Source of the DNA: Acidobacteriaceae bacterium
Lineage (GTDB): Bacteria > Acidobacteriota > Terriglobia > Bryobacterales > Bryobacteraceae
Assembly: GCA_020247055.1 (NCBI GenBank)
Contig: JADCJL010000017.1
Span: forward strand, 26,236-90,235
Direction: 5' to 3'
DNA: 64,000 nucleotides
The position numbers were made by a program, and so were the translations under genes. Shown piece by piece: positions 1 to 64,000 of this stretch (position 1 is the first letter of the stretch; each line of letters opens with the position of its first letter). Below the pieces are notes generated by a model, which saw nothing but the letters and a program-made list of their open reading frames with translations, did not search any database and was not told the origin of the DNA.

Positions 1-265
1 GCTTGCCGGCGGGAATTTCGCGGGCTTTGGTGCGGGGGTTGGCGGCGTCGATTTCCGCGTCGAGGAGGCGGTTAAACGCCATGGCGGCGCTGCGGGCGGT
101 GACCATGGCGAGGACGATCCAGACCAGTTTTTCGACGGCGCCCGCGCGGGGGAACCCCTGGGAGCGCCAGGCAAGGAGCGCGCCGGTGAGCGCAAAGGGC
201 AGAGCGAACACGGAGTGTTCGAATTTGATCATTCCCAAGGTGAGGCGGAGCCGTTCCCAAAACAT
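1..265 (-). CDS. ubiA: UbiA-family prenyltransferase, N-terminal part (runs off left edge)
   Basis: Membrane prenyltransferase that attaches a polyprenyl chain to an aromatic acid during quinone synthesis. The complement reads 88 residues from an ATG at 265 and stays open to the window edge. The N-terminus has the pattern of the UbiA-like subgroup found in futalosine-pathway organisms: [20 protein letters not shown] (from residue 12), then a stretch [10 protein letters not shown] and the acidic [13 protein letters not shown] that carries the Mg-diphosphate-binding Asp residues. An alternative start is the Met at residue 12. It is divergent from the DUF192 gene, with only 21 bp between the start codons. 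Whether it makes menaquinone (MqnP) or ubiquinone cannot be told from this fragment. Confidence 0.85.
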
Positions 266-286
266 TCTGCGTTACCATTTTACTGG

Positions 287-748
287 ATGCTCGCCCGATC
301 ATTTCTGCTTCTGTTTGTCGCCGGATTCCTTGGCTGCTCTTCGAGCCCCCGCAAGACCGCAACGGTGGAAGACTTTCACCTGCGCGAGGTGAAACTACCG
401 AACGGCAGGGTCTTGAAGGTGGAGACGATGTCGAAGATGGCGGACGTCATGCGGGGCATGATGTTTCGGGATTCGCTGGCGCCGGACCGGGGGATGCTGT
501 TTATTCACGGGGAGCCGGGGCTGTATCCGTACTGGATGTATCAGGTACGGATTCCGCTCGATATTGTCTGGATCGACCGTTACAAGATTGTCACGGAGAT
601 CTCTCCTGAGACCCCGCCCTGCCCGAGCGAAAGCAGCTCCGCATGTCCGAAGTTTGGCGGTTCGAGAACGTCCCTCTACGTTCTTGAGATGGCCGCCGGA
701 GAAGCGGCGAGAAACAAACTACAAGTTGGCGACAGGATCGAATTCTAA
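287..748 (+). CDS. DUF192 family lipoprotein
   Basis: Small predicted lipoprotein of 153 residues. The N-terminus is a lipoprotein signal with lipobox FLGC (Cys17), so an ATG at 287 fits better than the longer upstream reading, which would bury the signal. The mature part is a DUF192 domain: the stretch [20 protein letters not shown], then [20 protein letters not shown] and a C-terminal [12 protein letters not shown]192 proteins are small beta-barrel proteins of unknown function, usually exported or on the cell surface. Its stop is one base before the larB start, so the two are probably co-transcribed, though no functional link is known. Confidence 0.85.
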
Positions 749-749
749 T

Positions 750-1496
750 ATGGACCATAACTTACTGAGGGACCTGCTTGAGCAGGTTAAGGATGGACGG
801 ACGGAGGTGGCGGCGGCGGCCGAACGGTTGCGCCACCTGCCATTTGAAGATTTGGGATTTGCCAAGGTGGACCACCACCGGGCGCTGCGCCATGGGGTGC
901 CGGAGGTGATCTTCGGCCTGGGCAAGGCGCCGGAGCACGTCGTGGATATCGCCCGGAAGTTGCAGGAGAAGGCGAGCAATCTGCTGATTACGCGGACGAC
1001 GAAGGAGTGCGCCGCGATGGTGATGGAAGCCATACCGGGGGCCGAGTATTTTCCGCTGTCCGGCTGCATCCGGGTCTGGCGGGATAAGACGGTCTTTGGG
1101 CGCGGAAAAGTGGGAATTGTTTGCGCCGGGACGAGCGACATTCCGGTGGCCGAAGAGGCCAAGGTGACGGCCGAGGTGATGGGGAACGAGGTTTTCTCGA
1201 TCTACGACGTCGGGGTGGCGGGGATCCACCGGTTGATGAGCAACCGGGAGCGGCTGATGGAGGCGAAGGTCCTGGTGGTATGCGCGGGCATGGAGGGGGC
1301 GCTGCCGTCCGCCGTGGGCGGGTTGGTGAGCGTGCCGGTGATTGCGGTGCCGACTTCGGTGGGCTACGGAGCGGCGTTCCAGGGTTTGGCGGCGATGTTG
1401 GGCATGTTGACGAGCTGCGCGAGCAACGTCACCGTGGTGAATATCGACAACGGCTTTGGCGGCGCGTACGTAGCGAGTTTGATTAACCGGCCTTAG
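750..1496 (+). CDS. larB: LarB, nickel-pincer cofactor biosynthesis (AIR carboxylase-like)
   Basis: Protein of 248 residues resembling LarB, which carboxylates and hydrolyses nicotinic acid adenine dinucleotide in the first step of nickel-pincer nucleotide synthesis for lactate racemase-type enzymes. The N-terminal helical part ([12 protein letters not shown] through [20 protein letters not shown]) and the C-terminal PurE-like domain ([44 protein letters not shown]) are both typical and full length. The ATG at 750 is one base after the previous stop; longer readings would overlap the DUF192 gene. No larC or larE is nearby. The 3' end overlaps the convergent gene by 4 bp. Confidence 0.9.
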
Positions 1497-1849
1497 GCGA
1501 GGGGTTCAAGGACGACGTAGAGTCCGAAGCGGGGTTCGAGCGAACCCCGCCCCCAGCGGTTGACGACCCAACGGGCGCGCAGGAAGCGGACCTCGGCCTC
1601 TGGCGGCAGGGTCAGCACGAGGGCCGAAGTGCCCACGTAGAACTTCTGGGGGAGCGCGGCCAGCGGGGCGCCGGGCCACGCGGCGCCGTCCGGCGAGCCT
1701 TCGAGCAGTAGTTCGAGCGACTCCTGCTCGACGATGGAGGTGATGCCGAGCGTCAACTGGACGGTCCTCCAGTGCGGGGGACGTTCGAGCGCGGGGGAAG
1801 CGCCGTTGGCATGGACTACCGTCTCGGGAAGTAGGAAAACCGGAACCAT
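1493..1849 (-). CDS. hypothetical protein, 118 aa
   Basis: Unrecognised small protein with no signal peptide or membrane segment. It is rich in beta-forming hydrophobic residues ([53 protein letters not shown]), suggesting a small beta-sandwich such as a carbohydrate-binding or discoidin-like fold; that is inference from pattern only. The stop overlaps larB by 4 bp, and the gene lies 9 bp downstream of the rodZ-like gene on the same strand, so it is probably expressed with it. Confidence 0.65.
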
Positions 1850-1858
1850 GCCAGCGCG

Positions 1859-2749
1859 TTAGACTTCGCCGGCGGGCTTAGCCGGCGCGGGGCGGTTAGG
1901 TTCGAGAATCTCCACCTGATCCTTGGTCAGATGCACGACGCGAACCTGGCCGCGGGGCCCGATGGGTCCGATATCGCGGCCGGCCTTCTGCACCGTGATC
2001 CCGCCGGCGTTGCCGACCACCATCCGGGCCGATTCGCTCGTCCGCATGGACTGGCTCTGGCCCGGTTCGAGCACACCCATGAAGATCCGCTTGCCATCGG
2101 CGGTCACTTCAAGCCAGGTCTTTTCGGTGGCGGCGATGTTCAGTGAAATGACACCTTCGACGAAGGATTCGGGGCCGGGGGCGGCGGCAGCGGTGGTGAC
2201 GGGGCTGACGGGGACCTCGGCGGCAGGGGCGGCCGGGGCGGCGGGTTGGGCCGGGACAACGGGTTGGAGCGCGGGGCGGTCGGCCACGGCGGCGCGGGCG
2301 GTTTCCGAGCCGCGGAGATTATCCCAGAGCAGCGAGACCAGACCGCCGCCGGCGATCAGCACCACCAGGGCGGCAACGGCCAAGCCGGTGCGTCCGTCGA
2401 AAAAAGACGTCGGTTTATCGGTCACGGGCGCAATGGAAATCAACCGTCGCTCGGCGAGCAGACGGGCACGGGGATCCCGGGCGGCGCCGATGGCCTGGAG
2501 GTCCACCCCCGCGTTGGCCCCTGCGATCGCGCTGTATTCGCTTTCAAACTGCTGCCCGTTCAGACCAAGCGCCTGGGCGTACTGGCGGACGAAACTACGG
2601 TTGAAGAAACCGCCCGGGAGCAGATCCCACTGCTCGGACTCAATCGCTTCCAGATACCTGGATCCAATACGCAAATCGTCGGCAATGGGGCCGATGTCCC
2701 TGCCCTGCCGGAGGCGCTCATCCCGTAACCGCTGCCCTAAGCTTGCCAT
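1859..2749 (-). CDS. RodZ-like helix-turn-helix membrane protein
   Basis: Protein of 296 residues with a RodZ/YfgA layout. An N-terminal Xre-type helix-turn-helix domain spans about residues 1-75 (LGQRLRDERLRQG, LRIGSRYLEAIESEQWDLLPG, RSFVRQYAQALGL). One membrane helix lies at about 121-142, followed by a Pro/Ala-rich linker and a C-terminal DUF4115-like domain (WLEVTADGKRIFMGVLEPGQ). RodZ links MreB filaments to the membrane in cell-shape control, and members of the wider family also act as membrane-tethered regulators. The N-terminal cytoplasmic domain is complete. It is divergent from the glycosyltransferase operon, with a TATAAT-type -10 core between them. Confidence 0.85.
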   Translation of the reverse strand: MASLGQRLRDERLRQGRDIGPIADDLRIGSRYLEAIESEQWDLLPGGFFNRSFVRQYAQALGLNGQQFESEYSAIAGANAGVDLQAIGAARDPRARLLAERRLISIAPVTDKPTSFFDGRTGLAVAALVVLIAGGGLVSLLWDNLRGSETARAAVADRPALQPVVPAQPAAPAAPAAEVPVSPVTTAAAAPGPESFVEGVISLNIAATEKTWLEVTADGKRIFMGVLEPGQSQSMRTSESARMVVGNAGGITVQKAGRDIGPIGPRGQVRVVHLTKDQVEILEPNRPAPAKPAGEV

Positions 2750-2771
2750 AGAACCAGATTTTCCGATCCAG

Positions 2772-2779
2772 ATTATAAT
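2772..2779. promoter_or_regulatory. palindromic -10 core ATTATAAT between rodZ-like gene and glycosyltransferase
   Basis: The 36-bp gap between the divergent starts holds the AT-rich palindrome ATTATAAT, which gives a perfect TATAAT on either strand. On the minus strand it would start a transcript with a short leader of about 18-20 nt before the rodZ-like ATG. On the plus strand it lies only 6 bp before the TTG assumed for the glycosyltransferase, so that transcript would be almost leaderless or would start translation at the GTG at 2813. No convincing -35 was seen on either side. Confidence 0.45.
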
Positions 2780-2785
2780 ATACCA

Positions 2786-3820
2786 TTGTCGAGCGAAGTC
2801 CCAGAACCGCAGGTGAGCGTGATCGTAGTGAACTGGAACCGTGGTCAGTTGCTGCGCGAATGCCTCCTATCTCTATCAAAACAGGTGACATCGGCCGGTT
2901 TCCCCTTTCCTGCCGAGACGATTGTCATCGATAACGGATCCGTGGACGGATCCCCTGAACTGGTGATGGCGGAGTTTCCGGCGGTGCGGCTGATCCGCAA
3001 CCGGACCAACCGGGGATTCTGCGCGGCCAACAATCAGGGGATTGCGGCGGCCCGGGCCGGACGGATCGCGCTGCTCAACAACGATGCGGTGGCCGAGCCG
3101 CACTGGCTGGCCGAACTGAGCGCGGCGCTTGAGGGGGCGGAGTCGATCGGGATGGCCGCCAGTAAGATTGTGCAATATGAGGCGCCGGACCGCATTGATA
3201 AGGCGGGGCACATTCTCTACCTCGACGGGCAGAACCGGGGACGCGGCACGGGCGAGACCGACCGTGGCCAATACGATGGTCCGCTTGAGGTGGGGTGGCC
3301 GGATGGCTGCGCGGCCATGTATCGTAGAGCGATGCTCGATCAGATCGGAGGCTTTGACGAGGACCTGTTTGCGTACGCCGATGACGCCGAACTGGGTTTG
3401 CGGGCGCGGATTGCCGGATGGCGCTGCGCGTACGCGCCCCGGGCGGTGGTGCGGCACCGGCGCGGGGCTACGCTGGGCCGGGGCAACCCGCAGCGGGTGT
3501 TTTTGATTGAACGGAACCGGATTCTGCTGGCGGCGAAGCTGTTTCCGTGGCGTCTGCTGGTGTTGAACCCCTACTATTTCGGGCGGCGCCTATGGGCGGC
3601 GCCCCGGCAATCCGGCGATATGGCGGCGTTTCCGGGCTGGGGCGGGAAGTTGGCTCTGGCGGCGGCGGTGGTGCGGGCGGATCTGGCCGCGCTCTGGCTG
3701 CTGCCGAAGTTTTTGGCCAAGCGCCGCGAGGTCCGCCGCCTGGCCCGGCTGCGGGGGCGCGAACTGGCTGATCTTTTGCGGCGGGAAGCTCCCGCCCCGG
3801 CGCTGATGTACGGCCAATGA
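2786..3820 (+). CDS. family 2 glycosyltransferase
   Basis: GT-A fold glycosyltransferase of 344 residues, related to rhamnosyl/WbbL-type enzymes of cell-surface polysaccharide assembly. Visible motifs are VSVIVVNWNRGQLLRECLLS near the N-terminus, VIDNGSVDGS, the nucleotide-sugar region LLNNDAV (NND near residues 98-100, in the DXD position), and FDEDLFAYADDAELGLR (about 190-206) where the family has its catalytic acidic pair. The start is a TTG at 2786; a GTG at 2813 is the alternative. The stop overlaps the next ATG (ATGA), so the methyltransferases downstream are translationally coupled. Donor and acceptor are not predictable. Confidence 0.88.
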   Translation: MSSEVPEPQVSVIVVNWNRGQLLRECLLSLSKQVTSAGFPFPAETIVIDNGSVDGSPELVMAEFPAVRLIRNRTNRGFCAANNQGIAAARAGRIALLNNDAVAEPHWLAELSAALEGAESIGMAASKIVQYEAPDRIDKAGHILYLDGQNRGRGTGETDRGQYDGPLEVGWPDGCAAMYRRAMLDQIGGFDEDLFAYADDAELGLRARIAGWRCAYAPRAVVRHRRGATLGRGNPQRVFLIERNRILLAAKLFPWRLLVLNPYYFGRRLWAAPRQSGDMAAFPGWGGKLALAAAVVRADLAALWLLPKFLAKRREVRRLARLRGRELADLLRREAPAPALMYGQ

Positions 3821-4776
3821 GCGAGCAGCGAGGTACCCATTGTCCGGCCTGCGGGCACGGCGACTACAAGTCGCTGTTCCATGGAACAGACCGGCTCTAC
3901 GCCACGACGACGCGGAGTTTCACCGTTGTCGAGTGTTCCCAATGCCGGCTGCTCCGGCTTTTTCCGCAGCCGGATCCGGCCGAGTTGGGCCGCTACTACC
4001 CGGCCAATTACTGGTTCAACCCGGTGGCAAACCCGGCGGCCTCCCCCGAGGAGCGCTACCGCCGATTTGTGCTCAACGACCATGTGCGTTTTGTAGAGCG
4101 GGCGATTGAGGCGGCCGGAGAGCGCGGGCCGGTTCTGGACGTAGGCTGCGGTGGAGGGCTGTTTCTGCGCCTGCTGCGGGAGCGGGGGCACCGGGTGGTC
4201 GGACTGGACTTTTCGATCGATGCGGCGCGGGTGGCCTGGGAGCAGAACCGGGTACCGGCGCTGTGCGCGACGCTATCGCGCGCCCCGCTGGCTCCGCGCA
4301 CGTTTTCGACGATCACGATGTTTCACGTCCTTGAGCATCTGTATGATCCGATTGGCTACTGCGATGCGGCGCGGGAGCTGCTGCGCGACGACGGGCGCCT
4401 GGTGATTCAGGTACCCAACGCCGCCTGCTGGCAGTTTCTGCTGTTTGGCGAGCACTGGAACGGCATCGACATTCCCCGCCACCTGATCAACTTCAAGGAA
4501 AAAGATCTGGTGAACCTGCTCGATGTCTGCGGCTTCACGGTGGTTCGCCGCAAGCACTTTTCGCTGCGCGACAATCCGGCCGGGCTGGCGACTACGCTCG
4601 CCGTGGGCCTCGACCCGATGGCGCGCCGAATCCGCGTGCCGCACGAGACGCCGGGGCAGCGGCTGTGGAAAGATGCGGTTTACTTTGGCCTGATGCTCGC
4701 GTGTCTGCTGCCCACGGCGGTGGAGGCCGCCTGCGGGGCGGGATCGACCATCATGGTGGAAGCCCGCAAGAAATGA
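3817..4776 (+). CDS. class I SAM-dependent methyltransferase with N-terminal zinc ribbon
   Basis: Protein of 319 residues. Two CxxC pairs (C9/C12 and C40/C43) make a small zinc ribbon, followed by a Rossmann methyltransferase domain with motif I VLDVGCGGG at about 106-114, the acidic VVGLDFS strand end, and the post-motif TITMFHVLEHLYDP. This arrangement is common in methyltransferases inside polysaccharide gene clusters, where they methylate sugars or unknown acceptors. It overlaps the upstream glycosyltransferase and the downstream methyltransferase by four bases each, which points to a three-gene operon acting on one surface glycan. Confidence 0.85.
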   Translation: MSEQRGTHCPACGHGDYKSLFHGTDRLYATTTRSFTVVECSQCRLLRLFPQPDPAELGRYYPANYWFNPVANPAASPEERYRRFVLNDHVRFVERAIEAAGERGPVLDVGCGGGLFLRLLRERGHRVVGLDFSIDAARVAWEQNRVPALCATLSRAPLAPRTFSTITMFHVLEHLYDPIGYCDAARELLRDDGRLVIQVPNAACWQFLLFGEHWNGIDIPRHLINFKEKDLVNLLDVCGFTVVRRKHFSLRDNPAGLATTLAVGLDPMARRIRVPHETPGQRLWKDAVYFGLMLACLLPTAVEAACGAGSTIMVEARKK

Positions 4777-5459
4777 GAGGGTACATCCTGCACTTTGAGG
4801 CGGCGATTGCGGCCGCCGTGGCCGGCCTGGCGGGGGAGCTGGCCCCGGGGAGCCGCGTGCTCGACGCGGGCGCGGGCGAGGGGCAGTACGCGTCCCGTTT
4901 CACCGGCCACCGCTACGTTGGGGTGGACCTCGGGGTGGGCGATGCGCGGTGGGACTATACCGGGCTGCACGCCATCGCCGACCTGCGCGCGCTGCCCTTT
5001 GCGGACGGCGTCTTTGCCGGGGTGTTGAACGTCGTGACGCTCGAGCATGTCAGCGAACCCCAGGTGGTGGTGCGGGAGATGGCGCGGGTGCTCGCCGCCG
5101 GCGGCCGGCTGCTGCTGATCGTTCCGCACGAGTGGGAGGTGCATCAGCATCCGCACGACTATTTCCGCTACACGCGCTTTGGCTGCCAACTCCTGCTCGA
5201 ACGGGCCGGGCTGACGGTGGACTCTATCCGGCCCGTGGGCGGCTACTTCCGGCTGTTGAGCCGGCGGCTGCTATCCGGCTATAAGTTTTTCCCGGCGCCG
5301 CTCAGCTGGCTGTGGCTGGCGGCAGTGGCGGCTCCGGCGCTGTTGCTACCGTGGCTTGACGGACTCGACCGGCGGGCCGACTACACCCTGGGCTACATCT
5401 GCCACGCGCACAAGGACCCCCAATCGGGTTACGCTGATGGCTATGCCGAAACGCCGTGA
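4773..5459 (+). CDS. class I SAM-dependent methyltransferase
   Basis: Protein of 228 residues. The start ATG overlaps the previous stop (ATGA at 4773-4776). Motif I is VLDAGAGEG (29-37), followed by the acidic YVGVDLG and the Methyltransf_11-type NVVTLEHVSEPQVVVREMARVL. A C-terminal segment (LSWLWLAAVAAPALLLPWL) is hydrophobic enough to touch or cross the membrane. It probably works with the two upstream genes on a lipid-linked or surface glycan. The substrate is unknown. The last 23 bases overlap the start of the cupin gene. Confidence 0.82.
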   Translation: MRGYILHFEAAIAAAVAGLAGELAPGSRVLDAGAGEGQYASRFTGHRYVGVDLGVGDARWDYTGLHAIADLRALPFADGVFAGVLNVVTLEHVSEPQVVVREMARVLAAGGRLLLIVPHEWEVHQHPHDYFRYTRFGCQLLLERAGLTVDSIRPVGGYFRLLSRRLLSGYKFFPAPLSWLWLAAVAAPALLLPWLDGLDRRADYTLGYICHAHKDPQSGYADGYAETP

Positions 5460-5847
5460 TCTGATTGCTCTTGCCGCCCCGCTGGCGCTGTTCGCCGCCA
5501 AGCCCGGGGGGCTGCCCAATGTGACGCTCAACGCCAAGGACGTCAAGGTGCAGAAGAACCCCTTTGGCGAACTGCGCATTTACTTCGACGGCCCCACCGA
5601 CCAACTGCGGGCCATGACCGCCGGCAGCCTGCGGCTGAACGCCGGGGCGACGCCCCATCCGCCGCACACGCACCCGGAGGAGGAGTTCATGGTGGTAACC
5701 GAAGGCACGGGCGAGATGTTTTGCGATGGGAAGACCGTGGTGGTCGGGCCGGGGTCAATGATGTACTGCGCCGCCAATGTGTCGCACGGGATTGTGAATA
5801 CAGGGAAGAAACCGCTGTTATTCTACTTTTATAAGTGGAAAGCTTAA
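5437..5847 (+). CDS. exported cupin-domain protein
   Basis: Small protein of 136 residues (134 if the second ATG at 5443 is used). The N-terminus carries KRRDLIALAAPLALFAA, a twin-arginine-like export signal. The rest is a single cupin: motif 1 is PHPPHTHPEEEFMVVTEGTG (two His, Glu), and motif 2 is GPGSMMYCAANVSHGIVNTG with the fourth ligand His. All metal ligands are present, so a metal-binding barrel is likely; the reaction is unknown. It overlaps the preceding methyltransferase by 23 bp and may be read from the same mRNA. Confidence 0.8.
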   Translation: MAMPKRRDLIALAAPLALFAAKPGGLPNVTLNAKDVKVQKNPFGELRIYFDGPTDQLRAMTAGSLRLNAGATPHPPHTHPEEEFMVVTEGTGEMFCDGKTVVVGPGSMMYCAANVSHGIVNTGKKPLLFYFYKWKA

Positions 5848-5915
5848 TGCGGCTTTAACCATTCTTTGCAGAGTTTTGGTTGTTTCCGGGTGTCTCAGGC
5901 TCTAGAGTAGTTCGA

Positions 5916-6533
5916 ATGGAAGCAACCGACGCCGAGTTGATGTGCCGCTTTCAGCGGGGTGACCTGGTAGCCTACGAAGATCTCGTCGGCCGCTACACGA
6001 TCCGCCTGCACCGGTTTCTGCAGCGGCTCGTGTTGAATGCCGCCGTGGCCGAGGAGTTAACGCAGGATACGTTTCTCCGCGTGTTTCTGGCCCGGGAGCG
6101 CTATCAGGCATCCGCCACGTTTTCCACCTGGATCTACCGGATTGCCACCAACCTCGCCCTGAACTGGCTGCGCGACTCGCGCCACGTCCGGCAGGCGGCG
6201 AGCCTCGAAGCCCTGACGATATTCGGAACGCGAATGCAGATTCCCTGCCCGGTGCGAACGGCGGAGCAAGACCTGCTGGAGTTAGCCGAACGGGATCGGA
6301 TCCGGCTGGCGATCACTGCCCTGCCCGAACGGCAACGCCTCGCCGTGATCCTCCACAAGTACGAAGGCATGGACTACGAGAACATTGCGCGCACCCTGGG
6401 CTGTTCGGTACCGGCGCTCAAAAGCCTGCTTTGCCGGGCCTATGCGGTGCTGCGGGGCCGTTTGATCGCGGCCCCGGAGCCGCAAAATCAGAACTCGTTG
6501 CCCTTGTACATGGTAGCCACGAACTGCTCGTAG
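5916..6533 (+). CDS. ECF-type RNA polymerase sigma factor
   Basis: Sigma-70 family protein of 205 residues with only regions 2 and 4, as in extracytoplasmic-function factors. Region 2 shows AYEDLVGRYTIRLHRFLQRL, EELTQDTFLRVF and TFSTWIYRIATNLALNWLR. Region 4 shows ALPERQRLAVILHKYEGMDYENIARTLGCS followed by the recognition helix PALKSLLCRAYAVLR. The ATG at 5916 gives the usual N-terminus. No anti-sigma gene is next to it, and the C-terminal tail overlaps the convergent msrP by 46 bp. The target regulon cannot be inferred from the window. Confidence 0.9.
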   Translation: MEATDAELMCRFQRGDLVAYEDLVGRYTIRLHRFLQRLVLNAAVAEELTQDTFLRVFLARERYQASATFSTWIYRIATNLALNWLRDSRHVRQAASLEALTIFGTRMQIPCPVRTAEQDLLELAERDRIRLAITALPERQRLAVILHKYEGMDYENIARTLGCSVPALKSLLCRAYAVLRGRLIAAPEPQNQNSLPLYMVATNCS

Positions 6534-7393
6534 CCGTTATAGAGCAGCGTGGGTTTGCGCTGCATGGACGGAATCAACTGCTCGACGGCCTGGGACCAGC
6601 GGGGGTGGGGCTTCTTGGGATCGATATTGGAATAGAAACCATATTCCTGCGCGTTGAGTTTATTCCAGAAGGTGGGGGGTTCGGAGGAGGTGAACTCAAT
6701 CTTCACAATGGACTTGATGGACTTATAGCCATACTTCCAGGGGACGACGAGACGCACCGGGGCGCCGTTCTGTTTGGGCAGCGGCTTACCGTACATGCCG
6801 GTGGTGAGCAGGGTCAGCTCATTCATGGCCTCGTCCATGCGGAGACCTTCAAAATAGGGCCAAGGGTAGGGGGCCTGCTTCATGCCCGGCATCTGGTTGG
6901 GGCGGTTGACGGTGACGAAGCGGAGATATTTGGCGGAGGATTTGGGTTCGACGAGCTTGATGAGTTCACTGAGCGGGAAGCCGGACCAGGGGACCGCCAT
7001 CGCCCAGCGTTCGACGCAGCGGAAGCGGTAGAGCCGTTCTTCGATGGAGAATTTTTTGAGCAGGTCGTCGAGATCGAGGGTTTGGGGCTTGTTCACCTGC
7101 CCGGTGATTTCGATCTTCCAGGGCGAAATAACAAACTCACTGGTAAGCGCGGCCAGGCCCTCTTTGGCGTAAGGGTTGAACTCGTAGTAGTTGTTGTAGC
7201 CGGTGGCGGCCCACTCTTCGGTTACCGGGCGATCGAGCGTGTACTTCTCATTCCGCTTGGGCGCCGCGGCGGCGAGTCCCGGCAGCGCCAGTAGGCCGGA
7301 GGCCGTCAAAAGCTGGCGGCGATTGTAAAAAGCCGACTCCGGCGTCGCTTCCCGTTCGGGAATCTCCCAACCTTTTCGCATCCGTATCCACAT
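6488..7393 (-). CDS. msrP: MsrP, periplasmic methionine sulfoxide reductase catalytic subunit
   Basis: Molybdopterin enzyme that repairs oxidised methionine in envelope proteins. It has 301 residues from the ATG at 7393 (an in-frame TTG upstream is less likely). The twin-arginine signal is NRRQLLTASGLLALPG (RR at 25-26). The molybdenum-ligand Cys is in RFRCVERWAMAVPWSGFPL (Cys126), and the family blocks PVRLVVPWKYGYKSIKSIV and HPRWSQA are intact, with close agreement to YedY/MsrP. The membrane partner msrQ is not adjacent, unlike in enterobacteria. The 3' end overlaps the sigma factor gene. Confidence 0.95.
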   Translation of the reverse strand: MWIRMRKGWEIPEREATPESAFYNRRQLLTASGLLALPGLAAAAPKRNEKYTLDRPVTEEWAATGYNNYYEFNPYAKEGLAALTSEFVISPWKIEITGQVNKPQTLDLDDLLKKFSIEERLYRFRCVERWAMAVPWSGFPLSELIKLVEPKSSAKYLRFVTVNRPNQMPGMKQAPYPWPYFEGLRMDEAMNELTLLTTGMYGKPLPKQNGAPVRLVVPWKYGYKSIKSIVKIEFTSSEPPTFWNKLNAQEYGFYSNIDPKKPHPRWSQAVEQLIPSMQRKPTLLYNGYEQFVATMYKGNEF

Positions 7394-7772
7394 GCTTCTA
7401 CTGTACAAAGTTTAGAAGCCGGAAGGCGGTGGGATCCGCGTCCCAACAGATGCGGCCAGTGCGCTACGGAGATCGCGCCAGGCTGCGGCTCGCCCGTGTG
7501 CGCAGCCTGGCTCATCGTAAGCAGGCAGGGCGCCGTCTCTGACTTGCCCAAGTCGAGACAGCGACGCTCTGTTTGCGGTGGGAGCCGCGGCACACAGACT
7601 CGGACAGAAAGGTCCCTCAACCAATCGCCGCCATCCGGGGCACTCAACCACGCGACTTGCTTACACCCACACTGTCGCACACGGCACAGGCCGCACCGGC
7701 TCCCCTTAGTTTTTATCTTGTTGAAAACAAGAAACAAAAAAACTTCGATCCAATGGGAACGGCGATTTTGGG
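7394..7772. other. 379-bp non-coding stretch with several hairpins
   Basis: No gene is supported here; short frames on both strands lack family resemblance. The stretch lies between the end of the LD-carboxypeptidase gene and the start of msrP, both on the minus strand. It contains a perfect 11-bp inverted repeat with a 13-nt loop at 7477-7511 (arms GCCAGGCTGCG and CGCAGCCTGGC), a second near-perfect hairpin at 7535-7559 (GTCTC and GACTTG arms, one bulged T), a weaker pair around 7566-7600, and a 6-bp repeat CTTGTT/AACAAG at about 7719-7733. It could be a msrP leader, a small RNA or a decayed repeat element. Confidence 0.5.
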
Positions 7773-8807
7773 CTACACTGTGGCCGCTTCGGTCACCGTG
7801 AGAGTACCCGCGTCGGCGTCCAGGGTGGCCGCCACGCCCATCGGCAAGGTCAATTGATCGGCCGTATGCCCGATCGTTAAGCCGGCCAGCACCGGAATCT
7901 TCAGCCGGCCCAGGATCTCGTCCACCACCTCGCCGAGGGAAAGATTGTTGTCAAAACCGGGTTTGTAATCCTTGGGCGTGCAGCGGGAGCACTCGCCGAA
8001 GACAATGCCGGCCGCCTGCTCCAGTTTGCCCGCCAGCCGCATCTGCGTCAGCATCCGGTCCATGGCGTAGGGCTCTTCGCCGACGTCCTCGATGAAGAAG
8101 ATCCGGCCGCGGGTATCGACCTCGTACGGAGTGCCCATGGTGGTCGCCAGCAGCGTGAGGCACCCGCCGGTCAACGGGCCGCTCGCCCGGCCGCCGACCA
8201 CCGTCCGCAAGGTATGGTTCGGCCGCAGCGGATTCGCCTCGGCCGGATTGGTCAACGCGCCGAGCGGGCCGCTTTCAAACAGGGCCTTGCGGTAGTGCTT
8301 CTGCGTGTATTCGGTGAAGGCGGACAGGGGCACGGGCCCATGAAAGGTCACCAGACCCGTCTTCTGATGAATCGCCAGATGCATGGCCGTGATGTCGCTG
8401 TAGCCGATGAAGATCTTCGGGTGCTTCGCAATCAGGTCGTAGTTGAGCGCGGGCAGAATCTGCGCGCTGCCGTAGCCACCGCGGATGGCAAAGACGGCAT
8501 CGACGCCCGGGTCGGCGAACATCGCGTTGACGTCCGCCGCCCGCTCTTCGATCGTGCCGCCCAGATAGCCCAGCTTCTTTTTGACAAACTGCCCCATCTT
8601 GACCTTGCAGCCGAAGTGCTCGATCGTCCGCACCGCCGTGCGCAGTTCATCCGGATCGGAGACGTAGGTGGAAGGCGTCACCAGGCCGATGGTCATGCCG
8701 GGTTGCAACCGCTTGGGCTTGATCAGCGGCAGAGGAGCGGCGGCGGCGGCACCCGCGGCCGCGACGGTACCAAGGGCGACAGTATCAAGAAAGGATCGGC
8801 GTCTCAT
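7773..8807 (-). CDS. S66 family LD-carboxypeptidase, Tat-exported
   Basis: Serine peptidase of 344 residues that trims the terminal D-Ala from peptidoglycan tetrapeptides in muropeptide recycling (LdcA), or cleaves related substrates (MccF). The start at 8807 gives MRRRSFLDTVALGTVAAAGA, a twin-arginine-type signal, so this copy is probably exported whereas E. coli LdcA is cytoplasmic. The nucleophile Ser114 is in AIRGGYGSAQILP, and the partner Glu/His regions are visible in FFIEDVGEEPYAMDR and LTIGHTADQLTLP. Length matches the family. Confidence 0.9.
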   Translation of the reverse strand: MRRRSFLDTVALGTVAAAGAAAAAPLPLIKPKRLQPGMTIGLVTPSTYVSDPDELRTAVRTIEHFGCKVKMGQFVKKKLGYLGGTIEERAADVNAMFADPGVDAVFAIRGGYGSAQILPALNYDLIAKHPKIFIGYSDITAMHLAIHQKTGLVTFHGPVPLSAFTEYTQKHYRKALFESGPLGALTNPAEANPLRPNHTLRTVVGGRASGPLTGGCLTLLATTMGTPYEVDTRGRIFFIEDVGEEPYAMDRMLTQMRLAGKLEQAAGIVFGECSRCTPKDYKPGFDNNLSLGEVVDEILGRLKIPVLAGLTIGHTADQLTLPMGVAATLDADAGTLTVTEAATV

Positions 8808-8818
8808 ACCCGTTGAGT

Positions 8819-9322
8819 CTAAAGCAACGGCCGCACGCGCCGCTGATAGGCGCGGTAGACCTCGCCCAACTCCCGCGCGAGTTTCCGCTCCTCCCACTGC
8901 ATCCCGATCAGCAGATATACGGTGAGCCCGGCCGCCAGCAATAACCCGCCCTCCGTCATCAGCGGCCGCAGCCACAGCAGACCAAGCACGGCAACATACA
9001 GCGGATGACGCGAGAACCGGTAAAGGAACGGCTCCCGGAAGACCGGCGGACCGGGTTCCCGCCAGCCCAGCAGTTCGCCCGCGCCGAGCGAGACCGCGGC
9101 CCACACAAGCAGCACCCCGCTGGCCGCCCAGAGCGGCCACACCCAGGGCGGCGTCCGCCACAACAGATCCGGCAGCGGCCGCCACAGCGCCCCCACCGCC
9201 GCCACGGCGGCGTAGGAGGCCAGCGCATAGGTCCGGCGGCGCAGGCCTCGCCAGCGCGCCATGCCGCTGTGCTGCGCCGCGAACAGCACCAGCAGCAGCA
9301 GATTCCATCCGGCCGCCGTCAC
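8819..9322 (-). CDS. integral-membrane methyltransferase of the isoprenylcysteine/NnrU type
   Basis: Membrane protein of 167 residues with four to five hydrophobic segments. The C-terminal signature [15 protein letters not shown] followed by [20 protein letters not shown] is that of the isoprenylcysteine carboxyl methyltransferase / phospholipid methyltransferase superfamily, where the Arg-His-Pro and the Glu-Glu-X-X-Leu region bind SAM and acceptor. Bacterial substrates are mostly unknown. It begins with GTG overlapping the TGA of glgB (GTGA), so it is translationally coupled to glycogen branching enzyme, which is not an obvious functional pairing. Confidence 0.8.
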
Positions 9323-11457
9323 ACGCGTTGAAACACCAGGACGCCGAGCGGCGGCAGGGTCAGCGAAACACTGTAGGGCCGGCCATGCTGCGGAGTCTCC
9401 GCGGCCAGCACCCAGCCATGGTTTCCCACGTTCGAGCCGCCGAAAAAGTGCGAATCCGAGTTCAGCAGTTCGATATAAGTTCCCGGCTCGGGCACACCAA
9501 TGCGGTAGCCGCGGCGTTCGAGCGGGGTGAAGTTACAAACCACGAGCAGCCAGTCCCGCGGATCCTTCGCCTTGCGGCTGAAGGCGATCACGGAGGACTC
9601 CACGTCCCGGAAGTCCACCCACTCAAAGCCATCAGCTTCGTGATCCCGCTCATAGAGCGCCGGCAGGCGGCGGTAGAGCGCGTTCCACTCGGCCACATAG
9701 TGCTGCAACTGGCGGTGGAGCGGGTAGTCGAGCAGCGCCCAGTTACAACTGGCGTTCTCGTTCCACTCTTCGTACTGGCCGATCTCCTGCCCCATGAACA
9801 GCAGCTTCTTGCCGGGGTGCGTGTACATGTAACCGAGAAAGGCGCGGACGTTAGCAAACCGCTGCCACTCATCGCCCGGCATCTTGCCGAGCAGCGAGCT
9901 TTTGCCGTGCACGACCTCGTCATGAGAAACCGGCAGCAGAAAGTTCTCGCTGAAGGCGTAGAGGAGCGAGAAGGTGATCAGGTTCTGATTGAACTTGCGG
10001 AAGACGGGATCGTGCTGGAAGTAGCCGAACATGTCGTGCATCCAGCCCATGTTCCACTTCATGGTGAAGCCCAGGCCGCCCGTGTAGACCGGGCGCGAGA
10101 CGCCGGCAAAGGAGGTGGACTCTTCGGCGATGGTGACCGCGCCGGGAATTTTGTGCACCTCGGTGTTACAACGGCGCAGGAACGCGATCGCCTCCAGGTT
10201 CTCGCGGCCGCCGTGTTCGTTGGGGAGCCACTCGCCGGGTTCGCGGCAGTAATCGAGATAGAGCATCGAGGCTACGGCGTCAACGCGTAACCCGTCGATG
10301 TGATAGTGCTCGAGCCAGAACAGCGCGTTCGAAAGGAGAAAGCTCACCACTTCGCTGCGGCCGTAGTTGAAGACCAGCGTCCCCCAGCCTTTGTGTTCGC
10401 CCTTGCGGGGGTCGGCGTGTTCGTAGAGCGCCGTGCCGTCAAAGAACGCAAGGCCATGGGCATCGCGCGGATAGTGGCCCGGAACCCAATCGATCAGGAC
10501 GCCGATGCCGGCCGCGTGGCAGCGGTCGACAAAGTATTTAAAGTCGTCGGGCGGGCCGAATCGCGCTGTGGGCGCGTAAAAGCCGGTTACCTGGTAACCC
10601 CAGGAGCCGGAGAAGGGATGCTCCATCACCGGCAGTAACTCGATGTGGGTATAGTTCAGCCGTTTGACATACTCGACCAGGGTAACGGCCAGTTCGCGAT
10701 AGGAGAGCGGCCGGCCATCGGGGTGGCGCATCCAGCTTTCGAGGTGGACCTCGTAAACGGCCATCGGCTCCTCGAGGGCGTTTCGCCGGGCCCGGGCGTC
10801 GAGCCAGGCCTGATCGGTCCAGTTGTAGCTGCCGGGATCGGCGACGATGGAGGCGGTCCGGGGCGGAACTTCCGTGGCCAGGGCGTACGGATCGGACTTG
10901 AGCTGTTCGTAGCCGTTGTACTTACTCTTGACAAAGTATTTATAGCGGGCGCCGTAAGTGAGACCCGGGAGAAAGAGCTCCCACACCCCGCCGTCGCGCA
11001 TGCGCATCGGATGGCGGCGCGTGTCCCAGTCGTTCCAGTCGCCGGTGACGCTGACGGTCTGCGCGTTAGGGGCCCAGACGGCAAAGACTACGCCTTCGAC
11101 GCCGTCCACCTCGATCCGGTGCGCGCCCAGGGTCTCCCAGGCCCGGTACAGCGTACCCTCGCCGTGCAGATGCAGGTCGAACTCGCTCAGCAAGGGCCCG
11201 AAGCGGTAGGGGTCCTCGTGCTCGACGGTCTCGCCGCCCGGCAGGGTCACCGCAAGGCGGTAGGCGCCGCCCCATTCGCCGGTCCAGAAACCACCCGGGT
11301 CGGTCTGCCGCATGGGCACGCGCAGTTGGCCGCGGACGAGGGTGACGGCCGCCGCCTGCGGCAGAAAGGCGCGGACCTCTCCGCCATGGGGACCCAGTAT
11401 CCGGAACGGGTCGCCGTGGTAGCCGCCCAGGATCGCGTCAATCTCTTCGCGGAGCAT
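9319..11457 (-). CDS. glgB: GlgB, 1,4-alpha-glucan branching enzyme
   Basis: GH13 enzyme of 712 residues that makes alpha-1,6 branches in glycogen. It has the N-terminal CBM48 part ([21 protein letters not shown] near 124-144), the catalytic barrel, and the C-terminal all-beta domain. The nucleophile Asp is in [14 protein letters not shown] (about D393), the acid/base Glu in AVTIAEES (about E445), and the third Asp in [11 protein letters not shown] (about D513). Length and order are standard. Other glycogen genes are absent here. The start codon lies only 9 bp from the divergent deaminase start, leaving no room for a usual promoter and leader for both. Confidence 0.97.
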
Positions 11458-11466
11458 GCGACTATT

Positions 11467-12363
11467 ATGGCAACAGTGCTTGATTTTCTAAAGACGCTTC
11501 CCAAAGCCGAACTTCACGTCCACCTCGAGGGATCCTTTACCCCGGACGTTCCCGACTCCGAGTTAGCCGCCAAATGGGACTGCTGCGACTTCGCCAGCTT
11601 CCTTGAATCGTTCAAATGGACGGTGAGTTTTCTCAAGAAACCGGAGGATTATGGCCGCGCCGCCCGCCAGTTGATCTCCGCGCTGCGGCGACAGGGCGTT
11701 CAGTACGCCGAGATCACGCTGTCGGCCGGGGTGGTGCGGTGGAAGAAGCTCGATCTCGAAGAAGTTTACGCGGCGGTCAACCGCGAGGCCCGGCGCGCGC
11801 CGTTTCCCGTTTATTGGATCGTCGATTGCATCCGCCAGCACGGCGGCGGCGGGGCGATGCCGGTGGCGAGATTTGCCGCCCGCCACGCGGCCGACGGGGT
11901 GGCCGCTTTCGGCATTGGCGGCGACGAGACGAGCGTGCCGGCCGAGGAGTTTCGCGGCGCCGTGGCGGCCGCGGGCGTGCCGTTTGTACCGCACGCGGGC
12001 GAGATTTCAAACGCCGAGAACATCTGGGAGATGGTCCGGCTGGGCGCCCGCCGCATCGGCCACGGCATTCGCGCCGTCGAAGACCCCGCCCTGTGCGCCT
12101 ATCTCAAAGAGCACGATATTCCGCTTGAGATTTCGCTGACGAGCAATGTGCGCACCGGGGCCGTGCCGTCGCTGCAGGCGCACCCTCTACGGCGGTTGTT
12201 CGACGCCGGGGTGCCGTTGGTCCTCGGCACGGACGACCCGGCAATCTTCGGTACAACGCTGGTTGACGAATACCTGCTGGCCGCCGAACTTGGCTTCTCG
12301 CGGGCGGAGTTGACGCAACTGGCCGAAAACAGCCTCCGCTACGGTTTCCAGCGGGCTAAGTAG
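11467..12363 (+). CDS. adenosine deaminase family enzyme (possibly aminodeoxyfutalosine deaminase)
   Basis: Metal-dependent amidohydrolase-fold deaminase of 298 residues. Zinc ligands and catalytic residues are visible: AELHVHLEG (H17, H19), VPHAGE (H176, E179), IGHGIRA (H199) and LGTDDPA (D256, D257). Length is short for a classical adenosine deaminase, and the segment [22 protein letters not shown] is typical of the branch that includes aminodeoxyfutalosine deaminases of menaquinone synthesis. That alternative suits the UbiA-like gene at the left edge but is unproven. It is divergent from glgB. Its 3' end overlaps the convergent sialidase-fold gene by 25 bp. Confidence 0.85.
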
Positions 12364-13259
12364 ATCGCCGTTTTGTCTTCGTGCGAGCTGTAGTAACTGA
12401 TCCACAGCTCGCCCTTCTCCCAAACCAGACCCGCGTAACTTGAATCGCCGTTTGAAGGCAGCTTCTCTAACTCGGTCAGCTTCCCCGTGGCCGGGTTGAT
12501 CTCAACGATCGAGGTCCGCTGCTTGCCGTCATAGAGCCGGACGACGCCGATCACCCGGCCTCCGGGAATCTGCAGCATGTGCGGCCCGCCGATGCGAACG
12601 CCCAGGTCCTGCCAGGCCCATTCTTTGTAGGGCGGCCGGCTCGTGCCCCACTGCCCGGTCATCGTGCCGCGGTCGCGCCGCAGCAGCATCCGGGCGGTGC
12701 CGTCCTGTTCAAACAGCATTGAGGTTTCGTTGGGGTAGCCTTCGGTGAACAGGCGGGGCACCCAGGGTTCGAAGGTCCGGCCATCGGCGCTGCGGTAGAG
12801 CCGGGCAAAGTCGGTGTCCCGGTTGGTGGTCCCATAGCCCACGCTATACGCGAGGCCCTTGTGCCACTGGACGCGCCAGAGCCAGAAGTTCAGTTCGCCG
12901 GCCTTGACCGGCTCGCTCCATTGCCGGGCGTCGCGGGAGAACCAGACCATCGACTGGTGCGAGACGGGCTCTTTGGGCCGGTCGGCTGCCGCCGTCGTGA
13001 GCATCAGTTCGCCGCGCGGGGTGACAGTCAGCTTGGGGTCGCGCAGGTCGAGCGCGGGCAGACTCAGCCGCGCGGCGGAGCTCCACTGCTTGCCGTCGCG
13101 GCTCGTGATGACCCGGATGGCGCCGTCGGGGGAAACGTGGCGGCTACCTTCGCGGAACGCGCAGACCCACTCTCCCCGGTAACGGATCAGATCCGTGAAT
13201 GCGTTGTGCGGGGCCGCATCCCAAATGCGCGCCACCATCAGCAGGCTGGCCAGTATCAT
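12339..13259 (-). CDS. exported sialidase-fold (Asp-box) protein
   Basis: Protein of 306 residues from the ATG at 13259; the N-terminus MILASLLMVARIWDA is a short hydrophobic export signal. Several Asp-box-like turns (SRDGKQWSSA, SRDARQWSEP, SADGRTFEPW) and alternating beta blades point to a six-bladed sialidase-type propeller. The stretch YRGEWVCAFREGSRHVSPDG resembles the first blade of BNR-repeat glycosidases. The specific catalytic residues of true sialidases cannot be confirmed, so it may bind or hydrolyse another glycan. It starts 6 bp from the divergent Nudix gene and ends inside the deaminase gene. Confidence 0.75.
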   Translation of the reverse strand: MILASLLMVARIWDAAPHNAFTDLIRYRGEWVCAFREGSRHVSPDGAIRVITSRDGKQWSSAARLSLPALDLRDPKLTVTPRGELMLTTAAADRPKEPVSHQSMVWFSRDARQWSEPVKAGELNFWLWRVQWHKGLAYSVGYGTTNRDTDFARLYRSADGRTFEPWVPRLFTEGYPNETSMLFEQDGTARMLLRRDRGTMTGQWGTSRPPYKEWAWQDLGVRIGGPHMLQIPGGRVIGVVRLYDGKQRTSIVEINPATGKLTELEKLPSNGDSSYAGLVWEKGELWISYYSSHEDKTAIYLARWKP

Positions 13260-13265
13260 AGACAG

Positions 13266-13799
13266 GTGTCCTGGAAACTCCTCAAGAGCCGCACCTTGAT
13301 TACCGATCGCTGGATTACGGTGCGCAGCAATGACTATATCACCGGGAACGGGCGCCAGATCGATGGTTACTATCAGATCGAACGGAGCGATTTCGTGCTG
13401 GTAGTCGCCGAAAGCCGCGGCCGGCTGGTGATGGTCCGCGAGTTCCGCGCGGGTACCGGGCGCCAGTATCTCAGCTTGCCAGCCGGCCACGTGGAACCGG
13501 GCGAGGACCCGGTGGCGGCGGGACTGCGCGAGTTCCGGGAAGAGACCGGCTTTGCGGCTGCCAACGGGCGTCTGCTCGGCGTCCTCGACCCGCTCCCGGC
13601 CTTTTTCCGTGGATGCGGCTACGTGGTCGCCGTCGAGGCGAGCGACGATCCGGTGGACGAGGTCACCGACGGGGAGGTAGACGCGGTCGTACTGCTCCCC
13701 TGGGAGGAGGCCCTCGCCAAACTTCGCTCCGGAGAGATCCGCGATATGCAGGCGGTCGCCGCGCTGTACCTCGCCCGCGACCTACTTCGTGAGGGTTGA
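13266..13799 (+). CDS. Nudix hydrolase, ADP-ribose pyrophosphatase type
   Basis: Nucleoside-diphosphate-linked hydrolase of 177 residues. The Nudix box [20 protein letters not shown] (residues 74 onward, followed by TGF) matches GX5EX7REUXEEXGU completely. The preceding [20 protein letters not shown] and upstream LVMVREFR are the pattern of ADP-ribose pyrophosphatases, which cleave ADP-ribose or related sugar nucleotides. A GTG at 13266 gives the expected N-terminus ([20 protein letters not shown]). The end overlaps cysE by 18 bp in convergent orientation. Confidence 0.9.
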
Positions 13800-14459
13800 C
13801 GACTCGGTCAGCGCCCGAACCAGCTGCTCGAGCTTCCCTACCCGGTCGCGCAGTTCAGCGATCGCCTGGCCTTCCGGGTCGGGTAGTTTGCCGTGTTCGA
13901 GATCATCGTCTGATTCCGTCCGGTCGGCCTCCGCGCGCCGCCGTACGACCTTGCCGGGAATTCCCACCACGGTGGACCCGGGCGGCACCGGGTGCACCAC
14001 CACGCTGCCCGCGCCGATGCGGGAGCCATCGCCGATCACAATGTTGCCCAAAACCTTCGCCCCCGTCCCGATGACCACATGGTTGCCCACGGTCGGATGG
14101 CGCTTGCCGCACTCCTTGCCCGTGCCACCGAGCGTGACGCCCTGATAGAGCAGCACATCGTCGCCAATCTCGGTGGTCTCGCCGATCACCACCCCCATGC
14201 CGTGGTCGATGAAAAAGCGGCGGCCGATCCTGGCCCCCGGGTGAATCTCGATACCGGTGATCCAGCGGCTGAACTGCGAAATCAACCGGGGAAGCAGGGG
14301 AATCGCCCACCGGTAGAGCCGGTGCGAGAGGCGATGGAGCAGAATCGCGTGCAGACCCGGGTAGCACAACAGAATTTCGAGCGTACTCCGGGCTGCCGGG
14401 TCCTCCCGGAAGACGGTTTCGATCTGTTCGCGGATCGTGCGCAACATGCCTTGCTCCAT
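13782..14459 (-). CDS. cysE: CysE, serine O-acetyltransferase
   Basis: Hexapeptide-repeat acyltransferase of 225 residues that makes O-acetylserine for cysteine synthesis. The left-handed beta-helix region is intact: [40 protein letters not shown], then [20 protein letters not shown] and [16 protein letters not shown]. The catalytic His of the IDHG motif is present. The C-terminal tail after VPGK-type IPGKVVRRR is charged with a coiled-coil-like end ([21 protein letters not shown]), longer than in many short CysE proteins. The ATG at 14459 is chosen; a second Met lies four codons inside. It is divergent from nuoA by 53 bp. Confidence 0.93.
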
Positions 14460-14512
14460 TATGATGCCAACCGGGGCGCGAAGGGTTCGGGGCGATACGC
14501 TATAGTGGGGTG

Positions 14513-14869
14513 ATGCTGGAAGGCTATCTGCCTCTGTTCGTCTTCCTCGGGTTTTCGATCGCCTTTCCCGTTGCCGCTTTGCTTGTGGGCAAAGCGCTTC
14601 GTCCATCGGCCTTTGCCCCGGCCAAGCTCGAATCGTACGAGTGCGGTATCAAGGCCGAGGGTAGCGCCCGGGGCCGTTACAGTGTCCGCTTTTATCTCGT
14701 CGCTATTCTGTTCGTAATCTTTGACGTCGAAACCGTCTTTCTGTTCCCCTGGGCCGTCCGCTACCAGCAACTTGGCTGGTTTGGCGTGGCCGAAGCACTG
14801 GTTTTTCTCGCCATCCTGGTGGTTGGTTACCTTTGGGCGTACAAGAAAGGTGCGCTCGAATGGGTCTGA
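14513..14869 (+). CDS. nuoA: NuoA, NADH-quinone oxidoreductase subunit A
   Basis: Membrane subunit of respiratory complex I, 118 residues with three helices (about 6-28, 63-83, 92-112). The diagnostic block [23 protein letters not shown] and the following [21 protein letters not shown], including the conserved Cys and Asp-Glu, are unmistakable. An overlapping GTG sits one codon earlier, but the ATG is preferred. The unusual point is context: no other nuo gene follows; the next gene encodes a secreted Solibacter-type protein. Confidence 0.93.
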
Positions 14870-14942
14870 TCCCCTCCCTGCCCGCCCCAAATCCGCTCGC
14901 CCCGCGTCCAAAACAAAATTGAGTAGAATTGTGAGGATTCCC

Positions 14943-16703
14943 ATGAACGTTCTCCCTTCGTATCGCATCGCGCGGAGTCTGCCGCTGGCTTTACTTGCCC
15001 TCAGCAGCCTCGGGGTGGCTCTCGCGCAGCCCCGCCTCCGTCTGGCCGAAACCACCATCGGCCCGGTCTCGGTCGCCGCCGGCGCCAACGGCCCCACCCG
15101 CACCATCGACGCAACCAACGCCGGCAGCGGCACCCTCAGCCTGACCGCATCGTCCTCGGTGCCCTGGATCGCCGCCACCATCGGCGCATCCCGCACCTGC
15201 TCGGTCCTCGGCGGCTCTAGTTGCTTCCCCGTGCAGGTCGCGCTCAACACCGCCTCGCTCACCCGCGGCACCTACACCGGCATTGTCACCGTCTCGGACC
15301 CCAACGCCATCGACGCGCCCCAAACCATTACCGTCACCGTTCAGGTGGGCGGCGGCGTTCCCGATTCGGCGACGCTCTACGTCCCCACCCGCCCCGGCGC
15401 CACGGCCACCACACGGTTCTTCACCAACAGCCCCGTGCAGGGCACGCCCACTACCACGAGCGGCGGCAGTTGGCTCGCGCTCGCCTTCGACGGCGCCAGC
15501 AGCTTCGCCTTCACCCTCCCCTATGTCATCCGCGCCACCAACCCCGGCCTGGCCGAAGGAACCTATAACGGCGCCGTCAACATCACCGGCTCCTCCTTCG
15601 CGGGCGACAACAAGAGCGTGCCCGTCACCCTCAACGTCACCTCCCGCCCCATCATCGCGCTCTCGGAAACCCGCCTGCGCCTGCGCATCGCTCAAACCGC
15701 CGCCACGCAGTCCAATTACATCAACTGCACCAACGCTGGTCTCGGCACCCTCACCCTGGCCGATAATCCCGTCTCCGTCTCCTCCGCCGCGCCCTGGCTA
15801 GGCGCCAGCCGCTTCGCCGGAACCAATTTCATTCAGATCGACGTGAACCCGGCCAACCTCGCGCCCGGCAACTACTCCGCCACGGTCACCATCAACAGCA
15901 ATGCCGCCAACGGGCCGCAAACTGTGCCGGTGGACGTGCAGGTGGTCCCCTCCGCCGCACCGCTCGTCTCCGCCGGCGGCGTCGTCGATAACGCCACCTT
16001 CGCTGGCAACGACGAACTCGCCCGGGGTACCATCGCCGCCGTTTTCGGCGAGCAGTTTCTCATGACGGCCCCCACCGCAGCCACCAGCCTGCCCCTCCAA
16101 ACCACGCTCAGCGGCGTCCGCGTCCTTGTCAACAACCAGCCGGCGCCGGTCTACTACGCCTCCTACGGCCAGATCAACTTCCAGATCCCCTTTGACGCCC
16201 CCACCGGTCTCACCACGGTTGCCGTCGAACGCGACGGCGCGCGGTCCAACCTCACCGCCGTCCGCATCGCCAACCGCTCGCCGCGCCTGCTGACGTTCGG
16301 CAACTTCCCCGGCTACGGCATCATCGTCAACCAGGACGGCACCTACCCGCTGCCCGCCAGCGCGGGCCTCGGCGCGGCCGCCCGCCCGGCCCGGTCCGGC
16401 GATACGCTCGTCATCTACGCGCTCGGCCTTGGCCCCACGGTGCCGGCCGTCGCCAGCGGCGTCGGCGCCCCGGTCAGCCCGCTCGCCGTCATCAGCCCGG
16501 CACCGGGGGTGGTGATCGGTAGCAACTCCATCGCCCAGGTGGACTCCATCACGCCGGATTTCGTCGGCCTCACGCCCAACTTCGTCGGGCTCTACCAGAT
16601 CAACGTCCGGGTGCCCGCCCAGGTCGAACGCGGCAACGCCGTCCCGCTCTATCTCAACTTCGGCGCCCAGGTAAGCAACCGCGTCAACCTGGCCATCCAG
16701 TAG
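14943..16703 (+). CDS. secreted BACON-repeat protein with Solibacter-type C-terminal domain
   Basis: Secreted protein of 586 residues. A signal peptide covers about 1-28 (LPLALLALSSLGVALAQ). Three BACON-like beta-sandwich repeats follow, each with a Trp-containing turn and a GTYTG-type strand (VPWIAATI / TRGTYTGIVTVSD; SWLALAFDG / AEGTYNGAVNITG; PWLGASRF / APGNYSATVTINS). From about residue 355 the sequence has the pattern of the Solibacter uncharacterised C-terminal domain (GVVDNATFAGNDELARGTIA, FGEQF, PVYYASYGQINFQIPFDAP, LVIYALGLGPT). Such proteins are abundant in this lineage; the role is unknown, probably surface adhesion or glycan binding. A leader with GTGAGG lies upstream. Confidence 0.88.
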   Translation: MNVLPSYRIARSLPLALLALSSLGVALAQPRLRLAETTIGPVSVAAGANGPTRTIDATNAGSGTLSLTASSSVPWIAATIGASRTCSVLGGSSCFPVQVALNTASLTRGTYTGIVTVSDPNAIDAPQTITVTVQVGGGVPDSATLYVPTRPGATATTRFFTNSPVQGTPTTTSGGSWLALAFDGASSFAFTLPYVIRATNPGLAEGTYNGAVNITGSSFAGDNKSVPVTLNVTSRPIIALSETRLRLRIAQTAATQSNYINCTNAGLGTLTLADNPVSVSSAAPWLGASRFAGTNFIQIDVNPANLAPGNYSATVTINSNAANGPQTVPVDVQVVPSAAPLVSAGGVVDNATFAGNDELARGTIAAVFGEQFLMTAPTAATSLPLQTTLSGVRVLVNNQPAPVYYASYGQINFQIPFDAPTGLTTVAVERDGARSNLTAVRIANRSPRLLTFGNFPGYGIIVNQDGTYPLPASAGLGAAARPARSGDTLVIYALGLGPTVPAVASGVGAPVSPLAVISPAPGVVIGSNSIAQVDSITPDFVGLTPNFVGLYQINVRVPAQVERGNAVPLYLNFGAQVSNRVNLAIQ

Positions 16704-16708
16704 CCGCC

Positions 16709-17782
16709 ATGCGCCTGTACTACGACAACGCCTACGCTGCGTCGTTTCAGGCGCGCGTCACCGCCACCGCGGAAGAGGGCCGCCGGGTCTACCTGGACCA
16801 GACGGCCTTCTATCCCACCTCCGGCGGCCAACTCCACGACCTCGGCACGCTCAACGGCATCCCGGTCGACGACGTCATCGACGAGGAGGACGGGCGCATT
16901 GCCCATCTCCTCCGCGCGCCCCTCGCCGGCACATCCGTCCACGGCGAAATCGACTGGCCCCGCCGCTTTGACTTCATGCAGCAGCACTCGGGTCAGCATC
17001 TGCTTTCGGCCGTGATCCCGCAGCCGACCGTCAGCGTCCACCTTGGCCTCGAAACTTCGACGATCGACGTGGCCGCCGACCAACTCGATCTGCCCGCTCT
17101 CGAAGACCGCGCCAACGCCGCCGTCTTCGCCAACCTTTCCCTCGGCATCTCCTACGAGGACGCCGCTACCGCGACCGGCCTCCGCAAAGCTACCGGCCGC
17201 ACCGGCATCCTCCGCATCATCACCATTGAAGGCCTCGACCGCTCCGCCTGTGGCGGCACCCACGTCCGCGCCACCGGCGAAATCGGTCCTATCCTACTGC
17301 GCAAAACCGAGAAGATGCGCGGCAACCTCCGTCTGCACTTTCTGTGCGGCCAGCGCGCGCTCCGGGCCCTCCGCGCCGAACAGGCCCAGCAGCAGGCCGC
17401 GCTCGCCCAACTCACCGAAGAGCTCCGCGAGGCCGGCAAACGGGCCGCGAAACTCGCTCTCGACCTCGCCGCCTACCGCGGCCGCGAACTTTACGCGCAG
17501 TCTCCCGCGCAGCGCCTCGCGGCTCCTGTGGACGACAACGCCCGGGCCCTCGCCAACGCCTTTCTGGCCGCCGGCCCCGGCACCATTCTGTTCACAAGCC
17601 CACAGGCCGTGCTGTTGGCCTCGAACCAGCGCCACTGCGGCAACGAACTGAAGGCTCTGCTCAGCGCCCACGGCGGCCGCGGGGGAGGCAGCGCCAACCT
17701 CGCCCAGGGCTCCCTGCCCGATGCCGCCGCGGTCGAAGCCGTGGCCGTCGCCCTCGGCTTCCCCGCCGTCACCACCGCCTAA
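16709..17782 (+). CDS. AlaX-type alanyl-tRNA editing protein with DHHA1 domain
   Basis: Protein of 357 residues resembling the editing half of alanyl-tRNA synthetase, which hydrolyses Ser- or Gly-mischarged tRNA-Ala. The zinc site is complete: QQHSGQHLLS (H93, H97) and SACGGTHVRATGE (C181, H185). The N-terminal barrel has LDQTAFYPTSGGQLHDLGTL. A helical linker and a C-terminal DHHA1 segment (ALLSAHGGRGGGSANLAQGS) make it the long AlaX form. It starts 5 bp after the previous stop and ends 12 bp from the convergent pdeM. Confidence 0.9.
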   Translation: MRLYYDNAYAASFQARVTATAEEGRRVYLDQTAFYPTSGGQLHDLGTLNGIPVDDVIDEEDGRIAHLLRAPLAGTSVHGEIDWPRRFDFMQQHSGQHLLSAVIPQPTVSVHLGLETSTIDVAADQLDLPALEDRANAAVFANLSLGISYEDAATATGLRKATGRTGILRIITIEGLDRSACGGTHVRATGEIGPILLRKTEKMRGNLRLHFLCGQRALRALRAEQAQQQAALAQLTEELREAGKRAAKLALDLAAYRGRELYAQSPAQRLAAPVDDNARALANAFLAAGPGTILFTSPQAVLLASNQRHCGNELKALLSAHGGRGGGSANLAQGSLPDAAAVEAVAVALGFPAVTTA

Positions 17783-17794
17783 TCCCGATTTCCG

Positions 17795-18508
17795 TTATCC
17801 CCGCCGCGCCCGCACCCACGGCGGTACCTCCGGCCCCCGCCGCCCCTTCGCCCGCCCAATCTTCACCGGCAGCAGCCGCGTCCCATCGGTCACCACCGCC
17901 CGCACCTCGCTCTCCCCAAACCAGTTCCGCAACTCCGCCGGCATCTCCCGCCGCATATCGCACCCGGCCGAAAACGCCGAAAACGCCGGCAGCACCACCA
18001 GGCCCCTCCCCTCGACAAAGGCCGTCATCCGCTGGCTCGCCCCCGAGGCCGTCCGCACCCGCACCACCGGATGAAAATGTCCAACCACCGTCACCACCCC
18101 CTCCTCCGGCCCCGCCGGCAGCACGTCGCCGTGAATCACCCGCACCCCCGCCGTCCGCCACTCCCGCGCCGCCGGAAACTGCGGAAACTCCTCGACAAAC
18201 GCCCGGTCATGGTTCCCCAGCACACACACCAGCTCCGCCCGCCCGGCCAGCGCCCCCAGCGTCTGTTCAATCACCCGCCGCTCCTCCGCCGCCGGCCGCG
18301 GCGCGTGGACAATGTCGCCCGCCAGCACCAGACGCTCCGGCCGCCCCGCCTCGAGCAATCCCAGCAGCCGCTCCCGCGCGTCTCCCTCCACTAACGGCCC
18401 CAGTTCCCCCCGCCGCCGCTGCGCCCACCCGTAGCCCAGATGCAGGTCGGCCACTACCAGCGTCCGTCCACCGTCCACCCACAGCCCCCCCGCGGCGTCA
18501 AACCGCAC
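17795..18508 (-). CDS. pdeM: PdeM-like ligase-associated metallophosphoesterase
   Basis: Calcineurin-like nuclease of 237 residues. All metal-binding blocks are present: VVADLHLGYG (D21, H23), LAGDIVHAP (D65), VLGNHDRAF (97-101) and VVGHFHPVVR (153-156), with a Gly-His pair at VIHGDVLPAG. The size and the GYGWAQRRRG insert after the first motif fit the ligase-associated DNA damage response endonuclease PdeM. It overlaps the upstream Lhr-type helicase by 11 bp, the usual partner. The ATP-dependent ligase and exonuclease members of that set are not nearby. Confidence 0.9.
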   Translation of the reverse strand: MRFDAAGGLWVDGGRTLVVADLHLGYGWAQRRRGELGPLVEGDARERLLGLLEAGRPERLVLAGDIVHAPRPAAEERRVIEQTLGALAGRAELVCVLGNHDRAFVEEFPQFPAAREWRTAGVRVIHGDVLPAGPEEGVVTVVGHFHPVVRVRTASGASQRMTAFVEGRGLVVLPAFSAFSAGCDMRREMPAELRNWFGESEVRAVVTDGTRLLPVKIGRAKGRRGPEVPPWVRARRG

Positions 18509-20987
18509 GCGCCGCCCCCCACTCGGCGTACACCGCCGCCGTCATCTCGTCAAAGGCCCGGTGCAGGTCCCCGGCCAGCAGCACGTCCCGGTTGAAGGCG
18601 GCAAACAGCGGCAGCGCAAACGGCGACGGCCGCGGATGCTCAAACCACTCCCACGGCGCAGCGTGCAGCCGCCGGGCCTCGGCCACCGCGCGCGGCGCAT
18701 CGAGAAGATCTTCAAAGATCTCCCGCACCGTCTCCCGCACCAGCACGTGGTCCGGCTCGTAGGTCATCAGGGTCTGATAGAGCAGGCTGCCGTTCCAGCT
18801 GGAAAACTTCTTGTTCGCCGGCCCCTTGTAGGAGCGCTTGGGAATCAGTTGCCCGGTCTCGGCCACGTTGCGGAACTTGCGGCCCAGCGTGTCGGTGCCG
18901 CGCAGTACGGTTTCGAGATCGTTGAGAAAACCGCCCGGCGCCAGCGCCTCGCGCAGGCGCGCCTCGTCGACGGCCACCTGCGCGCCCAAGGAAAGCAGAA
19001 ACCCGTGGTCGTTCGAGTTCGAAACCACGCTCTCGCCCCGCGCCAGACGCCACGCCGTCACCCACGCCAGGCTCTGGTTCACCGCGCGCCCCGCCACGCA
19101 GTGCACGAGGATCACCTGCTGCCGCCCGCGGCGCACCCGCTCCACCTGCACCGGCGAATCTACCGGCACCGGCGCCGCCTCGTTCTGCCGTTCCACAAAG
19201 CCCGCCGCCAGCGCCGCCACCGGCTCCGGCACCCGGAACACCTCGCGCAGCAGCTCCTCACACGCCGCCCGCCCCCCGGCCGCGAACGTCTCCCGCAGCG
19301 TCCTCCGCAACCGCAGCTCCTCCTCGGCCATGCGCGAACTGAGCGGCATCTTCCCGCCCATCCACCGCGGCGTCTGCACCCGCTCGCTCGCCGATGGCTT
19401 CACAATCGCCACCCCCGGCTCGAGCCGCTCAATCTCCACCACCTTGCCGGCCATCAGAAACGCTTCGCCCGGCCGCAGCGACGCGATGAAGCCCTCCTCC
19501 ACATCCCCCAGCCGCCGGTTGTTTTTCGTCACCACTTTTACCCGAAAATCCTCGGAGATTGTGCCGATGCCATGAAAATACTCCCGCGCAATCTTCGGGC
19601 TGGCCACCGTGAAGTGCCCATCCTCGACGGCGATCTTGCCGTACCGCGCCAGCACCTGCCCGCCCCCGGCCAGATAGGTCAACACCTCGCGGAACTCCTG
19701 CTCGGGCAGTTCGAGATAGGGTCCCGCCCGCCGGATCAGCGCGAGCGCTTCGCCAATCTCCCACCGCCGCTCCACCGCCATGCCCAACAGCACTTGCGCC
19801 AGCACATCGAGCGGCGCCTGCGGCACCCGCAGCTCCTCGAGCGCCCCGGCCCGCACCGCCTCCCGCATCGCAATCGCCTCCAGCAGGTCCGGCAGGCTCA
19901 GCGGCAGCAGCCGCCCGTAGGCCATCTGGCCGCTCCGGTGGCCGCTCCGCCCCAGCCGCTGCAGCGCCCGCGACACCCCCCGCGGCGTCCCCACCAGCAG
20001 TACCTGATCAACGCCCGCGTAGTCGACGCCCAACTCAAGTGAGGTCGAACAGACCACGCACTTCATCTCCCCCCGCGCCAGCCGCTCCTCGAGATGCTCC
20101 CGCTGTCCCCGCTCAATCGACGAGTGGTGCACCCCGATCCGCTCCTCCTCCTCCGGCAGCAGGTACCCCAGCGCCGCGCCCAATCGCTCCGCCGCCGACC
20201 GCGTCGAGCAGAACGCCAACGTCGACTGCGCCTGTTCAAGCGCCGACACCGCCGCCAGCGCCACGCGCCCCGGGTCGTAGCCCGCCGCCGGCAGCGTCTC
20301 GGGCACGTGCAGGTCAATCCGGTGCGTCCGGCGCACCGAATCCTGCACCACCGCGCACTGCCGTTGGCCGCACAGCAGTTCGGCGATCGCCGAAGCCGGC
20401 GACGCCGTCGCCGACAGGCCAATCCGCTGCAGACTCCCGTGCCCCCGCCCGGCCAGCCGCTCCATCGTCAGCGCCAGCAGCGCCCCGCGCTTGTTCTCGG
20501 CAAAGGCGTGGATCTCATCGACAATCACCACCTGCGGAACGAACCCATCGAGCCACGCCTTCTGCGACAGCAGCGAACTCAGGCTCTCCGGGGTGGTGAG
20601 CAGCAGATGGGGCCGCTGCCGGGCCATCCGCGAGCGGTCCTTCATCGCCGTATCCCCCGTGCGAATCTCCATGCGCACCCGCTGCCGGGCCGGCAGCGCC
20701 GCGTTCAGCGCGCCGAGCGGCTCTTCGAGGTTGCGCAGAATGTCGCGCCCCAGCGCCCGCAGCGGGGTCACATAGACGGCCACCGTCGCGTTCGGCAGCG
20801 CACCACGGGCCGCCTCGGCGCCCAGCCGCGCCAGCACGGAAAAGAAGGCCGCCAGCGTCTTGCCGCTGCCCGTTGGAGCCAGGATCAGCGTATTGTCACC
20901 CCGCAGCGTGCGCCGCCAGGCGATCTCCTGCACGTTGGTCGGGGCGGCGTAGCGGCTGGCGAACCAATCGGTCAACGCCTTCGGCAT
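18498..20987 (-). CDS. Lhr-like (ligase-associated) DEXH-box helicase
   Basis: Superfamily 2 helicase of about 829 residues, the core Lhr size without the long C-terminal extension. Walker A is LILAPTGSGKTLAAFFSVL (37-44), Walker B is VVIVDEIHAFAENKRG, motif III is LSATASP, and helicase C blocks are LAFCSTRSAAERL, VVCSTSLELGVDYAGVDQVL and ALQRLGRSGHRSGQ. Lhr proteins are 3'-5' translocases used in DNA repair. I start at the ATG at 20987; a TTG at 21011 would add eight residues. It overlaps pdeM, forming a two-gene repair unit. Confidence 0.92.
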   Translation of the reverse strand: MPKALTDWFASRYAAPTNVQEIAWRRTLRGDNTLILAPTGSGKTLAAFFSVLARLGAEAARGALPNATVAVYVTPLRALGRDILRNLEEPLGALNAALPARQRVRMEIRTGDTAMKDRSRMARQRPHLLLTTPESLSSLLSQKAWLDGFVPQVVIVDEIHAFAENKRGALLALTMERLAGRGHGSLQRIGLSATASPASAIAELLCGQRQCAVVQDSVRRTHRIDLHVPETLPAAGYDPGRVALAAVSALEQAQSTLAFCSTRSAAERLGAALGYLLPEEEERIGVHHSSIERGQREHLEERLARGEMKCVVCSTSLELGVDYAGVDQVLLVGTPRGVSRALQRLGRSGHRSGQMAYGRLLPLSLPDLLEAIAMREAVRAGALEELRVPQAPLDVLAQVLLGMAVERRWEIGEALALIRRAGPYLELPEQEFREVLTYLAGGGQVLARYGKIAVEDGHFTVASPKIAREYFHGIGTISEDFRVKVVTKNNRRLGDVEEGFIASLRPGEAFLMAGKVVEIERLEPGVAIVKPSASERVQTPRWMGGKMPLSSRMAEEELRLRRTLRETFAAGGRAACEELLREVFRVPEPVAALAAGFVERQNEAAPVPVDSPVQVERVRRGRQQVILVHCVAGRAVNQSLAWVTAWRLARGESVVSNSNDHGFLLSLGAQVAVDEARLREALAPGGFLNDLETVLRGTDTLGRKFRNVAETGQLIPKRSYKGPANKKFSSWNGSLLYQTLMTYEPDHVLVRETVREIFEDLLDAPRAVAEARRLHAAPWEWFEHPRPSPFALPLFAAFNRDVLLAGDLHRAFDEMTAAVYAEWGAARAV

Positions 20988-21050
20988 CCACTCTGGCCAC
21001 TCCCTGCGCAACCGACCAGTTTAGCAACATGGCTCCCGCGGCAAGGGGTC

Positions 21051-21078
21051 GCCGGAATGAGTGAGCCGGAATGAGTGA
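21051..21078. repeat. perfect 14-bp tandem direct repeat between helicase and nth
   Basis: The unit GCCGGAATGAGTGA occurs twice head to tail in the 152-bp gap between the divergent helicase and nth genes. It could be a small slippage duplication or a double binding site for a regulator of the divergent pair. Nothing else gene-like is seen in the gap, apart from a tRNA T-arm-like motif just downstream that I did not accept. Confidence 0.8.
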
Positions 21079-21139
21079 GAATGTTGAGTTGGGCCGGCCT
21101 TCTCGCCGCCGCCTCCACCGGACTCGAACCGATCCTCCC

Positions 21140-21802
21140 ATGAAAAAGCCCAAATCCGCGGCCGAACGCAAAGCCCGCTACGCCGCCATCCTCGCCACCC
21201 TCGACGAACTCTACCCCAACGTCACCTGCGCCCTCGACCACCGCAACGCCTGGGAGCTCCTCGTCGCCACCATCCTCTCGGCCCAGTGCACCGACGAACG
21301 CGTCAACAAGGTCACCCCGGGCCTGTTCGCGAAATATCCCACCATCACCGACCTCGCCCACGCCCCCGTCGCCGAAGTCGCCGCCCTCGTCCACTCCACC
21401 GGCTTTTTCAATAACAAAGCCAAAAACATCATCGGCGCCGCCCAGCGCATCCTGAACGACTTCCACGGCGAAGTCCCCCAGAACATCGACGACCTGCTCA
21501 CCGTCCCCGGCGCCGCGCGCAAGACGGCCAACGTCGTCCTCGGCACCTGCTTCGGCATCGCCAGCGGCGTGGTCGTCGATACGCACGTCTCGCGCATCTC
21601 GCAGCGGCTCGACTTCACGCGCCAGACCACCCCCGAAAAAATCGAAAAAGACCTCGTCAAGCTCCTCCCGCAGTCCCGCTGGATCCAGTTTTCGCACCAG
21701 CTGATCCACTTCGGCCGCCAAACCTGCGTGGCCCGCAAACCAAGATGCGGCGAATGCCGCCTCGCCGAACTCTGCTACGCCAAGGACAAGACGGCGGCAT
21801 GA
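21140..21802 (+). CDS. nth: Nth, endonuclease III
   Basis: DNA glycosylase/AP lyase of 220 residues that removes oxidised pyrimidines. The helix-hairpin-helix and catalytic Lys are in LLTVPGAARKTANVVLG (Lys128), and the catalytic Asp is in VVVDTHVSR (Asp147). The C-terminal [4Fe-4S] cluster motif C-X6-C-X2-C-X5-C is intact in CVARKPRCGECRLAELC. The HhH has PGAARKT where most members have PGVGRKT, a mild variation. The ATG at 21140 gives a normal N-terminus. Its TGA overlaps the next ATG, so it heads a coupled operon that continues to pgk. Confidence 0.95.
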   Translation: MKKPKSAAERKARYAAILATLDELYPNVTCALDHRNAWELLVATILSAQCTDERVNKVTPGLFAKYPTITDLAHAPVAEVAALVHSTGFFNNKAKNIIGAAQRILNDFHGEVPQNIDDLLTVPGAARKTANVVLGTCFGIASGVVVDTHVSRISQRLDFTRQTTPEKIEKDLVKLLPQSRWIQFSHQLIHFGRQTCVARKPRCGECRLAELCYAKDKTAA

Positions 21803-22326
21803 AACCGCTCGCCCTTCTGCTGCTCGCCCTCAGCGTCAGCTGCACCCCCGTGCCCCAGTGGTATCCGGTTCCCTACCAGCGCGTGCTCACCGCCAGCGCC
21901 GACCCGGCCGGCCTCGGCGAGTTCTTCAGCTTCAGCCAGCGGGCGGCGCAGGAGTACGTGGTGGCCGATATCCTCGAAGGCTCCCCGAACGACGTCTGGC
22001 GCTGGACCAATCAGTATCCCACCCTCCGCTTCTTCCTTCTCGAACCGCACGACTGGACGTTTCAGGTGAACTTCGTGCTGGCCGAATCCACCTGGAAAAG
22101 CACCGGGCCCGTGGCGCTGCGCGTGCTTCTCAACGGCCGGGAGCTGGGCCAGGCCACCGCGCTCGGCCAGGGGCGTCATGAAAAAAGTTGGGCCGTGCCG
22201 CCGGCGCTCATCAAACCCAAGGCCGAAAACATCGTCCGGCTCGAACTGGACAAAGTGTTCGTCGCGCCGGGCGACGGAGCCAGACTCGGCATGATTCTCG
22301 AAGCCGCCGGGTTTAAAAAGCAATGA
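21799..22326 (+). CDS. predicted lipoprotein, 175 aa
   Basis: Unrecognised lipoprotein. The signal MKPLALLLLALSVSC ends in a lipobox-like SVSC with Cys15. The mature part is beta-rich and resembles a jelly-roll (VNFVLAESTWKSTGPVALRV, LLNGRELGQATALGQGRHEK, NIVRLELDKVFVAPGDGARL), with the LLNGRELG motif seen in many sugar-polymer-associated proteins. ATGA overlaps at both ends couple it to nth and to the large membrane glycosyltransferase, so it may act with the latter in the envelope. Confidence 0.75.
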   Translation: MKPLALLLLALSVSCTPVPQWYPVPYQRVLTASADPAGLGEFFSFSQRAAQEYVVADILEGSPNDVWRWTNQYPTLRFFLLEPHDWTFQVNFVLAESTWKSTGPVALRVLLNGRELGQATALGQGRHEKSWAVPPALIKPKAENIVRLELDKVFVAPGDGARLGMILEAAGFKKQ

Positions 22327-24524
22327 GCGAAGTGATCTATCTCCTGCTCGGATGGGCCGCCACCGTGGGCGGATGTTACACACTCGGACGCATCCTGTGG
22401 ACCCGCCTCGCCGCCCCCCTGCTGCGCGAAGAAGAGATCGCCTTCTCCTTCCTGCTCGGCGCGGCCGCCTACGCCATGGTGCTCTTCGCGCTCGGGTTCG
22501 CGCACGGCTACTACCGCGGCGTCTTCATCGCCCTCCCCGTGGTCCTCGGCCTGGCGGCGTGGCGCCTCGGCGCCCTCACCCTGCCCGCGGAGCGCCTCGC
22601 ACCGCTCGAACCGGCCCTGCGCCGGCTGCTCTGGCTCCTCGGCGGACCCTTTGCCGTGCTCTATCTGAGCAACGCCATGGCGCCGGAGATCAGCCCGGAC
22701 GGCTCGACCTACCACCTGGGCCTCGTTGCCCGCTACGCCCGCGAACACGCTCTGATTCCCGTCTACACCAGCATCTATGCGGCGCTGAGCCAGGGCATGG
22801 AGATGCTCTTCCTGCCCGCCTTCTCCATCGGGCGCCATTCGGCGGCCGGCATGGTCCACGCCACGTTCCTGTTCCTGCTGCCGTGGATGATGCTCAACTG
22901 GGCGCGCCGCCGGGGCCACGCCACCGCCGGCGCGGCCGCCGCCCTGATCGTCTTCCTCACCCCCGTTGTCGGCGTCGACGGCATCAGCGCCTACAACGAC
23001 CTCGCCGGGGCGGCCGCCGTGTTCGCCGTCTTCGCCCTGCTCGACCGCTGGGACGAATCCCGCGCCCCCGGCCTCCTGTACGCCATTGGCCTGTTGGCCG
23101 GCTTCTGCTACGGCATCAAATACACTCTCGCGCTGGCGGTGCCGTTAGCGCTGGCCTGGGTGGGGTGGCGCGAGCGCCGGTGGCGGCCCGTGCTCACCGT
23201 CGCCGCCTGCGCCGCCGTGATGATCCTCCCCTGGATGGCCCGCAACGCCGTCTGGTGGCACAACCCCGTGGCGCCGCTCTTCAACGCCTGGTTCCCGAAT
23301 CCCTACGTTCACCAGTGGTTTGAACGCGAATACACGTTGTCGATGAAGACCTACAACCTGCCTTCGCGCTGGATGATCCCTTTCGAGGTCACGCTGCAGG
23401 GGCAGGCCCTCGGCGGTCGCCTCGGCCCCGTCTACCTGCTGGCCCCGCTCGCGCTCGCAAGCCTCCGCACCGCCCTCGGACGCCGTCTCCTGCTGCTCTG
23501 GGCCATCTTCACCGCCACCTACTTTTCAAACGTCGGCACGCGGTTTCTCATCCCCGGCCTGCCATTCCTCACCCTGGCGCTCGCCCTGCTGCCCTGGCCG
23601 CGTCTGCTGCTCACGGGCGTTCTCCTCGCGCACGGCATCCTCTCCTGGCCCGATGCCATGAAGTGGTACGGCGAACAGCAGGGCTGGCGCCTTGAAAAGG
23701 TGGTCTGGCGCGAAGCGCTGCGCATCAAGCCGGCCGAGGATTTCCTCCGGAACCATCTCCCCAGCTATCCCATCGTGCGCCTCGTCGATGCCACCGTCCC
23801 CGCGGGACGGCGCGTGTTCTCCTTCCAACAGATCGCCGAAGCCTACTGCCACGCCGAAATCCTCGTCGGCTTTCAGTCGGCCCAGGGCGAGGTCTTCCGC
23901 GATGCCGTCAATAACGCTCTGCGCGAAGAGCGGAAGCCGGCGCTGCAGGTGCGCTACCAGTTCCCTGCCCGGCCGCTCTCGCAGGTGCGCGCCATCGTCA
24001 GCCGCGATTGGCCCGAAGCCCGCTGGAGCGTCCACGAAATGCGCGTCCTCCACGCCGGCAAAGAGATTCCCCGCTCCCCGCACTGGCGCGCCACCGCCAG
24101 TTCCGCCCCCGAAACCGCCCCTCTGGCCTTTGACAACTCCCCCGTCACCCGCTGGAGCGCCGATGTCCCCTGGCGCCGCAACCATGGCCTGGCGCTCGAT
24201 CTCGGACGGCCGCAAATGGTCGACGAGGTCGTGCTCGAAATGAGCCCGGACCAGCCGTGGGAAGGCATCGTGCTCGACGGCATCCCCGAAGCCAGAGTCT
24301 CGGCCCGCCACGTGCCGCCGCCCACCGGTCTCCGGCGCATTGTCATGGAGGAACTCCTTGCCCGCAACGTCCACTACATCGTCGCGGCCGCCGACGAGTA
24401 TTGGTACCGCGATCTGCGCACCCGCATGGATTACTGGGGCATCGAAGAGCTCGGCACCCGCGGCAACCATACGCTTTATCGCATCCTGCTGCCGGGGGAA
24501 AACCCGACGATAATGGTCAGGTAG
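22323..24524 (+). CDS. multi-pass GT-C-like membrane glycosyltransferase with C-terminal discoidin-like domain
   Basis: Protein of 733 residues. About the first 440 form ten or more hydrophobic helices (VIYLLLGWAATVGGCYTLG, AAYAMVLFALGFAHGYY, AGAAAALIVFLTPVVGVDG and others). The first long loop has MAPEISPDGSTYHLGLVARY, the acidic periplasmic loop expected of GT-C enzymes such as ArnT or RgtA-type transferases that use polyprenyl-linked sugars. Near residues 590-660, ATASSAPETAPLAFDNSPVT followed by RWSADVPWRRNHGLALDLG resembles an F5/8-type discoidin domain that binds glycans. Function is inferred. Overlaps by ATGA with the lipoprotein upstream. Confidence 0.75.
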   Translation: MSEVIYLLLGWAATVGGCYTLGRILWTRLAAPLLREEEIAFSFLLGAAAYAMVLFALGFAHGYYRGVFIALPVVLGLAAWRLGALTLPAERLAPLEPALRRLLWLLGGPFAVLYLSNAMAPEISPDGSTYHLGLVARYAREHALIPVYTSIYAALSQGMEMLFLPAFSIGRHSAAGMVHATFLFLLPWMMLNWARRRGHATAGAAAALIVFLTPVVGVDGISAYNDLAGAAAVFAVFALLDRWDESRAPGLLYAIGLLAGFCYGIKYTLALAVPLALAWVGWRERRWRPVLTVAACAAVMILPWMARNAVWWHNPVAPLFNAWFPNPYVHQWFEREYTLSMKTYNLPSRWMIPFEVTLQGQALGGRLGPVYLLAPLALASLRTALGRRLLLLWAIFTATYFSNVGTRFLIPGLPFLTLALALLPWPRLLLTGVLLAHGILSWPDAMKWYGEQQGWRLEKVVWREALRIKPAEDFLRNHLPSYPIVRLVDATVPAGRRVFSFQQIAEAYCHAEILVGFQSAQGEVFRDAVNNALREERKPALQVRYQFPARPLSQVRAIVSRDWPEARWSVHEMRVLHAGKEIPRSPHWRATASSAPETAPLAFDNSPVTRWSADVPWRRNHGLALDLGRPQMVDEVVLEMSPDQPWEGIVLDGIPEARVSARHVPPPTGLRRIVMEELLARNVHYIVAAADEYWYRDLRTRMDYWGIEELGTRGNHTLYRILLPGENPTIMVR

Positions 24525-24535
24525 GAAAGGGAACT

Positions 24536-25489
24536 TTGGAACTCTATTTAGGCGTCGACGGCGGACAGTCGAGCACGACAGCGCTGATTGGCAATGCGCA
24601 CGGCGAAATTTTGGGCCGGGGCACCGATGGCCCCTGCAATCACGTCAAATCGGCGGCCGAAGGCCGCGACAAGTTCGTCCGCGTCATCGGCGGCTGCCTC
24701 GCCGAAGCCTGCCGTCAGGCCGGCGTCGATGCCGCCTCCGTCCGCTTTAGCGCCGCCTGCCTGGGCTTTAGTGGGGGGCCGGCCGACAAAGAGGCCATCC
24801 TGCGCGAGATCCTGCCGGCGGACCGGCTGCGGGTCACCACCGACGCCATGATCGCCCTCACCGGCGCCGCCGCCGGCGGACCCGGCATCATCGTCATCGG
24901 CGGCACCGGCTCGATCGCCTTCGGCCGCGACGCCGCCGGCCGCATCGCCCGCGCCGGCGGCTGGGGCTACATCTTCGGCGACGAAGGTGGCGCCTTCGAC
25001 ATCGCCCGCCAGGCCCTGCGCGCCTCCCTGCGCCACCACGAGGGCTGGGGCGCCAAAACGCTGCTCCACGATCGCCTGCTCGCCGCCACCGGCGCCCGCG
25101 ACATGAACGAACTGCTGCATCTCTGGTACACCGAAGAGTACCCGCGCTCCCGCGTCGCCACCTTCGCGCCCCTGGTCGATCAGGCCGCCCGTGAGGGCGA
25201 CCGCGTCGCCGCCGACATCCTCTCCCGCATGGCCCGCCAGCTCACCCTGCTCGGCATGGCCGTCCGCAATCAGCTGTTCAAAGAGGGCGACGAAGTCCAC
25301 ATCGCCCCCATCGGCGGCGTCTGGCAAAGCGATCTTCTGCTGCAGCACTTCACCAACTTTATCCACGTCGTCGAAGGCAACCGCGTTGCGCCCCCCCGCT
25401 ACGCCCCCGCCGTCGGCGCCCTGCTCGAAGCCTATCAACTTGCCGGCGTCACCCCGCGCCTGGCGAACGTTCCGGAGACCCACAAATGA
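24536..25489 (+). CDS. BadF/BadG-type ATPase, probable N-acetylglucosamine kinase
   Basis: ASKHA-fold sugar kinase of 317 residues. The phosphate-1 loop is LYLGVDGGQSSTTALIGN, the phosphate-2 region is GIIVIGGTGSIAFGRD, and GGWGYIFGDEGGAFDIARQA is the diagnostic block of N-acetylglucosamine kinase-like members of this family. It would phosphorylate an amino sugar from peptidoglycan or chitin recycling. The start is a TTG at 24536, preceded by GAAAGGGAA as ribosome binding site; no ATG fits. It is 11 bp after the membrane glycosyltransferase and overlaps the peptidase gene by 4 bp. Confidence 0.85.
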   Translation: MELYLGVDGGQSSTTALIGNAHGEILGRGTDGPCNHVKSAAEGRDKFVRVIGGCLAEACRQAGVDAASVRFSAACLGFSGGPADKEAILREILPADRLRVTTDAMIALTGAAAGGPGIIVIGGTGSIAFGRDAAGRIARAGGWGYIFGDEGGAFDIARQALRASLRHHEGWGAKTLLHDRLLAATGARDMNELLHLWYTEEYPRSRVATFAPLVDQAAREGDRVAADILSRMARQLTLLGMAVRNQLFKEGDEVHIAPIGGVWQSDLLLQHFTNFIHVVEGNRVAPPRYAPAVGALLEAYQLAGVTPRLANVPETHK

Positions 25490-26810
25490 AACTGCTCCTC
25501 CCGCTGCTCGCCCTCGCTCTGCCTCTCGCCGCCGCCGAACCCGACTGGGCGACCCTTGAACCCTACGCGCTCAGCCTCCTGCAGCGCTACATCCAGATCC
25601 CCAGCATCAACCCCCCGGCCGACACCAAGACCGCCGCCGAGTTCCTCAAACGCGAACTCGAAGCCGTCGGCATCGCGGTTAAACTCTACGACACCGGCGA
25701 TGGCAAGCTCATCAATCTCGTCGCCCGCGTCCCGGGACGCAACAAGGCCAAGAAGCCGCTCCTGCTGCTCAACCATCTCGATGTCGTCCCCGTCGATCGC
25801 AAAGCCTGGGGCCGCGTCGATCCCTTCTCGGGCGAAGTCAAAGACGGCTTTGTCTGGGGCCGCGGCACCCTCGACATGAAAGGCATCGGCATCATGCACC
25901 TGATGGCGCTCATCACGCTCAAAAAGGCCGGTCTCACCCCCGAGCGCGATATCGTCCTGCTCGCGAGCTGCGACGAGGAAACGGGCGGCGACAAGGGCGT
26001 CCGCTGGATGCTCGCCAACCATCCGGCCGACATCGACGCCGAATTCGTCCTCGACGAAGGCGGCCTCGGCACCCGCGATATCTTCCGGCAGGGTAAGCTC
26101 GTCTACGGCATCTCGGTCGCCGAAAAGCAGCCGCTCTGGATCCGCCTGCGCGCCACCGGCACCGCCGCCCACGGCTCGCAGCCCATTCCCGAGAACGCCA
26201 ACATGATCCTCTACGCCGCCCTCGCCCGCGCCCTCGCCCTGCCCGAAGGCGGCAAGGCCAACGACGTCGTCGAGTCCATGCGGAAAGCCAGCGGCGGTGA
26301 GTTCGCCGCCGGCAAGTTCACCGCCGCCATCCAGAAAAACACGATGACCCTCACCACTCTCCGCAGCGGCGTCGGCGACCCGCCCAAAGTCAACGTCATC
26401 CCCTCCACCGCCGAAGCCACCATCGACTGCCGCCTGCTGCCCGGCACCAACGCCGACGAGTTCGTCAGCGAACTCAAGGCCCGTATCAACGACCAGCGCA
26501 TCGCCGTCGAACTCACCAATACCCCGCCCGGCGACCCCGGCACCTCCAACTACGAAACGGGCCTGTTCCGCGTACTCCGCCAGGTCATTCTCAAGTACCA
26601 CCCCGACGCCGAAGTCACCCCGATGCTCGTGCCCTACTCCACCGACTCGACCAAGTTCCGCCACAAAGGCCTCCCCGCCTACGGCTTCACCCCGCTCGTC
26701 CTCCCCGGCCAGATCCTCGCCACCATGCACTCGGACGCCGAGCGGATTCCGCTCGATCAGTTCTACACCGGGGTGCGGATGATGTTCGACGTGGTACGCT
26801 CGGAATTCTA

Positions 26811-26811
<1 letters not shown>
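25486..26811 (+). CDS. exported M20/M28-type zinc peptidase
   Basis: Metallopeptidase of 441 residues with a cleavable signal ([17 protein letters not shown]). The M20 core is complete: [12 protein letters not shown] (zinc His), [12 protein letters not shown] (bridging Asp), [12 protein letters not shown] (catalytic and metal Glu), and the dimerisation domain with [10 protein letters not shown]20 enzymes act as carboxypeptidases, dipeptidases or deacylases; substrate is not predictable, but export suggests scavenging peptides or acylated amino acids. The ATG overlaps the kinase stop, and the stop shares one base with pgk (TAATG). Confidence 0.88.
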
Positions 26812-27980
<1,169 letters not shown>

Positions 27981-27985
27981 CCGCG

Positions 27986-28026
27986 CTGGCCAGGGGGGCC
28001 GCACCGGCCCCCCCTCCACCGGCCAG
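27986..28026. terminator. GC-rich hairpin between convergent pgk and DUF1501 gene
   Basis: An 8-bp perfect stem (GGGGGGCC / GGCCCCCC, loop GCACC) sits inside an outer CTGGCC / GGCCAG pair. It fills the 47-bp gap between two convergent stops, so it can end transcripts from both sides. There is no T-tract, so it is either Rho-assisted or a 3' stabilising structure. Confidence 0.55.
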
Positions 28027-28027
28027 G

Positions 28028-29440
28028 CTAACTCACAATCGGCTTAATGACGTGCCCCGCCACGTCCGTCAGCCGGAAGTCCCGGCCCTGCGAACGGAAC
28101 GTCAGCTTCGTATGGTCGAGTCCGAGCTGATTCAGAATCGTTGCGTGAATATCGTGGATCTCGATCTTGGCCTCCACCGGCGAGAACCCGAATTCGTCGC
28201 TTCCCCCGTAGCGTACGCCCGGCTTGAGCCCGCCGCCCGCCATGAACATGCTGAAGCTGTCGATGTGATGGTTCCGTCCGATCTTGCCCTTCTCCCGCAC
28301 CTCGCCCATCGGCGTCCGCCCGAACTCCCCGCTCCAAACCACCAGCGTCCGCTCGAGCAACCCCCGCTGTTTGAGATCCTTGATCAGCGCAGCCGAAGCC
28401 CGGTCCACCTCTTTGGCCACCTGGTCGAGCGGCTTGGTGATGTCGTCGTGGTGATCCCAGTCGGTATGATACAGCTGCACAAACCGCACGCCGCGCTCGA
28501 CTAACCGCCGCGCCAGCAGGCAGTTATTGGCATAACTCCGCTTGCCCGGCTCGGCGCCGTACATCTCGAGCGTCTCCTTGGACTCCTTTGAGAAATCAAT
28601 CAACTCCGGGCCCGAGGTCTGCATCTGGTAGGCCATCTCGTACTGCGTGATGCGGGTGGCGATCTCGGCGTCTCCGGTCTCGTCGAGCTCCATCTGATTC
28701 AGGTCCTTGAGCACCTCAATCGTCTGCCGCTGCTGCTCCGGTGTCACCCCCTGCGGCGTCGACAGATTTAAAATCGGGTCGCCGACACTGCGGAACGGAA
28801 TGCCCTGAAACGACGTCGGCAGAAAGCCGCTTGACCACAGCGCCGCCCCGCTGCGCGGACCGCGCGGACCGCTCTGCAACACCACGAAGCCGGGCAGATC
28901 CTTCGACTCGCTCCCGATGCCGTAAGTCACCCACGCGCCCATCGAAGGGCGCCCGGCGCGGATGCTGCCGGTGTTGGCGAACATCTTCGCCGGTCCGTGG
29001 TTGAAGTTCTCGGTCGATACCCCGTGCAGCACCGTCAGGTCATCGGCAATGGAGCCCACGTGGGGCAGCAAATCGCTGAAATAGTGGCCCGAGTTACCGT
29101 AGCGCTGAAAGGTGCGGCGCGTGCCGAGCAGCTTCGGCGTCTCTTTCGAGAAGGTGTCCATAAAGGCGAATCGCTTGCCTTTGAGGAAGGAGTCCGGCGT
29201 CGGTTTGCCGTCCCACTGCACCAACTGCGGCTTGTAGTCGAGTAACTCGAGGTGGCTGGGGCCGCCGGCCATGAACAGGAAGATGACGCGGTCGGCCTTG
29301 GCCGGAAAATGCCCCTTGCCGGCGCCCATCAGGCCGTCGGCCAGCAGCGAAGCCAGGCCGAGTTTTCCGATGCCGAAGCCGCAATTACGAAATAACTGCC
29401 GGCGTGTCTGAAAGCGTGTCAGTCTGTTTTCTAGATCCAT
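28028..29440 (-). CDS. DUF1501 sulfatase-like protein, Tat-exported
   Basis: Protein of 470 residues with the alkaline-phosphatase-superfamily fold of DUF1501. The N-terminus has TRRQLFRNCGFGIGKLGLAS, a twin-arginine signal. Typical blocks are ADRVIFLFMAGGPSHLELLD, NHGPAKMFANTGS, GRPSMGAWVTYGIGSES, LLARRLVERGVRFVQLYH and TLVVWSGEFGRTPM. These proteins are abundant in Planctomycetes and Solibacter-type Acidobacteriota, nearly always next to a DUF1549/DUF1553 cytochrome, as here (5 bp away). The reaction is not established. The pair is presumed to act in the periplasm. Confidence 0.92.
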   Translation of the reverse strand: MDLENRLTRFQTRRQLFRNCGFGIGKLGLASLLADGLMGAGKGHFPAKADRVIFLFMAGGPSHLELLDYKPQLVQWDGKPTPDSFLKGKRFAFMDTFSKETPKLLGTRRTFQRYGNSGHYFSDLLPHVGSIADDLTVLHGVSTENFNHGPAKMFANTGSIRAGRPSMGAWVTYGIGSESKDLPGFVVLQSGPRGPRSGAALWSSGFLPTSFQGIPFRSVGDPILNLSTPQGVTPEQQRQTIEVLKDLNQMELDETGDAEIATRITQYEMAYQMQTSGPELIDFSKESKETLEMYGAEPGKRSYANNCLLARRLVERGVRFVQLYHTDWDHHDDITKPLDQVAKEVDRASAALIKDLKQRGLLERTLVVWSGEFGRTPMGEVREKGKIGRNHHIDSFSMFMAGGGLKPGVRYGGSDEFGFSPVEAKIEIHDIHATILNQLGLDHTKLTFRSQGRDFRLTDVAGHVIKPIVS

Positions 29441-29445
29441 GGTAG

Positions 29446-31686
29446 TTACTCTCGGGTCATGAACTCGTCAAGGTTGAGCAGGACGCGGGAGACCCCCGTC
29501 CACAGCGTCGTTTCACTGGCCCCGGGCGCCGAATCCCGCTGCTGGCGGACAAACCGGAGCAGGCGCTCGGTCTCGCGCGGGCGCGGCGTCCGCTGCACGG
29601 CCAGCTCGAACCCGTGCCGGAGCCGGGCGGCCTCCTCGGCCGGAGCCTCTTTGAGAATGCGCTGCGCCAGCGCGCCCGCAAACTCGAAGTTAGCCTCATC
29701 GTTCAACAGCGTCAACGCCTGCAGCGGCGAGTTCGACCGGATGCGCCGCGTGCATGAGGTAATCCCGTCGGCGGCATCAAACACGGTCAGGCTCGGGTGC
29801 ACAGCGCTGCGCTGGAAGAAGGTGTACATGCCGCGCCGGTAGCGCTCCGGGCCCGTCGCCGTCTTCCACTCGCGCACCACCTGCGTCACGTTCAGCGCCC
29901 CGGCGGGAATCGGCGGGTAGAAGCTCGGGCCGCCCAGCTTTTCGGTCAGCAAACCGCTACTGACCAGAGCCGAATCGCGGATAATCTCGGCGTCCAGCCG
30001 CAGCCGGTTCTGCCGGGCCAACAGTTTATTCTCCGGGTCCACCATCGCGGCGTCCGGCCGCGGCAGCGAAGCCTGCTGGTAAGTGGCGCTGGTAACAATC
30101 AACTTATGCAGCGCCTTCTGGCTCCACCCGCTCTCGATGAAAGAGGCGGCCAGATAGTCGAGCAGCTCCGGGTGCGTCGGCCGGTCGCCCACCACCCCGA
30201 AATCGCTCTCGGTATCCACAATGCCGCGCCCGAAATACTTCTGCCAGACCCGGTTCACCGTCACCCGCGGCGTCAGCGGATTGTCCTTGGCCACCAGCCA
30301 TTTCGCGAAATCAAGGCGCGTGGCGTTGGCCGGCATCGGCGGCAGGAACGAAATACCGCCCGGTTCAACCGGGCTGCCCTTGCGCGTGAAGTCCCCGCCC
30401 AGATGGATGTAGGACGGGCGCGGCGTCGGGCGCTCTTTCATGATCAGCGTACGGATCAGGTTCGGTTTCTGCTTGCGGATCTCGGCCAGTTCGTTGCGCA
30501 GGGCAATCAGCTTCGGATCCTTGTCCGCGTTCTCGGTAAGCGTCTCCTGATGTTTGCGGATCTTGAGCTCCCACTCCTGCACATCGGCATCCCATTTGGC
30601 CTGCCGCGCTTTCTCCTCTTCGCTGCCGATTTCAAGAAACGGGCGGTTGAAGTACTTCCGGTCGGCCTCCTTATCGATCTCGTCCACCCCGTTCCAGAAC
30701 GCGAAGATCTGATAAAACTCCCGCTGCGTCACCGGGTCATACTTATGGTCGTGGCAGCGCGCGCAAGCCAGGGTCAGCCCGAGAAAAGCCGAACCCGTCG
30801 TGGCGACCCGGTCGGCCACCGCCTCGACGCGGTACTGCTCAAAGTCGATGCCGCCCTCGTAGTTGGACGGGGTGTTCCGGTGGAAGCCGGTGGCGATCAA
30901 CTGCTCGGTCGTCGCATTCGGGAGTAAGTCGCCGGCGATCTGTTCAATTACGAACTGATCGAACGGCATATCTTTGGTCAGCGCCTGCAGCACCCAGTCG
31001 CGGTACGGCCAGATATCACGCGGCGCGTCAATGGTGTAGCCGTCCGTATCCGAGTAGCGGGCCACGTCGAGCCAGTGCCGGCCCCAGCGTTCGGCGTACG
31101 CCGGCGAAGCCAGCAGCCGGTCCACCACCTTGGCGTACGCCGCCGGTGAATCATCTTTCAAAAACGCTTCGAGTTCGGCCGGAGTCGGCGGCAACCCGGT
31201 CAGGTCCAGGTGTACCCGGCGCAGCAGCGTCCGCTTATCGGCCCGCGGCGACAGCCCCAGGCCCTTCTCCTGCAGCTTGGCCAGGATAAAGGTGTCGATC
31301 GTCGCCCCGGCTGGCTCCGGACGCACCGGCTGAAACGCCCAGTGTTTACTGGTCCGGCGTTTGGCCTGTAGGAACGAGGCGGGAGCCGGCATGCCGTCCT
31401 GCACCCATTTTTCGAGCACGGCAATGTCGGCGTCCGATAACTTCTTCCCGCCCTTGGGCATCTTCAGGTCGCCCGTATGTTTCACGGCCGCCACCAGAAT
31501 CGGGGCCGCCGGGCCGCGATTGCCACCCTTCAGAATGGCCTCTTTGGAATCGAGCGCCAATCCGCCATTCACCGAATTGACGTTGTGGCAACCGGAGCAA
31601 TTCTTCTTGAGAACCGCCAGGGCCTCCGCTCCGTCCTGCGCCATCAGCGGTAACGCTGCAAGGAAGATGAAACTGATTCGAAGCAT
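29446..31686 (-). CDS. planctomycete-type cytochrome c with DUF1549 and DUF1553 domains
   Basis: Exported protein of 746 residues. Signal peptide MLRISFIFLAALPLMAQ, then a cytochrome-c-like PSCyt1 domain with one haem motif CSGCH (near residue 30) and a distal methionine region LKMPKGGKKL. The DUF1549 part shows KLQEKGLGLSPRADKRTLLR, VHLDLTGLPPT, LDVARYSDTDG and LACARCHDHKYDP, and the C-terminal DUF1553 part shows VNRVWQKYFGRGIVDTESDF and NSPLQALTLLND. Forms a two-gene unit with the DUF1501 protein downstream. Electron-transfer role is likely, substrate unknown. A second CxxCH (CARCH) in the middle may bind haem or be structural. Confidence 0.93.
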   Translation of the reverse strand: MLRISFIFLAALPLMAQDGAEALAVLKKNCSGCHNVNSVNGGLALDSKEAILKGGNRGPAAPILVAAVKHTGDLKMPKGGKKLSDADIAVLEKWVQDGMPAPASFLQAKRRTSKHWAFQPVRPEPAGATIDTFILAKLQEKGLGLSPRADKRTLLRRVHLDLTGLPPTPAELEAFLKDDSPAAYAKVVDRLLASPAYAERWGRHWLDVARYSDTDGYTIDAPRDIWPYRDWVLQALTKDMPFDQFVIEQIAGDLLPNATTEQLIATGFHRNTPSNYEGGIDFEQYRVEAVADRVATTGSAFLGLTLACARCHDHKYDPVTQREFYQIFAFWNGVDEIDKEADRKYFNRPFLEIGSEEEKARQAKWDADVQEWELKIRKHQETLTENADKDPKLIALRNELAEIRKQKPNLIRTLIMKERPTPRPSYIHLGGDFTRKGSPVEPGGISFLPPMPANATRLDFAKWLVAKDNPLTPRVTVNRVWQKYFGRGIVDTESDFGVVGDRPTHPELLDYLAASFIESGWSQKALHKLIVTSATYQQASLPRPDAAMVDPENKLLARQNRLRLDAEIIRDSALVSSGLLTEKLGGPSFYPPIPAGALNVTQVVREWKTATGPERYRRGMYTFFQRSAVHPSLTVFDAADGITSCTRRIRSNSPLQALTLLNDEANFEFAGALAQRILKEAPAEEAARLRHGFELAVQRTPRPRETERLLRFVRQQRDSAPGASETTLWTGVSRVLLNLDEFMTRE

Positions 31687-31706
31687 TGTGGGTATCTTAT
31701 CAAGAG

Positions 31707-32825
31707 ATGCTCAGCTTTGCGGCATTGTTGGCCGTAACCTTCTATGCCGATGTTTTGCCGATTCTCGAACGGCGCTGCCTGGGCTGCCACCAGGCCGGCG
31801 AGGCGGCGCCCATGGCCCTCGGATCGTTCGCCGCGGCGCGTCCCTTCGCCAAAGCCATCCGCGACGCGGTGCTGCAGGCAACCATGCCCCCCGGCGGCGG
31901 CCTGCCCGCGGCCGAGGCCTCCGTCCTCCGCCAGTGGGCCGCCCGTCCCGCCCCCGGCCCCGGAGCCCGTCCCGCCGTACTCCCCGTCCGGCCCTCCGTG
32001 CGCGACGATCTCACCCTCCGCATGCCCGCACCCTTTCCGATCGCCCCCGGCGCTACGGTCGACTACCAGCACTTCGTCCTCCCCACCGGCCAGACCACGC
32101 CGCGCTGGATTCAGGCCATCGAGATCCGTCCCGGCAACCGCCGCGTCGTCCACCACGCCGTTGCCTTCGTCCGCACGGCGCGCAGCGAGTTTCTGCGCGG
32201 CGGCCGGCTCTCGGTGGAAGACGAGGTCCTCGGCACGTACCTGCCCGGCGAAGGCGTGCTGCGCTGGCCCGCCGGTCAGGCGAAACTGCTCCCCGCGGGC
32301 GCCGAGATCGTTCTGCAGATGCATTACACCGCCACCGGGATGGCCGAAGAGGATCAGACCGCGGTGCGCCTCGAATTCGGTCCTCCGCCACGCGAGCGCG
32401 TCTATACCCTCTCCGTCGCCCAGTGGGATTTCGCCATCCCGCCCTTCGCCCCGGCCCATCCGGTCACCATCGAGTTCCCGGTGCAGACCGGGGTCCGCGT
32501 GCTGGCCGTCACCCCCCACATGCACCTCCGCGGCCGCAGCATGCGGGTCACCGCCGGCGATGCCGTCGTCCTCGACCTCCCGCGCTACCGCTTCGACTGG
32601 CAGCTGCGCCGGGTCCTGCCGCGGCCCGTTGAGTTGGCGGCCGGCGAGGTGATTCGGGTCGAGGCGACTTTTGACAACTCGCCCAACAACCCCCGCAACC
32701 CCGACCCCGCCGCCACCGTGCGCTGGGGCGAGCAAAGCTGGCAGGAGATGATGGTCGCCTTCGTCGACGTCGCCATTCCGGCGGCCTGGCCCCCCGCGGC
32801 GATCTACCGCCCGAAGCGCTTCTAG
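31707..32825 (+). CDS. cytochrome c / copper type II monooxygenase-fold exported protein
   Basis: Protein of 372 residues from the ATG at 31707. A short signal (MLSFAALLAVTFYA) leads into a mono-haem region with ERRCLGCHQAGEAAPMAL and a distal Met in QATMPPGGGLP. The rest resembles the copper-binding fold of peptidylglycine monooxygenase-like proteins: a His-His pair in RRVVHHAVAFV, LQMHYTATGM, and TPHMHLRGRSMRV. Such fused proteins occur in Solibacter and Planctomycetes next to DUF1549 genes; here the DUF1549 gene is divergent 20 bp away. Redox activity is plausible but the substrate is unknown. Confidence 0.8.
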   Translation: MLSFAALLAVTFYADVLPILERRCLGCHQAGEAAPMALGSFAAARPFAKAIRDAVLQATMPPGGGLPAAEASVLRQWAARPAPGPGARPAVLPVRPSVRDDLTLRMPAPFPIAPGATVDYQHFVLPTGQTTPRWIQAIEIRPGNRRVVHHAVAFVRTARSEFLRGGRLSVEDEVLGTYLPGEGVLRWPAGQAKLLPAGAEIVLQMHYTATGMAEEDQTAVRLEFGPPPRERVYTLSVAQWDFAIPPFAPAHPVTIEFPVQTGVRVLAVTPHMHLRGRSMRVTAGDAVVLDLPRYRFDWQLRRVLPRPVELAAGEVIRVEATFDNSPNNPRNPDPAATVRWGEQSWQEMMVAFVDVAIPAAWPPAAIYRPKRF

Positions 32826-32857
32826 ACCGCCGGAATCAGCTCGCCCGGGCCGCCCCC

Positions 32858-33991
32858 CTACGCCATCGCCAGAAACTTCACGCACACCGGCACCGGCGCC
32901 GGCACCGGCCGTCCCACCGGCGTCAGCTTGCCCGTCCCCCCATCAATCCGGAACACCATCAGCGAATCGGAATCCTGATTCGCCGCCACCAGGAACCGGC
33001 CCGTCGGATCGATGTTGAAGTTGCGCGGCGTCTTCCCCTGCGTAGGCTCGTTCCCGATCCGCCGGATCCGGCCCGCCGCCACGTCAATTGAAAAGATAGC
33101 GATCGAGTCGTGCCCGCGGTTGGAACCGTACACAAACCGCCCGTTCGGATGCACCACGGTCTCGGCCGTGCTGAGCCCGCGGCCCACCGGAATCGGCATC
33201 GTCGGCTCCGTGTTGATCTCGGTCAACTTGCCGGCCTTGGCGTCCCAGTTCATCGCCGTCAGGGTGCACAGCATCTCATTGATCACATACGCCCACCTCC
33301 CGTTCGGATGGAACGCAAAGTGGCGGGGACCACTCCCCGGAGCCACGGCAAACTCACTGTGCGGTGCCATCGCGCCGCTCTTGCCGTTGAACTTGTACAC
33401 GATCACCCGGTCCTTGCCCAGGTCGGCCACCACGGCAAACCGGTTGGTGTTATCGAGATTGATCGAATGCGCGTGCGGACCCGACTGCCGGGCCGCGTTC
33501 GGCCCGAACGGCGCGGCGTGCTGAAAAAATGCGGTCCGCTTGCCAATCTTGCCGTCCGCCCCGAGTGCATAAGCCGAGGCGCTGCCGCCGCCGTAGTTGG
33601 CGCAGAGCACCACCCGGCCGCTGTCGCTGACCTTGACATGACACGGGCCGCTGCCCCCGCTGCCCACCTGATTGAGCAGGGTCAGCTTGCCGTTCGCCTG
33701 GTCCACCGCGTAGGCGTTCACCGAACCCACCTTCTGGCCCTGAAACTCTTCCAACTCTCCAACCGAGTACAGGAAATTTCCCTTCGGATGTAGCGCGAGA
33801 AACGAGGGGTTCGCCGTCTCGACGGCCACACCCAGCGGAGTGAGCGTGCCGGAAGCAGCATCCATCTCATATTGATAAATGCCCTTGCTCGCACCCCGCG
33901 TATACGTCCCGACATAAACCCGGAACTTCGCCGGCGCCTGGGCCAGCAGCGGCGCCGTCAGCATCATCAAACCAAAATCCCGTCTCTGCAT
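32858..33991 (-). CDS. lactonase-family seven-bladed beta-propeller, Tat-exported
   Basis: Protein of 377 residues of the Lactonase (YbhE/Pgl-like) family. The N-terminus MQRRDFGLMMLTAPLLAQ is a twin-arginine-type signal, so it works outside the cytoplasm, unlike 6-phosphogluconolactonase proper. Typical repeats are KFRVYVGTYTRGASKGIYQY, PSFLALHPKGNFLYSVGE, GSGPCHVKVSDSGRVVLCAN, SGPHAHSINLDNTNRFAVVAD and GRFLVAANQDSDSLMVFRID. AAGGAG lies 6 bp upstream of the ATG at 33991, confirming the start. A sugar-lactone hydrolase role is possible. It is 10 bp downstream of lptD. Confidence 0.85.
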   Translation of the reverse strand: MQRRDFGLMMLTAPLLAQAPAKFRVYVGTYTRGASKGIYQYEMDAASGTLTPLGVAVETANPSFLALHPKGNFLYSVGELEEFQGQKVGSVNAYAVDQANGKLTLLNQVGSGGSGPCHVKVSDSGRVVLCANYGGGSASAYALGADGKIGKRTAFFQHAAPFGPNAARQSGPHAHSINLDNTNRFAVVADLGKDRVIVYKFNGKSGAMAPHSEFAVAPGSGPRHFAFHPNGRWAYVINEMLCTLTAMNWDAKAGKLTEINTEPTMPIPVGRGLSTAETVVHPNGRFVYGSNRGHDSIAIFSIDVAAGRIRRIGNEPTQGKTPRNFNIDPTGRFLVAANQDSDSLMVFRIDGGTGKLTPVGRPVPAPVPVCVKFLAMA

Positions 33992-34001
33992 CGAACTCTC
34001 C

Positions 34002-36344
34002 TTAAAACATGCGCTCCTGGCGGCGCAGTGTGCCAAAACTGCCAATGTTGGCTATCGCAAACGATACCAGATATTGATTCTCGTTGCGCGTACCGAAACT
34101 CAGCCGCCGGAACTGAAAGCTGAGCCCGCAGCAGTCGCTGTTGTAGCTGAGTTCGGTCGTGGCAAACTGCATCTTCGCCTCGCGGAAGTCGTACACCCCG
34201 GTGTAACCCGCACTCCACCCTCGCCGCCCGGGTGCCCCGATCCCGCCCCGCAACAGCATCTGGTTCGCATTCGGACTTACCTGCGGCGTACCCCGCACCT
34301 GGTTGTGCCCAATCCCGAAAAACGTGTTCCGCAGCCTCGCATCCGCAATCACCGTCGAGTTCGTGATCCGCCGGAACAGCGGGTCCCAGTCGGTGCGCCA
34401 TTCGAGGGCCGCCGAACGCAGCGGCGACGCCCGCAACACCGAGATTACCGGCGAGTAGTGCCGCGGCCGGTCGATAAAGCTATAACCGGTCAAAGTGGTG
34501 GAGGAAAGAAAGACGTTACGCGAACCGGTCACCACCGCCCCGCCAAACGTAGGATCAAAGTACCGCCGCTGCATCACCTGCCAGGACAGGACCTCGTCCA
34601 CCGCCCCGTTGCGCTTGGCGTAGAGCCGGTTGGTCAGCGAAACATCCGCCTCCGTCGTGGAGGTAAGAATATCAGCTTCGTCAAAGCGAATGATCTCGCG
34701 AAAGTTTCGGACTCCCGACACGTGCCGGAACGTCACCCGCGATTCAATCACATGCTTCACCTCGGTACCCAGCCACTTCGGGCCCCGGAAGATCCTCTCA
34801 AGCGAAGGCAGATTCAACTCGGCCCCGAAATCGTTGGCCTGCCGGAAAAAGTCCTGCCCCGCCGTCGCGGTCGCCGATGCCGTCGCCGTCGAGGCCGTCG
34901 AAAGATCCTTCCGCGAACCATAGTGCGTTGCGTGGAAGGTGTAGGAAGGCGTCAGGCTGAAACCCTTCCACTGCAAGGAGGCCAGGATGCGCGGCGCAAA
35001 GTTCAGCCGATCCGTGAACTGACGCGTAATGAAGCCCGGTTCCCGGCGTTTGAACAATCCGGCGCTCGAGTCAAACGAGTACCAGACCGGGATGACCTTG
35101 CCGAACAACCGGCGCTCCCGCGAATGGAAATCCACCGTGGGCAGCTTCCGGATCACCACCTGGTCCTCAGGCAGAGTGCTCTGGAAAAACTGATGGCGCG
35201 AGAACTCCACTCCCACTACGTAGGTGTCCCAGCTCCGCTGCACATGCCCGTTCGAGTTCACTGCCGAAAAAATCGCCTCGTTAAAGCTTTGCGTGAAGGC
35301 TTGCCGGAAAAGGAATGAAGACAAATAGTTTATGTTGGCGGCACCCGTCCAGCCTCGGCCCAACACCGAGCGCCCGGAAGCGTTGATGAGGAATCCACCC
35401 TCTTTGAACCTCTCCCCGCTATCCGTCACGCGGCCACGGTCGTTCACGCCGTAAAGATAAAAATCAAAATCGGTAGCCTGCCGCGGCTTACCCCGAAAAT
35501 TTACCTCGTGCGCCAATCCGCGCTTTGTAAACAGCTGCCCACGATACATCGCGTCGTAAGAACGGTTGATCGCCCAGTAGTAGCCCACTCCATACCGGAA
35601 ACCCAAGCGCGTGCTGTTGCCAAAGTTGGGCGTCAGGAAACCACTCTTCCGCGGCTCTTCGGAAAGGGCTTTGTAGAACACGGGAAAATAGAAGATCGGC
35701 ACCCGCCGTATCCGAAAGACGGCTTGGCGCACCAGCGCCCGGTCGCCCGGGATGATGTCGAAGCGGGGAGACGTCAGCCGCCACCAGGGCTTGGGCAGGA
35801 CACAGTTGGTTAAGAAACCCTCGTACAGGATAAAGCGTGACTTGATCTTTTCGGCCCAACGTCCTTGAAAATTAAAGGGGTTCTGCGACAAGAGCAAGCC
35901 CGGACGGAACTGAATCTTCCCCTGCGCATTACCCCTTACATCAAAGAAGGTTCCGGACTCTTCCTTCAAGTTGTACTTTACCTTCTGCGCCCACATCTCC
36001 TCCGAGCTCGTATAGTTCTTGTAGTACACGCTTCCACGCGCATCCACGTCCCCGGTCGCTTCGTTGTAGTCAATCTCGTCTGCCTTCAACAAAACCTCAG
36101 CCGTCTCCACCTCCGCCGCCCCTCGCAGGTGATAGATCTGGCCATCCACCTCCTGCCCGATGGCGCGAACCAGCACCTCATCCTCCGCCGGGGCATTCGG
36201 CCGCTTCACCGGTACAGGCTTCGCGGGAGGGGTCGCCGGATTCGCCACGCCTCCAAAGCGGCCTCGCTGCTGCGGAAAGCCTTGACCAAAACTTTTGTCG
36301 CCCGGCGCCATAAGGCAAATTGCCAATACCGCCGATAGCTTCAA
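34002..36344 (-). CDS. lptD: LptD-like outer-membrane LPS assembly protein
   Basis: Outer-membrane beta-barrel of about 780 residues that inserts lipopolysaccharide into the outer leaflet. An N-terminal OstA/jelly-roll part (YHLRGAAEVETAEVLLKADE, IDYNEATGDVDARGSVYYKN) is followed by the LptD barrel signature (IPIFYFPVFYKALSE-like VPIFYFPVFYKAL, then KSGFLTPNFGNSTRLGFRYG) and many amphipathic strands to the C-terminus. No ATG fits; the TTG at 36344 gives a signal-like MKLSAVLAICLMAPG. The reading stays open further upstream, so the exact start is uncertain. It is divergent from the RDD gene. Confidence 0.85.
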   Translation of the reverse strand: MKLSAVLAICLMAPGDKSFGQGFPQQRGRFGGVANPATPPAKPVPVKRPNAPAEDEVLVRAIGQEVDGQIYHLRGAAEVETAEVLLKADEIDYNEATGDVDARGSVYYKNYTSSEEMWAQKVKYNLKEESGTFFDVRGNAQGKIQFRPGLLLSQNPFNFQGRWAEKIKSRFILYEGFLTNCVLPKPWWRLTSPRFDIIPGDRALVRQAVFRIRRVPIFYFPVFYKALSEEPRKSGFLTPNFGNSTRLGFRYGVGYYWAINRSYDAMYRGQLFTKRGLAHEVNFRGKPRQATDFDFYLYGVNDRGRVTDSGERFKEGGFLINASGRSVLGRGWTGAANINYLSSFLFRQAFTQSFNEAIFSAVNSNGHVQRSWDTYVVGVEFSRHQFFQSTLPEDQVVIRKLPTVDFHSRERRLFGKVIPVWYSFDSSAGLFKRREPGFITRQFTDRLNFAPRILASLQWKGFSLTPSYTFHATHYGSRKDLSTASTATASATATAGQDFFRQANDFGAELNLPSLERIFRGPKWLGTEVKHVIESRVTFRHVSGVRNFREIIRFDEADILTSTTEADVSLTNRLYAKRNGAVDEVLSWQVMQRRYFDPTFGGAVVTGSRNVFLSSTTLTGYSFIDRPRHYSPVISVLRASPLRSAALEWRTDWDPLFRRITNSTVIADARLRNTFFGIGHNQVRGTPQVSPNANQMLLRGGIGAPGRRGWSAGYTGVYDFREAKMQFATTELSYNSDCCGLSFQFRRLSFGTRNENQYLVSFAIANIGSFGTLRRQERMF

Positions 36345-36409
36345 TAAGGCGGAAGTGGCAGTACAAATTGCCGAGCAAAAGCCTATGATTTGGTTCGAAT
36401 TAGTGGTAC

Positions 36410-36438
36410 GGTATAGAGGTGGATGTTGTCTAGTACAA
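36410..36438 (-). promoter_or_regulatory. possible promoter for lptD
   Basis: In the 194-bp gap between lptD and the divergent RDD gene, the minus strand has TTGTAC (36438-36433), a 17-bp spacer and TATACC (36415-36410). The match to sigma-70 hexamers is partial, but the spacing is ideal and would give a leader of roughly 60 nt before the TTG. The gap is clearly AT-richer than its surroundings. No obvious promoter was found for the RDD gene. Confidence 0.3.
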
Positions 36439-36538
36439 TCGTACTTTCCACTGTGCCCAAGTTGGATGTTTTTTCCCGTCGCCAAATCAGCAACCGTAGC
36501 ACGTCCCAATCGGTAAGGCAACAAACGAAGCGTCAACC

Positions 36539-37417
36539 ATGAATTGTCCAAACTGTCAGGTTTCCATCAGCGAAGAACAGCATCGTTGTCAGAACTGTGG
36601 CCGTCGTCTCGGCGCCAGTTTTAGCCCGGTATTGGCCATGCGGACCGCGACCGCTCTCAAGCTGGATCCGGTCGCCACCGTGTATGAGCAGCAGGCTCCC
36701 GCTCCCTCTCCGCGCCTTGAGCACTCAAACGATGCGGCGCCCCGGTCGGTGCCGCGCCATATTGCCGCCATGCAAGGTTCGCTTTTTTCCTTACGTGAAG
36801 ATAATAAGGTTCAAACGATTGATGGACACCTCCCGGCCGCTACCGGCAGTCGGCGTGCACGCAGACAATCTCAGACGCAATCTTCCTTCCTACCCTACCA
36901 GGGAGTGCTGGAGTTCCCTACCCCGGCGCCGACCCGCACCTTGGCTACCTCCGTCGACGCGGTAATCTACTGCGATTACCCGGTCGCGACGCGCACCCAC
37001 CGTCTCCTCGGCGGACTCGTTGACTTCGTGATCGTGCTCGCTTGCATGATGCTCTTCCTTGGCATCCTCTACGTTGGGTGTGAAGGTCTGCCGTGGTTCA
37101 GCCTCGACATGACCACGCTGGCTCTCGTCGGCGTGGCAACGGGTCTGCTGGGTTTGCTCTACGAGGCCTTCTGGCTGATGGCCGGAGCGCCCTCTCCCGG
37201 CATGGAGTGCGTTGGACTCCGGCTGGTGCACTTCGATGGCAATGAACTGACCCGGAAGGATCACACCCGCCGTATCCTGGGCGGTGTTCTCAGCATGATG
37301 GCCGCTTTCGTTGGTTTAGCGTGGGCCTTCGTCGACGAGGAATGTCTCACCTGGCAGGATCATATCTCGCGAACCTTTCCGACCCCGGTACGAGCACAAT
37401 ACGGCAGTCGCCGCTAA
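36539..37417 (+). CDS. RDD-family membrane protein with N-terminal zinc ribbon
   Basis: Protein of 292 residues. It begins with a double CxxC zinc ribbon (NCPNC at 2-6 and RCQNC at 16-20), then a low-complexity linker of about 130 residues rich in Pro, Ala, Ser and Gln, and an RDD domain with three hydrophobic helices (TRTHRLLGGLVDFVIVLACM, LALVGVATGLLGLLYEAFWL, GVLSMMAAFVGLAWAFVD). The RDD hallmark Arg-Asp is seen as R..DF in the first helix, and SPGMECVGLRLVH is the usual loop. RDD proteins are presumed transporters or envelope factors. No ribosome binding site is evident. Confidence 0.85.
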   Translation: MNCPNCQVSISEEQHRCQNCGRRLGASFSPVLAMRTATALKLDPVATVYEQQAPAPSPRLEHSNDAAPRSVPRHIAAMQGSLFSLREDNKVQTIDGHLPAATGSRRARRQSQTQSSFLPYQGVLEFPTPAPTRTLATSVDAVIYCDYPVATRTHRLLGGLVDFVIVLACMMLFLGILYVGCEGLPWFSLDMTTLALVGVATGLLGLLYEAFWLMAGAPSPGMECVGLRLVHFDGNELTRKDHTRRILGGVLSMMAAFVGLAWAFVDEECLTWQDHISRTFPTPVRAQYGSRR

Positions 37418-37435
37418 CTGACGTACACTAAGGGC

Positions 37436-38824
37436 ATGGGGATCCAATTCGACGAGACCAATCTGCTGGCGCGGATGGTTGGTCCGGTTCACGGACTGAC
37501 GCCGGAGGAGTTCGCCGCGGCTGAACCCTCGGCCGCACAAGCATTAGCCGGGGTGAATGCCCTCACCGCATCGGGAGTGATCGGCTTTCCTAACCTGCCC
37601 AAAGATATTGGGCTGGCCCGGGAGATTGAATCGTTTGCGGCCCGCGTGAAGGGTAGCTATGACACCGTTTGCCTGGTCGGCATCGGAGGCAGTGCTCTCG
37701 GTGCTTGGGCTCTCGATTGCGCGCTGCGCGGTCCTCACCCGGTGCAGGGTGTCCACACCACAGATAACCCGCGGCTCGTTATCCTCGACAACGTCGATCC
37801 CGAGTTCGTCCACCTGGCCCTGGCTTCGATGAAGCCGAAGAAGACTCTGGTTGTCGTCATCGCGAAAAGTGGGGCCACCGCCGAGACGGTGGCAACCTTC
37901 CTGCTCGTCCGGGACTGGCTCGTGGCCGGGGCCGGGGCCAAGGCCGCCAAGGCTCGAACCGTGGTCGTGACGAGCCAGGGACGGGGCGATCTCAAGGTGT
38001 TGGCCACCAACGAGGGCTACACGACCTTTCACCTTCCGGAAAATGTCGGTGGCCGCTTCAGCGTCCTTTCGGCCGTTGGACTGGTCCCGGCGGCACTGAT
38101 CGGCATCGATATCCAAGCCCTCCTCCGCGGCGCGGCCCGGATGACGGCCACCGCCGCAAAGACCGACCTCGCGGCCAATACCCCGCTGCGCGCGGCGCTG
38201 TTCCACGTACTCGCTCTGACCCGGAAAGGCAAATCCATCCAGGTCGCCTTCCCCTACGCCAACCGTTTGTGGGGAACGGCTTTCTGGTTCCGGCAGCTCT
38301 GGGCCGAGTCCCTTGGCAAGGCCACGAACCGGGCGGGAGAGTTGGTCCATATCGGCCAAACCCCCATCGCGGCGCTCGGCACCACCGACCAGCACTCGCA
38401 GGTCCAGCTTTACATGGAAGGCCCGAACGACAAGGTGTTCACGTTCTGGTCCGTGAAGAAGCCCGCCGTGCCCGGCGCTATTCCGGCCGCCAAGACGGGC
38501 CTCGAAGGTTTCGACTACCTCACCGGTCAGTCGCTCGCCAAGCTGCTCGACGCCGAGCTGCGCTCCACCCAGGCGGCGCTCACCGAGAATCAGCGTCCCA
38601 ACTGTGGCTTCATCCTCGACCGCGTCGACGCCGAGCATCTCGGTATGTTCTTCCAGTTGCTTGAGTTTGAGACCGCCTTCGCCGGCGAGATGCTCAACAT
38701 CAATGCCTTCGATCAGGAGGGCGTCGAGTTAGGTAAGCGGTTTACCTTCGGCCTCATGGGCCGCAAGGGCTTCTCCGACTTCAAGAAGCGCTACACCGAT
38801 TACGAAGCGCGCCGCAAGGGCTGA
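37436..38824 (+). CDS. pgi: Pgi, glucose-6-phosphate isomerase
   Basis: Glycolytic isomerase of 462 residues interconverting glucose 6-phosphate and fructose 6-phosphate. Two SIS-type subdomains are visible: [20 protein letters not shown] and [20 protein letters not shown] bind the sugar phosphate, [20 protein letters not shown] is the PGI signature region, and the catalytic Glu is in [36 protein letters not shown] contains the second signature with its His. The protein is the short bacterial form. It follows the RDD gene by 18 bp and precedes ribBA by 12 bp, so the three may be co-transcribed. Confidence 0.93.
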
Positions 38825-38836
38825 CGCCTCTCCTCC

Positions 38837-39952
38837 ATGCCATTCGCCCCTATTCCTGAGGCCCTGGCGGAGTTCCGCTCCGGCCGGATGTTGATTGTCG
38901 TCGACGACGAAGACCGCGAAAACGAAGGCGACCTGACCATCGCCGCCGACCACATCACCCCCGAAGCGATCAACTTCATGGCGGTGCACGGCCGGGGCCT
39001 CATCTGCCTCGCGCTCAGTCCGGATAAGTGCGACTCGCTCGACCTGCCCCTGATGGCGGCGGCCAACACTTCCCGTTTCGGCACCGCCTTCACCGTCTCG
39101 ATCGAGGCCACCCACGGCGTCACCACCGGAATCTCCGCCGCCGACCGTGCGCAGACAATCCGGGTCGCCATCCGCCCCGATGCCAAGCCGGAAGATCTTG
39201 CCCGGCCCGGTCACATCTTCCCGCTCCGCGCCCGCCCCGGCGGCGTCCTCGCCCGCGCCGGCCAGACGGAAGCGGCGGTCGACCTTGCTCTCCTCGCGGG
39301 CCTGCAGCCGGGCGGGGTAATCTGCGAAATCCTGAACGAAGACGGCACCATGGCCCGTCTCCCCCAGCTGATGGAGTTCGCCCGGCGATTTGATATCCGG
39401 ATCATCTCGGTGGCCGATCTGATACGGCACCGCCTCCGGCACGAACGGTTCATGCAGCGAACCGCCTCCGGCCTCATCACCACCCGCCACGGCGAGTTCC
39501 GCACGCATGCCTACAGCTCGACCCTCGGCGGCGGACAGCACACGGCCCTCGTGCTCGGCGAGATCGCCGGCGTCGACAATCCGCTCGTCCGGGTCCACGC
39601 CCACTGCGCCTACGGCAATCTGTTCGGCTCCACCGCCTGCGACTGCGCCCGCATCGTGGACCGATCTCTCGCCCTGATCCGCGCCGAAGGCGCCGGGGCG
39701 CTCGTCTACCTCCATCAGACGACGGCGGGCTACCAGCAGCACCAGGGCGAGATCATCGCCCACGGTCGCGACCCGCTGACCGCGCCCGCCACCCCGGGCT
39801 CCACCGTCCTCCAACACGAAGCCGGACTCGGCGCCCAGATCTTGGCCGACCTCGGCCTGCACCGCATTCGCCTGCTGACCAACCACCCGCGCAAGGTGGT
39901 TGGTCTCGAAGGCTTCGGCATCGAGATTACCGCGCAGGTGCCGATTTTGTAG
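38837..39952 (+). CDS. ribBA: RibBA-type fusion: DHBP synthase with degenerate GTP cyclohydrolase II half
   Basis: Riboflavin-synthesis protein of 371 residues. The N-terminal 3,4-dihydroxy-2-butanone 4-phosphate synthase domain is complete ([50 protein letters not shown] followed by QTEAAVDLA). The C-terminal GTP cyclohydrolase II-like domain keeps the zinc ligands C-X10-C-X-C in [15 protein letters not shown]. It lacks the RQEGRxIGL stretch, which reads HQTTAGYQQ here, the catalytic Tyr region, and the D-x-R-x-Y block: [10 protein letters not shown] replaces DLRDYGIGAQ. I predict that only the RibB half is active, similar to RibBX proteins known from Proteobacteria. Confidence 0.88.
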
Positions 39953-41765
39953 TGGGCCGGATCTGGGCCGGCCATTCATAGGTTGGCTGGTTGGCGAACC
40001 GCTTCATGGTTAGCGTCAGGGTTCCCACCGAACCAGGCCGCAGCTGTACACTCAGGTGACGCGAGTTCACGTCGCGCTTCGTCTTGCCATCGTCGACCGT
40101 GAGGAACTGGTGTTCACCAAACGCCCCGGCTTGCAGAATGGTCTGCCGCGCCGCCGTCGTCGAAGTATTGACGAGCGTCACCCGAACGCTATCCTCCGTA
40201 ATCCGGTCCACCAGGGCGGCCACGTCCTCGGGAATGCCCGCGCGCTTCCGGTCGACGTCAAAATACCGCAGGCGCACATGGAGTAACCCCCCATGATAGA
40301 TATGGTTCGGCCCGCCCATCATCTGCTGCACCAACCCCTCAAGCACTACCGGGTTCCGGTCCTGCCAGTGGTGGACGTTCATCTCCTCCGGAGGCGTTTT
40401 GTCGGCGCGGATCACGGCAAGGCGCCGCAGACACTCCGCATAGTTGCCGCGCAGCACATCGACCGGCCAGCTGGGATTATTCCCTTCGAGAAACCGCATC
40501 CACGGGCCTTCGTTCTTGTCGTCCCCCTTGGCCTTGCGATAGGGCGCGTTCGTCAGTTTCGGCATGTCCACCAACTGATTCAAACGCGCCAGGTCCGGAG
40601 CGCCGAAGCTCATATACCAGAGGTTCACCGGATACTGCGGCACCGCCGGACGCCAGTCGTACCAGCCCTGCTCGGCGTGCCGATTCGGTACGAGCACCTG
40701 GCCCTGCTCCGTCCGGCTGACCTTGGCGATATAGGCCTGCTGGGAGCGGGGCAGCTCCAGAAACCGGGGATCGCCGGTCAGCAGCAGGGCGTTCGCCCCG
40801 CCGATCATGGTCGCCTCCAGTTGATTGAACAGGCCGTGCGGCCAGCGCCAGCCGTAATAGCCGCCGTACCACTTACCGTCCATCGTCTCGCCGATTTTGC
40901 CGTTCGGACCAATGTTATCGGGGATGATCCCGTTGTTGTCCCGGACGCGCTGCATCCAGGCATCGACATACTCGGTAATCCAGGTCTTGTACTTCGCCTC
41001 CCCGGTGTACATATACGCATGGGCGACCATGGAGGTCGACGCGAGATTCAGCGGCACGTCGGAGCGCATCATGCGCTTGTTCATCGTTTCGAGGATGTAG
41101 GGGAAGAGTTTGTCGTCCTCCCACGCCTTCGACTCCGTCACGTTCGGGATATCGTTATACGGCAGCGGATAGTGCGATAGGACATCGCGGTGCGTTACCC
41201 AGTCCTCGGCCGAGTTGACAAAGCGGGGTCCCTTCGAGCCGGTAATCGGCGAGGTGATGCGCTTGTGCACCGGGTCCCAGTTCGGGCCCTCGGTGTAGAG
41301 GCGGGCAAACTCAAGAGCCCGGCGCCGCATCCGCGGTTCGTAGGGATCAGACAGGCCGAAGAAGTAGAAGTTGACGTAGCTTTCGCCGTGGTGCATCCAG
41401 TCGTAGTAAGAATCAAACTCCTTGTGGACGGTCCCGTAGCGGGTAAACAGTTCAGTGACCTTGTCCCATAAGTGGCGGGCCAGCGGATCCATGCGCGCAT
41501 CGCCGCCGAGCGCGTGATAAAGCGGAAAGTTGTAGAAACTCTCGTAGCCATCGTCGCTGCCGTCCATGCCGGGCCATTTGGCGCGCCAGATGAGGGTGCC
41601 GTCGGGCCGGGTGTAGCGTTTGACAAACTCCTGCGAGGCGGGCCAGTACTCTTTAAGCAGCTGGCGCTGCCAGAGCGCCCATTCGGGTGCCGGTTTCGGG
41701 GTATCGATCACCACCGGCTGGGCCATGGCCGCCCACGCCGCCGTAAGAAACAGGAGATATCTCAT
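39927..41765 (-). CDS. large exported protein of unknown function, 612 aa
   Basis: The ATG at 41765 gives a clear signal peptide (MRYLLFLTAAWAAMAQ); longer readings start in unlikely sequence. The mature protein is rich in Trp, Tyr and His, with helical pairs and segments such as KWPGMDGSDDGYESFYNFPL, SYYDWMHHGESYVNFYFFGL and DGKWYGGYYGWRWPHGLFNQ, suggesting an (alpha/alpha)-toroid followed by a C-terminal beta domain, the layout of many polysaccharide lyases and glycosidases. I do not recognise the family. The 3' end overlaps ribBA by 26 bp in convergent orientation. Confidence 0.75.
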   Translation of the reverse strand: MRYLLFLTAAWAAMAQPVVIDTPKPAPEWALWQRQLLKEYWPASQEFVKRYTRPDGTLIWRAKWPGMDGSDDGYESFYNFPLYHALGGDARMDPLARHLWDKVTELFTRYGTVHKEFDSYYDWMHHGESYVNFYFFGLSDPYEPRMRRRALEFARLYTEGPNWDPVHKRITSPITGSKGPRFVNSAEDWVTHRDVLSHYPLPYNDIPNVTESKAWEDDKLFPYILETMNKRMMRSDVPLNLASTSMVAHAYMYTGEAKYKTWITEYVDAWMQRVRDNNGIIPDNIGPNGKIGETMDGKWYGGYYGWRWPHGLFNQLEATMIGGANALLLTGDPRFLELPRSQQAYIAKVSRTEQGQVLVPNRHAEQGWYDWRPAVPQYPVNLWYMSFGAPDLARLNQLVDMPKLTNAPYRKAKGDDKNEGPWMRFLEGNNPSWPVDVLRGNYAECLRRLAVIRADKTPPEEMNVHHWQDRNPVVLEGLVQQMMGGPNHIYHGGLLHVRLRYFDVDRKRAGIPEDVAALVDRITEDSVRVTLVNTSTTAARQTILQAGAFGEHQFLTVDDGKTKRDVNSRHLSVQLRPGSVGTLTLTMKRFANQPTYEWPAQIRPTTKSAPAR

Positions 41766-41835
41766 GACCAGAGATTCTATCCCTATTCGCGCCGGCCATG
41801 GGCGGAGGCACAGCGGTATCTGCGATACTGCTTCC

Positions 41836-42333
41836 ATGAGCGACCGGCGTGAGTTCTTGCTTTCTCTTCTACTCGAACCGGACCAGGAGCGCCCGATGCG
41901 GCGAGCCATCGCCCTGGCGGCCAACAACCCCGCGGCGCCCTACGCGGCGGTGCTGGTGGAGACCGCCAGCGGCGAAGTCGTGGCCGAAGGCTGGAACAAG
42001 TCGCGCCAGAACCCACTGCTGCACGGCGAGACGGACGCCATCAACCGGTGCGCCGGGGACAAGCCGGGGATTGACTGGACCGCGCTGACCCTGTACACCA
42101 CGGCGGAGCCGTGCCCGATGTGCATGGCGGCCGCGCTCTGGGCGGGTATTCCCAAGGTGGTCTACGGCTCCTCGATTCCGTTTCTGACCGCCCTGGGCGG
42201 CAATCAGATCGATATCCGGGCCAGCGAGGTAGCCCGGCGGACCGGCTTCCGGCAGACCACGGTAGTGGGCGGGGTGTTGGAAGAGGAGTGTAACGCCCTC
42301 TTCCTGGCGGCCAAAAAGCTCGCCGCACGCTGA
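41836..42333 (+). CDS. zinc-dependent nucleoside/guanine deaminase (CDA fold)
   Basis: Cytidine-deaminase-fold enzyme of 165 residues. The zinc site is complete: LLHGETDAIN (His ligand and catalytic Glu) and TTAEPCPMCMAAALWAGIPKV (two Cys). The pattern AALWAGIPKVVYGSS suits guanine deaminase or TadA-like proteins. The length and the short N-terminal extension (MSDRREFLLSLLLEPDQERP) differ from typical TadA, so a free-base or nucleoside deaminase is more likely than a tRNA editor. It is divergent from the exported unknown, and a small terminator follows. Confidence 0.82.
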   Translation: MSDRREFLLSLLLEPDQERPMRRAIALAANNPAAPYAAVLVETASGEVVAEGWNKSRQNPLLHGETDAINRCAGDKPGIDWTALTLYTTAEPCPMCMAAALWAGIPKVVYGSSIPFLTALGGNQIDIRASEVARRTGFRQTTVVGGVLEEECNALFLAAKKLAAR

Positions 42334-42343
42334 AATGACAAAA

Positions 42344-42363
42344 CGAAGCCAACTTCGCTTTTT
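42344..42363 (+). terminator. small intrinsic terminator after the deaminase gene
   Basis: A short stem CGAAG / CTTCG with loop CCAA is followed directly by CTTTTTG. The stem is only 5 bp but is placed 11 bp after the stop codon and has a U-run, the arrangement expected of an intrinsic terminator. Confidence 0.6.
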
Positions 42364-42422
42364 GCCGGAGCCCCCGGGTCACGCGCGAAGACAACGGCTA
42401 GGGCCGGGTCGGCAGCCCGGAG

Positions 42423-43943
42423 CTACAGCAGAGCCTCGATAACGCTCGGACCCCGCTCCCGCAGGCACCGGGAGAAGTGTTCGACAAACCCCTCCACGGT
42501 CTCCACCCGCACCGCCGGCACCCCAAGCCCTTCCGCAATCCGGACAAAGTCCAGCGGCGGGGACCCGATATCCACCATGGCGCCGGCGCGTTCCCCAAAG
42601 CCATTCGCCCCCGTGCGCCGCATCTCGACATCCAGAATCTGATACCGGCGATTGGCAAAGATCACGGTCACGACGTCCAGCCTCTCGCGCGCCATGGTCC
42701 ACCACGCTTGCGGCGTGTACAACGCGCTGCCATCACCCTCGAGCACCACCACCTTACGGTCGGGACACGCAATGGCCGCGCCAACCGCCACCGGCAGCCC
42801 CTGGCCGATCGAGCCGCCCGTCACCGGCAGATAGTCAAAACGCCGGGCGTGACGCAGGGCCGCCAAAACCGGCGGCCCGGAAGAGACCATTTCGTCGGAG
42901 AGAATCGCCTCGGGCGGCAGTAGGGCGGCGATGGCCTGGCCCAACGCCGCCAGCGTCAGCGGGCCCGGCGGGGGCACGGGCAGAGCTGGCGGCTCGTCCC
43001 AGGAGGCCGGCGGCAGGGGCTCGGCCAGCGCGGCCAGCGCGGCGAGACCGTCCTGCCCGGGAGTGGCGAGTTCGTGGACGCGGCAGCCCTCCGGGGCAAG
43101 GTAGCTGGCTTCGTCCGGGTAACCGAAGAAAGAGACGGGAGCCTTGGCTTCGAGCAGGACCAGGTCCGTCAACCCCGCCAGCTGCGCCTGCGCCGGTCCC
43201 GGGAAGTAGGCGATCCGTTCCGGCTGGAAAACGCCGCGGCCCATGGTCATCCGGGCGGCGTTGCGGTCGATCAGCACGCGCCAGCCGGCGGCGGCGAGGC
43301 GAGCGGCGAGGGCAAGGCCCCGCTCGCCGGTGGTCTGGCCGCCGAGGAGCAGACCCCACTTCCCTGCTCCGCCGAGCGGCGGCACGACGGGCGCCGGGGG
43401 CGGCGCGGGCGGGACGGGCTCGCCGATGGGGCCGCCGGGCGACCAGGAGAAGTCGGCAGGAATGATCAGGTGCGCAATCGAGCCCGGGTAGCGGCGGGCC
43501 GCGCTGACCACGCGGGCGGCGGTGGGGCCCATTTCCTCCGCCGATGCGAGGCGGAATACTTCGGCCGAGACCGTGGAGGCGAAGGCGGCGATATCGGCGG
43601 TGAGCGGCGCGTCGTAGGCGAGGTGCCGGGTGGAGTGTTCGCCAATGAGGCTGACGATAGGCGTGCGGGCTTTGCGGGCGTTGTGGAAGTTGGCGAGACC
43701 ATTGGCGAGGCCGGGCCCAAGGTGGAGCAGCGTAGCGGCGGGTTTGCCGGTCATGCGGGCGTAGCCATCGGCGGCGCCGGAGCAGACCCCTTCAAACAGG
43801 CACAGCACGCCACGCATGGCGGGGACACGGTCGAGCGCGGCAACGAAATGCATCTCCGAGGTCCCTGGGTTGGCAAAGCAAACCTCGACGCCGTGGGCGA
43901 CAAGGGTACGCAGGAGAACTTCGGCTCCGGTCATCATAATCAT
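42423..43943 (-). CDS. thiamine-diphosphate enzyme of the acetolactate synthase/benzoylformate decarboxylase type
   Basis: ThDP-dependent 2-keto-acid enzyme of 506 residues, single-subunit form without the usual FAD-domain length. The cofactor-activating Glu is in CLFEGVCSGAADGYARMTGK (E51), and the ThDP-Mg motif runs from LEGDGSALYT to the Asn in VIFANRRYQI. The N-terminal VCFANPGTSEMHFVAALDRV is close to MdlC-like proteins. It probably decarboxylates or condenses a 2-keto acid; the true substrate is unknown. The AGGAGG seven bases before the ATG at 43943 fixes the start. It is 21 bp downstream of the Gfo/Idh gene, so they form an operon. Confidence 0.88.
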   Translation of the reverse strand: MIMMTGAEVLLRTLVAHGVEVCFANPGTSEMHFVAALDRVPAMRGVLCLFEGVCSGAADGYARMTGKPAATLLHLGPGLANGLANFHNARKARTPIVSLIGEHSTRHLAYDAPLTADIAAFASTVSAEVFRLASAEEMGPTAARVVSAARRYPGSIAHLIIPADFSWSPGGPIGEPVPPAPPPAPVVPPLGGAGKWGLLLGGQTTGERGLALAARLAAAGWRVLIDRNAARMTMGRGVFQPERIAYFPGPAQAQLAGLTDLVLLEAKAPVSFFGYPDEASYLAPEGCRVHELATPGQDGLAALAALAEPLPPASWDEPPALPVPPPGPLTLAALGQAIAALLPPEAILSDEMVSSGPPVLAALRHARRFDYLPVTGGSIGQGLPVAVGAAIACPDRKVVVLEGDGSALYTPQAWWTMARERLDVVTVIFANRRYQILDVEMRRTGANGFGERAGAMVDIGSPPLDFVRIAEGLGVPAVRVETVEGFVEHFSRCLRERGPSVIEALL

Positions 43944-43964
43944 GATCGCTCCTCCTTGACCGCC

Positions 43965-45251
43965 TTAGAGCTTCACCTTGGCCGTGTCGGGATTCCAGGA
44001 GGCGCGGGTTCGGTGGCGATAGGCGAGGTTGCACAGGTGCGCGGCGGCGGCGGCAAAGTGGCCCTCTTCGGCGTTTTCCCGGCTGGGCTTGTTGTTCCGG
44101 ATCGAGTCGATGAAGTACCAGTTGTGGGACTGACCGCGTTCGACCGGGATCTCCCGGGCCTCGGGGCGGGCCGGGCGCGCTTCGCCCGCGAACCGCGCCA
44201 GATACTCCTCGCGCAGTTTCTTCGGGAAGTTCAGGCTGCCGTACTCCTGGGCGTTGCCGGATTTGCGCTCCGGGGTTAACTCAAGGCGGTTGAAGGTGAC
44301 GAGCAGGGTCCCTTCATCCCCGTAAATAAAGATCCCGCGCGGCTGCTGGCCGTTCGCCTGGTTGACGTAAACGTCCACCAGAAAGCCTTCCGGATACTCG
44401 AGCAGCGAATTCATCACATCGGGTACCGTGCGGCCATCCTTCCATTTCGAGAGCACACCCTGCGAGACGGCCGATAGCGGAGCGCGCACCCCCATGATTT
44501 CGTGCATCTGCGTGAACTGATGGACGAACAGATCGGCGGCGACACCGCCCGAATACTCCCAGAAGCGGCGCCACTGAAAGACGACCGCCGGGTCGAAGGC
44601 CTTCTTCCTGGTGCGGCCCTGCCAGCCGGGCCAGTCAATGGTCTTCTCGGAGGCATCCGGAGGCACCGGGTACTGCCAGGCGCCCTCGGCGGAGTTGCGA
44701 TGGTTGGCCATGCGGATCATGTTCACCTTGCCGAGAGCGCCGCTCGCGACGATTTCGCGGGCCTTGGCCGTGAGGGCCGAGGTCTTGGCCTGGCTGCCGA
44801 CCTGGAGGACCTTGCCGCTGGCCTTGGCGGCGGCGATGAGGCGAGGGCCTTCGGCGATGGACCAGGTCATCGGTTTCTCGATGTAGACGTGCTTGCCGGC
44901 GGAGAGGGCGTCGAGGGTGATCTTTTCGTGCCAGTGATCCGGGGTGGCGATGACGACGGCGTCGATCTCCTTCTTGTCGAGGAGGGCCCGGTAGTCGCGG
45001 CCGGTCCAGATGGCGTCGCCGAGTTGCTCTTGGGCGCGCTGCCGGCAGCCATCGTACAGATCGGCGACGGCGAGGCCGCGGGCGCCGGGGACGGCGGCGA
45101 ACTCGTCGATGAGCTGTTTGCCGCGGACCCCGCTGCCGATGAAGCCGAGCCGCACCTCGCCGGCGCCGGACTGGGCCAGGGCGGCCGAGGCGGGGCCGAG
45201 GGTGTAAACCGCCGAAGCGGTGCGGAGGAAGGTGCGGCGAGTCGAAGCCAT
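43965..45251 (-). CDS. Tat-exported Gfo/Idh/MocA-family oxidoreductase
   Basis: NAD(P)-binding oxidoreductase of 428 residues. The N-terminus STRRTFLRTASAVYTLG is a clear twin-arginine signal. The Rossmann part has VRLGFIGSGVRGKQLIDEF, AVVIATPDHWHEKITLDAL and the family signature HVYIEKPMTWSIAEG with the catalytic Lys; the C-terminal domain has GVAADLFVHQFTQMHEIMG. Exported members of this family are common in Planctomycetes and Acidobacteriota and act on sugars or inositols; some use the tightly bound cofactor for non-redox glycoside cleavage. It is followed by the ThDP enzyme. Confidence 0.9.
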   Translation of the reverse strand: MASTRRTFLRTASAVYTLGPASAALAQSGAGEVRLGFIGSGVRGKQLIDEFAAVPGARGLAVADLYDGCRQRAQEQLGDAIWTGRDYRALLDKKEIDAVVIATPDHWHEKITLDALSAGKHVYIEKPMTWSIAEGPRLIAAAKASGKVLQVGSQAKTSALTAKAREIVASGALGKVNMIRMANHRNSAEGAWQYPVPPDASEKTIDWPGWQGRTRKKAFDPAVVFQWRRFWEYSGGVAADLFVHQFTQMHEIMGVRAPLSAVSQGVLSKWKDGRTVPDVMNSLLEYPEGFLVDVYVNQANGQQPRGIFIYGDEGTLLVTFNRLELTPERKSGNAQEYGSLNFPKKLREEYLARFAGEARPARPEAREIPVERGQSHNWYFIDSIRNNKPSRENAEEGHFAAAAAHLCNLAYRHRTRASWNPDTAKVKL

Positions 45252-45459
45252 AGCTATCAGGGTACTGTACGGCAGCCGCACCGGGAGACCGCGCCAACAC
45301 ACAGATCGATTACGGATTTTCGTGGCGGAGGGGCCGGGACTTCCCGGCCCGGCCCGGATGAGAACTTAGAGGCCGGCCCCGGACTATCGTACTGAAACTA
45401 CATCATAAGTCCTAAGTGAGGCGCCCGTCCGGCGCTGCGCTCAGGCCATAGGTATCAAC

Positions 45460-46224
45460 ATGAGACACTTACTTCGACTTCCTCTTGCCGCGGCGGGGTT
45501 TGCCTTCGCGGCAATGAGCCCACTAAGTGCGGCCACGCTGATCACAAATGACCGGGGCGAATGGCTTACCGGAGTATCCGGACTGCTTACCTTGAATCTC
45601 GATACGTTTTCGAGCGGAGCCACGGGCGGCGCTTTTACCTCGGGCGGCACGGTGCAGCCGGGAAATACGGCCTTTTACAGCAATATGAACGGTTACTTCA
45701 ATAATAACTTCCAGATCGTCGGCTTCAGTAACGCTACTAATTTCCTCGCCCATACGCTCGCCAGCGTGGCGCAAACCTGGAACAACTGGGGCACCGGCGC
45801 CATATTAATGAGCCAGACCAAGGACACGACCAATACGGTCTCCTTGCGTGTGACCTTCCGGTCCGGCGGCGTCACCACCCCGGTGAACGCCTTTGGCTTT
45901 GCGCTGGGATTGGGCGGCAACGGAGGCGCTTCGGGAACGATCACGGTGACCCCGCAGGGCATGGCGGCGCAGACTGTAACCACCTTCAATCAAGCCTCGG
46001 GTTTAAAGTTCTTCGGCGTGACGAGCGACACCCAGACGTTTAGCTACGCCGATATCACGATTACCGAGCCGACCCGCTGGATAGTGCTCGACAACATTGA
46101 ACAGGGCGTCTTCACGGCCCCGCCCCCCACGGATGTTCCCGACGTCGCCACTTTGGTGTGTGTAGGAACGGGCCTGGCCTGCCTGGGCGTACTCCGTCGC
46201 CGGCGGCTGGCGGAAGCTGCCTGA
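45460..46224 (+). CDS. PEP-CTERM-like sorted exported protein
   Basis: Protein of 254 residues with a signal peptide (HLLRLPLAAAGFAFAAMSPL), a beta-rich, Gly/Thr/Asn-rich body (LITNDRGEWLTGVSGLLTLN, TVSLRVTFRSGGVTTPVNAF, GFALGLGGNGGASGTITVTP) and a C-terminal sorting tag: VPDVATLVCVGTGLACLGVL followed by the basic RRRRL. The tag resembles PEP-CTERM signals processed by exosortase and has VPDV where most have VPEP. Exosortase is not in the window. The 3' end with the tag is copied downstream in tandem. Upstream lies a 208-bp gap with a GGGCCGGG/CCCGGCCC hairpin at 45331-45350. Confidence 0.8.
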   Translation: MRHLLRLPLAAAGFAFAAMSPLSAATLITNDRGEWLTGVSGLLTLNLDTFSSGATGGAFTSGGTVQPGNTAFYSNMNGYFNNNFQIVGFSNATNFLAHTLASVAQTWNNWGTGAILMSQTKDTTNTVSLRVTFRSGGVTTPVNAFGFALGLGGNGGASGTITVTPQGMAAQTVTTFNQASGLKFFGVTSDTQTFSYADITITEPTRWIVLDNIEQGVFTAPPPTDVPDVATLVCVGTGLACLGVLRRRRLAEAA

Positions 46225-46252
46225 CGGCCTATTCCAAACTCAGCGCCAACAG

Positions 46253-46291
46253 AAAGGGCTTCGCGGGGAACCGCGAAGCCTTTGGCTTTTT
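46253..46291 (+). terminator. intrinsic terminator of the PEP-CTERM-like gene
   Basis: A perfect 10-bp stem around CTTCGCGG / CCGCGAAG with a GGAA tetraloop extends to 13 pairs with one G-U (AAAGGG side and CCTTT side). GGC and a run of five T follow at 46287-46291. It lies 29 bp after the stop codon. Confidence 0.85.
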
Positions 46292-46491
46292 CACCGAGTC
46301 GAACCACTGGGCGGTGCCCGACACCATGGAACAGTGCGTCTTCGCAGCCCCGGCAGCCCCGCCCCCCTCGCAGGTTCCCGGCGCCGCCGCTTTGGTGTGT
46401 GTAGGAACGGGCCTGGCCTGCCTGGGCGTACTCCGTCGCTGGCGGCTGGCGGAAGCTGCCTGACGGCCTATTCCCAACTCGGCGCCAACAG

Positions 46492-46530
46492 AAAGGGCTT
46501 CGCGGGGAACCGCGAAGCTTTTGGCTTTTT
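46492..46530 (+). terminator. duplicated copy of the intrinsic terminator
   Basis: The same GGAA-capped hairpin as at 46253, shifted by exactly 239 bp, with one base changed on the 3' side of the stem (GCTTTT instead of GCCTTT). It is also followed by five T (46526-46530). It lies after unit B of the repeat. Confidence 0.8.
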
Positions 46531-46681
46531 CACCGAGTCGAACCGGTGGGAGGTGCCCGACACCATGGAACAGGGCGTTACCGCAGCCCCGGCAGCCCCG
46601 CCCCGCTCGCATGTTCCCGGCGCCGCCGCTTTGTTGGGTGTGGGAACGAGCCTGGCCTGTCTGGCCGCACTCCGCAAGAGG

Positions 46682-47896
46682 TTAGCGGGGCCGCCGGAAC
46701 ACGGAGGTATCCGGATGGTAGTGGCGCCAGTCGAACCAGTAGTCCCGAATCAGTTCGAGGCGCTCGAGACAGGCCCCGGCAGCGGGCCCCGCGATGGCGC
46801 AGCCTTGAAAGTTCCAGCGGCTGCCGGTGGCCTCGTCGACGAGCAGAGCGCCCGGTTCACCGGTAAGTCGGTAGAAGTCGGTGGGGGCGCCCGAGGCGGG
46901 CAACTGCGCGCGGAAGGCGCGAATGGAGCGGTTATCCGGGCCGAGCACGATGGCGAGAGGCACGGCGCCGAGACGGTCGAGCACGAGCGTTTCGCGGAGA
47001 ATGAGTTCGTGCGGGTAAGCCCGGGCGGCGCCGCCGGCCTGAATCCCCAGCACTAGAGTGCGGGGCTGCAGTCCGGGTTCGGCGTAGCTCAAAACGGTCG
47101 GGGTGCTTTGCATCTTCGCCTCCCAGTCCCGGGCGGCGTACCGGGCGGCGTCGCGGGGAGATTCGGCCAGCAGGGTACCGGCGGGCTGTTCGGCTCTCCA
47201 GAGGCCGAAGGTCAGTTCGCCGGAAGGGACAAGTTCGAGTTGGCGGCCGGCCAGCGGCCCGGAGATGGCAAGGCCGCTGATCTGCTGCCAGAACGTACCG
47301 GTTTGCTCATCGCGCATGAGAAAGTTCTGATTGTTAATGCCCGCCAACCGGAAGGTTAACGTCAACTGGCCCACCGAACGCTTCCACACCAGACCGGTGT
47401 GACAGAGCGTTCAATACGTCGCCACGATGGGCACGCCTCCGGCGGTGTCGTTAACGATGTGATGGTAGGCGATGGCGCGGACCGGATAGGCCCGGGCAGC
47501 GCCGCGCTGTTCGATCGCCAGCACCATCTCGTCAGGGGCCAGTTGGGCCGCCGCGGCAGGCTCGAAAGCGGGCTGGTCGATGGGGTGGAACATCAGCTCA
47601 AAGACGTTTACTCGGACCGCGGCAGCGGCCAGGAGGTTGAGGAGCAGGGCGGCGGCAGCCGCGAACCTGGCGGACCGGCGGGTCAGGAGATGGCGGAAGC
47701 GGTAGATGGCCAAGGCCGCCGTCCCCAGACACAGCAGGGTCCCGGCGGGCCGCAGGCGCAGAACGAGCAGAGCCGCCTCCAACTCGCGCGGGCCCTGGGC
47801 GCGGAAGGGGCGGATGACATAGAGGGGATAGAGGGCGCCGCAGAGCGCGAGGCCTGCGCAGGCGGCCAGCAGGAGCCAGAGGCGTCGGTGGTTCAT
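46682..47896 (-). CDS. DUF3179 membrane protein read through an in-frame UGA; candidate selenoprotein
   Basis: One frame of 404 residues if the single UGA at 47413-47411 is decoded. Residues 1-161 hold three membrane helices (about 6-28, 48-66, 77-95), then the DUF3179 start DEMVLAIEQRGAARAYPVRA and HHIVNDTAGGVPIVATY. The UGA follows at codon 162, then TLC, HTGLVWKRSVG and NFLMRDEQTGTFWQQISG. Family members have VTYCPLCNTG here, so the UGA replaces the first Cys of CxxC, giving Sec162-x-x-Cys165. The downstream 242 codons are open and conserved in kind, including a second DUF3179-like segment (TLVLGIQAGGAARAYPHELI). A nonsense mutation is the alternative. Function is unknown; a redox role is likely. 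Confidence 0.8.
47376..47412 (-). promoter_or_regulatory. candidate bacterial SECIS hairpin immediately after the UGA
   Basis: On the minus strand, starting at the G of the UGA, a lower stem GAACGCT pairs perfectly with AGCGTTC (7 bp). A CTGT/GA internal loop separates it from an upper stem CACACC / GGTGTG (6 bp), capped by the 5-nt loop GGTCT. The apical loop lies 15 nt after the UGA. In E. coli fdhF the SelB-binding loop also contains GGUCU at a similar distance. Pairing is complete in both stems although the segment also codes for protein. Confidence 0.8.
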
Positions 47897-47998
47897 CTCC
47901 TGGGTACGATACGCTCTCGCGCAAAGGATCCCAATAGTAGGTTTCGACTATTGGCGGAATGGCGGCGGGCGGTTCGCCTACGGGGTATAGTTTTCTCT

Positions 47999-48856
47999 AT
48001 GCCTTCGGTTCCGCTTTCCATTCCGGCCGGCGCTTGCGACTGCCACACCCATATCTTCGGCAACTACCCGCTCGTGGCGGAGCGCCGTTACACGCCGGAG
48101 CCCGCGGGGCCGGAGGCGATGGCAGCGCTGCACCGGTCCCTGGGGATGGAACGGGTGGTGATCGTGACGCCGAGCGTTTACGGGGTAGACAACACGAGCA
48201 CGCTGGACGGAATCCGGGCGCGGGGCGGGACGGCGCGAGGGATTGCCGTGGTTGACGATCAGGTGGGCGAGGCGGAGTTACGGCGGCTGGCGGCGGGAGG
48301 AATCCGGGGGATCCGGCTGAACCTGGCGACGGCCGGGGTGGACGACCCGGTGGTGGCGGCGGCGCGTCTGCGTTGGTCGGCGGAGCTGGTGGGCGGCCTG
48401 GGGTGGCACGTGCAGGTGTATACGACGCCGGTGGTGATTGCGGCGCTGGCCAAGGTGGTGGCGGGCCTCGGGGTGCCGGTGGTGTTCGACCACTTTGGCG
48501 GGGCATCGGCGGCACTGGGCGTGCGGCAGAGCGGGTTTGCCGAGTTGTTGAAGCTGGTGGAGGCGGGGCGGGCGTATGTGAAGATCTCCGGGGCGTATCA
48601 TGTCTCGCAGCGGGGCCCCAACTATCCGGATTGCGCGCCGCTGGCGCAGGCACTGATTGCCGCGAACGCCGAGCGGGTGCTGTGGGGCACGGACTGGCCA
48701 CACCCGCCCGCGCCTTCGCCAACGCCGCTACGGCCCGCGCCGTTTCGGACGATCAACGATGGTTTGCTGCTGCAGCAGTTGGGAGTTTGGGCGCCGGATG
48801 CGGCGGTGCGGGAGAAGATTCTGGTGAGCAATCCGGCGCGCTTGTACGGGTTTTGA
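47999..48856 (+). CDS. amidohydrolase of the LigI/2-pyrone-4,6-dicarboxylate lactonase type
   Basis: TIM-barrel hydrolase of 285 residues. It has the cluster AGACDCHTHIFGNYP near the N-terminus (HxH pair), VPVVFDHFGGASA and ERVLWGTDWPHP with the catalytic Asp near the C-terminus, as in the Amidohydro_2 lactonase branch. LigI itself hydrolyses pyrone dicarboxylate in lignin aromatic breakdown, but many relatives act on other lactones, so the substrate is open. The ATG at 47999 is the natural start. It is divergent from the DUF3179 gene, with about 100 bp between them. Confidence 0.85.
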   Translation: MPSVPLSIPAGACDCHTHIFGNYPLVAERRYTPEPAGPEAMAALHRSLGMERVVIVTPSVYGVDNTSTLDGIRARGGTARGIAVVDDQVGEAELRRLAAGGIRGIRLNLATAGVDDPVVAAARLRWSAELVGGLGWHVQVYTTPVVIAALAKVVAGLGVPVVFDHFGGASAALGVRQSGFAELLKLVEAGRAYVKISGAYHVSQRGPNYPDCAPLAQALIAANAERVLWGTDWPHPPAPSPTPLRPAPFRTINDGLLLQQLGVWAPDAAVREKILVSNPARLYGF

Positions 48857-48920
48857 GTTGGACGCGGACCGCCTCAGGCGTAGAGGCCAGTCGACCGAGA
48901 GGCGGACGAGTTCGGCGAGG

Positions 48921-49325
48921 TCATCCTGAGGGGGAGGGCTTGCCGGGAATCTCGCATTTGATTCCAGCGCCGCTCTTTCCGGCGCGGCACGGGATGGCGT
49001 TCGCACCGCTGGAGGCGGTGACCTGATCGGGACGGAAGCTCTTCTTCCACTCCGCGGCCTCGTGGCTGATTTCGCGCGCCGGGATGCCCTGGCCGTCGGC
49101 GGTGGTCGAGGAGGAATCGAGAGCGAAGGGGGCGGACAGGTTGACGTTGACTACGGAAGATTCGTAGGCGATCAGGCGGCCGCGGAAGGACTTAAAACCG
49201 TCGGGAACTTCGACGGAGACGTCGCCGGCGGCGTTGCGGCGCCCGAGTAAACCATGTCGGGAAGAAAACGGCCGCTGCCGACAACGCAGCGCGAGGCTCT
49301 CCGGCGTTTCAGAGACCAGAATGAA
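48921..49325 (-). pseudogene. startless coding-like frame (gene remnant)
   Basis: The stretch between the amidohydrolase and miaE has no complete gene, but the minus strand carries one frame of about 135 codons without a stop. It has a protein-like composition, for example VSVEVPDGFKSFRGRLIAYE, SSVVNVNLSAPFALDSSSTT, ARE ISHEAAEWKKSFRPDQ and a late Cys pair in IPCRAGKSGAGIKCEIPGK. No ATG, GTG or TTG lies in frame ahead of it, and the upstream part runs into the end of miaE. It looks like the 3' part of an exported protein gene that lost its 5' end or suffered a frameshift. The family is not recognised. Nothing is seen in 48857-48920. Confidence 0.45.
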
Positions 49326-49923
49326 TCAGCGATCCCGGTTTTTGCGCGGCGAGGATTTCGGCCTCTGTATCGAGCCACTGCGACCAAGTCGACGCCACGA
49401 CATCGGGTGCGGCGATCTTATTGGCCAGCTTGAGAAAGATCTTGTAATGGCCCATCTCGGAGGCAAACAGAGCGTGATAGAACCGGGCCAGATCGGGCTC
49501 CTGCTCCGCGGCCGCCGCGGCCAGGACGGCGAAGCGTTCGCAGGAGCGGGCCTCGATCAGGGCGGAGACACAAAGGCGGTCGAGCAGCTCTTCGCCGCCG
49601 CCGTTGCGCACGCAGGCGCGCAGGGCGCGGGGGTAAGCGGCTTTATGGGAACGGACGAGGCGGCCGCCGCGCTTGATGAGGACGCGGGTGACCTGGGCCA
49701 GGTGGGCGGCCTCGTCGCGGGCGACGCTCGTGAGGGCTTCCACCCAGCCGGGAACCCAGGTGTTCGGCCAGCGGGTCATCAGGTCCATGGCGTTCTGGGC
49801 GGCCTTCATCTCGAGAAAGGCATGATCGTTGAGAAGCGCGACGGGATCGGCGAGGGCAAGGTGGCCCCAGGCGAGCGGGGTGCGCGTGCGCAGCGGCAGG
49901 GAGTCTACGGAGGCGGGGGTCAA
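49309..49923 (-). CDS. miaE: MiaE-like tRNA hydroxylase (non-haem diiron)
   Basis: Ferritin-like diiron protein of 204 residues resembling MiaE, which hydroxylates the isopentenyl group of ms2i6A37 in tRNA. The diiron ligands are visible: LLNDHAFLEMKAAQNAMDL (Glu), VARDEAAHLAQV (Glu-x-x-His), SALIEARSCERFAVLA (Glu) and FASEMGHYKIFLKLAN (Glu-x-x-His). The ALIEARSCERF block is the strongest family mark. The start is a TTG at 49923 just after GAGG; no ATG fits. The gene's tail overlaps the startless frame described at 48921. Confidence 0.85.
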   Translation of the reverse strand: MTPASVDSLPLRTRTPLAWGHLALADPVALLNDHAFLEMKAAQNAMDLMTRWPNTWVPGWVEALTSVARDEAAHLAQVTRVLIKRGGRLVRSHKAAYPRALRACVRNGGGEELLDRLCVSALIEARSCERFAVLAAAAAEQEPDLARFYHALFASEMGHYKIFLKLANKIAAPDVVASTWSQWLDTEAEILAAQKPGSLIHSGL

Positions 49924-49974
49924 ACCTCAGGGTAACGCAGAAGCCGGCGGGACGGGACGGGTTAGGATAGAGAA

Positions 49975-51146
49975 ATGAAAGTCCTGGCGGCCCTGCTTGC
50001 CCTGGTTATGAGCGCGATGGCGCAGGCCAACCGGCTGACGCCGAAGGAGGCAGCCGAAGGCTGGCTGCTCCTCTTTGACGGCCAGTCGATGTTCGGATGG
50101 ACCGCCGAGGGGTTGGCCAAGTGGCAGGTGGTCGATGGCGCGCTGGTAGCCGACAGCGGCGGCTACGGCTGGCTGCGGACCAACACGCAGGTGACCGACT
50201 ACTCGTTGCGGGTGGATTTCCAGACGGCGGCGGATGGCAACAGCGGCATCTTCCTGCGATCGGCCAAAGGCAAGGACCCCCACGTCAGCGGCTACGAGTT
50301 ACAGATTTATGACGCGCACCCGAAGTTTCCGACCGGCTCGATTCTGGAGGCCGGACGGACGAGTAAGAGGATCCGGATCAATCCGGCTAAGTGGCACACT
50401 TATGAGGTTTTCCATGTGGGCGCCCGTTGCCTGGTGAAGCTGGACGGAAAGAAAGTACTGGATCTCAGCGACAGTAAGTCGGCGGGCGGGTATCTGGGTC
50501 TGCAGTTCAATCCCAACAAACCGGTGGCGTTCCGGAACATCAAGATGCGCCCCCTGGGTTTGGCCCCGCTGTTCAACGGGCGGAACCTGAGCGGCTGGCA
50601 GGAGGTGCAGCCGCCGAAGGCGCCGGCCAGCCCGGCCGTCTGGAGCGTGAAGCGCGGGCTGCTGCACGTCGAGAAGGGCCCGGGGCAGTTGGAGACCAAA
50701 GCGATCTACGACGATTTCATCCTGCAGATGGAGGTTCGCGCCAACTCAACCGACCCCAACTTCCATCCCAACAGCGGAGTCTTTTTCCGGGGCACGCCCG
50801 GCGGCTACTGGACCGGTTATGAGATCCAGATCCGGAACGAGTTTCAAGACGGCGACCGGACCAGGCCGGTCGATACCGGCACCGGCGGCATTTACTTTCA
50901 TCAGCCGGCGCGGCGCGTGGCCGGCACGGACAACGAGTTCTATACGAAGACCGTAATCGCGCAGGGCCGGCACATCGCCACATGGGTGAACGGCTATCCG
51001 GTGGCGGACTGGGAAGATCCTCATCCGGAGGGGACTAGTCCGCGTAACCGGCAGGCGCTGCTTAAGGCGGGACCAATTTCCCTGCAGGCACATGATCCCA
51101 AGACCAATCTCGACTTCCGGAACATCCGCATCCGGAGCCTGAAGCG

Positions 51147-51150
<4 letters not shown>
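49975..51150 (+). CDS. exported protein with two DUF1080 (3-keto-glucoside hydrolase-like) domains
   Basis: Protein of 391 residues with a signal peptide (MKVLAALLALVMSAMAQ) and two tandem concanavalin-like DUF1080 domains. Domain 1 is about residues 28-195 (EGWLLLFDGQSMFGWTAEGL, DYSLRVDFQTAADGNSGIFL, SGYELQIYDAHPKFPTGSIL). Domain 2 is about 198-390 (LAPLFNGRNLSGWQEV, DFILQMEVRANSTDPNFHPN, SGVFFRGTPGGYWTGYEIQI). DUF1080 proteins include 3-keto-disaccharide hydrolases acting with Gfo/Idh-type dehydrogenases. Its ATG is preceded by AGAGAAATGA. The convergent etfA overlaps its end by 4 bp. Confidence 0.88.
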
Positions 51151-52069
<919 letters not shown>

Positions 52070-52073
<4 letters not shown>

Positions 52074-52807
52074 AGGACGCGAACCTCATACTTCAGTTTT
52101 TCGGCCAGGGCGCGGGCGGCCTTTTCGGGGTCGCCATCGAAGATCTGAGCCTGCTTGGAGCGGCTGGGGGCATAAGCGGCGCCGGCGGCGACCTGAGCCG
52201 GAACCGGGGCGCCTGCCATCTCGCGGATCTCCTTCGTCTTGGCCTTCTTGATGCCCATCAGAGTGGCGTAGCGCAGCTTGTTGATGCCGCTTTGGATGGT
52301 GAGGACGGCCGGCAGCGGGAGGGTGACGTATTGGAACCAGCCGTCTTCGAGTTCGCGCTTGACGCGGACCGCGGCCCCCTGCGGCTCGATGGCCATGATG
52401 AGCGTAGCGTGGGCATGGCCGAGGAGTTCGGCGAGAATGACGCCGGTCTGGCCGCTGCCAAGGTCGTCCGACTGCAACCCGGTGAGGACCAGATCGGGCG
52501 CTTCGCTGACCACCGCCTCGCGCAGGAGGTGGGCCACGCCGAGCGAGTCGAGTTGGCTGGGATCGTCAACCCGGAGGTGGACGCCGCGGTCGGCCCCTTT
52601 GGCGAGCGCCTCGCGGATGGCGGTGACGACTCGCGGCGGACCGGCGGAGATCACCACAACTTCTCCGCCCTGCGCTTCACGCAACTGCAGAGCGGCCTCG
52701 AGAGCGTAGGCATCCGGTTCGTTGATCTCAAACTGCAGATCCGCTTCCGGCGCGCCCGGGACAGCGTCCCGGGCCGGAACCTGTTTCAGGGCCACCGCAA
52801 TTTTCAT
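52070..52807 (-). CDS. etfB: EtfB, electron transfer flavoprotein beta subunit
   Basis: AMP-binding beta subunit of 245 residues. Characteristic parts are INEPDAYALEAALQLREAQG, GADRGVHLRVDDP, PDLVLTGLQSDDLGSGQTGV (the nucleotide-binding segment) and the recognition loop PAVLTIQSGINKLRYATLMG followed by IKKAKTKEI. It is followed by etfA and overlaps the stop of fabF by ATGA. Placement after fatty-acid synthesis genes is unusual. Confidence 0.95.
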
Positions 52808-54072
52808 GGCTGATACTTCTTGAAGATTAGGCCGCCGTTGGTGCCACCGAAGCCAAACGAGTTGCTCATGGCGACGTTGATGGTCATCGGACGGGCGACG
52901 TTCGGCACGTAGTCGAGGTCGCAGGCGGGGTCGGGCGTTTCGTGATTGATGGTGGGCGGGGCGATCTGGTCGCGAATAGCCAGCACGGCGATGCCGGCTT
53001 CGAGGCCACCCGCGCCGCCAAGCAGATGGCCGGTCATGGACTTCGTGGAACTGATGGCCAGTTTGTAGGCGTGGTCACCGAAGGCGCGTTTAATGGCGGT
53101 CGTTTCGAGTTTGTCGCCGAGGTCGGTGGAGGTGGCGTGGGCGTTGAGATAATCGACGGCGGTGGGTTCGATGCCGGCGTCGCGGATGGCGGCGCGCATC
53201 ATGCGGAAGGGGCCATCGCCGTCCTCGCTCGGGGCGGTCATGTGGAAGGCGTCCCCGCTCATGCCGTAGCCCACAATTTCAGCGAGGATGTTGGCGCCGC
53301 GCGCCTTGGCGAATTCAAGCTCTTCTAGCATGAGAATGCCGGCGCCTTCGCCGATGACGAAACCGTCGCGGTCCTTGTCCCACGGCCGGGAGGCGCGTTG
53401 CGGGTCGTCATTGCGCGTCGACAGCGCGCGGAGAGCGGCGAAGCCGCCCACGCTGAGCGGGGTAATGGCGGCTTCGGCGCCGCCGCAGATCATGGCATCG
53501 GCATCGCCGCGCTGAATGATCTTGAACGAATCGCCCACGGCGTGGGCGCCCGTCGTGCAGGCCGTGGCAACCGCGGAGTTCGGGCCCTTGGCGCCGGTGC
53601 GGATGGAGACCTGGCCGCTGGCGAGGTTGACGATCGTCGCCGGAATGAAGAATGGCGAGATCTTGGACGGACCGCCCTCGAGCAGTTTCGAGTGCTCCCG
53701 TTCAATCACCTCGAAGCCGCCGATGCCGCTGCCGATGTAAACGCCGATGTGTTCGGCGTTCGAGGCATCGATTTTGAGACCCGAGGAGGCCAAGGCCTCG
53801 TCGGACGCGGCGATGGCGAACATCATGAAGCGGCCGAGCTTTTTGAGCTCCTTGCGCTCGATCCAGCGGGACGGATCAAAATCCTTCACCTCGCCGGCGA
53901 AGCGGCAGGCAAAACCGGTGGTGTCAAAAAGCGTTATCGGCGCGATGGCACTCTTGCCGGCGATCAGGCCCGCCCAGGTGGCCTCGGTCCCGATGCCGAG
54001 ACCCGAGACAAGCCCCACCCCGGTTACAACGACTCTACGCTTGCTGTACGCAGTTTTTGATTGTTCAGCCAA
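52804..54072 (-). CDS. fabF: FabF, 3-oxoacyl-ACP synthase II
   Basis: Condensing enzyme of 422 residues that elongates acyl-ACP in fatty-acid synthesis. The Cys-His-His triad is intact: VATACTTGAHAVGDSF (Cys), YLNAHATSTDLGDKLET (His) and STKSMTGHLLGGAGGLEAGI (His). The start is a TTG at 54072 with a good AGGAG eight bases upstream. It follows acpP by 51 bp and its stop overlaps etfB. The gene order acpP-fabF is conserved in many bacteria. Confidence 0.96.
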   Translation of the reverse strand: MAEQSKTAYSKRRVVVTGVGLVSGLGIGTEATWAGLIAGKSAIAPITLFDTTGFACRFAGEVKDFDPSRWIERKELKKLGRFMMFAIAASDEALASSGLKIDASNAEHIGVYIGSGIGGFEVIEREHSKLLEGGPSKISPFFIPATIVNLASGQVSIRTGAKGPNSAVATACTTGAHAVGDSFKIIQRGDADAMICGGAEAAITPLSVGGFAALRALSTRNDDPQRASRPWDKDRDGFVIGEGAGILMLEELEFAKARGANILAEIVGYGMSGDAFHMTAPSEDGDGPFRMMRAAIRDAGIEPTAVDYLNAHATSTDLGDKLETTAIKRAFGDHAYKLAISSTKSMTGHLLGGAGGLEAGIAVLAIRDQIAPPTINHETPDPACDLDYVPNVARPMTINVAMSNSFGFGGTNGGLIFKKYQP

Positions 54073-54123
54073 TCAAGATCTCCTCCCGCCGGAATCGTGA
54101 CGGGTCTACCCTGAATCGGATGC

Positions 54124-54360
54124 TTACTTCTTCGCTTTGGCTTCGATGTAGTCGATAGCGTCTTTCACGGTCTTGATCTTTTCGGAGTCATCATCCGGAA
54201 TGTTCAAGTCAAAAGCCTCTTCAAACGCCATCACGAGTTCGACAAGATCGAGCGAATCGGCGCCGAGATCGTCGACAAACGAAGCGGTGCCATCCACCTG
54301 GGCCTCATCCACGCCCAACTGTTCGACGATGATCTGCTTTACTTTCTGGTCAACTGACAT
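54124..54360 (-). CDS. acpP: AcpP, acyl carrier protein
   Basis: Acyl carrier protein of 78 residues. The phosphopantetheine-attachment motif [20 protein letters not shown] carries Ser36, and the acidic composition and four-helix pattern are standard. It precedes fabF. The gap of 117 bp to the divergent hydrolase should hold its promoter, but I found no clear hexamers. The GAGGAG upstream is 17 bases from the ATG, farther than usual. Confidence 0.97.
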
Positions 54361-54477
54361 AAAGGGTGTTGGTGTTCTCCTCTGAACTTCCCGATTCTAG
54401 CGGTTGGGGCGGTTGGCCCGCAAGCGAAAGACCCCGCATTGAACCGGACCCTCCCCTTTTAGCACAATGGGAAGTCT

Positions 54478-55113
54478 GTGCGCGTCATCTACCTTCATGG
54501 ATTTGCGTCTAGTCCTTCTTCGCGGAAGGCTACGTTCTTTGCCGACCGGCTGCGGCAGGCCGGCGCGGCTTGTGATGTTCCGGCGCTTGACGGGGGCGAC
54601 TTCTCCGGGTTGACGATTACGGGGCAGTTGGCCGTAATCGACGCCTTGGTCGCAGGAGGGCCGGTGACGCTCATCGGATCGAGCCTCGGCGGCTATCTGG
54701 CGGCGCTCTACGCAGCGACGCATGCCAACGTGGAACGGGTGGTGCTGCTGGCGCCGGCGTTCGGGTTTGCCCGGCGCTGGCCGCTGCGACTGGGGGAGGC
54801 GGCGGTGGCGCGGTGGCGGGCCGAGGGTTCGATGCCGGTGTTCCATTACGCGGCGGGCGAAGAGCGGCGGGTGGGCATCGGACTGCTCGACGACGGGGCA
54901 AGGTACCCCGATTTTCCGGACGTCCGGCAGCCGGCGCTGCTGTTTCATGGCCGGCAGGACGAGGTTGTGCCCTACACCTACTCCGAGGAGTTTCAGGCGC
55001 TGCACCCGGCGGCGCGGCTACACTTGTTGGAGTCGGGCCACGAGTTGACCGACGTGCTGGAGTCGATCTGGCCGGTGACGGCGGAATTTTTGGGGTTGGC
55101 GAATCATGGCTGA
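54478..55113 (+). CDS. YqiA/YcfP-type alpha/beta-hydrolase
   Basis: Small esterase-like hydrolase of 211 residues. It begins with a GTG and MRVIYLHGFASSPSSRKATF (oxyanion strand), has the nucleophile elbow VTLIGSSLGGYLAALYAATH, the acid in LFHGRQDEVVPYTYSEEF and the catalytic His in LESGHELTDVLE. This matches the UPF0227/YqiA family of small esterases with unknown natural substrates. It overlaps rfaE2 by 8 bp, so it belongs to the envelope/repair run downstream. Confidence 0.85.
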   Translation: MRVIYLHGFASSPSSRKATFFADRLRQAGAACDVPALDGGDFSGLTITGQLAVIDALVAGGPVTLIGSSLGGYLAALYAATHANVERVVLLAPAFGFARRWPLRLGEAAVARWRAEGSMPVFHYAAGEERRVGIGLLDDGARYPDFPDVRQPALLFHGRQDEVVPYTYSEEFQALHPAARLHLLESGHELTDVLESIWPVTAEFLGLANHG

Positions 55114-55588
55114 GTTCTATACACGGGCGGAGTTGGTGGAGCAGCGGGCGCGCTGGAAGAGCGAAGGGCGGAAGGTGGTGTTCACCAACGGCTGCTACGA
55201 CATTCTGCATCCGGGGCACGTGCGGCTGCTTGAAAGCGCGCGGTCGCTTGGGGATGTGCTGGTGCTGGCGCTGAACACGGATGATTCGGTGGCGCGGCTG
55301 AAGGGTCCGACGCGGCCGCTGTTGAGCGAACAGCAGCGGACGCAGATGGCGCTGGCGCTGGCCGCGGTTGACGCGGTGACGCTGTTCGATGAAGACACCC
55401 CGCGGGAGTTGATTGCGGCGGTGCTGCCCGATGTCCTCGTCAAAGGCGCCGACTGGAGCCACTTCATCGCCGGGCGCGAGGAGGTGGAGGCGGCCGGGGG
55501 CGTTGTCATGCCGCTGCCGCTCGAACCGGGCTATTCCACGACCAATATCGAGAAAGAGATCCTCGAACGGCGGCCGGCGGGAGGTTGA
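55106..55588 (+). CDS. rfaE2: RfaE2/HldE-C, D-glycero-beta-D-manno-heptose 1-phosphate adenylyltransferase
   Basis: Nucleotidyltransferase of 160 residues that activates heptose for the LPS inner core. The HxGH motif is in FTNGCYDILHPGHVRLLESA, the loop GPTRPLLSEQQRTQMALALA is typical, and VLVKGADW followed by the C-terminal PLEPGYSTTNIEKEI contains the STT-type signature. It corresponds to the C-terminal half of E. coli HldE, so the heptokinase half must be encoded elsewhere. This supports an LPS-bearing outer membrane together with LptD. Confidence 0.9.
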   Translation: MAEFYTRAELVEQRARWKSEGRKVVFTNGCYDILHPGHVRLLESARSLGDVLVLALNTDDSVARLKGPTRPLLSEQQRTQMALALAAVDAVTLFDEDTPRELIAAVLPDVLVKGADWSHFIAGREEVEAAGGVVMPLPLEPGYSTTNIEKEILERRPAGG

Positions 55589-55652
55589 AGCCAGCCGCCC
55601 CGCGTACATGCCGCCGCTCCCGGTCTGGCAGACTGAAGGGAGCCCTCCCCGC

Positions 55653-58600
55653 ATGACGCATCCCGCACTCCGCGATCTGTTTGAATCCCTGGGCCGCGAT
55701 CCGGCGTTCGAGCCGATCCTGCGCGGCCTGCGCACGCACCCGCACCAGGCACTTTCCGGACTGTCTCTCCCGGCCAAAGCGCTCTATAGCGCTTTGCTTT
55801 GGCAGCGTACGGGCCAGCCCGTGCTGTTGATCACCGATGGCGCGCAGGAGGCCGAGGGGCTGTTCGCGGCCCTCGAAACTTTTTTTGCGATTCTTGCCAA
55901 TGACGAAACGAAGCCAAGGCCGCAGCTGCTGCCGGCGCTCGATGTGCTGCCTTCGCAGGGGCTGTCGCCGCATCCGGAGATCAGCGAGGAGCGGGCGGTA
56001 GGGCTCTACCGGCTGGCTTCGGGGCTGACGTCGATTACGGTCACCCCGATCGGTTCGGCGCTGCTGCGGACCTATGCGGCGAACTTCTACCAACAGCTGG
56101 CGCTGGCGCTTCAGCTGAACGAGGAGATCGGGATCGAGGATCTGGCCGAGCACCTGCGGCGGATCGGGTACACGGAGCGGGATCCCGTGGAGATGATGGG
56201 CGAGTTTTCCGTGCGGGGCGGAATTGTCGATATCTTTCCGGCCGAGTCGGCGCGGCCGCTGCGGCTCGAGTTCTTCGGCGACGCGATCGACTCGATGCGG
56301 CTGTTCGATGTCGAGACGCAGCGGTCGGTGCAGAAGGTGGACCGGGCGGTGATTCTGCCGCTGGTCGAACACCCGAAGCCGGCCAATCCGATGCCGGCCT
56401 GGGAGTTCACGCGGGTGCTGGCCGAGCCGCGGCCGGGGACGCTGCTGGACCTGGCGGCAGGTGCGCTGGTGGTGATTGATGAGCCGGAGCAGGTGCGGTC
56501 GGCGGCCGACCGGCTGTGGAAGCGGTTGGGGGAGAACCAGCGGGATCTGGTGGCGCCGCCCGAGGATCTGTACCTGACGTGGACCGAGCTGGCCGGACCG
56601 CTCGAGGCGCGGCGGCGCGTGACGCTGCGGCAGGTGGAACTGCTGGGCGAGTCGGCGGCGGGGCAGTCCGCGGACCTGCATACGCGGCCGGCGCCGGCGT
56701 TTCACGGCAACCTGCCAAACGCGGTGGCCGAGACGCGGAAGCTGGTCGAGCAGGGCTACAAGGTGCTGTACTTTGCCCCGGCGGTGGGCGAGGTGGAGCG
56801 GCTGGCCGACATTCTGCACGAGTACTCGGTGCCGTTTCAACTGGCGCTGTCGACCGAAGATACGGTATCGCCGTTCCACGCCGAGCGGGCGCGGCTGTTT
56901 GGCGGTTCGGCCAGTACGCTGCTGGCGCGGGGCCGCATGCCGCGCGGTACGGTGCTCACGGAAGCCAAGCTGGCGATCATCGGTAGCGAGGACCTGTTTG
57001 ACTCTTCCGACCTGGTGGCCGACCCAGGGCTGAACAAGCGCGCGGCGGCGGCCTTTGCGGCCGATATCGCTGACCTGAAGCCGGGCGACTACGTCGTGCA
57101 CGTTACGCACGGGGTGGGCCGGTTCCTGGGCATCAAGGAGATTCCGCAGGGCGACCAGCAGGGCGATTTTCTGATTCTCGAGTACGCGGGCGAGTCGAAG
57201 CTCTACGTGCCGATGACGCGGCTCGACCTCGTGCAGAAGTTCCGCGGCGCGGGAGAGGGGACCCCGCCGCTGGACCGGATGGGCGGGGCAACGTGGGCCA
57301 AAACCAAGTCGCGCGTCAAAGCCAAGATGCGAGACATGGCCGACGAGCTGCTCAAGCTCTACGCCGAGCGGCGCATGGCGGCGGGTTTTCAGTTCTCCCC
57401 GGATTCCAACTGGCAGCGGGAGTTTGAAGACGCCTTTCCCTACACGGCGACGAAGGATCAGCGGCAGGCCGTGGCCGAGATCAAACGCGACATGGAACGG
57501 CCGCAGCCGATGGACCGGCTGCTGTGTGGCGACGTGGGCTTCGGCAAGACCGAGGTGGCGATGCGGGCAGCCTTTAAGGCGCTCGGGGATGGCAAGCAGG
57601 TGGCCGTGCTGACCCCGACCACCGTGCTGAGCTTCCAGCACTACGAGACGTTCAAGCGGCGGTTTGCCAGCTTTCCGGTGAACATCGAGATGCTCAGCCG
57701 GTTCCGGACGGCGAACGAGACGAAGAAGATCATCGAAGACCTGGGCCACGGCAAGGTGGATGTGCTGATCGGGACGCACCGGCTGCTGTCGAAAGACGTT
57801 GAGTTTCTCGATCTCGGGCTGTTGATCGTCGATGAGGAGCAGCGGTTTGGCGTGCGCCACAAGGAGCGGCTGAAGCAGCTGCGGCACAACATCGACGTGC
57901 TGACGATGTCGGCGACGCCGATTCCGCGGACCCTGCATATGTCGCTGCTGGGGCTGCGGGACATGAGCGTGATTGAGACGCCGCCCAAAGACCGGCTGAG
58001 CGTGCAGACGGTGGTGGCGCACTACAACGCGGATCTGATCCGGTCGGCGATTGAGTTGGAGGTGAACCGCGGCGGCCAGGTGTACTTCGTGCACAACCGG
58101 GTGGACACGATCTATCAGCGGGCGGCGTGGATTCAGGAGAAGATACCGGGGGTGCGGGTGGGGGTCGGCCACGGGCAGATGGGCGAGGCGGAACTGGAGA
58201 AGGTTCTGCTGGGCTTCATGCGGCACGAGTTCGATTTGTTTGTCTGCACGACGATCATCGAAAACGGCATCGACATTCCGCTCGCCAACACCATTCTGAT
58301 TGAGAATGCCGAAAAGTATGGACTCTCCGAGTTGTACCAGTTGCGGGGGCGCGTGGGGCGTTCGAACCGGCGGGCGTATGCTTATCTGCTGGTGCCGGAG
58401 AACAAGGACCTCACCGAGATTGCCCGAAAGCGGCTGGCGGCGCTCAAGGAGTTCAGCGACCTGGGGGCGGGGTTCAAGATCGCGGCGCTCGATCTGGAGC
58501 TGCGCGGATCGGGCAATCTGCTGGGGGGCGAACAGCACGGGCAGATGGATGCCGTGGGCTACGATACCTACCTGAAGCTGCTCGAAGATACGGTGCGGGA

Positions 58601-59084
58601 GTTGAAGGGCGAAGAGGTGCCGCCGGAGATTCAGGCGACTATCTCGCTCGGGTTGGATATCCGGATTCCGGCCAGCTACATCGCCGAAGAGATGCAGCGG
58701 CTCCGGGCTTACAAAAAGATCGCCTCGCTCGACTCGCCGCTCGAGGCGGCCAAGATTCTCGAAGAGTTTGCCGACCGGTACGGGCCCCCGCCGGAGGCGG
58801 TCAAAACGCTCACCAGTTTCTCGCTCGTGCGGGCCACGGCGCAGCGGCTGGGGATCGAGTCGATCGACCGGCGGCAGGGCTATTTCAACATCAAGGTGCA
58901 TACCGAGGCCCGGATCCGGCCGGAGGGGTTGATGGAGCTTGTGACGTCTACCCCGAGGGCGCAGTTCACCCCGGCGGGGGTGCTGCGCCTGCCGGCCGAT
59001 GGCTTTGCCGCCGAGGCGGCGGGGAAGCTGTTGGACTACCTGCTTGACACTCTGCACACGTTGGATTTTGTGGCGCTAAAATAG
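55653..59084 (+). CDS. mfd: Mfd, transcription-repair coupling factor
   Basis: ATP-dependent translocase of 1143 residues that removes stalled RNA polymerase and recruits UvrA. The N-terminal UvrB-like part has EMMGEFSVRGGIVDIFPAES; the RNA polymerase-interaction domain begins near KPGDYVVHVTHGVGRFLGIK; the translocase has DRLLCGDVGFGKTEVAMRAA, LLIVDEEQRFGVRHKERLKQ, MSATPIPRTLHMSLLGLRD and TTIIENGIDIPLANTILIEN. A TRCF domain with KKIASLDSPLEAAKILEEFA follows. The ATG at 55653 is preceded by GAAGGGAG; an upstream ATG at 55608 is less likely. Confidence 0.97.
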   Translation: MTHPALRDLFESLGRDPAFEPILRGLRTHPHQALSGLSLPAKALYSALLWQRTGQPVLLITDGAQEAEGLFAALETFFAILANDETKPRPQLLPALDVLPSQGLSPHPEISEERAVGLYRLASGLTSITVTPIGSALLRTYAANFYQQLALALQLNEEIGIEDLAEHLRRIGYTERDPVEMMGEFSVRGGIVDIFPAESARPLRLEFFGDAIDSMRLFDVETQRSVQKVDRAVILPLVEHPKPANPMPAWEFTRVLAEPRPGTLLDLAAGALVVIDEPEQVRSAADRLWKRLGENQRDLVAPPEDLYLTWTELAGPLEARRRVTLRQVELLGESAAGQSADLHTRPAPAFHGNLPNAVAETRKLVEQGYKVLYFAPAVGEVERLADILHEYSVPFQLALSTEDTVSPFHAERARLFGGSASTLLARGRMPRGTVLTEAKLAIIGSEDLFDSSDLVADPGLNKRAAAAFAADIADLKPGDYVVHVTHGVGRFLGIKEIPQGDQQGDFLILEYAGESKLYVPMTRLDLVQKFRGAGEGTPPLDRMGGATWAKTKSRVKAKMRDMADELLKLYAERRMAAGFQFSPDSNWQREFEDAFPYTATKDQRQAVAEIKRDMERPQPMDRLLCGDVGFGKTEVAMRAAFKALGDGKQVAVLTPTTVLSFQHYETFKRRFASFPVNIEMLSRFRTANETKKIIEDLGHGKVDVLIGTHRLLSKDVEFLDLGLLIVDEEQRFGVRHKERLKQLRHNIDVLTMSATPIPRTLHMSLLGLRDMSVIETPPKDRLSVQTVVAHYNADLIRSAIELEVNRGGQVYFVHNRVDTIYQRAAWIQEKIPGVRVGVGHGQMGEAELEKVLLGFMRHEFDLFVCTTIIENGIDIPLANTILIENAEKYGLSELYQLRGRVGRSNRRAYAYLLVPENKDLTEIARKRLAALKEFSDLGAGFKIAALDLELRGSGNLLGGEQHGQMDAVGYDTYLKLLEDTVRELKGEEVPPEIQATISLGLDIRIPASYIAEEMQRLRAYKKIASLDSPLEAAKILEEFADRYGPPPEAVKTLTSFSLVRATAQRLGIESIDRRQGYFNIKVHTEARIRPEGLMELVTSTPRAQFTPAGVLRLPADGFAAEAAGKLLDYLLDTLHTLDFVALK

Positions 59085-59091
59085 GGACCAT

Positions 59092-60231
59092 ATGAAGTTG
59101 CCGATTTTCGGATCGCTGTTGCTGGCCGCGGGGCTGTACGCCGCTGATGTGAAGGTGATGGAGCAGATTGTCGCCAAAGTGAACGGCGAGATCATCACGC
59201 GCACCGAGATTGACCGGATGACCAAGGCGCTCTACGACGCCGCGCGGGAGCAGAAGGTGCCGGCCAACGATGTCGAACGGATGGTGCAGGAGCGGGCCAA
59301 GGACCTGCTGCGCGAAAAGATCGATCAGATGTTGCTCGTGCAGAAAGGCAAGGAGCTGAACATCAACGTGGACCCGGAGGTGACCAAGCAGATCGCCCGG
59401 ATCCAGCAGGGAACCAAGATTGCTGACCAGGAAAAGTTCCAGCAGTTCGTCAAAGAGCAGACGGGCATGAGCTATGAGGACTACAAGGCCGAAACAAAAA
59501 ACCAGTTTCTGACCCGGCGGGTCATCGGCCAGGAGGTGTCCTCGAAGATCTCCGTATCGCGGGCCGAAGCCCAGAAATACTACGACGAGCACAAGGCCGA
59601 GTTTCAGCGCGAGGAGCGGGTGTTTCTGCGCGAGATCTTCCTGAGCACGGATGGCAAGGACGCCAAGGCGCAGGAGGCGGTGGAGAAGAAAGCAAAAGAC
59701 CTGGTTTCCCGGGCGCAGCGGGGCGAAAAGTTCGGCGACCTGGCGCGGGAAAACTCCGAATCGGAGACGGCGCAAAACGAGGGTGAGCTGCCTCCCTACA
59801 AGAAGGGCGAGCTGTTGAAAGCGATTGAGGATCTGATCTGGCCGGCGCCGCGCAACACGGCGATCGAACCCATCAAGCGGCCGAACGGCTGGCTGCTGCT
59901 CTTCGTCGAAGAGCACCATCAGGCCGGTCTGGCGGACTTTGAAGAGGTACAGGGCGAGATCACCAATAAGCTCTACGGCCCCCGCATGGAGCCCGCCATC
60001 CGCGCCTATCTGACCCAACTCCGGCAGGAGGCGTTTCTCGAAATCCGGGAGGGGTTCACCGATTCCGGCGCCGCCCCCGGTAAGTCGACCAAGTGGACCG
60101 ACCCGGCGCAGTTGAAGCCCGAGACGATCACCAAAGAAGAGGTCGCCATGCAGGTGCGCAAAAAGCGGCTGCTGTGGGCGGTGCCCGTGCCGGGTACGGC
60201 CGTGAAGGTGAAGTCCACCTCGAAGTCCTAA
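59092..60231 (+). CDS. exported SurA/PpiC-type peptidyl-prolyl isomerase
   Basis: Periplasmic chaperone of 379 residues. A signal peptide (MKLPIFGSLLLAAGLYAAD) precedes a SurA N-terminal domain (MEQIVAKVNGEIITRTEIDR), a long helical part, a PpiC domain (about 165-275: EERVFLREIFLSTDGKDAKA, GEKFGDLARENSESETAQNE, GELPPYKKGELLKAIEDLIW) and a Lys-rich C-terminal tail. It would help outer-membrane proteins such as LptD to fold. It starts 7 bp after mfd and its stop touches the next ATG directly. Confidence 0.88.
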   Translation: MKLPIFGSLLLAAGLYAADVKVMEQIVAKVNGEIITRTEIDRMTKALYDAAREQKVPANDVERMVQERAKDLLREKIDQMLLVQKGKELNINVDPEVTKQIARIQQGTKIADQEKFQQFVKEQTGMSYEDYKAETKNQFLTRRVIGQEVSSKISVSRAEAQKYYDEHKAEFQREERVFLREIFLSTDGKDAKAQEAVEKKAKDLVSRAQRGEKFGDLARENSESETAQNEGELPPYKKGELLKAIEDLIWPAPRNTAIEPIKRPNGWLLLFVEEHHQAGLADFEEVQGEITNKLYGPRMEPAIRAYLTQLRQEAFLEIREGFTDSGAAPGKSTKWTDPAQLKPETITKEEVAMQVRKKRLLWAVPVPGTAVKVKSTSKS

Positions 60232-61287
60232 ATGAAACAGTTCGCCAGTCAACTGGAAGCCAATCAGACCGTCCAGAGCACGTTTCTCGTGCTCCAAAAG
60301 GAGATCCGGCAGAAAAAGACCGGGGAGCCGTATTTGTCGCTCACGTTGGGCGACAAATCGGGCGAGGTGGATGCCAAAATGTGGGACCACGTCGCCGAGG
60401 TGATGGACACCTTCGACCGGCATGATTTCGTCAAGGTCCGCGGGCTCGCGGCGGTTTACCAGAACCGGATGCAGTTGACCGTGCATAAGCTGCAACGGGC
60501 CGACGACCGGGAGGTGGATAAGGCCGACTTTTTCCCCGTTTCCGCGCGCGACCGCGGCGAGATGTTCGCCGAGTTGCGGCAGCACGTCGACCGGATGACC
60601 GACCCCCATCTGAAGGCGCTGATTGAGGCGTTCTTCCGCGATCCGGTGCTCGTCGAGAAGTTCCAGACCGCCCCGGCGGCCAAGACGATTCACCACGCCT
60701 GGATCGGCGGACTGCTCGAACACGTCCTGTCGCTGGCCACCCTGGCCGAGTTCACGGCGCGGCACTACCCCGGGGTCAACGCGGACCTTCTGCTGACCGG
60801 GGTGATTCTGCACGATATCGGCAAGATCGAAGAGCTGACCTACGACCGCGGTTTCGGCTACTCGGACGAGGGACAGCTGGTGGGCCATATCCTGATCGGC
60901 CTGCGGATGATTGAAGCCAAAGTGCGGGAGGTGCCCGGCTTCCCGCCCCGGCTGAAGTGGCTGGTGGAGCATCTGGTGGCGAGTCATCACGGGGAACTGG
61001 CCTTCGGGTCGCCCAAGACGCCGGCGACGCTTGAGGCGATGCTGCTGCATCACCTGGACAACCTGGATTCGAAGGTGGAGACGGTGCGGCAGGTAGTCGG
61101 CCGGGATCCGCTCGTCGAGGGCAACTGGACCGCTTACGTGCCGTCGCTCGAGCGGACGCTGCTCAAGCAGGACCGCTATCTGCAGACCGCGCCGCCGCGG
61201 ACTACCGGGGCGGCGAAACCGGAGCCGGCCCGCCCGTCCACCGATTTTGCGAGCAAGCTGGCCGGGGCGCTGCTGCCCAAGGGATAG
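60232..61287 (+). CDS. YhaM-like OB-fold/HD 3'-5' exonuclease
   Basis: Protein of 351 residues. An N-terminal OB-fold (QTVQSTFLVLQKEIRQKKTG, SLTLGDKSGEVDAKMWDHVA) binds nucleic acid and an HD phosphohydrolase domain (TIHHAWIGGLLEHVLSLATL, ILHDIGKIEELTYDRGFGYS, LVASHHGELAFGSPKTPATL) supplies the metal site. This is the layout of YhaM/CBF1-type 3'-5' exoribonucleases or DNases. It begins directly after the stop of the isomerase and is followed immediately by the BlaI-type regulator. Confidence 0.87.
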   Translation: MKQFASQLEANQTVQSTFLVLQKEIRQKKTGEPYLSLTLGDKSGEVDAKMWDHVAEVMDTFDRHDFVKVRGLAAVYQNRMQLTVHKLQRADDREVDKADFFPVSARDRGEMFAELRQHVDRMTDPHLKALIEAFFRDPVLVEKFQTAPAAKTIHHAWIGGLLEHVLSLATLAEFTARHYPGVNADLLLTGVILHDIGKIEELTYDRGFGYSDEGQLVGHILIGLRMIEAKVREVPGFPPRLKWLVEHLVASHHGELAFGSPKTPATLEAMLLHHLDNLDSKVETVRQVVGRDPLVEGNWTAYVPSLERTLLKQDRYLQTAPPRTTGAAKPEPARPSTDFASKLAGALLPKG

Positions 61288-61683
61288 ATGCCGCGTCCCC
61301 CGCTCAGCCGCGACATCCCGCCCCCGCTCGAACTCGAGTGCCTACGGGTGCTGTGGGCGCTCGGCGAAGGGAACGCGGCGCGGGTACGGGAGGCGCTCGT
61401 GCCGGAGCGCCCGCTGGCCTATACCACGGTGCTCACGCTGCTCGACCGGCTGGCGAAGCGGGGGCAGCTCGAACGGCGCAAACAGGGTCGCTCGTATCTC
61501 TACAAACCCCTCCAGGACCGGGAGACGCTGCGGCAGACAGCCGTGGCCGAACTGGTGCACACGTACTTCGACGGGGAAGCCGCCGGACTGCTCCGCTGGC
61601 TGCAGGCATCGGAGCAGAAGCACGGAAACCGCCGCGCGGAAACAAACCGGGGGGACGGGCCGCTGGATGCGGCGCTGCTTTAA
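61288..61683 (+). CDS. BlaI/MecI-family transcriptional repressor
   Basis: Winged-helix repressor of 131 residues. The family pattern is clear: PPLELECLRVLWALGEGNAA, LAYTTVLTLLDRLAKRGQLE and RRKQGRSYLYKPLQDRETLR, followed by a dimerisation helix region. Classical members are cleaved by a BlaR1-type membrane protease, but no blaR1 gene is downstream; the convergent inositol oxygenase gene is next. It may regulate a distant target. The ATG follows the previous stop without a gap. Confidence 0.88.
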   Translation: MPRPPLSRDIPPPLELECLRVLWALGEGNAARVREALVPERPLAYTTVLTLLDRLAKRGQLERRKQGRSYLYKPLQDRETLRQTAVAELVHTYFDGEAAGLLRWLQASEQKHGNRRAETNRGDGPLDAALL

Positions 61684-61750
61684 GCGATCAACCCTCCGGA
61701 GCGATGACCGCACCGGCGCCATCAGCGCTCGGGCCCGCCCGGCGACGGGT

Positions 61751-62602
61751 TTACCAGTCGATCTTTTCCGGAAAATACTCGTTGATCAGGTCCGTATAGT
61801 AGGGCCGGAGCGCCGCGAGCGAGGGCTTGGAATCTGACTTCGAGTAGAGATCGAAGGGATTGAACGTCCGCACCCATTCCATCATCGCTTCATCGTGCGG
61901 GGTCATCAGGTAGCCGTAGTCGCGTTCCCGGTGGGCGCTATACCAGCTGTGATAGCGGATCATGTAACGGGCCGGTTCGGGGAGATAGGCTTTGGTGACG
62001 TGATAGAGATACTCGTCGTGGCCCCAGGACATGCGGACCTGGTCGAGGCCGCCGCCGGGCTGATAGACGCCGCATGCGGTCTGCAGTTCCGGTTTGGCCG
62101 CGTCCGGGTTGGCCGCGAAAAACTCCGGGAAGACAATGCGGTTGCTCCAGGCGCAGCCGGTGGGGAACGTATCGCCGACCACGGCCCACTGCGGTTCGCC
62201 CCAGATGGTTAAGACCTTGCCGAGGTCGTGGATCAGCCCGGTGAGTTGAAACCAACCGGGGTGACCAGCCGCGCGGATGGCCTCGGCGGTCTGCAGGTTG
62301 TGCTCAATCTGGCTGAGATCGGTATCCGGATCGGAGTCGTCAACCAGCTCATTCAGCCGCTCCATCGCCTCCCAGATGCCCATGCGGCCATGGCGCAGCG
62401 GAACGTACTCGGCCAGTTTGGCGCAGGCGAAGTCGTAGGTCTGGAGGGCGTGATTCTGGCGGTAAAACTCCCGGACGACCGGTGGGGTCGACTCGTCGTA
62501 GACGCGAAACTCTTCTTTCTTGCGATCGGCGCGATAACGCGCCTTGACGTGGTCATCCCACTGTTCGAGCGAGTCCAGCGGACCCTGTTGCGTAGCGTCC
62601 AT
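61751..62602 (-). CDS. myo-inositol oxygenase
   Basis: Mixed-valent diiron oxygenase of 283 residues that cleaves myo-inositol to D-glucuronate. Metal ligands known from mammalian MIOX are matched in order and spacing: H101 in IEHNLQTAE, H125/D126 in GLIHDLGK, H195 in SWGHDEYLY, H218 in MIRYHSWYSAH and D251 in FNPFDLYSKS. The substrate-binding Lys of DLGK is present too. This enzyme is common in eukaryotes and only sporadic in bacteria. Its ATG shares one base with the fabH stop (TAATG), so it is translationally coupled to that gene. Confidence 0.93.
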   Translation of the reverse strand: MDATQQGPLDSLEQWDDHVKARYRADRKKEEFRVYDESTPPVVREFYRQNHALQTYDFACAKLAEYVPLRHGRMGIWEAMERLNELVDDSDPDTDLSQIEHNLQTAEAIRAAGHPGWFQLTGLIHDLGKVLTIWGEPQWAVVGDTFPTGCAWSNRIVFPEFFAANPDAAKPELQTACGVYQPGGGLDQVRMSWGHDEYLYHVTKAYLPEPARYMIRYHSWYSAHRERDYGYLMTPHDEAMMEWVRTFNPFDLYSKSDSKPSLAALRPYYTDLINEYFPEKIDW

Positions 62603-63606
62603 TAGAATCCCCAGCGCCACAGATTGGCGCCCACGGTATACCCGGCACCGACGGCGGCGAACAACACCAGATCGCCTTTTTTCAGTCTCCCTTGGCTGAC
62701 CGCATCCCGGGTAGCCAGCGGGATGGTAGCGGCGGTCGTGTTGCCGTAATCGTGAATGTTGATGACGACCTTTTCAAGAGGCATGCCCAGGCGCTCGGCT
62801 ACGGCCTGGATAATGCGCCGGTTGGCCTGATGAGGAATAAACAACGAGATATCGTGAACGGAGAGGCCGTTGCGGTCGAGAAGGGCCTTCGAAGTATCCG
62901 CCATCTTGGAAACGGCGTATTTGAAAACCTGATTGCCTTCCTGGTGCACGTAGTGCAGTTTCTGGTCGATCGTAGCGTGCGACGGCGGCATACGGCTGCC
63001 GCCGGCGGGCATTTTGAGCGCATCGCCGCCGCTGCCGTCCACTTCGTTCAAGTAGTCGAGGAATCCCTCTTCGCCCTCGCTGGCGGTTTCGACGAGGAAG
63101 GCGCCGGCGCCGTCGCCGAACAGAATGCAGGTGGCCCGGTCTTCGTAGTTGAGAATTCGCGACATGGTGTCGGCGCCGATGACCAGCACCTTTTTCGGCT
63201 CCCCGCTGGCCACCAGGTGGGCGGCGGTGGTGAGACCGTAGACAAAACCGGAGCAGGCCGCAATCAGATCAAAGCCAAACGCGCCTTTTGCGCCGAGCCG
63301 GTCCTGCACCAGACACGCCGTCGAGGGAAAAAACATGTCGGGCGTCACCGTACAGACGATGATCGCGTGCAACTCGGTCGCGGGGATACCGCGGGCGGCG
63401 AGTGCAGCCTGGGCGGCCTCCACCGCCATGTCCGAGGTCGCCATCTCGGGCGGAGCGATGTGTCGCTGGCGGATCCCGGTCCGGTCCACAATCCACTGAT
63501 CGGAGGTGTCGACCATTTTTTCAAGGTCCTGATTGGTCAGGACGGATGAGGGGGTAAAGCAACCGAGGGCGGTGATTTTGGCTTTACCCGAGAACGATTT
63601 TCCCAA
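62602..63606 (-). CDS. fabH: FabH, 3-oxoacyl-ACP synthase III
   Basis: Initiating condensing enzyme of fatty-acid synthesis, 334 residues. The Cys nucleophile is in DLIAACSGFVYGLTTA (Cys118), with His in LFIPHQANRRIIQAVAERLG and Asn in NIHDYGNTTAATIPLA. All are canonical. The start is a TTG at 63606, with GGAG five bases upstream; no ATG is available. It lies away from acpP-fabF and instead heads a two-gene unit with myo-inositol oxygenase. Confidence 0.95.
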   Translation of the reverse strand: MGKSFSGKAKITALGCFTPSSVLTNQDLEKMVDTSDQWIVDRTGIRQRHIAPPEMATSDMAVEAAQAALAARGIPATELHAIIVCTVTPDMFFPSTACLVQDRLGAKGAFGFDLIAACSGFVYGLTTAAHLVASGEPKKVLVIGADTMSRILNYEDRATCILFGDGAGAFLVETASEGEEGFLDYLNEVDGSGGDALKMPAGGSRMPPSHATIDQKLHYVHQEGNQVFKYAVSKMADTSKALLDRNGLSVHDISLFIPHQANRRIIQAVAERLGMPLEKVVINIHDYGNTTAATIPLATRDAVSQGRLKKGDLVLFAAVGAGYTVGANLWRWGF

Positions 63607-63664
63607 AGGAGCTCCGTGCGACGAGGAAGACGGCGATGTCGGCTATCCGCTATGTTACCTTTTG

Positions 63665-64000
63665 ATGTTAATGCAAGTCGAGAGCGCTGTTCTGTTTGAG
63701 ACTCCGGCCGAGATTTGCGCGCGCGTCTTCCGGAGCCTGCGTCCCCGGACGCCGGTGCCCGAGTTCCGGGTCAGCTTCCGGAAATTCGCCAACGCCACCA
63801 GCACCATTCGCAGCCGCGGCGGGGTGATGGAGCTGAAGATTACCGACCTGCTCGCGGAAGCCCCGGCGCCGATACTTGAAGCCCTGGCGGTCATTCTCCT
63901 CTCAAAACTCTTCCGCAAGCCAATTCCCCCGCACTACAACGAACAGTACCGGCGCTATTTGAACCGTCACGAGGTCCGCCGGGAGATCACCGAGATCCGC
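63665..64000 (+). CDS. SprT-like zinc-metalloprotease domain protein, N-terminal part (runs off right edge)
   Basis: An open frame of 112 codons reaches the window edge. It starts at the ATG at 63665 (or the next ATG at 63671). The sequence VSFRKFANATSTIRSRGGVM, LKITDLLAEAPAPILEALAV, ILLSKLFRKPIPPHYNEQYR and YLNRHEVRREITEIR resembles the N-terminal lead-in of bacterial SprT-like proteins, in which the HExxH zinc site follows later. The catalytic part is outside the window, so activity cannot be judged. It is divergent from fabH. Confidence 0.7.
   Translation, partial: MLMQVESAVLFETPAEICARVFRSLRPRTPVPEFRVSFRKFANATSTIRSRGGVMELKITDLLAEAPAPILEALAVILLSKLFRKPIPPHYNEQYRRYLNRHEVRREITEIR

Follow-up and report, generated by a model that had tools for sequence, protein, structure and literature searches.

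The window (the whole stretch of 64,000 nucleotides analyzed here) carries on its minus strand a frame of 404 codons plus a stop, running from 47896 to 46682, whose sole internal TGA is codon 162 (47413-47411). In a profile search, the two halves of this frame matched the DUF3179 family PF11376 separately (E 4.8e-15 and 1.8e-34). Read through the TGA, the frame covered positions 7-292 of the 292-position profile with 211.8 bits, the curated score being 27 bits. The TGA falls in the column that holds the first Cys of Y-C-x-L-C in DUF3179 relatives. The preliminary description of this DNA was therefore accurate in reporting a DUF3179 frame split by one UGA at the first Cys of a CxxC motif. The part ahead of the UGA comprises 161 residues and the part behind it 235, counted from a GTG at 47389. 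The host genome is a 6.56-Mb draft of 97.7% completeness, and the closest named relative that we found (L058, from a Bryobacteraceae bacterium) is 92% identical. The features of the locus are as follows.

46682..47896, minus strand: predicted DUF3179 selenoprotein gene, 404 residues with the UGA read as selenocysteine (Sec); one internal TGA; PF11376 E 1.9e-62 for the read-through frame.
47618..47890, minus strand: N-terminal segment (residues 3-93) interpreted as a membrane anchor; three long helices (3-27, 36-66, and 74-93) from structure prediction; hydrophobic, topology judged by eye.
47162..47581, minus strand: DUF3179 repeat 1, about residues 106-245, with the UxxC motif; predicted Rieske-like fold (profile and structure comparison).
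47411..47413, minus strand: in-frame UGA, predicted Sec162, first position of UxxC; of 80 named relatives, 79 share the TGA.
47402..47404, minus strand: codon of Cys165, predicted partner of Sec162; invariant across 54 aligned proteins.
47384..47402, minus strand: apical SECIS-like hairpin of seven pairs, offsets 11-29 past the UGA's U; fully paired in 93 of 97 distinct Sec genes and in 3 of 17 Cys genes.
47391..47395, minus strand: apical loop GGUCU; present in all 97 Sec genes and in one of the 17 Cys genes.
46697..47101, minus strand: DUF3179 repeat 2, about residues 266-400, without UxxC; predicted Rieske-like fold (profile and structure comparison).

Next to the gene, positions 46117-46674 hold a 239-base tandem repeat (2.3 copies, 91% matches), which duplicates the 3' end of the neighbor gene at 45460-46224, presumably PEP-CTERM-like, and reaches the end of the DUF3179 gene.

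From 108 confirmed relatives in a scan of named genomes, 80 were retained; they are 40-92% identical over the match. In the UGA column, all but one of them have TGA, the exception being a TGC in L125. Since the same codon is shared this widely, the TGA is neither a chance occurrence nor the sequencing slip that the preliminary description had listed among the things that would refute it. Among all 170 fetched loci that include the column, with same-gene copies left in, the codon is TGA in 132; 34 have TGC or TGT, and the remaining 4 encode Ser there. Of 200 genomes from the window's family, 74 gave a DUF3179 match; a row containing one TGA occurs in 55, a count made on rows of which only part were read codon by codon. 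In the class, 68 of 399 genomes gave matches at E up to 1e-60; of the TGA marks in this set, that of G285 sat at the gene end and that of G387 proved to be TGC once the gene was read.

This conservation bears directly on the idea that the DUF3179 gene is decaying, with the UGA as a premature stop and the downstream half as a relic. The stop does interrupt the frame and is followed by a GTG start at 47389, and one relative, L107, has an additional in-frame TAG 46 codons ahead of the UGA. However, L107 is alone among the 79 TGA relatives in having another stop before the gene end, the scatter of stops and frameshifts that decay would leave in relatives is not seen, and third codon positions are strongly constrained near the UGA. 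We consider decay next to impossible; the preliminary description had already argued against simple decay on the basis of the long, clean downstream frame.

The genome encodes the complete Sec pathway. Profile searches of the genome found SelA (452.5 bits, cut-off 268), SelB (357.7 bits, cut-off 242), and SelD (355.1 bits, cut-off 125), and the tRNA-Sec (SelC; 70.1 bits, cut-off 47) was called by ARAGORN as tRNA-SeC with anticodon tca, so that all four genes whose presence the preliminary description had proposed to check were found. The SelD of this genome (L018) is itself a predicted selenoprotein, with a UGA in G-U-A-S-K. Therefore, a second gene of the same genome points to Sec decoding. 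Insertion of Trp or Cys at the UGA, through suppression or an altered genetic code, is accordingly extremely improbable: we found nothing in its favor, and it leaves aside the full pathway as well as the hairpin described below, which tracks TGA. In addition, TGA serves as the ordinary final stop in 24 of the 79 Sec relatives and, therefore, is no general sense codon.

Sec insertion in bacteria relies on an mRNA hairpin, and we compared the region past the UGA, setting 97 distinct Sec genes from the U-x-L-C-H/R-T-G subfamily against 17 Cys orthologues as the control. The loop GGUCU together with all seven pairs is found in 93 of the 97 Sec genes versus none of the 17 Cys genes; where the seven pairs persist in Cys genes, the loop is different. 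For the loop, the difference between Sec and Cys genes has a Fisher p of 1.3e-18, with kinship ignored. The 61 bases from the UGA fold at -24 kcal/mol (z -2.28), and 2 of 200 shuffles were equally low. Because the hairpin is nearly invariant, covariation is slight, with changes on both sides in two of the seven pairs. Synonymous-site constraint, the more informative measure, supports the same region: across 80 Sec genes and 161 scored codon columns, codons -1 to +8 supply 9 of the top 11, and all 80 genes use GGT for Gly+6, although GGT makes up 14% of Gly codons. A lower stem seen when the window sequence was folded alone (offsets 1-7 with 31-37) was dropped as a common feature, its pairs 1-37, 2-36, and 3-35 occurring in 33, 3, and 8 of 81. 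A search of 40000-54000 against Rfam gave no match at E up to 1.

The same data speak to the possibility that the UGA is a true stop, with re-initiation at GTG 47389 yielding a membrane piece and a soluble DUF3179 piece of 235 residues. Both reading frames are open, and databases do carry a separate protein entry for such a piece of 235 residues (P0002). Against this, the hairpin tracks TGA and not TGC, Cys orthologues exist at full length, and the domain around the UGA is predicted as one unit (mean pLDDT 94.4 and 92.1), in which a split at the UGA would cut a beta-hairpin. We hold two separate products to be very improbable. Both this reading and the pseudogene reading were rejected on conservation, synonymous-site constraint, and the predicted single domain.

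Altogether, the Sec machinery, the conserved TGA, the SECIS-like hairpin, and the Cys orthologues without the hairpin strongly support reading the UGA at 47413-47411 as Sec, and judging from sequence comparison, this decoding is very likely. By analogy with the known pathway, SelB with Sec-tRNA(Sec) would bind the hairpin that starts 11 bases past the U, and the ribosome, rather than terminate, would place Sec at residue 162. The three predicted N-terminal helices would serve as a membrane anchor that leaves the DUF3179 part outside. Sec162 and Cys165 would then alternate between a selenol/thiol and a selenenylsulfide state, as proposed for other UxxC proteins, so that the protein would act as a thiol-type oxidoreductase. 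Cys orthologues would carry out the same chemistry, mostly in genomes without SelB. We are thus confident, at the level that sequence allows, that the locus encodes one 404-residue protein with Sec at the UGA, predicted to be membrane-anchored and to present a Sec-x-x-Cys redox motif on the outer face of the cytoplasmic membrane.

For the presence of SelB, we compared 37 matching genomes outside the window's family together with G469, of which 15 have a Cys copy and 23 a Sec copy, with every codon read. SelB scored above cut-off in 22 of the 23 Sec genomes versus 0 of the 15 Cys genomes, nearly all outside the window's family (Fisher p 1e-9, with kinship ignored). The one Sec genome without SelB above cut-off, G265, is 84% complete. 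Since 12 of the 15 Cys genomes belong to one genus, the independent Sec/Cys events are few. In the family set, with up to six candidates scored per genome, SelB exceeded the cut-off in 50 of the 55 TGA genomes, leaving G006, G012, G067, G131, and G199. G012 and G067 are 96 and 99% complete; assembly gaps, the sole explanation that we offer, may account for the absence of SelB from these two. One genome of the window's family, G171, has a Cys copy only (L140, the same gene as L125), yet its SelB scores 347.8 bits. Therefore, the link between the Cys form and the lack of SelB is not strict. A precedent for dropping Sec at one gene while retaining the pathway is given in the available text of PMC1794560.

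We masked the Sec/Cys position and built a quick tree of 92 rows, in which the 16 Cys rows with Y-C-T-L-C-H fall together in a single group (SH-aLRT 99) placed within the Sec rows; this suggests a change from Sec to Cys. Constraining the Sec rows to a single clade was not rejected (p-AU 0.19, 86 rows, with L039, L123, L141, L142, L143, and L171 left out for long branches or Ser states); the direction is, therefore, a lean and not a result. One member of the Cys group, L139, comes from a genome (G014) that also has a Sec copy, L149. Exchange of Sec for Cys was called rare in 2006, with 15 events in four families (PMC1794560).

According to profile comparison, the DUF3179 part consists of two domains repeated in tandem. 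When the predicted structure of each repeat was compared with known structures, the 50 matches listed for either were all proteins of the Rieske type or fold, as judged from title or protein class. NirD, which appears in both lists, is a Rieske fold without a cluster. In the sequence, neither the CxH nor the CxxH ligand pattern of a [2Fe-2S] cluster is present at C162, C165, C366, or C376. Sequence searches for the Rieske link were negative as well: hhalign of a Rieske profile with either repeat gave a probability of 0.4 (reversed controls, 0.2 and 0.6), no Rieske family was among the best 25 of 57 families in the Pfam comparison, and searches of PDB sequences (E up to 10) and NCBIfam (E up to 1) returned no match. 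Besides Cys165, the residues His146, Cys366, and Cys376 are invariant across the 54 aligned proteins, and His166 is nearly so. Going by the alignment ranges, UxxC would lie at the turn of a hairpin, and Cys366 and Cys376 might form a structural disulfide or a resolving pair.

With Sec-x-x-Cys beside the nearly invariant His166, the protein is best read as a predicted extracytoplasmic thiol/selenol oxidoreductase. A selenoprotein in which UxxC binds metal or has a structural role, instead of catalyzing redox chemistry, is the most serious competitor to this assignment, though an unlikely one. Its appeal lies in the predicted fold, which resembles a metal-cluster scaffold, and in the invariant His146 and nearly invariant His166; it runs against the experience, reported in the available text of PMC1794560, that UxxC selenoproteins are mostly homologous to thiol-based redox proteins. 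Second copies with Ser at both CxxC positions (Y-S-x-x-S-H) occur in L141 (G187) and L171 (G469), with the Sec copies L150 and L196 in the same genomes; such paralogues indicate that loss of the pair is possible, an observation compatible with the redox and the metal or structural views alike. A further thought is that U/C-T-L-C-H is a c-type heme motif, making the protein a cytochrome whose Sec form would bind heme through a selenoether. The Cys form C-T-L-C-H does match CxxCH, and prediction puts the domain outside the membrane. However, the residue after the second Cys is N, S, or G in other DUF3179 branches (C-P-L-C-N, C-T-L-C-G, W-C-G-V-C-N/S) and R in L123, and no cytochrome c domain is among the 50 matches listed in either predicted-fold comparison. 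Because other DUF3179 branches are without the His, we hold heme attachment to be unlikely, indeed highly so.

Returning to the oxidoreductase, we tentatively propose, with rather less than even confidence, that DUF3179 consists of tandem Rieske-fold domains that lost the cluster and would carry out redox chemistry through Sec/Cys-x-x-Cys at the hairpin turn, that the Acidobacteriota Sec form would be ancestral to one membrane-anchored subfamily, and that an Edaphobacter-like lineage reverted to Cys upon loss of SelB. Should the predicted Rieske-like fold be correct, it would offer a structural hint to the role of DUF3179, a family of unknown function by its Pfam name. Gene neighbors name neither function nor substrate, since clusters in the flanks are sparse: when a conserved operon was sought around the 80 named loci, the widest cluster beyond DUF3179 and shadow frames occurred in 17 loci, and pilus-like genes, as read from their sequences, lie upstream in 11 to 16 of the 80.

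UGA at the same column also occurs in other DUF3179 forms. L055 (G150) and L146 (G117) represent a second subfamily, with T-W-U-G/S-Y-C-N and a hairpin of its own after the UGA, and adjoin the Cys relatives L040-L042 in the tree. L142 (G113) and L143 (G197), from the window's genus, are a third, distant form with T-F-U-V-V-C-N and a different hairpin after the UGA.

The preliminary description had proposed a candidate new selenoprotein family and knew of no described DUF3179 selenoprotein. The selenoprotein part is borne out by the machinery, the conserved TGA, and the hairpin, but the claim of a new family is not. A table in PMC9312934 lists a "DUF3179 domain-containing protein, pfam11376, UxxC/T", credited to its reference 63 (Zhang and Gladyshev 2007, on an Olavius symbiont), and a table in PMC13188914 has the same entry. 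Moreover, NCBI product names of relatives read "DUF3179 domain-containing (seleno)protein". Given the two review tables and these names, the window protein is a well-supported new member of a family already known. In the main texts of the two reviews, as available, no word starts with "acidobacteri". In the available text of PMC9230427, a DUF3179 protein appears once, as a table entry with the cytoplasmic membrane as predicted location; neither this text nor that of the two reviews reports a tested function for a DUF3179 protein. Within the open-licence literature, in the text accessible there, we found no paper on the anchored Acidobacteriota form or on a Rieske-like fold for DUF3179. Possibly new, therefore, are the three-helix anchored form and the tandem repeat with Rieske-like predicted halves, without cluster ligands or sequence-profile support.

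The finding matters in two ways. Because databases store the second half of the gene as its own protein (P0002), the selenoprotein is hidden, though it is present in much of the examined Acidobacteriota. In addition, the subfamily constitutes a natural experiment, in which Sec with a near-invariant hairpin can be set against Cys without the hairpin, mostly in SelB-less genomes.

Compared with known systems, both DUF3179 repeats have a predicted fold resembling that of Rieske iron-sulfur proteins and ferredoxins (PF00355); unlike these, they are without the CxH..CxxH cluster ligands and without sequence-profile similarity, and UxxC would sit at the hairpin turn. The DUF3179 selenoprotein tabulated in PMC9312934 and PMC13188914 belongs to the same Pfam family, PF11376, and has a UxxC motif; the window protein differs from it (examples MBW1804167.1 and MDJ0986319.1, set apart by description only) in its three-helix N-terminal region and its Y-U-T-L-C-H motif. 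The NCBI DUF3179 (seleno)proteins of Edaphobacter and Tunturibacter are full-length orthologues, 46-50% identical to the window protein, whereas those that we aligned (P0026, P0032, and P0041) are Cys forms.
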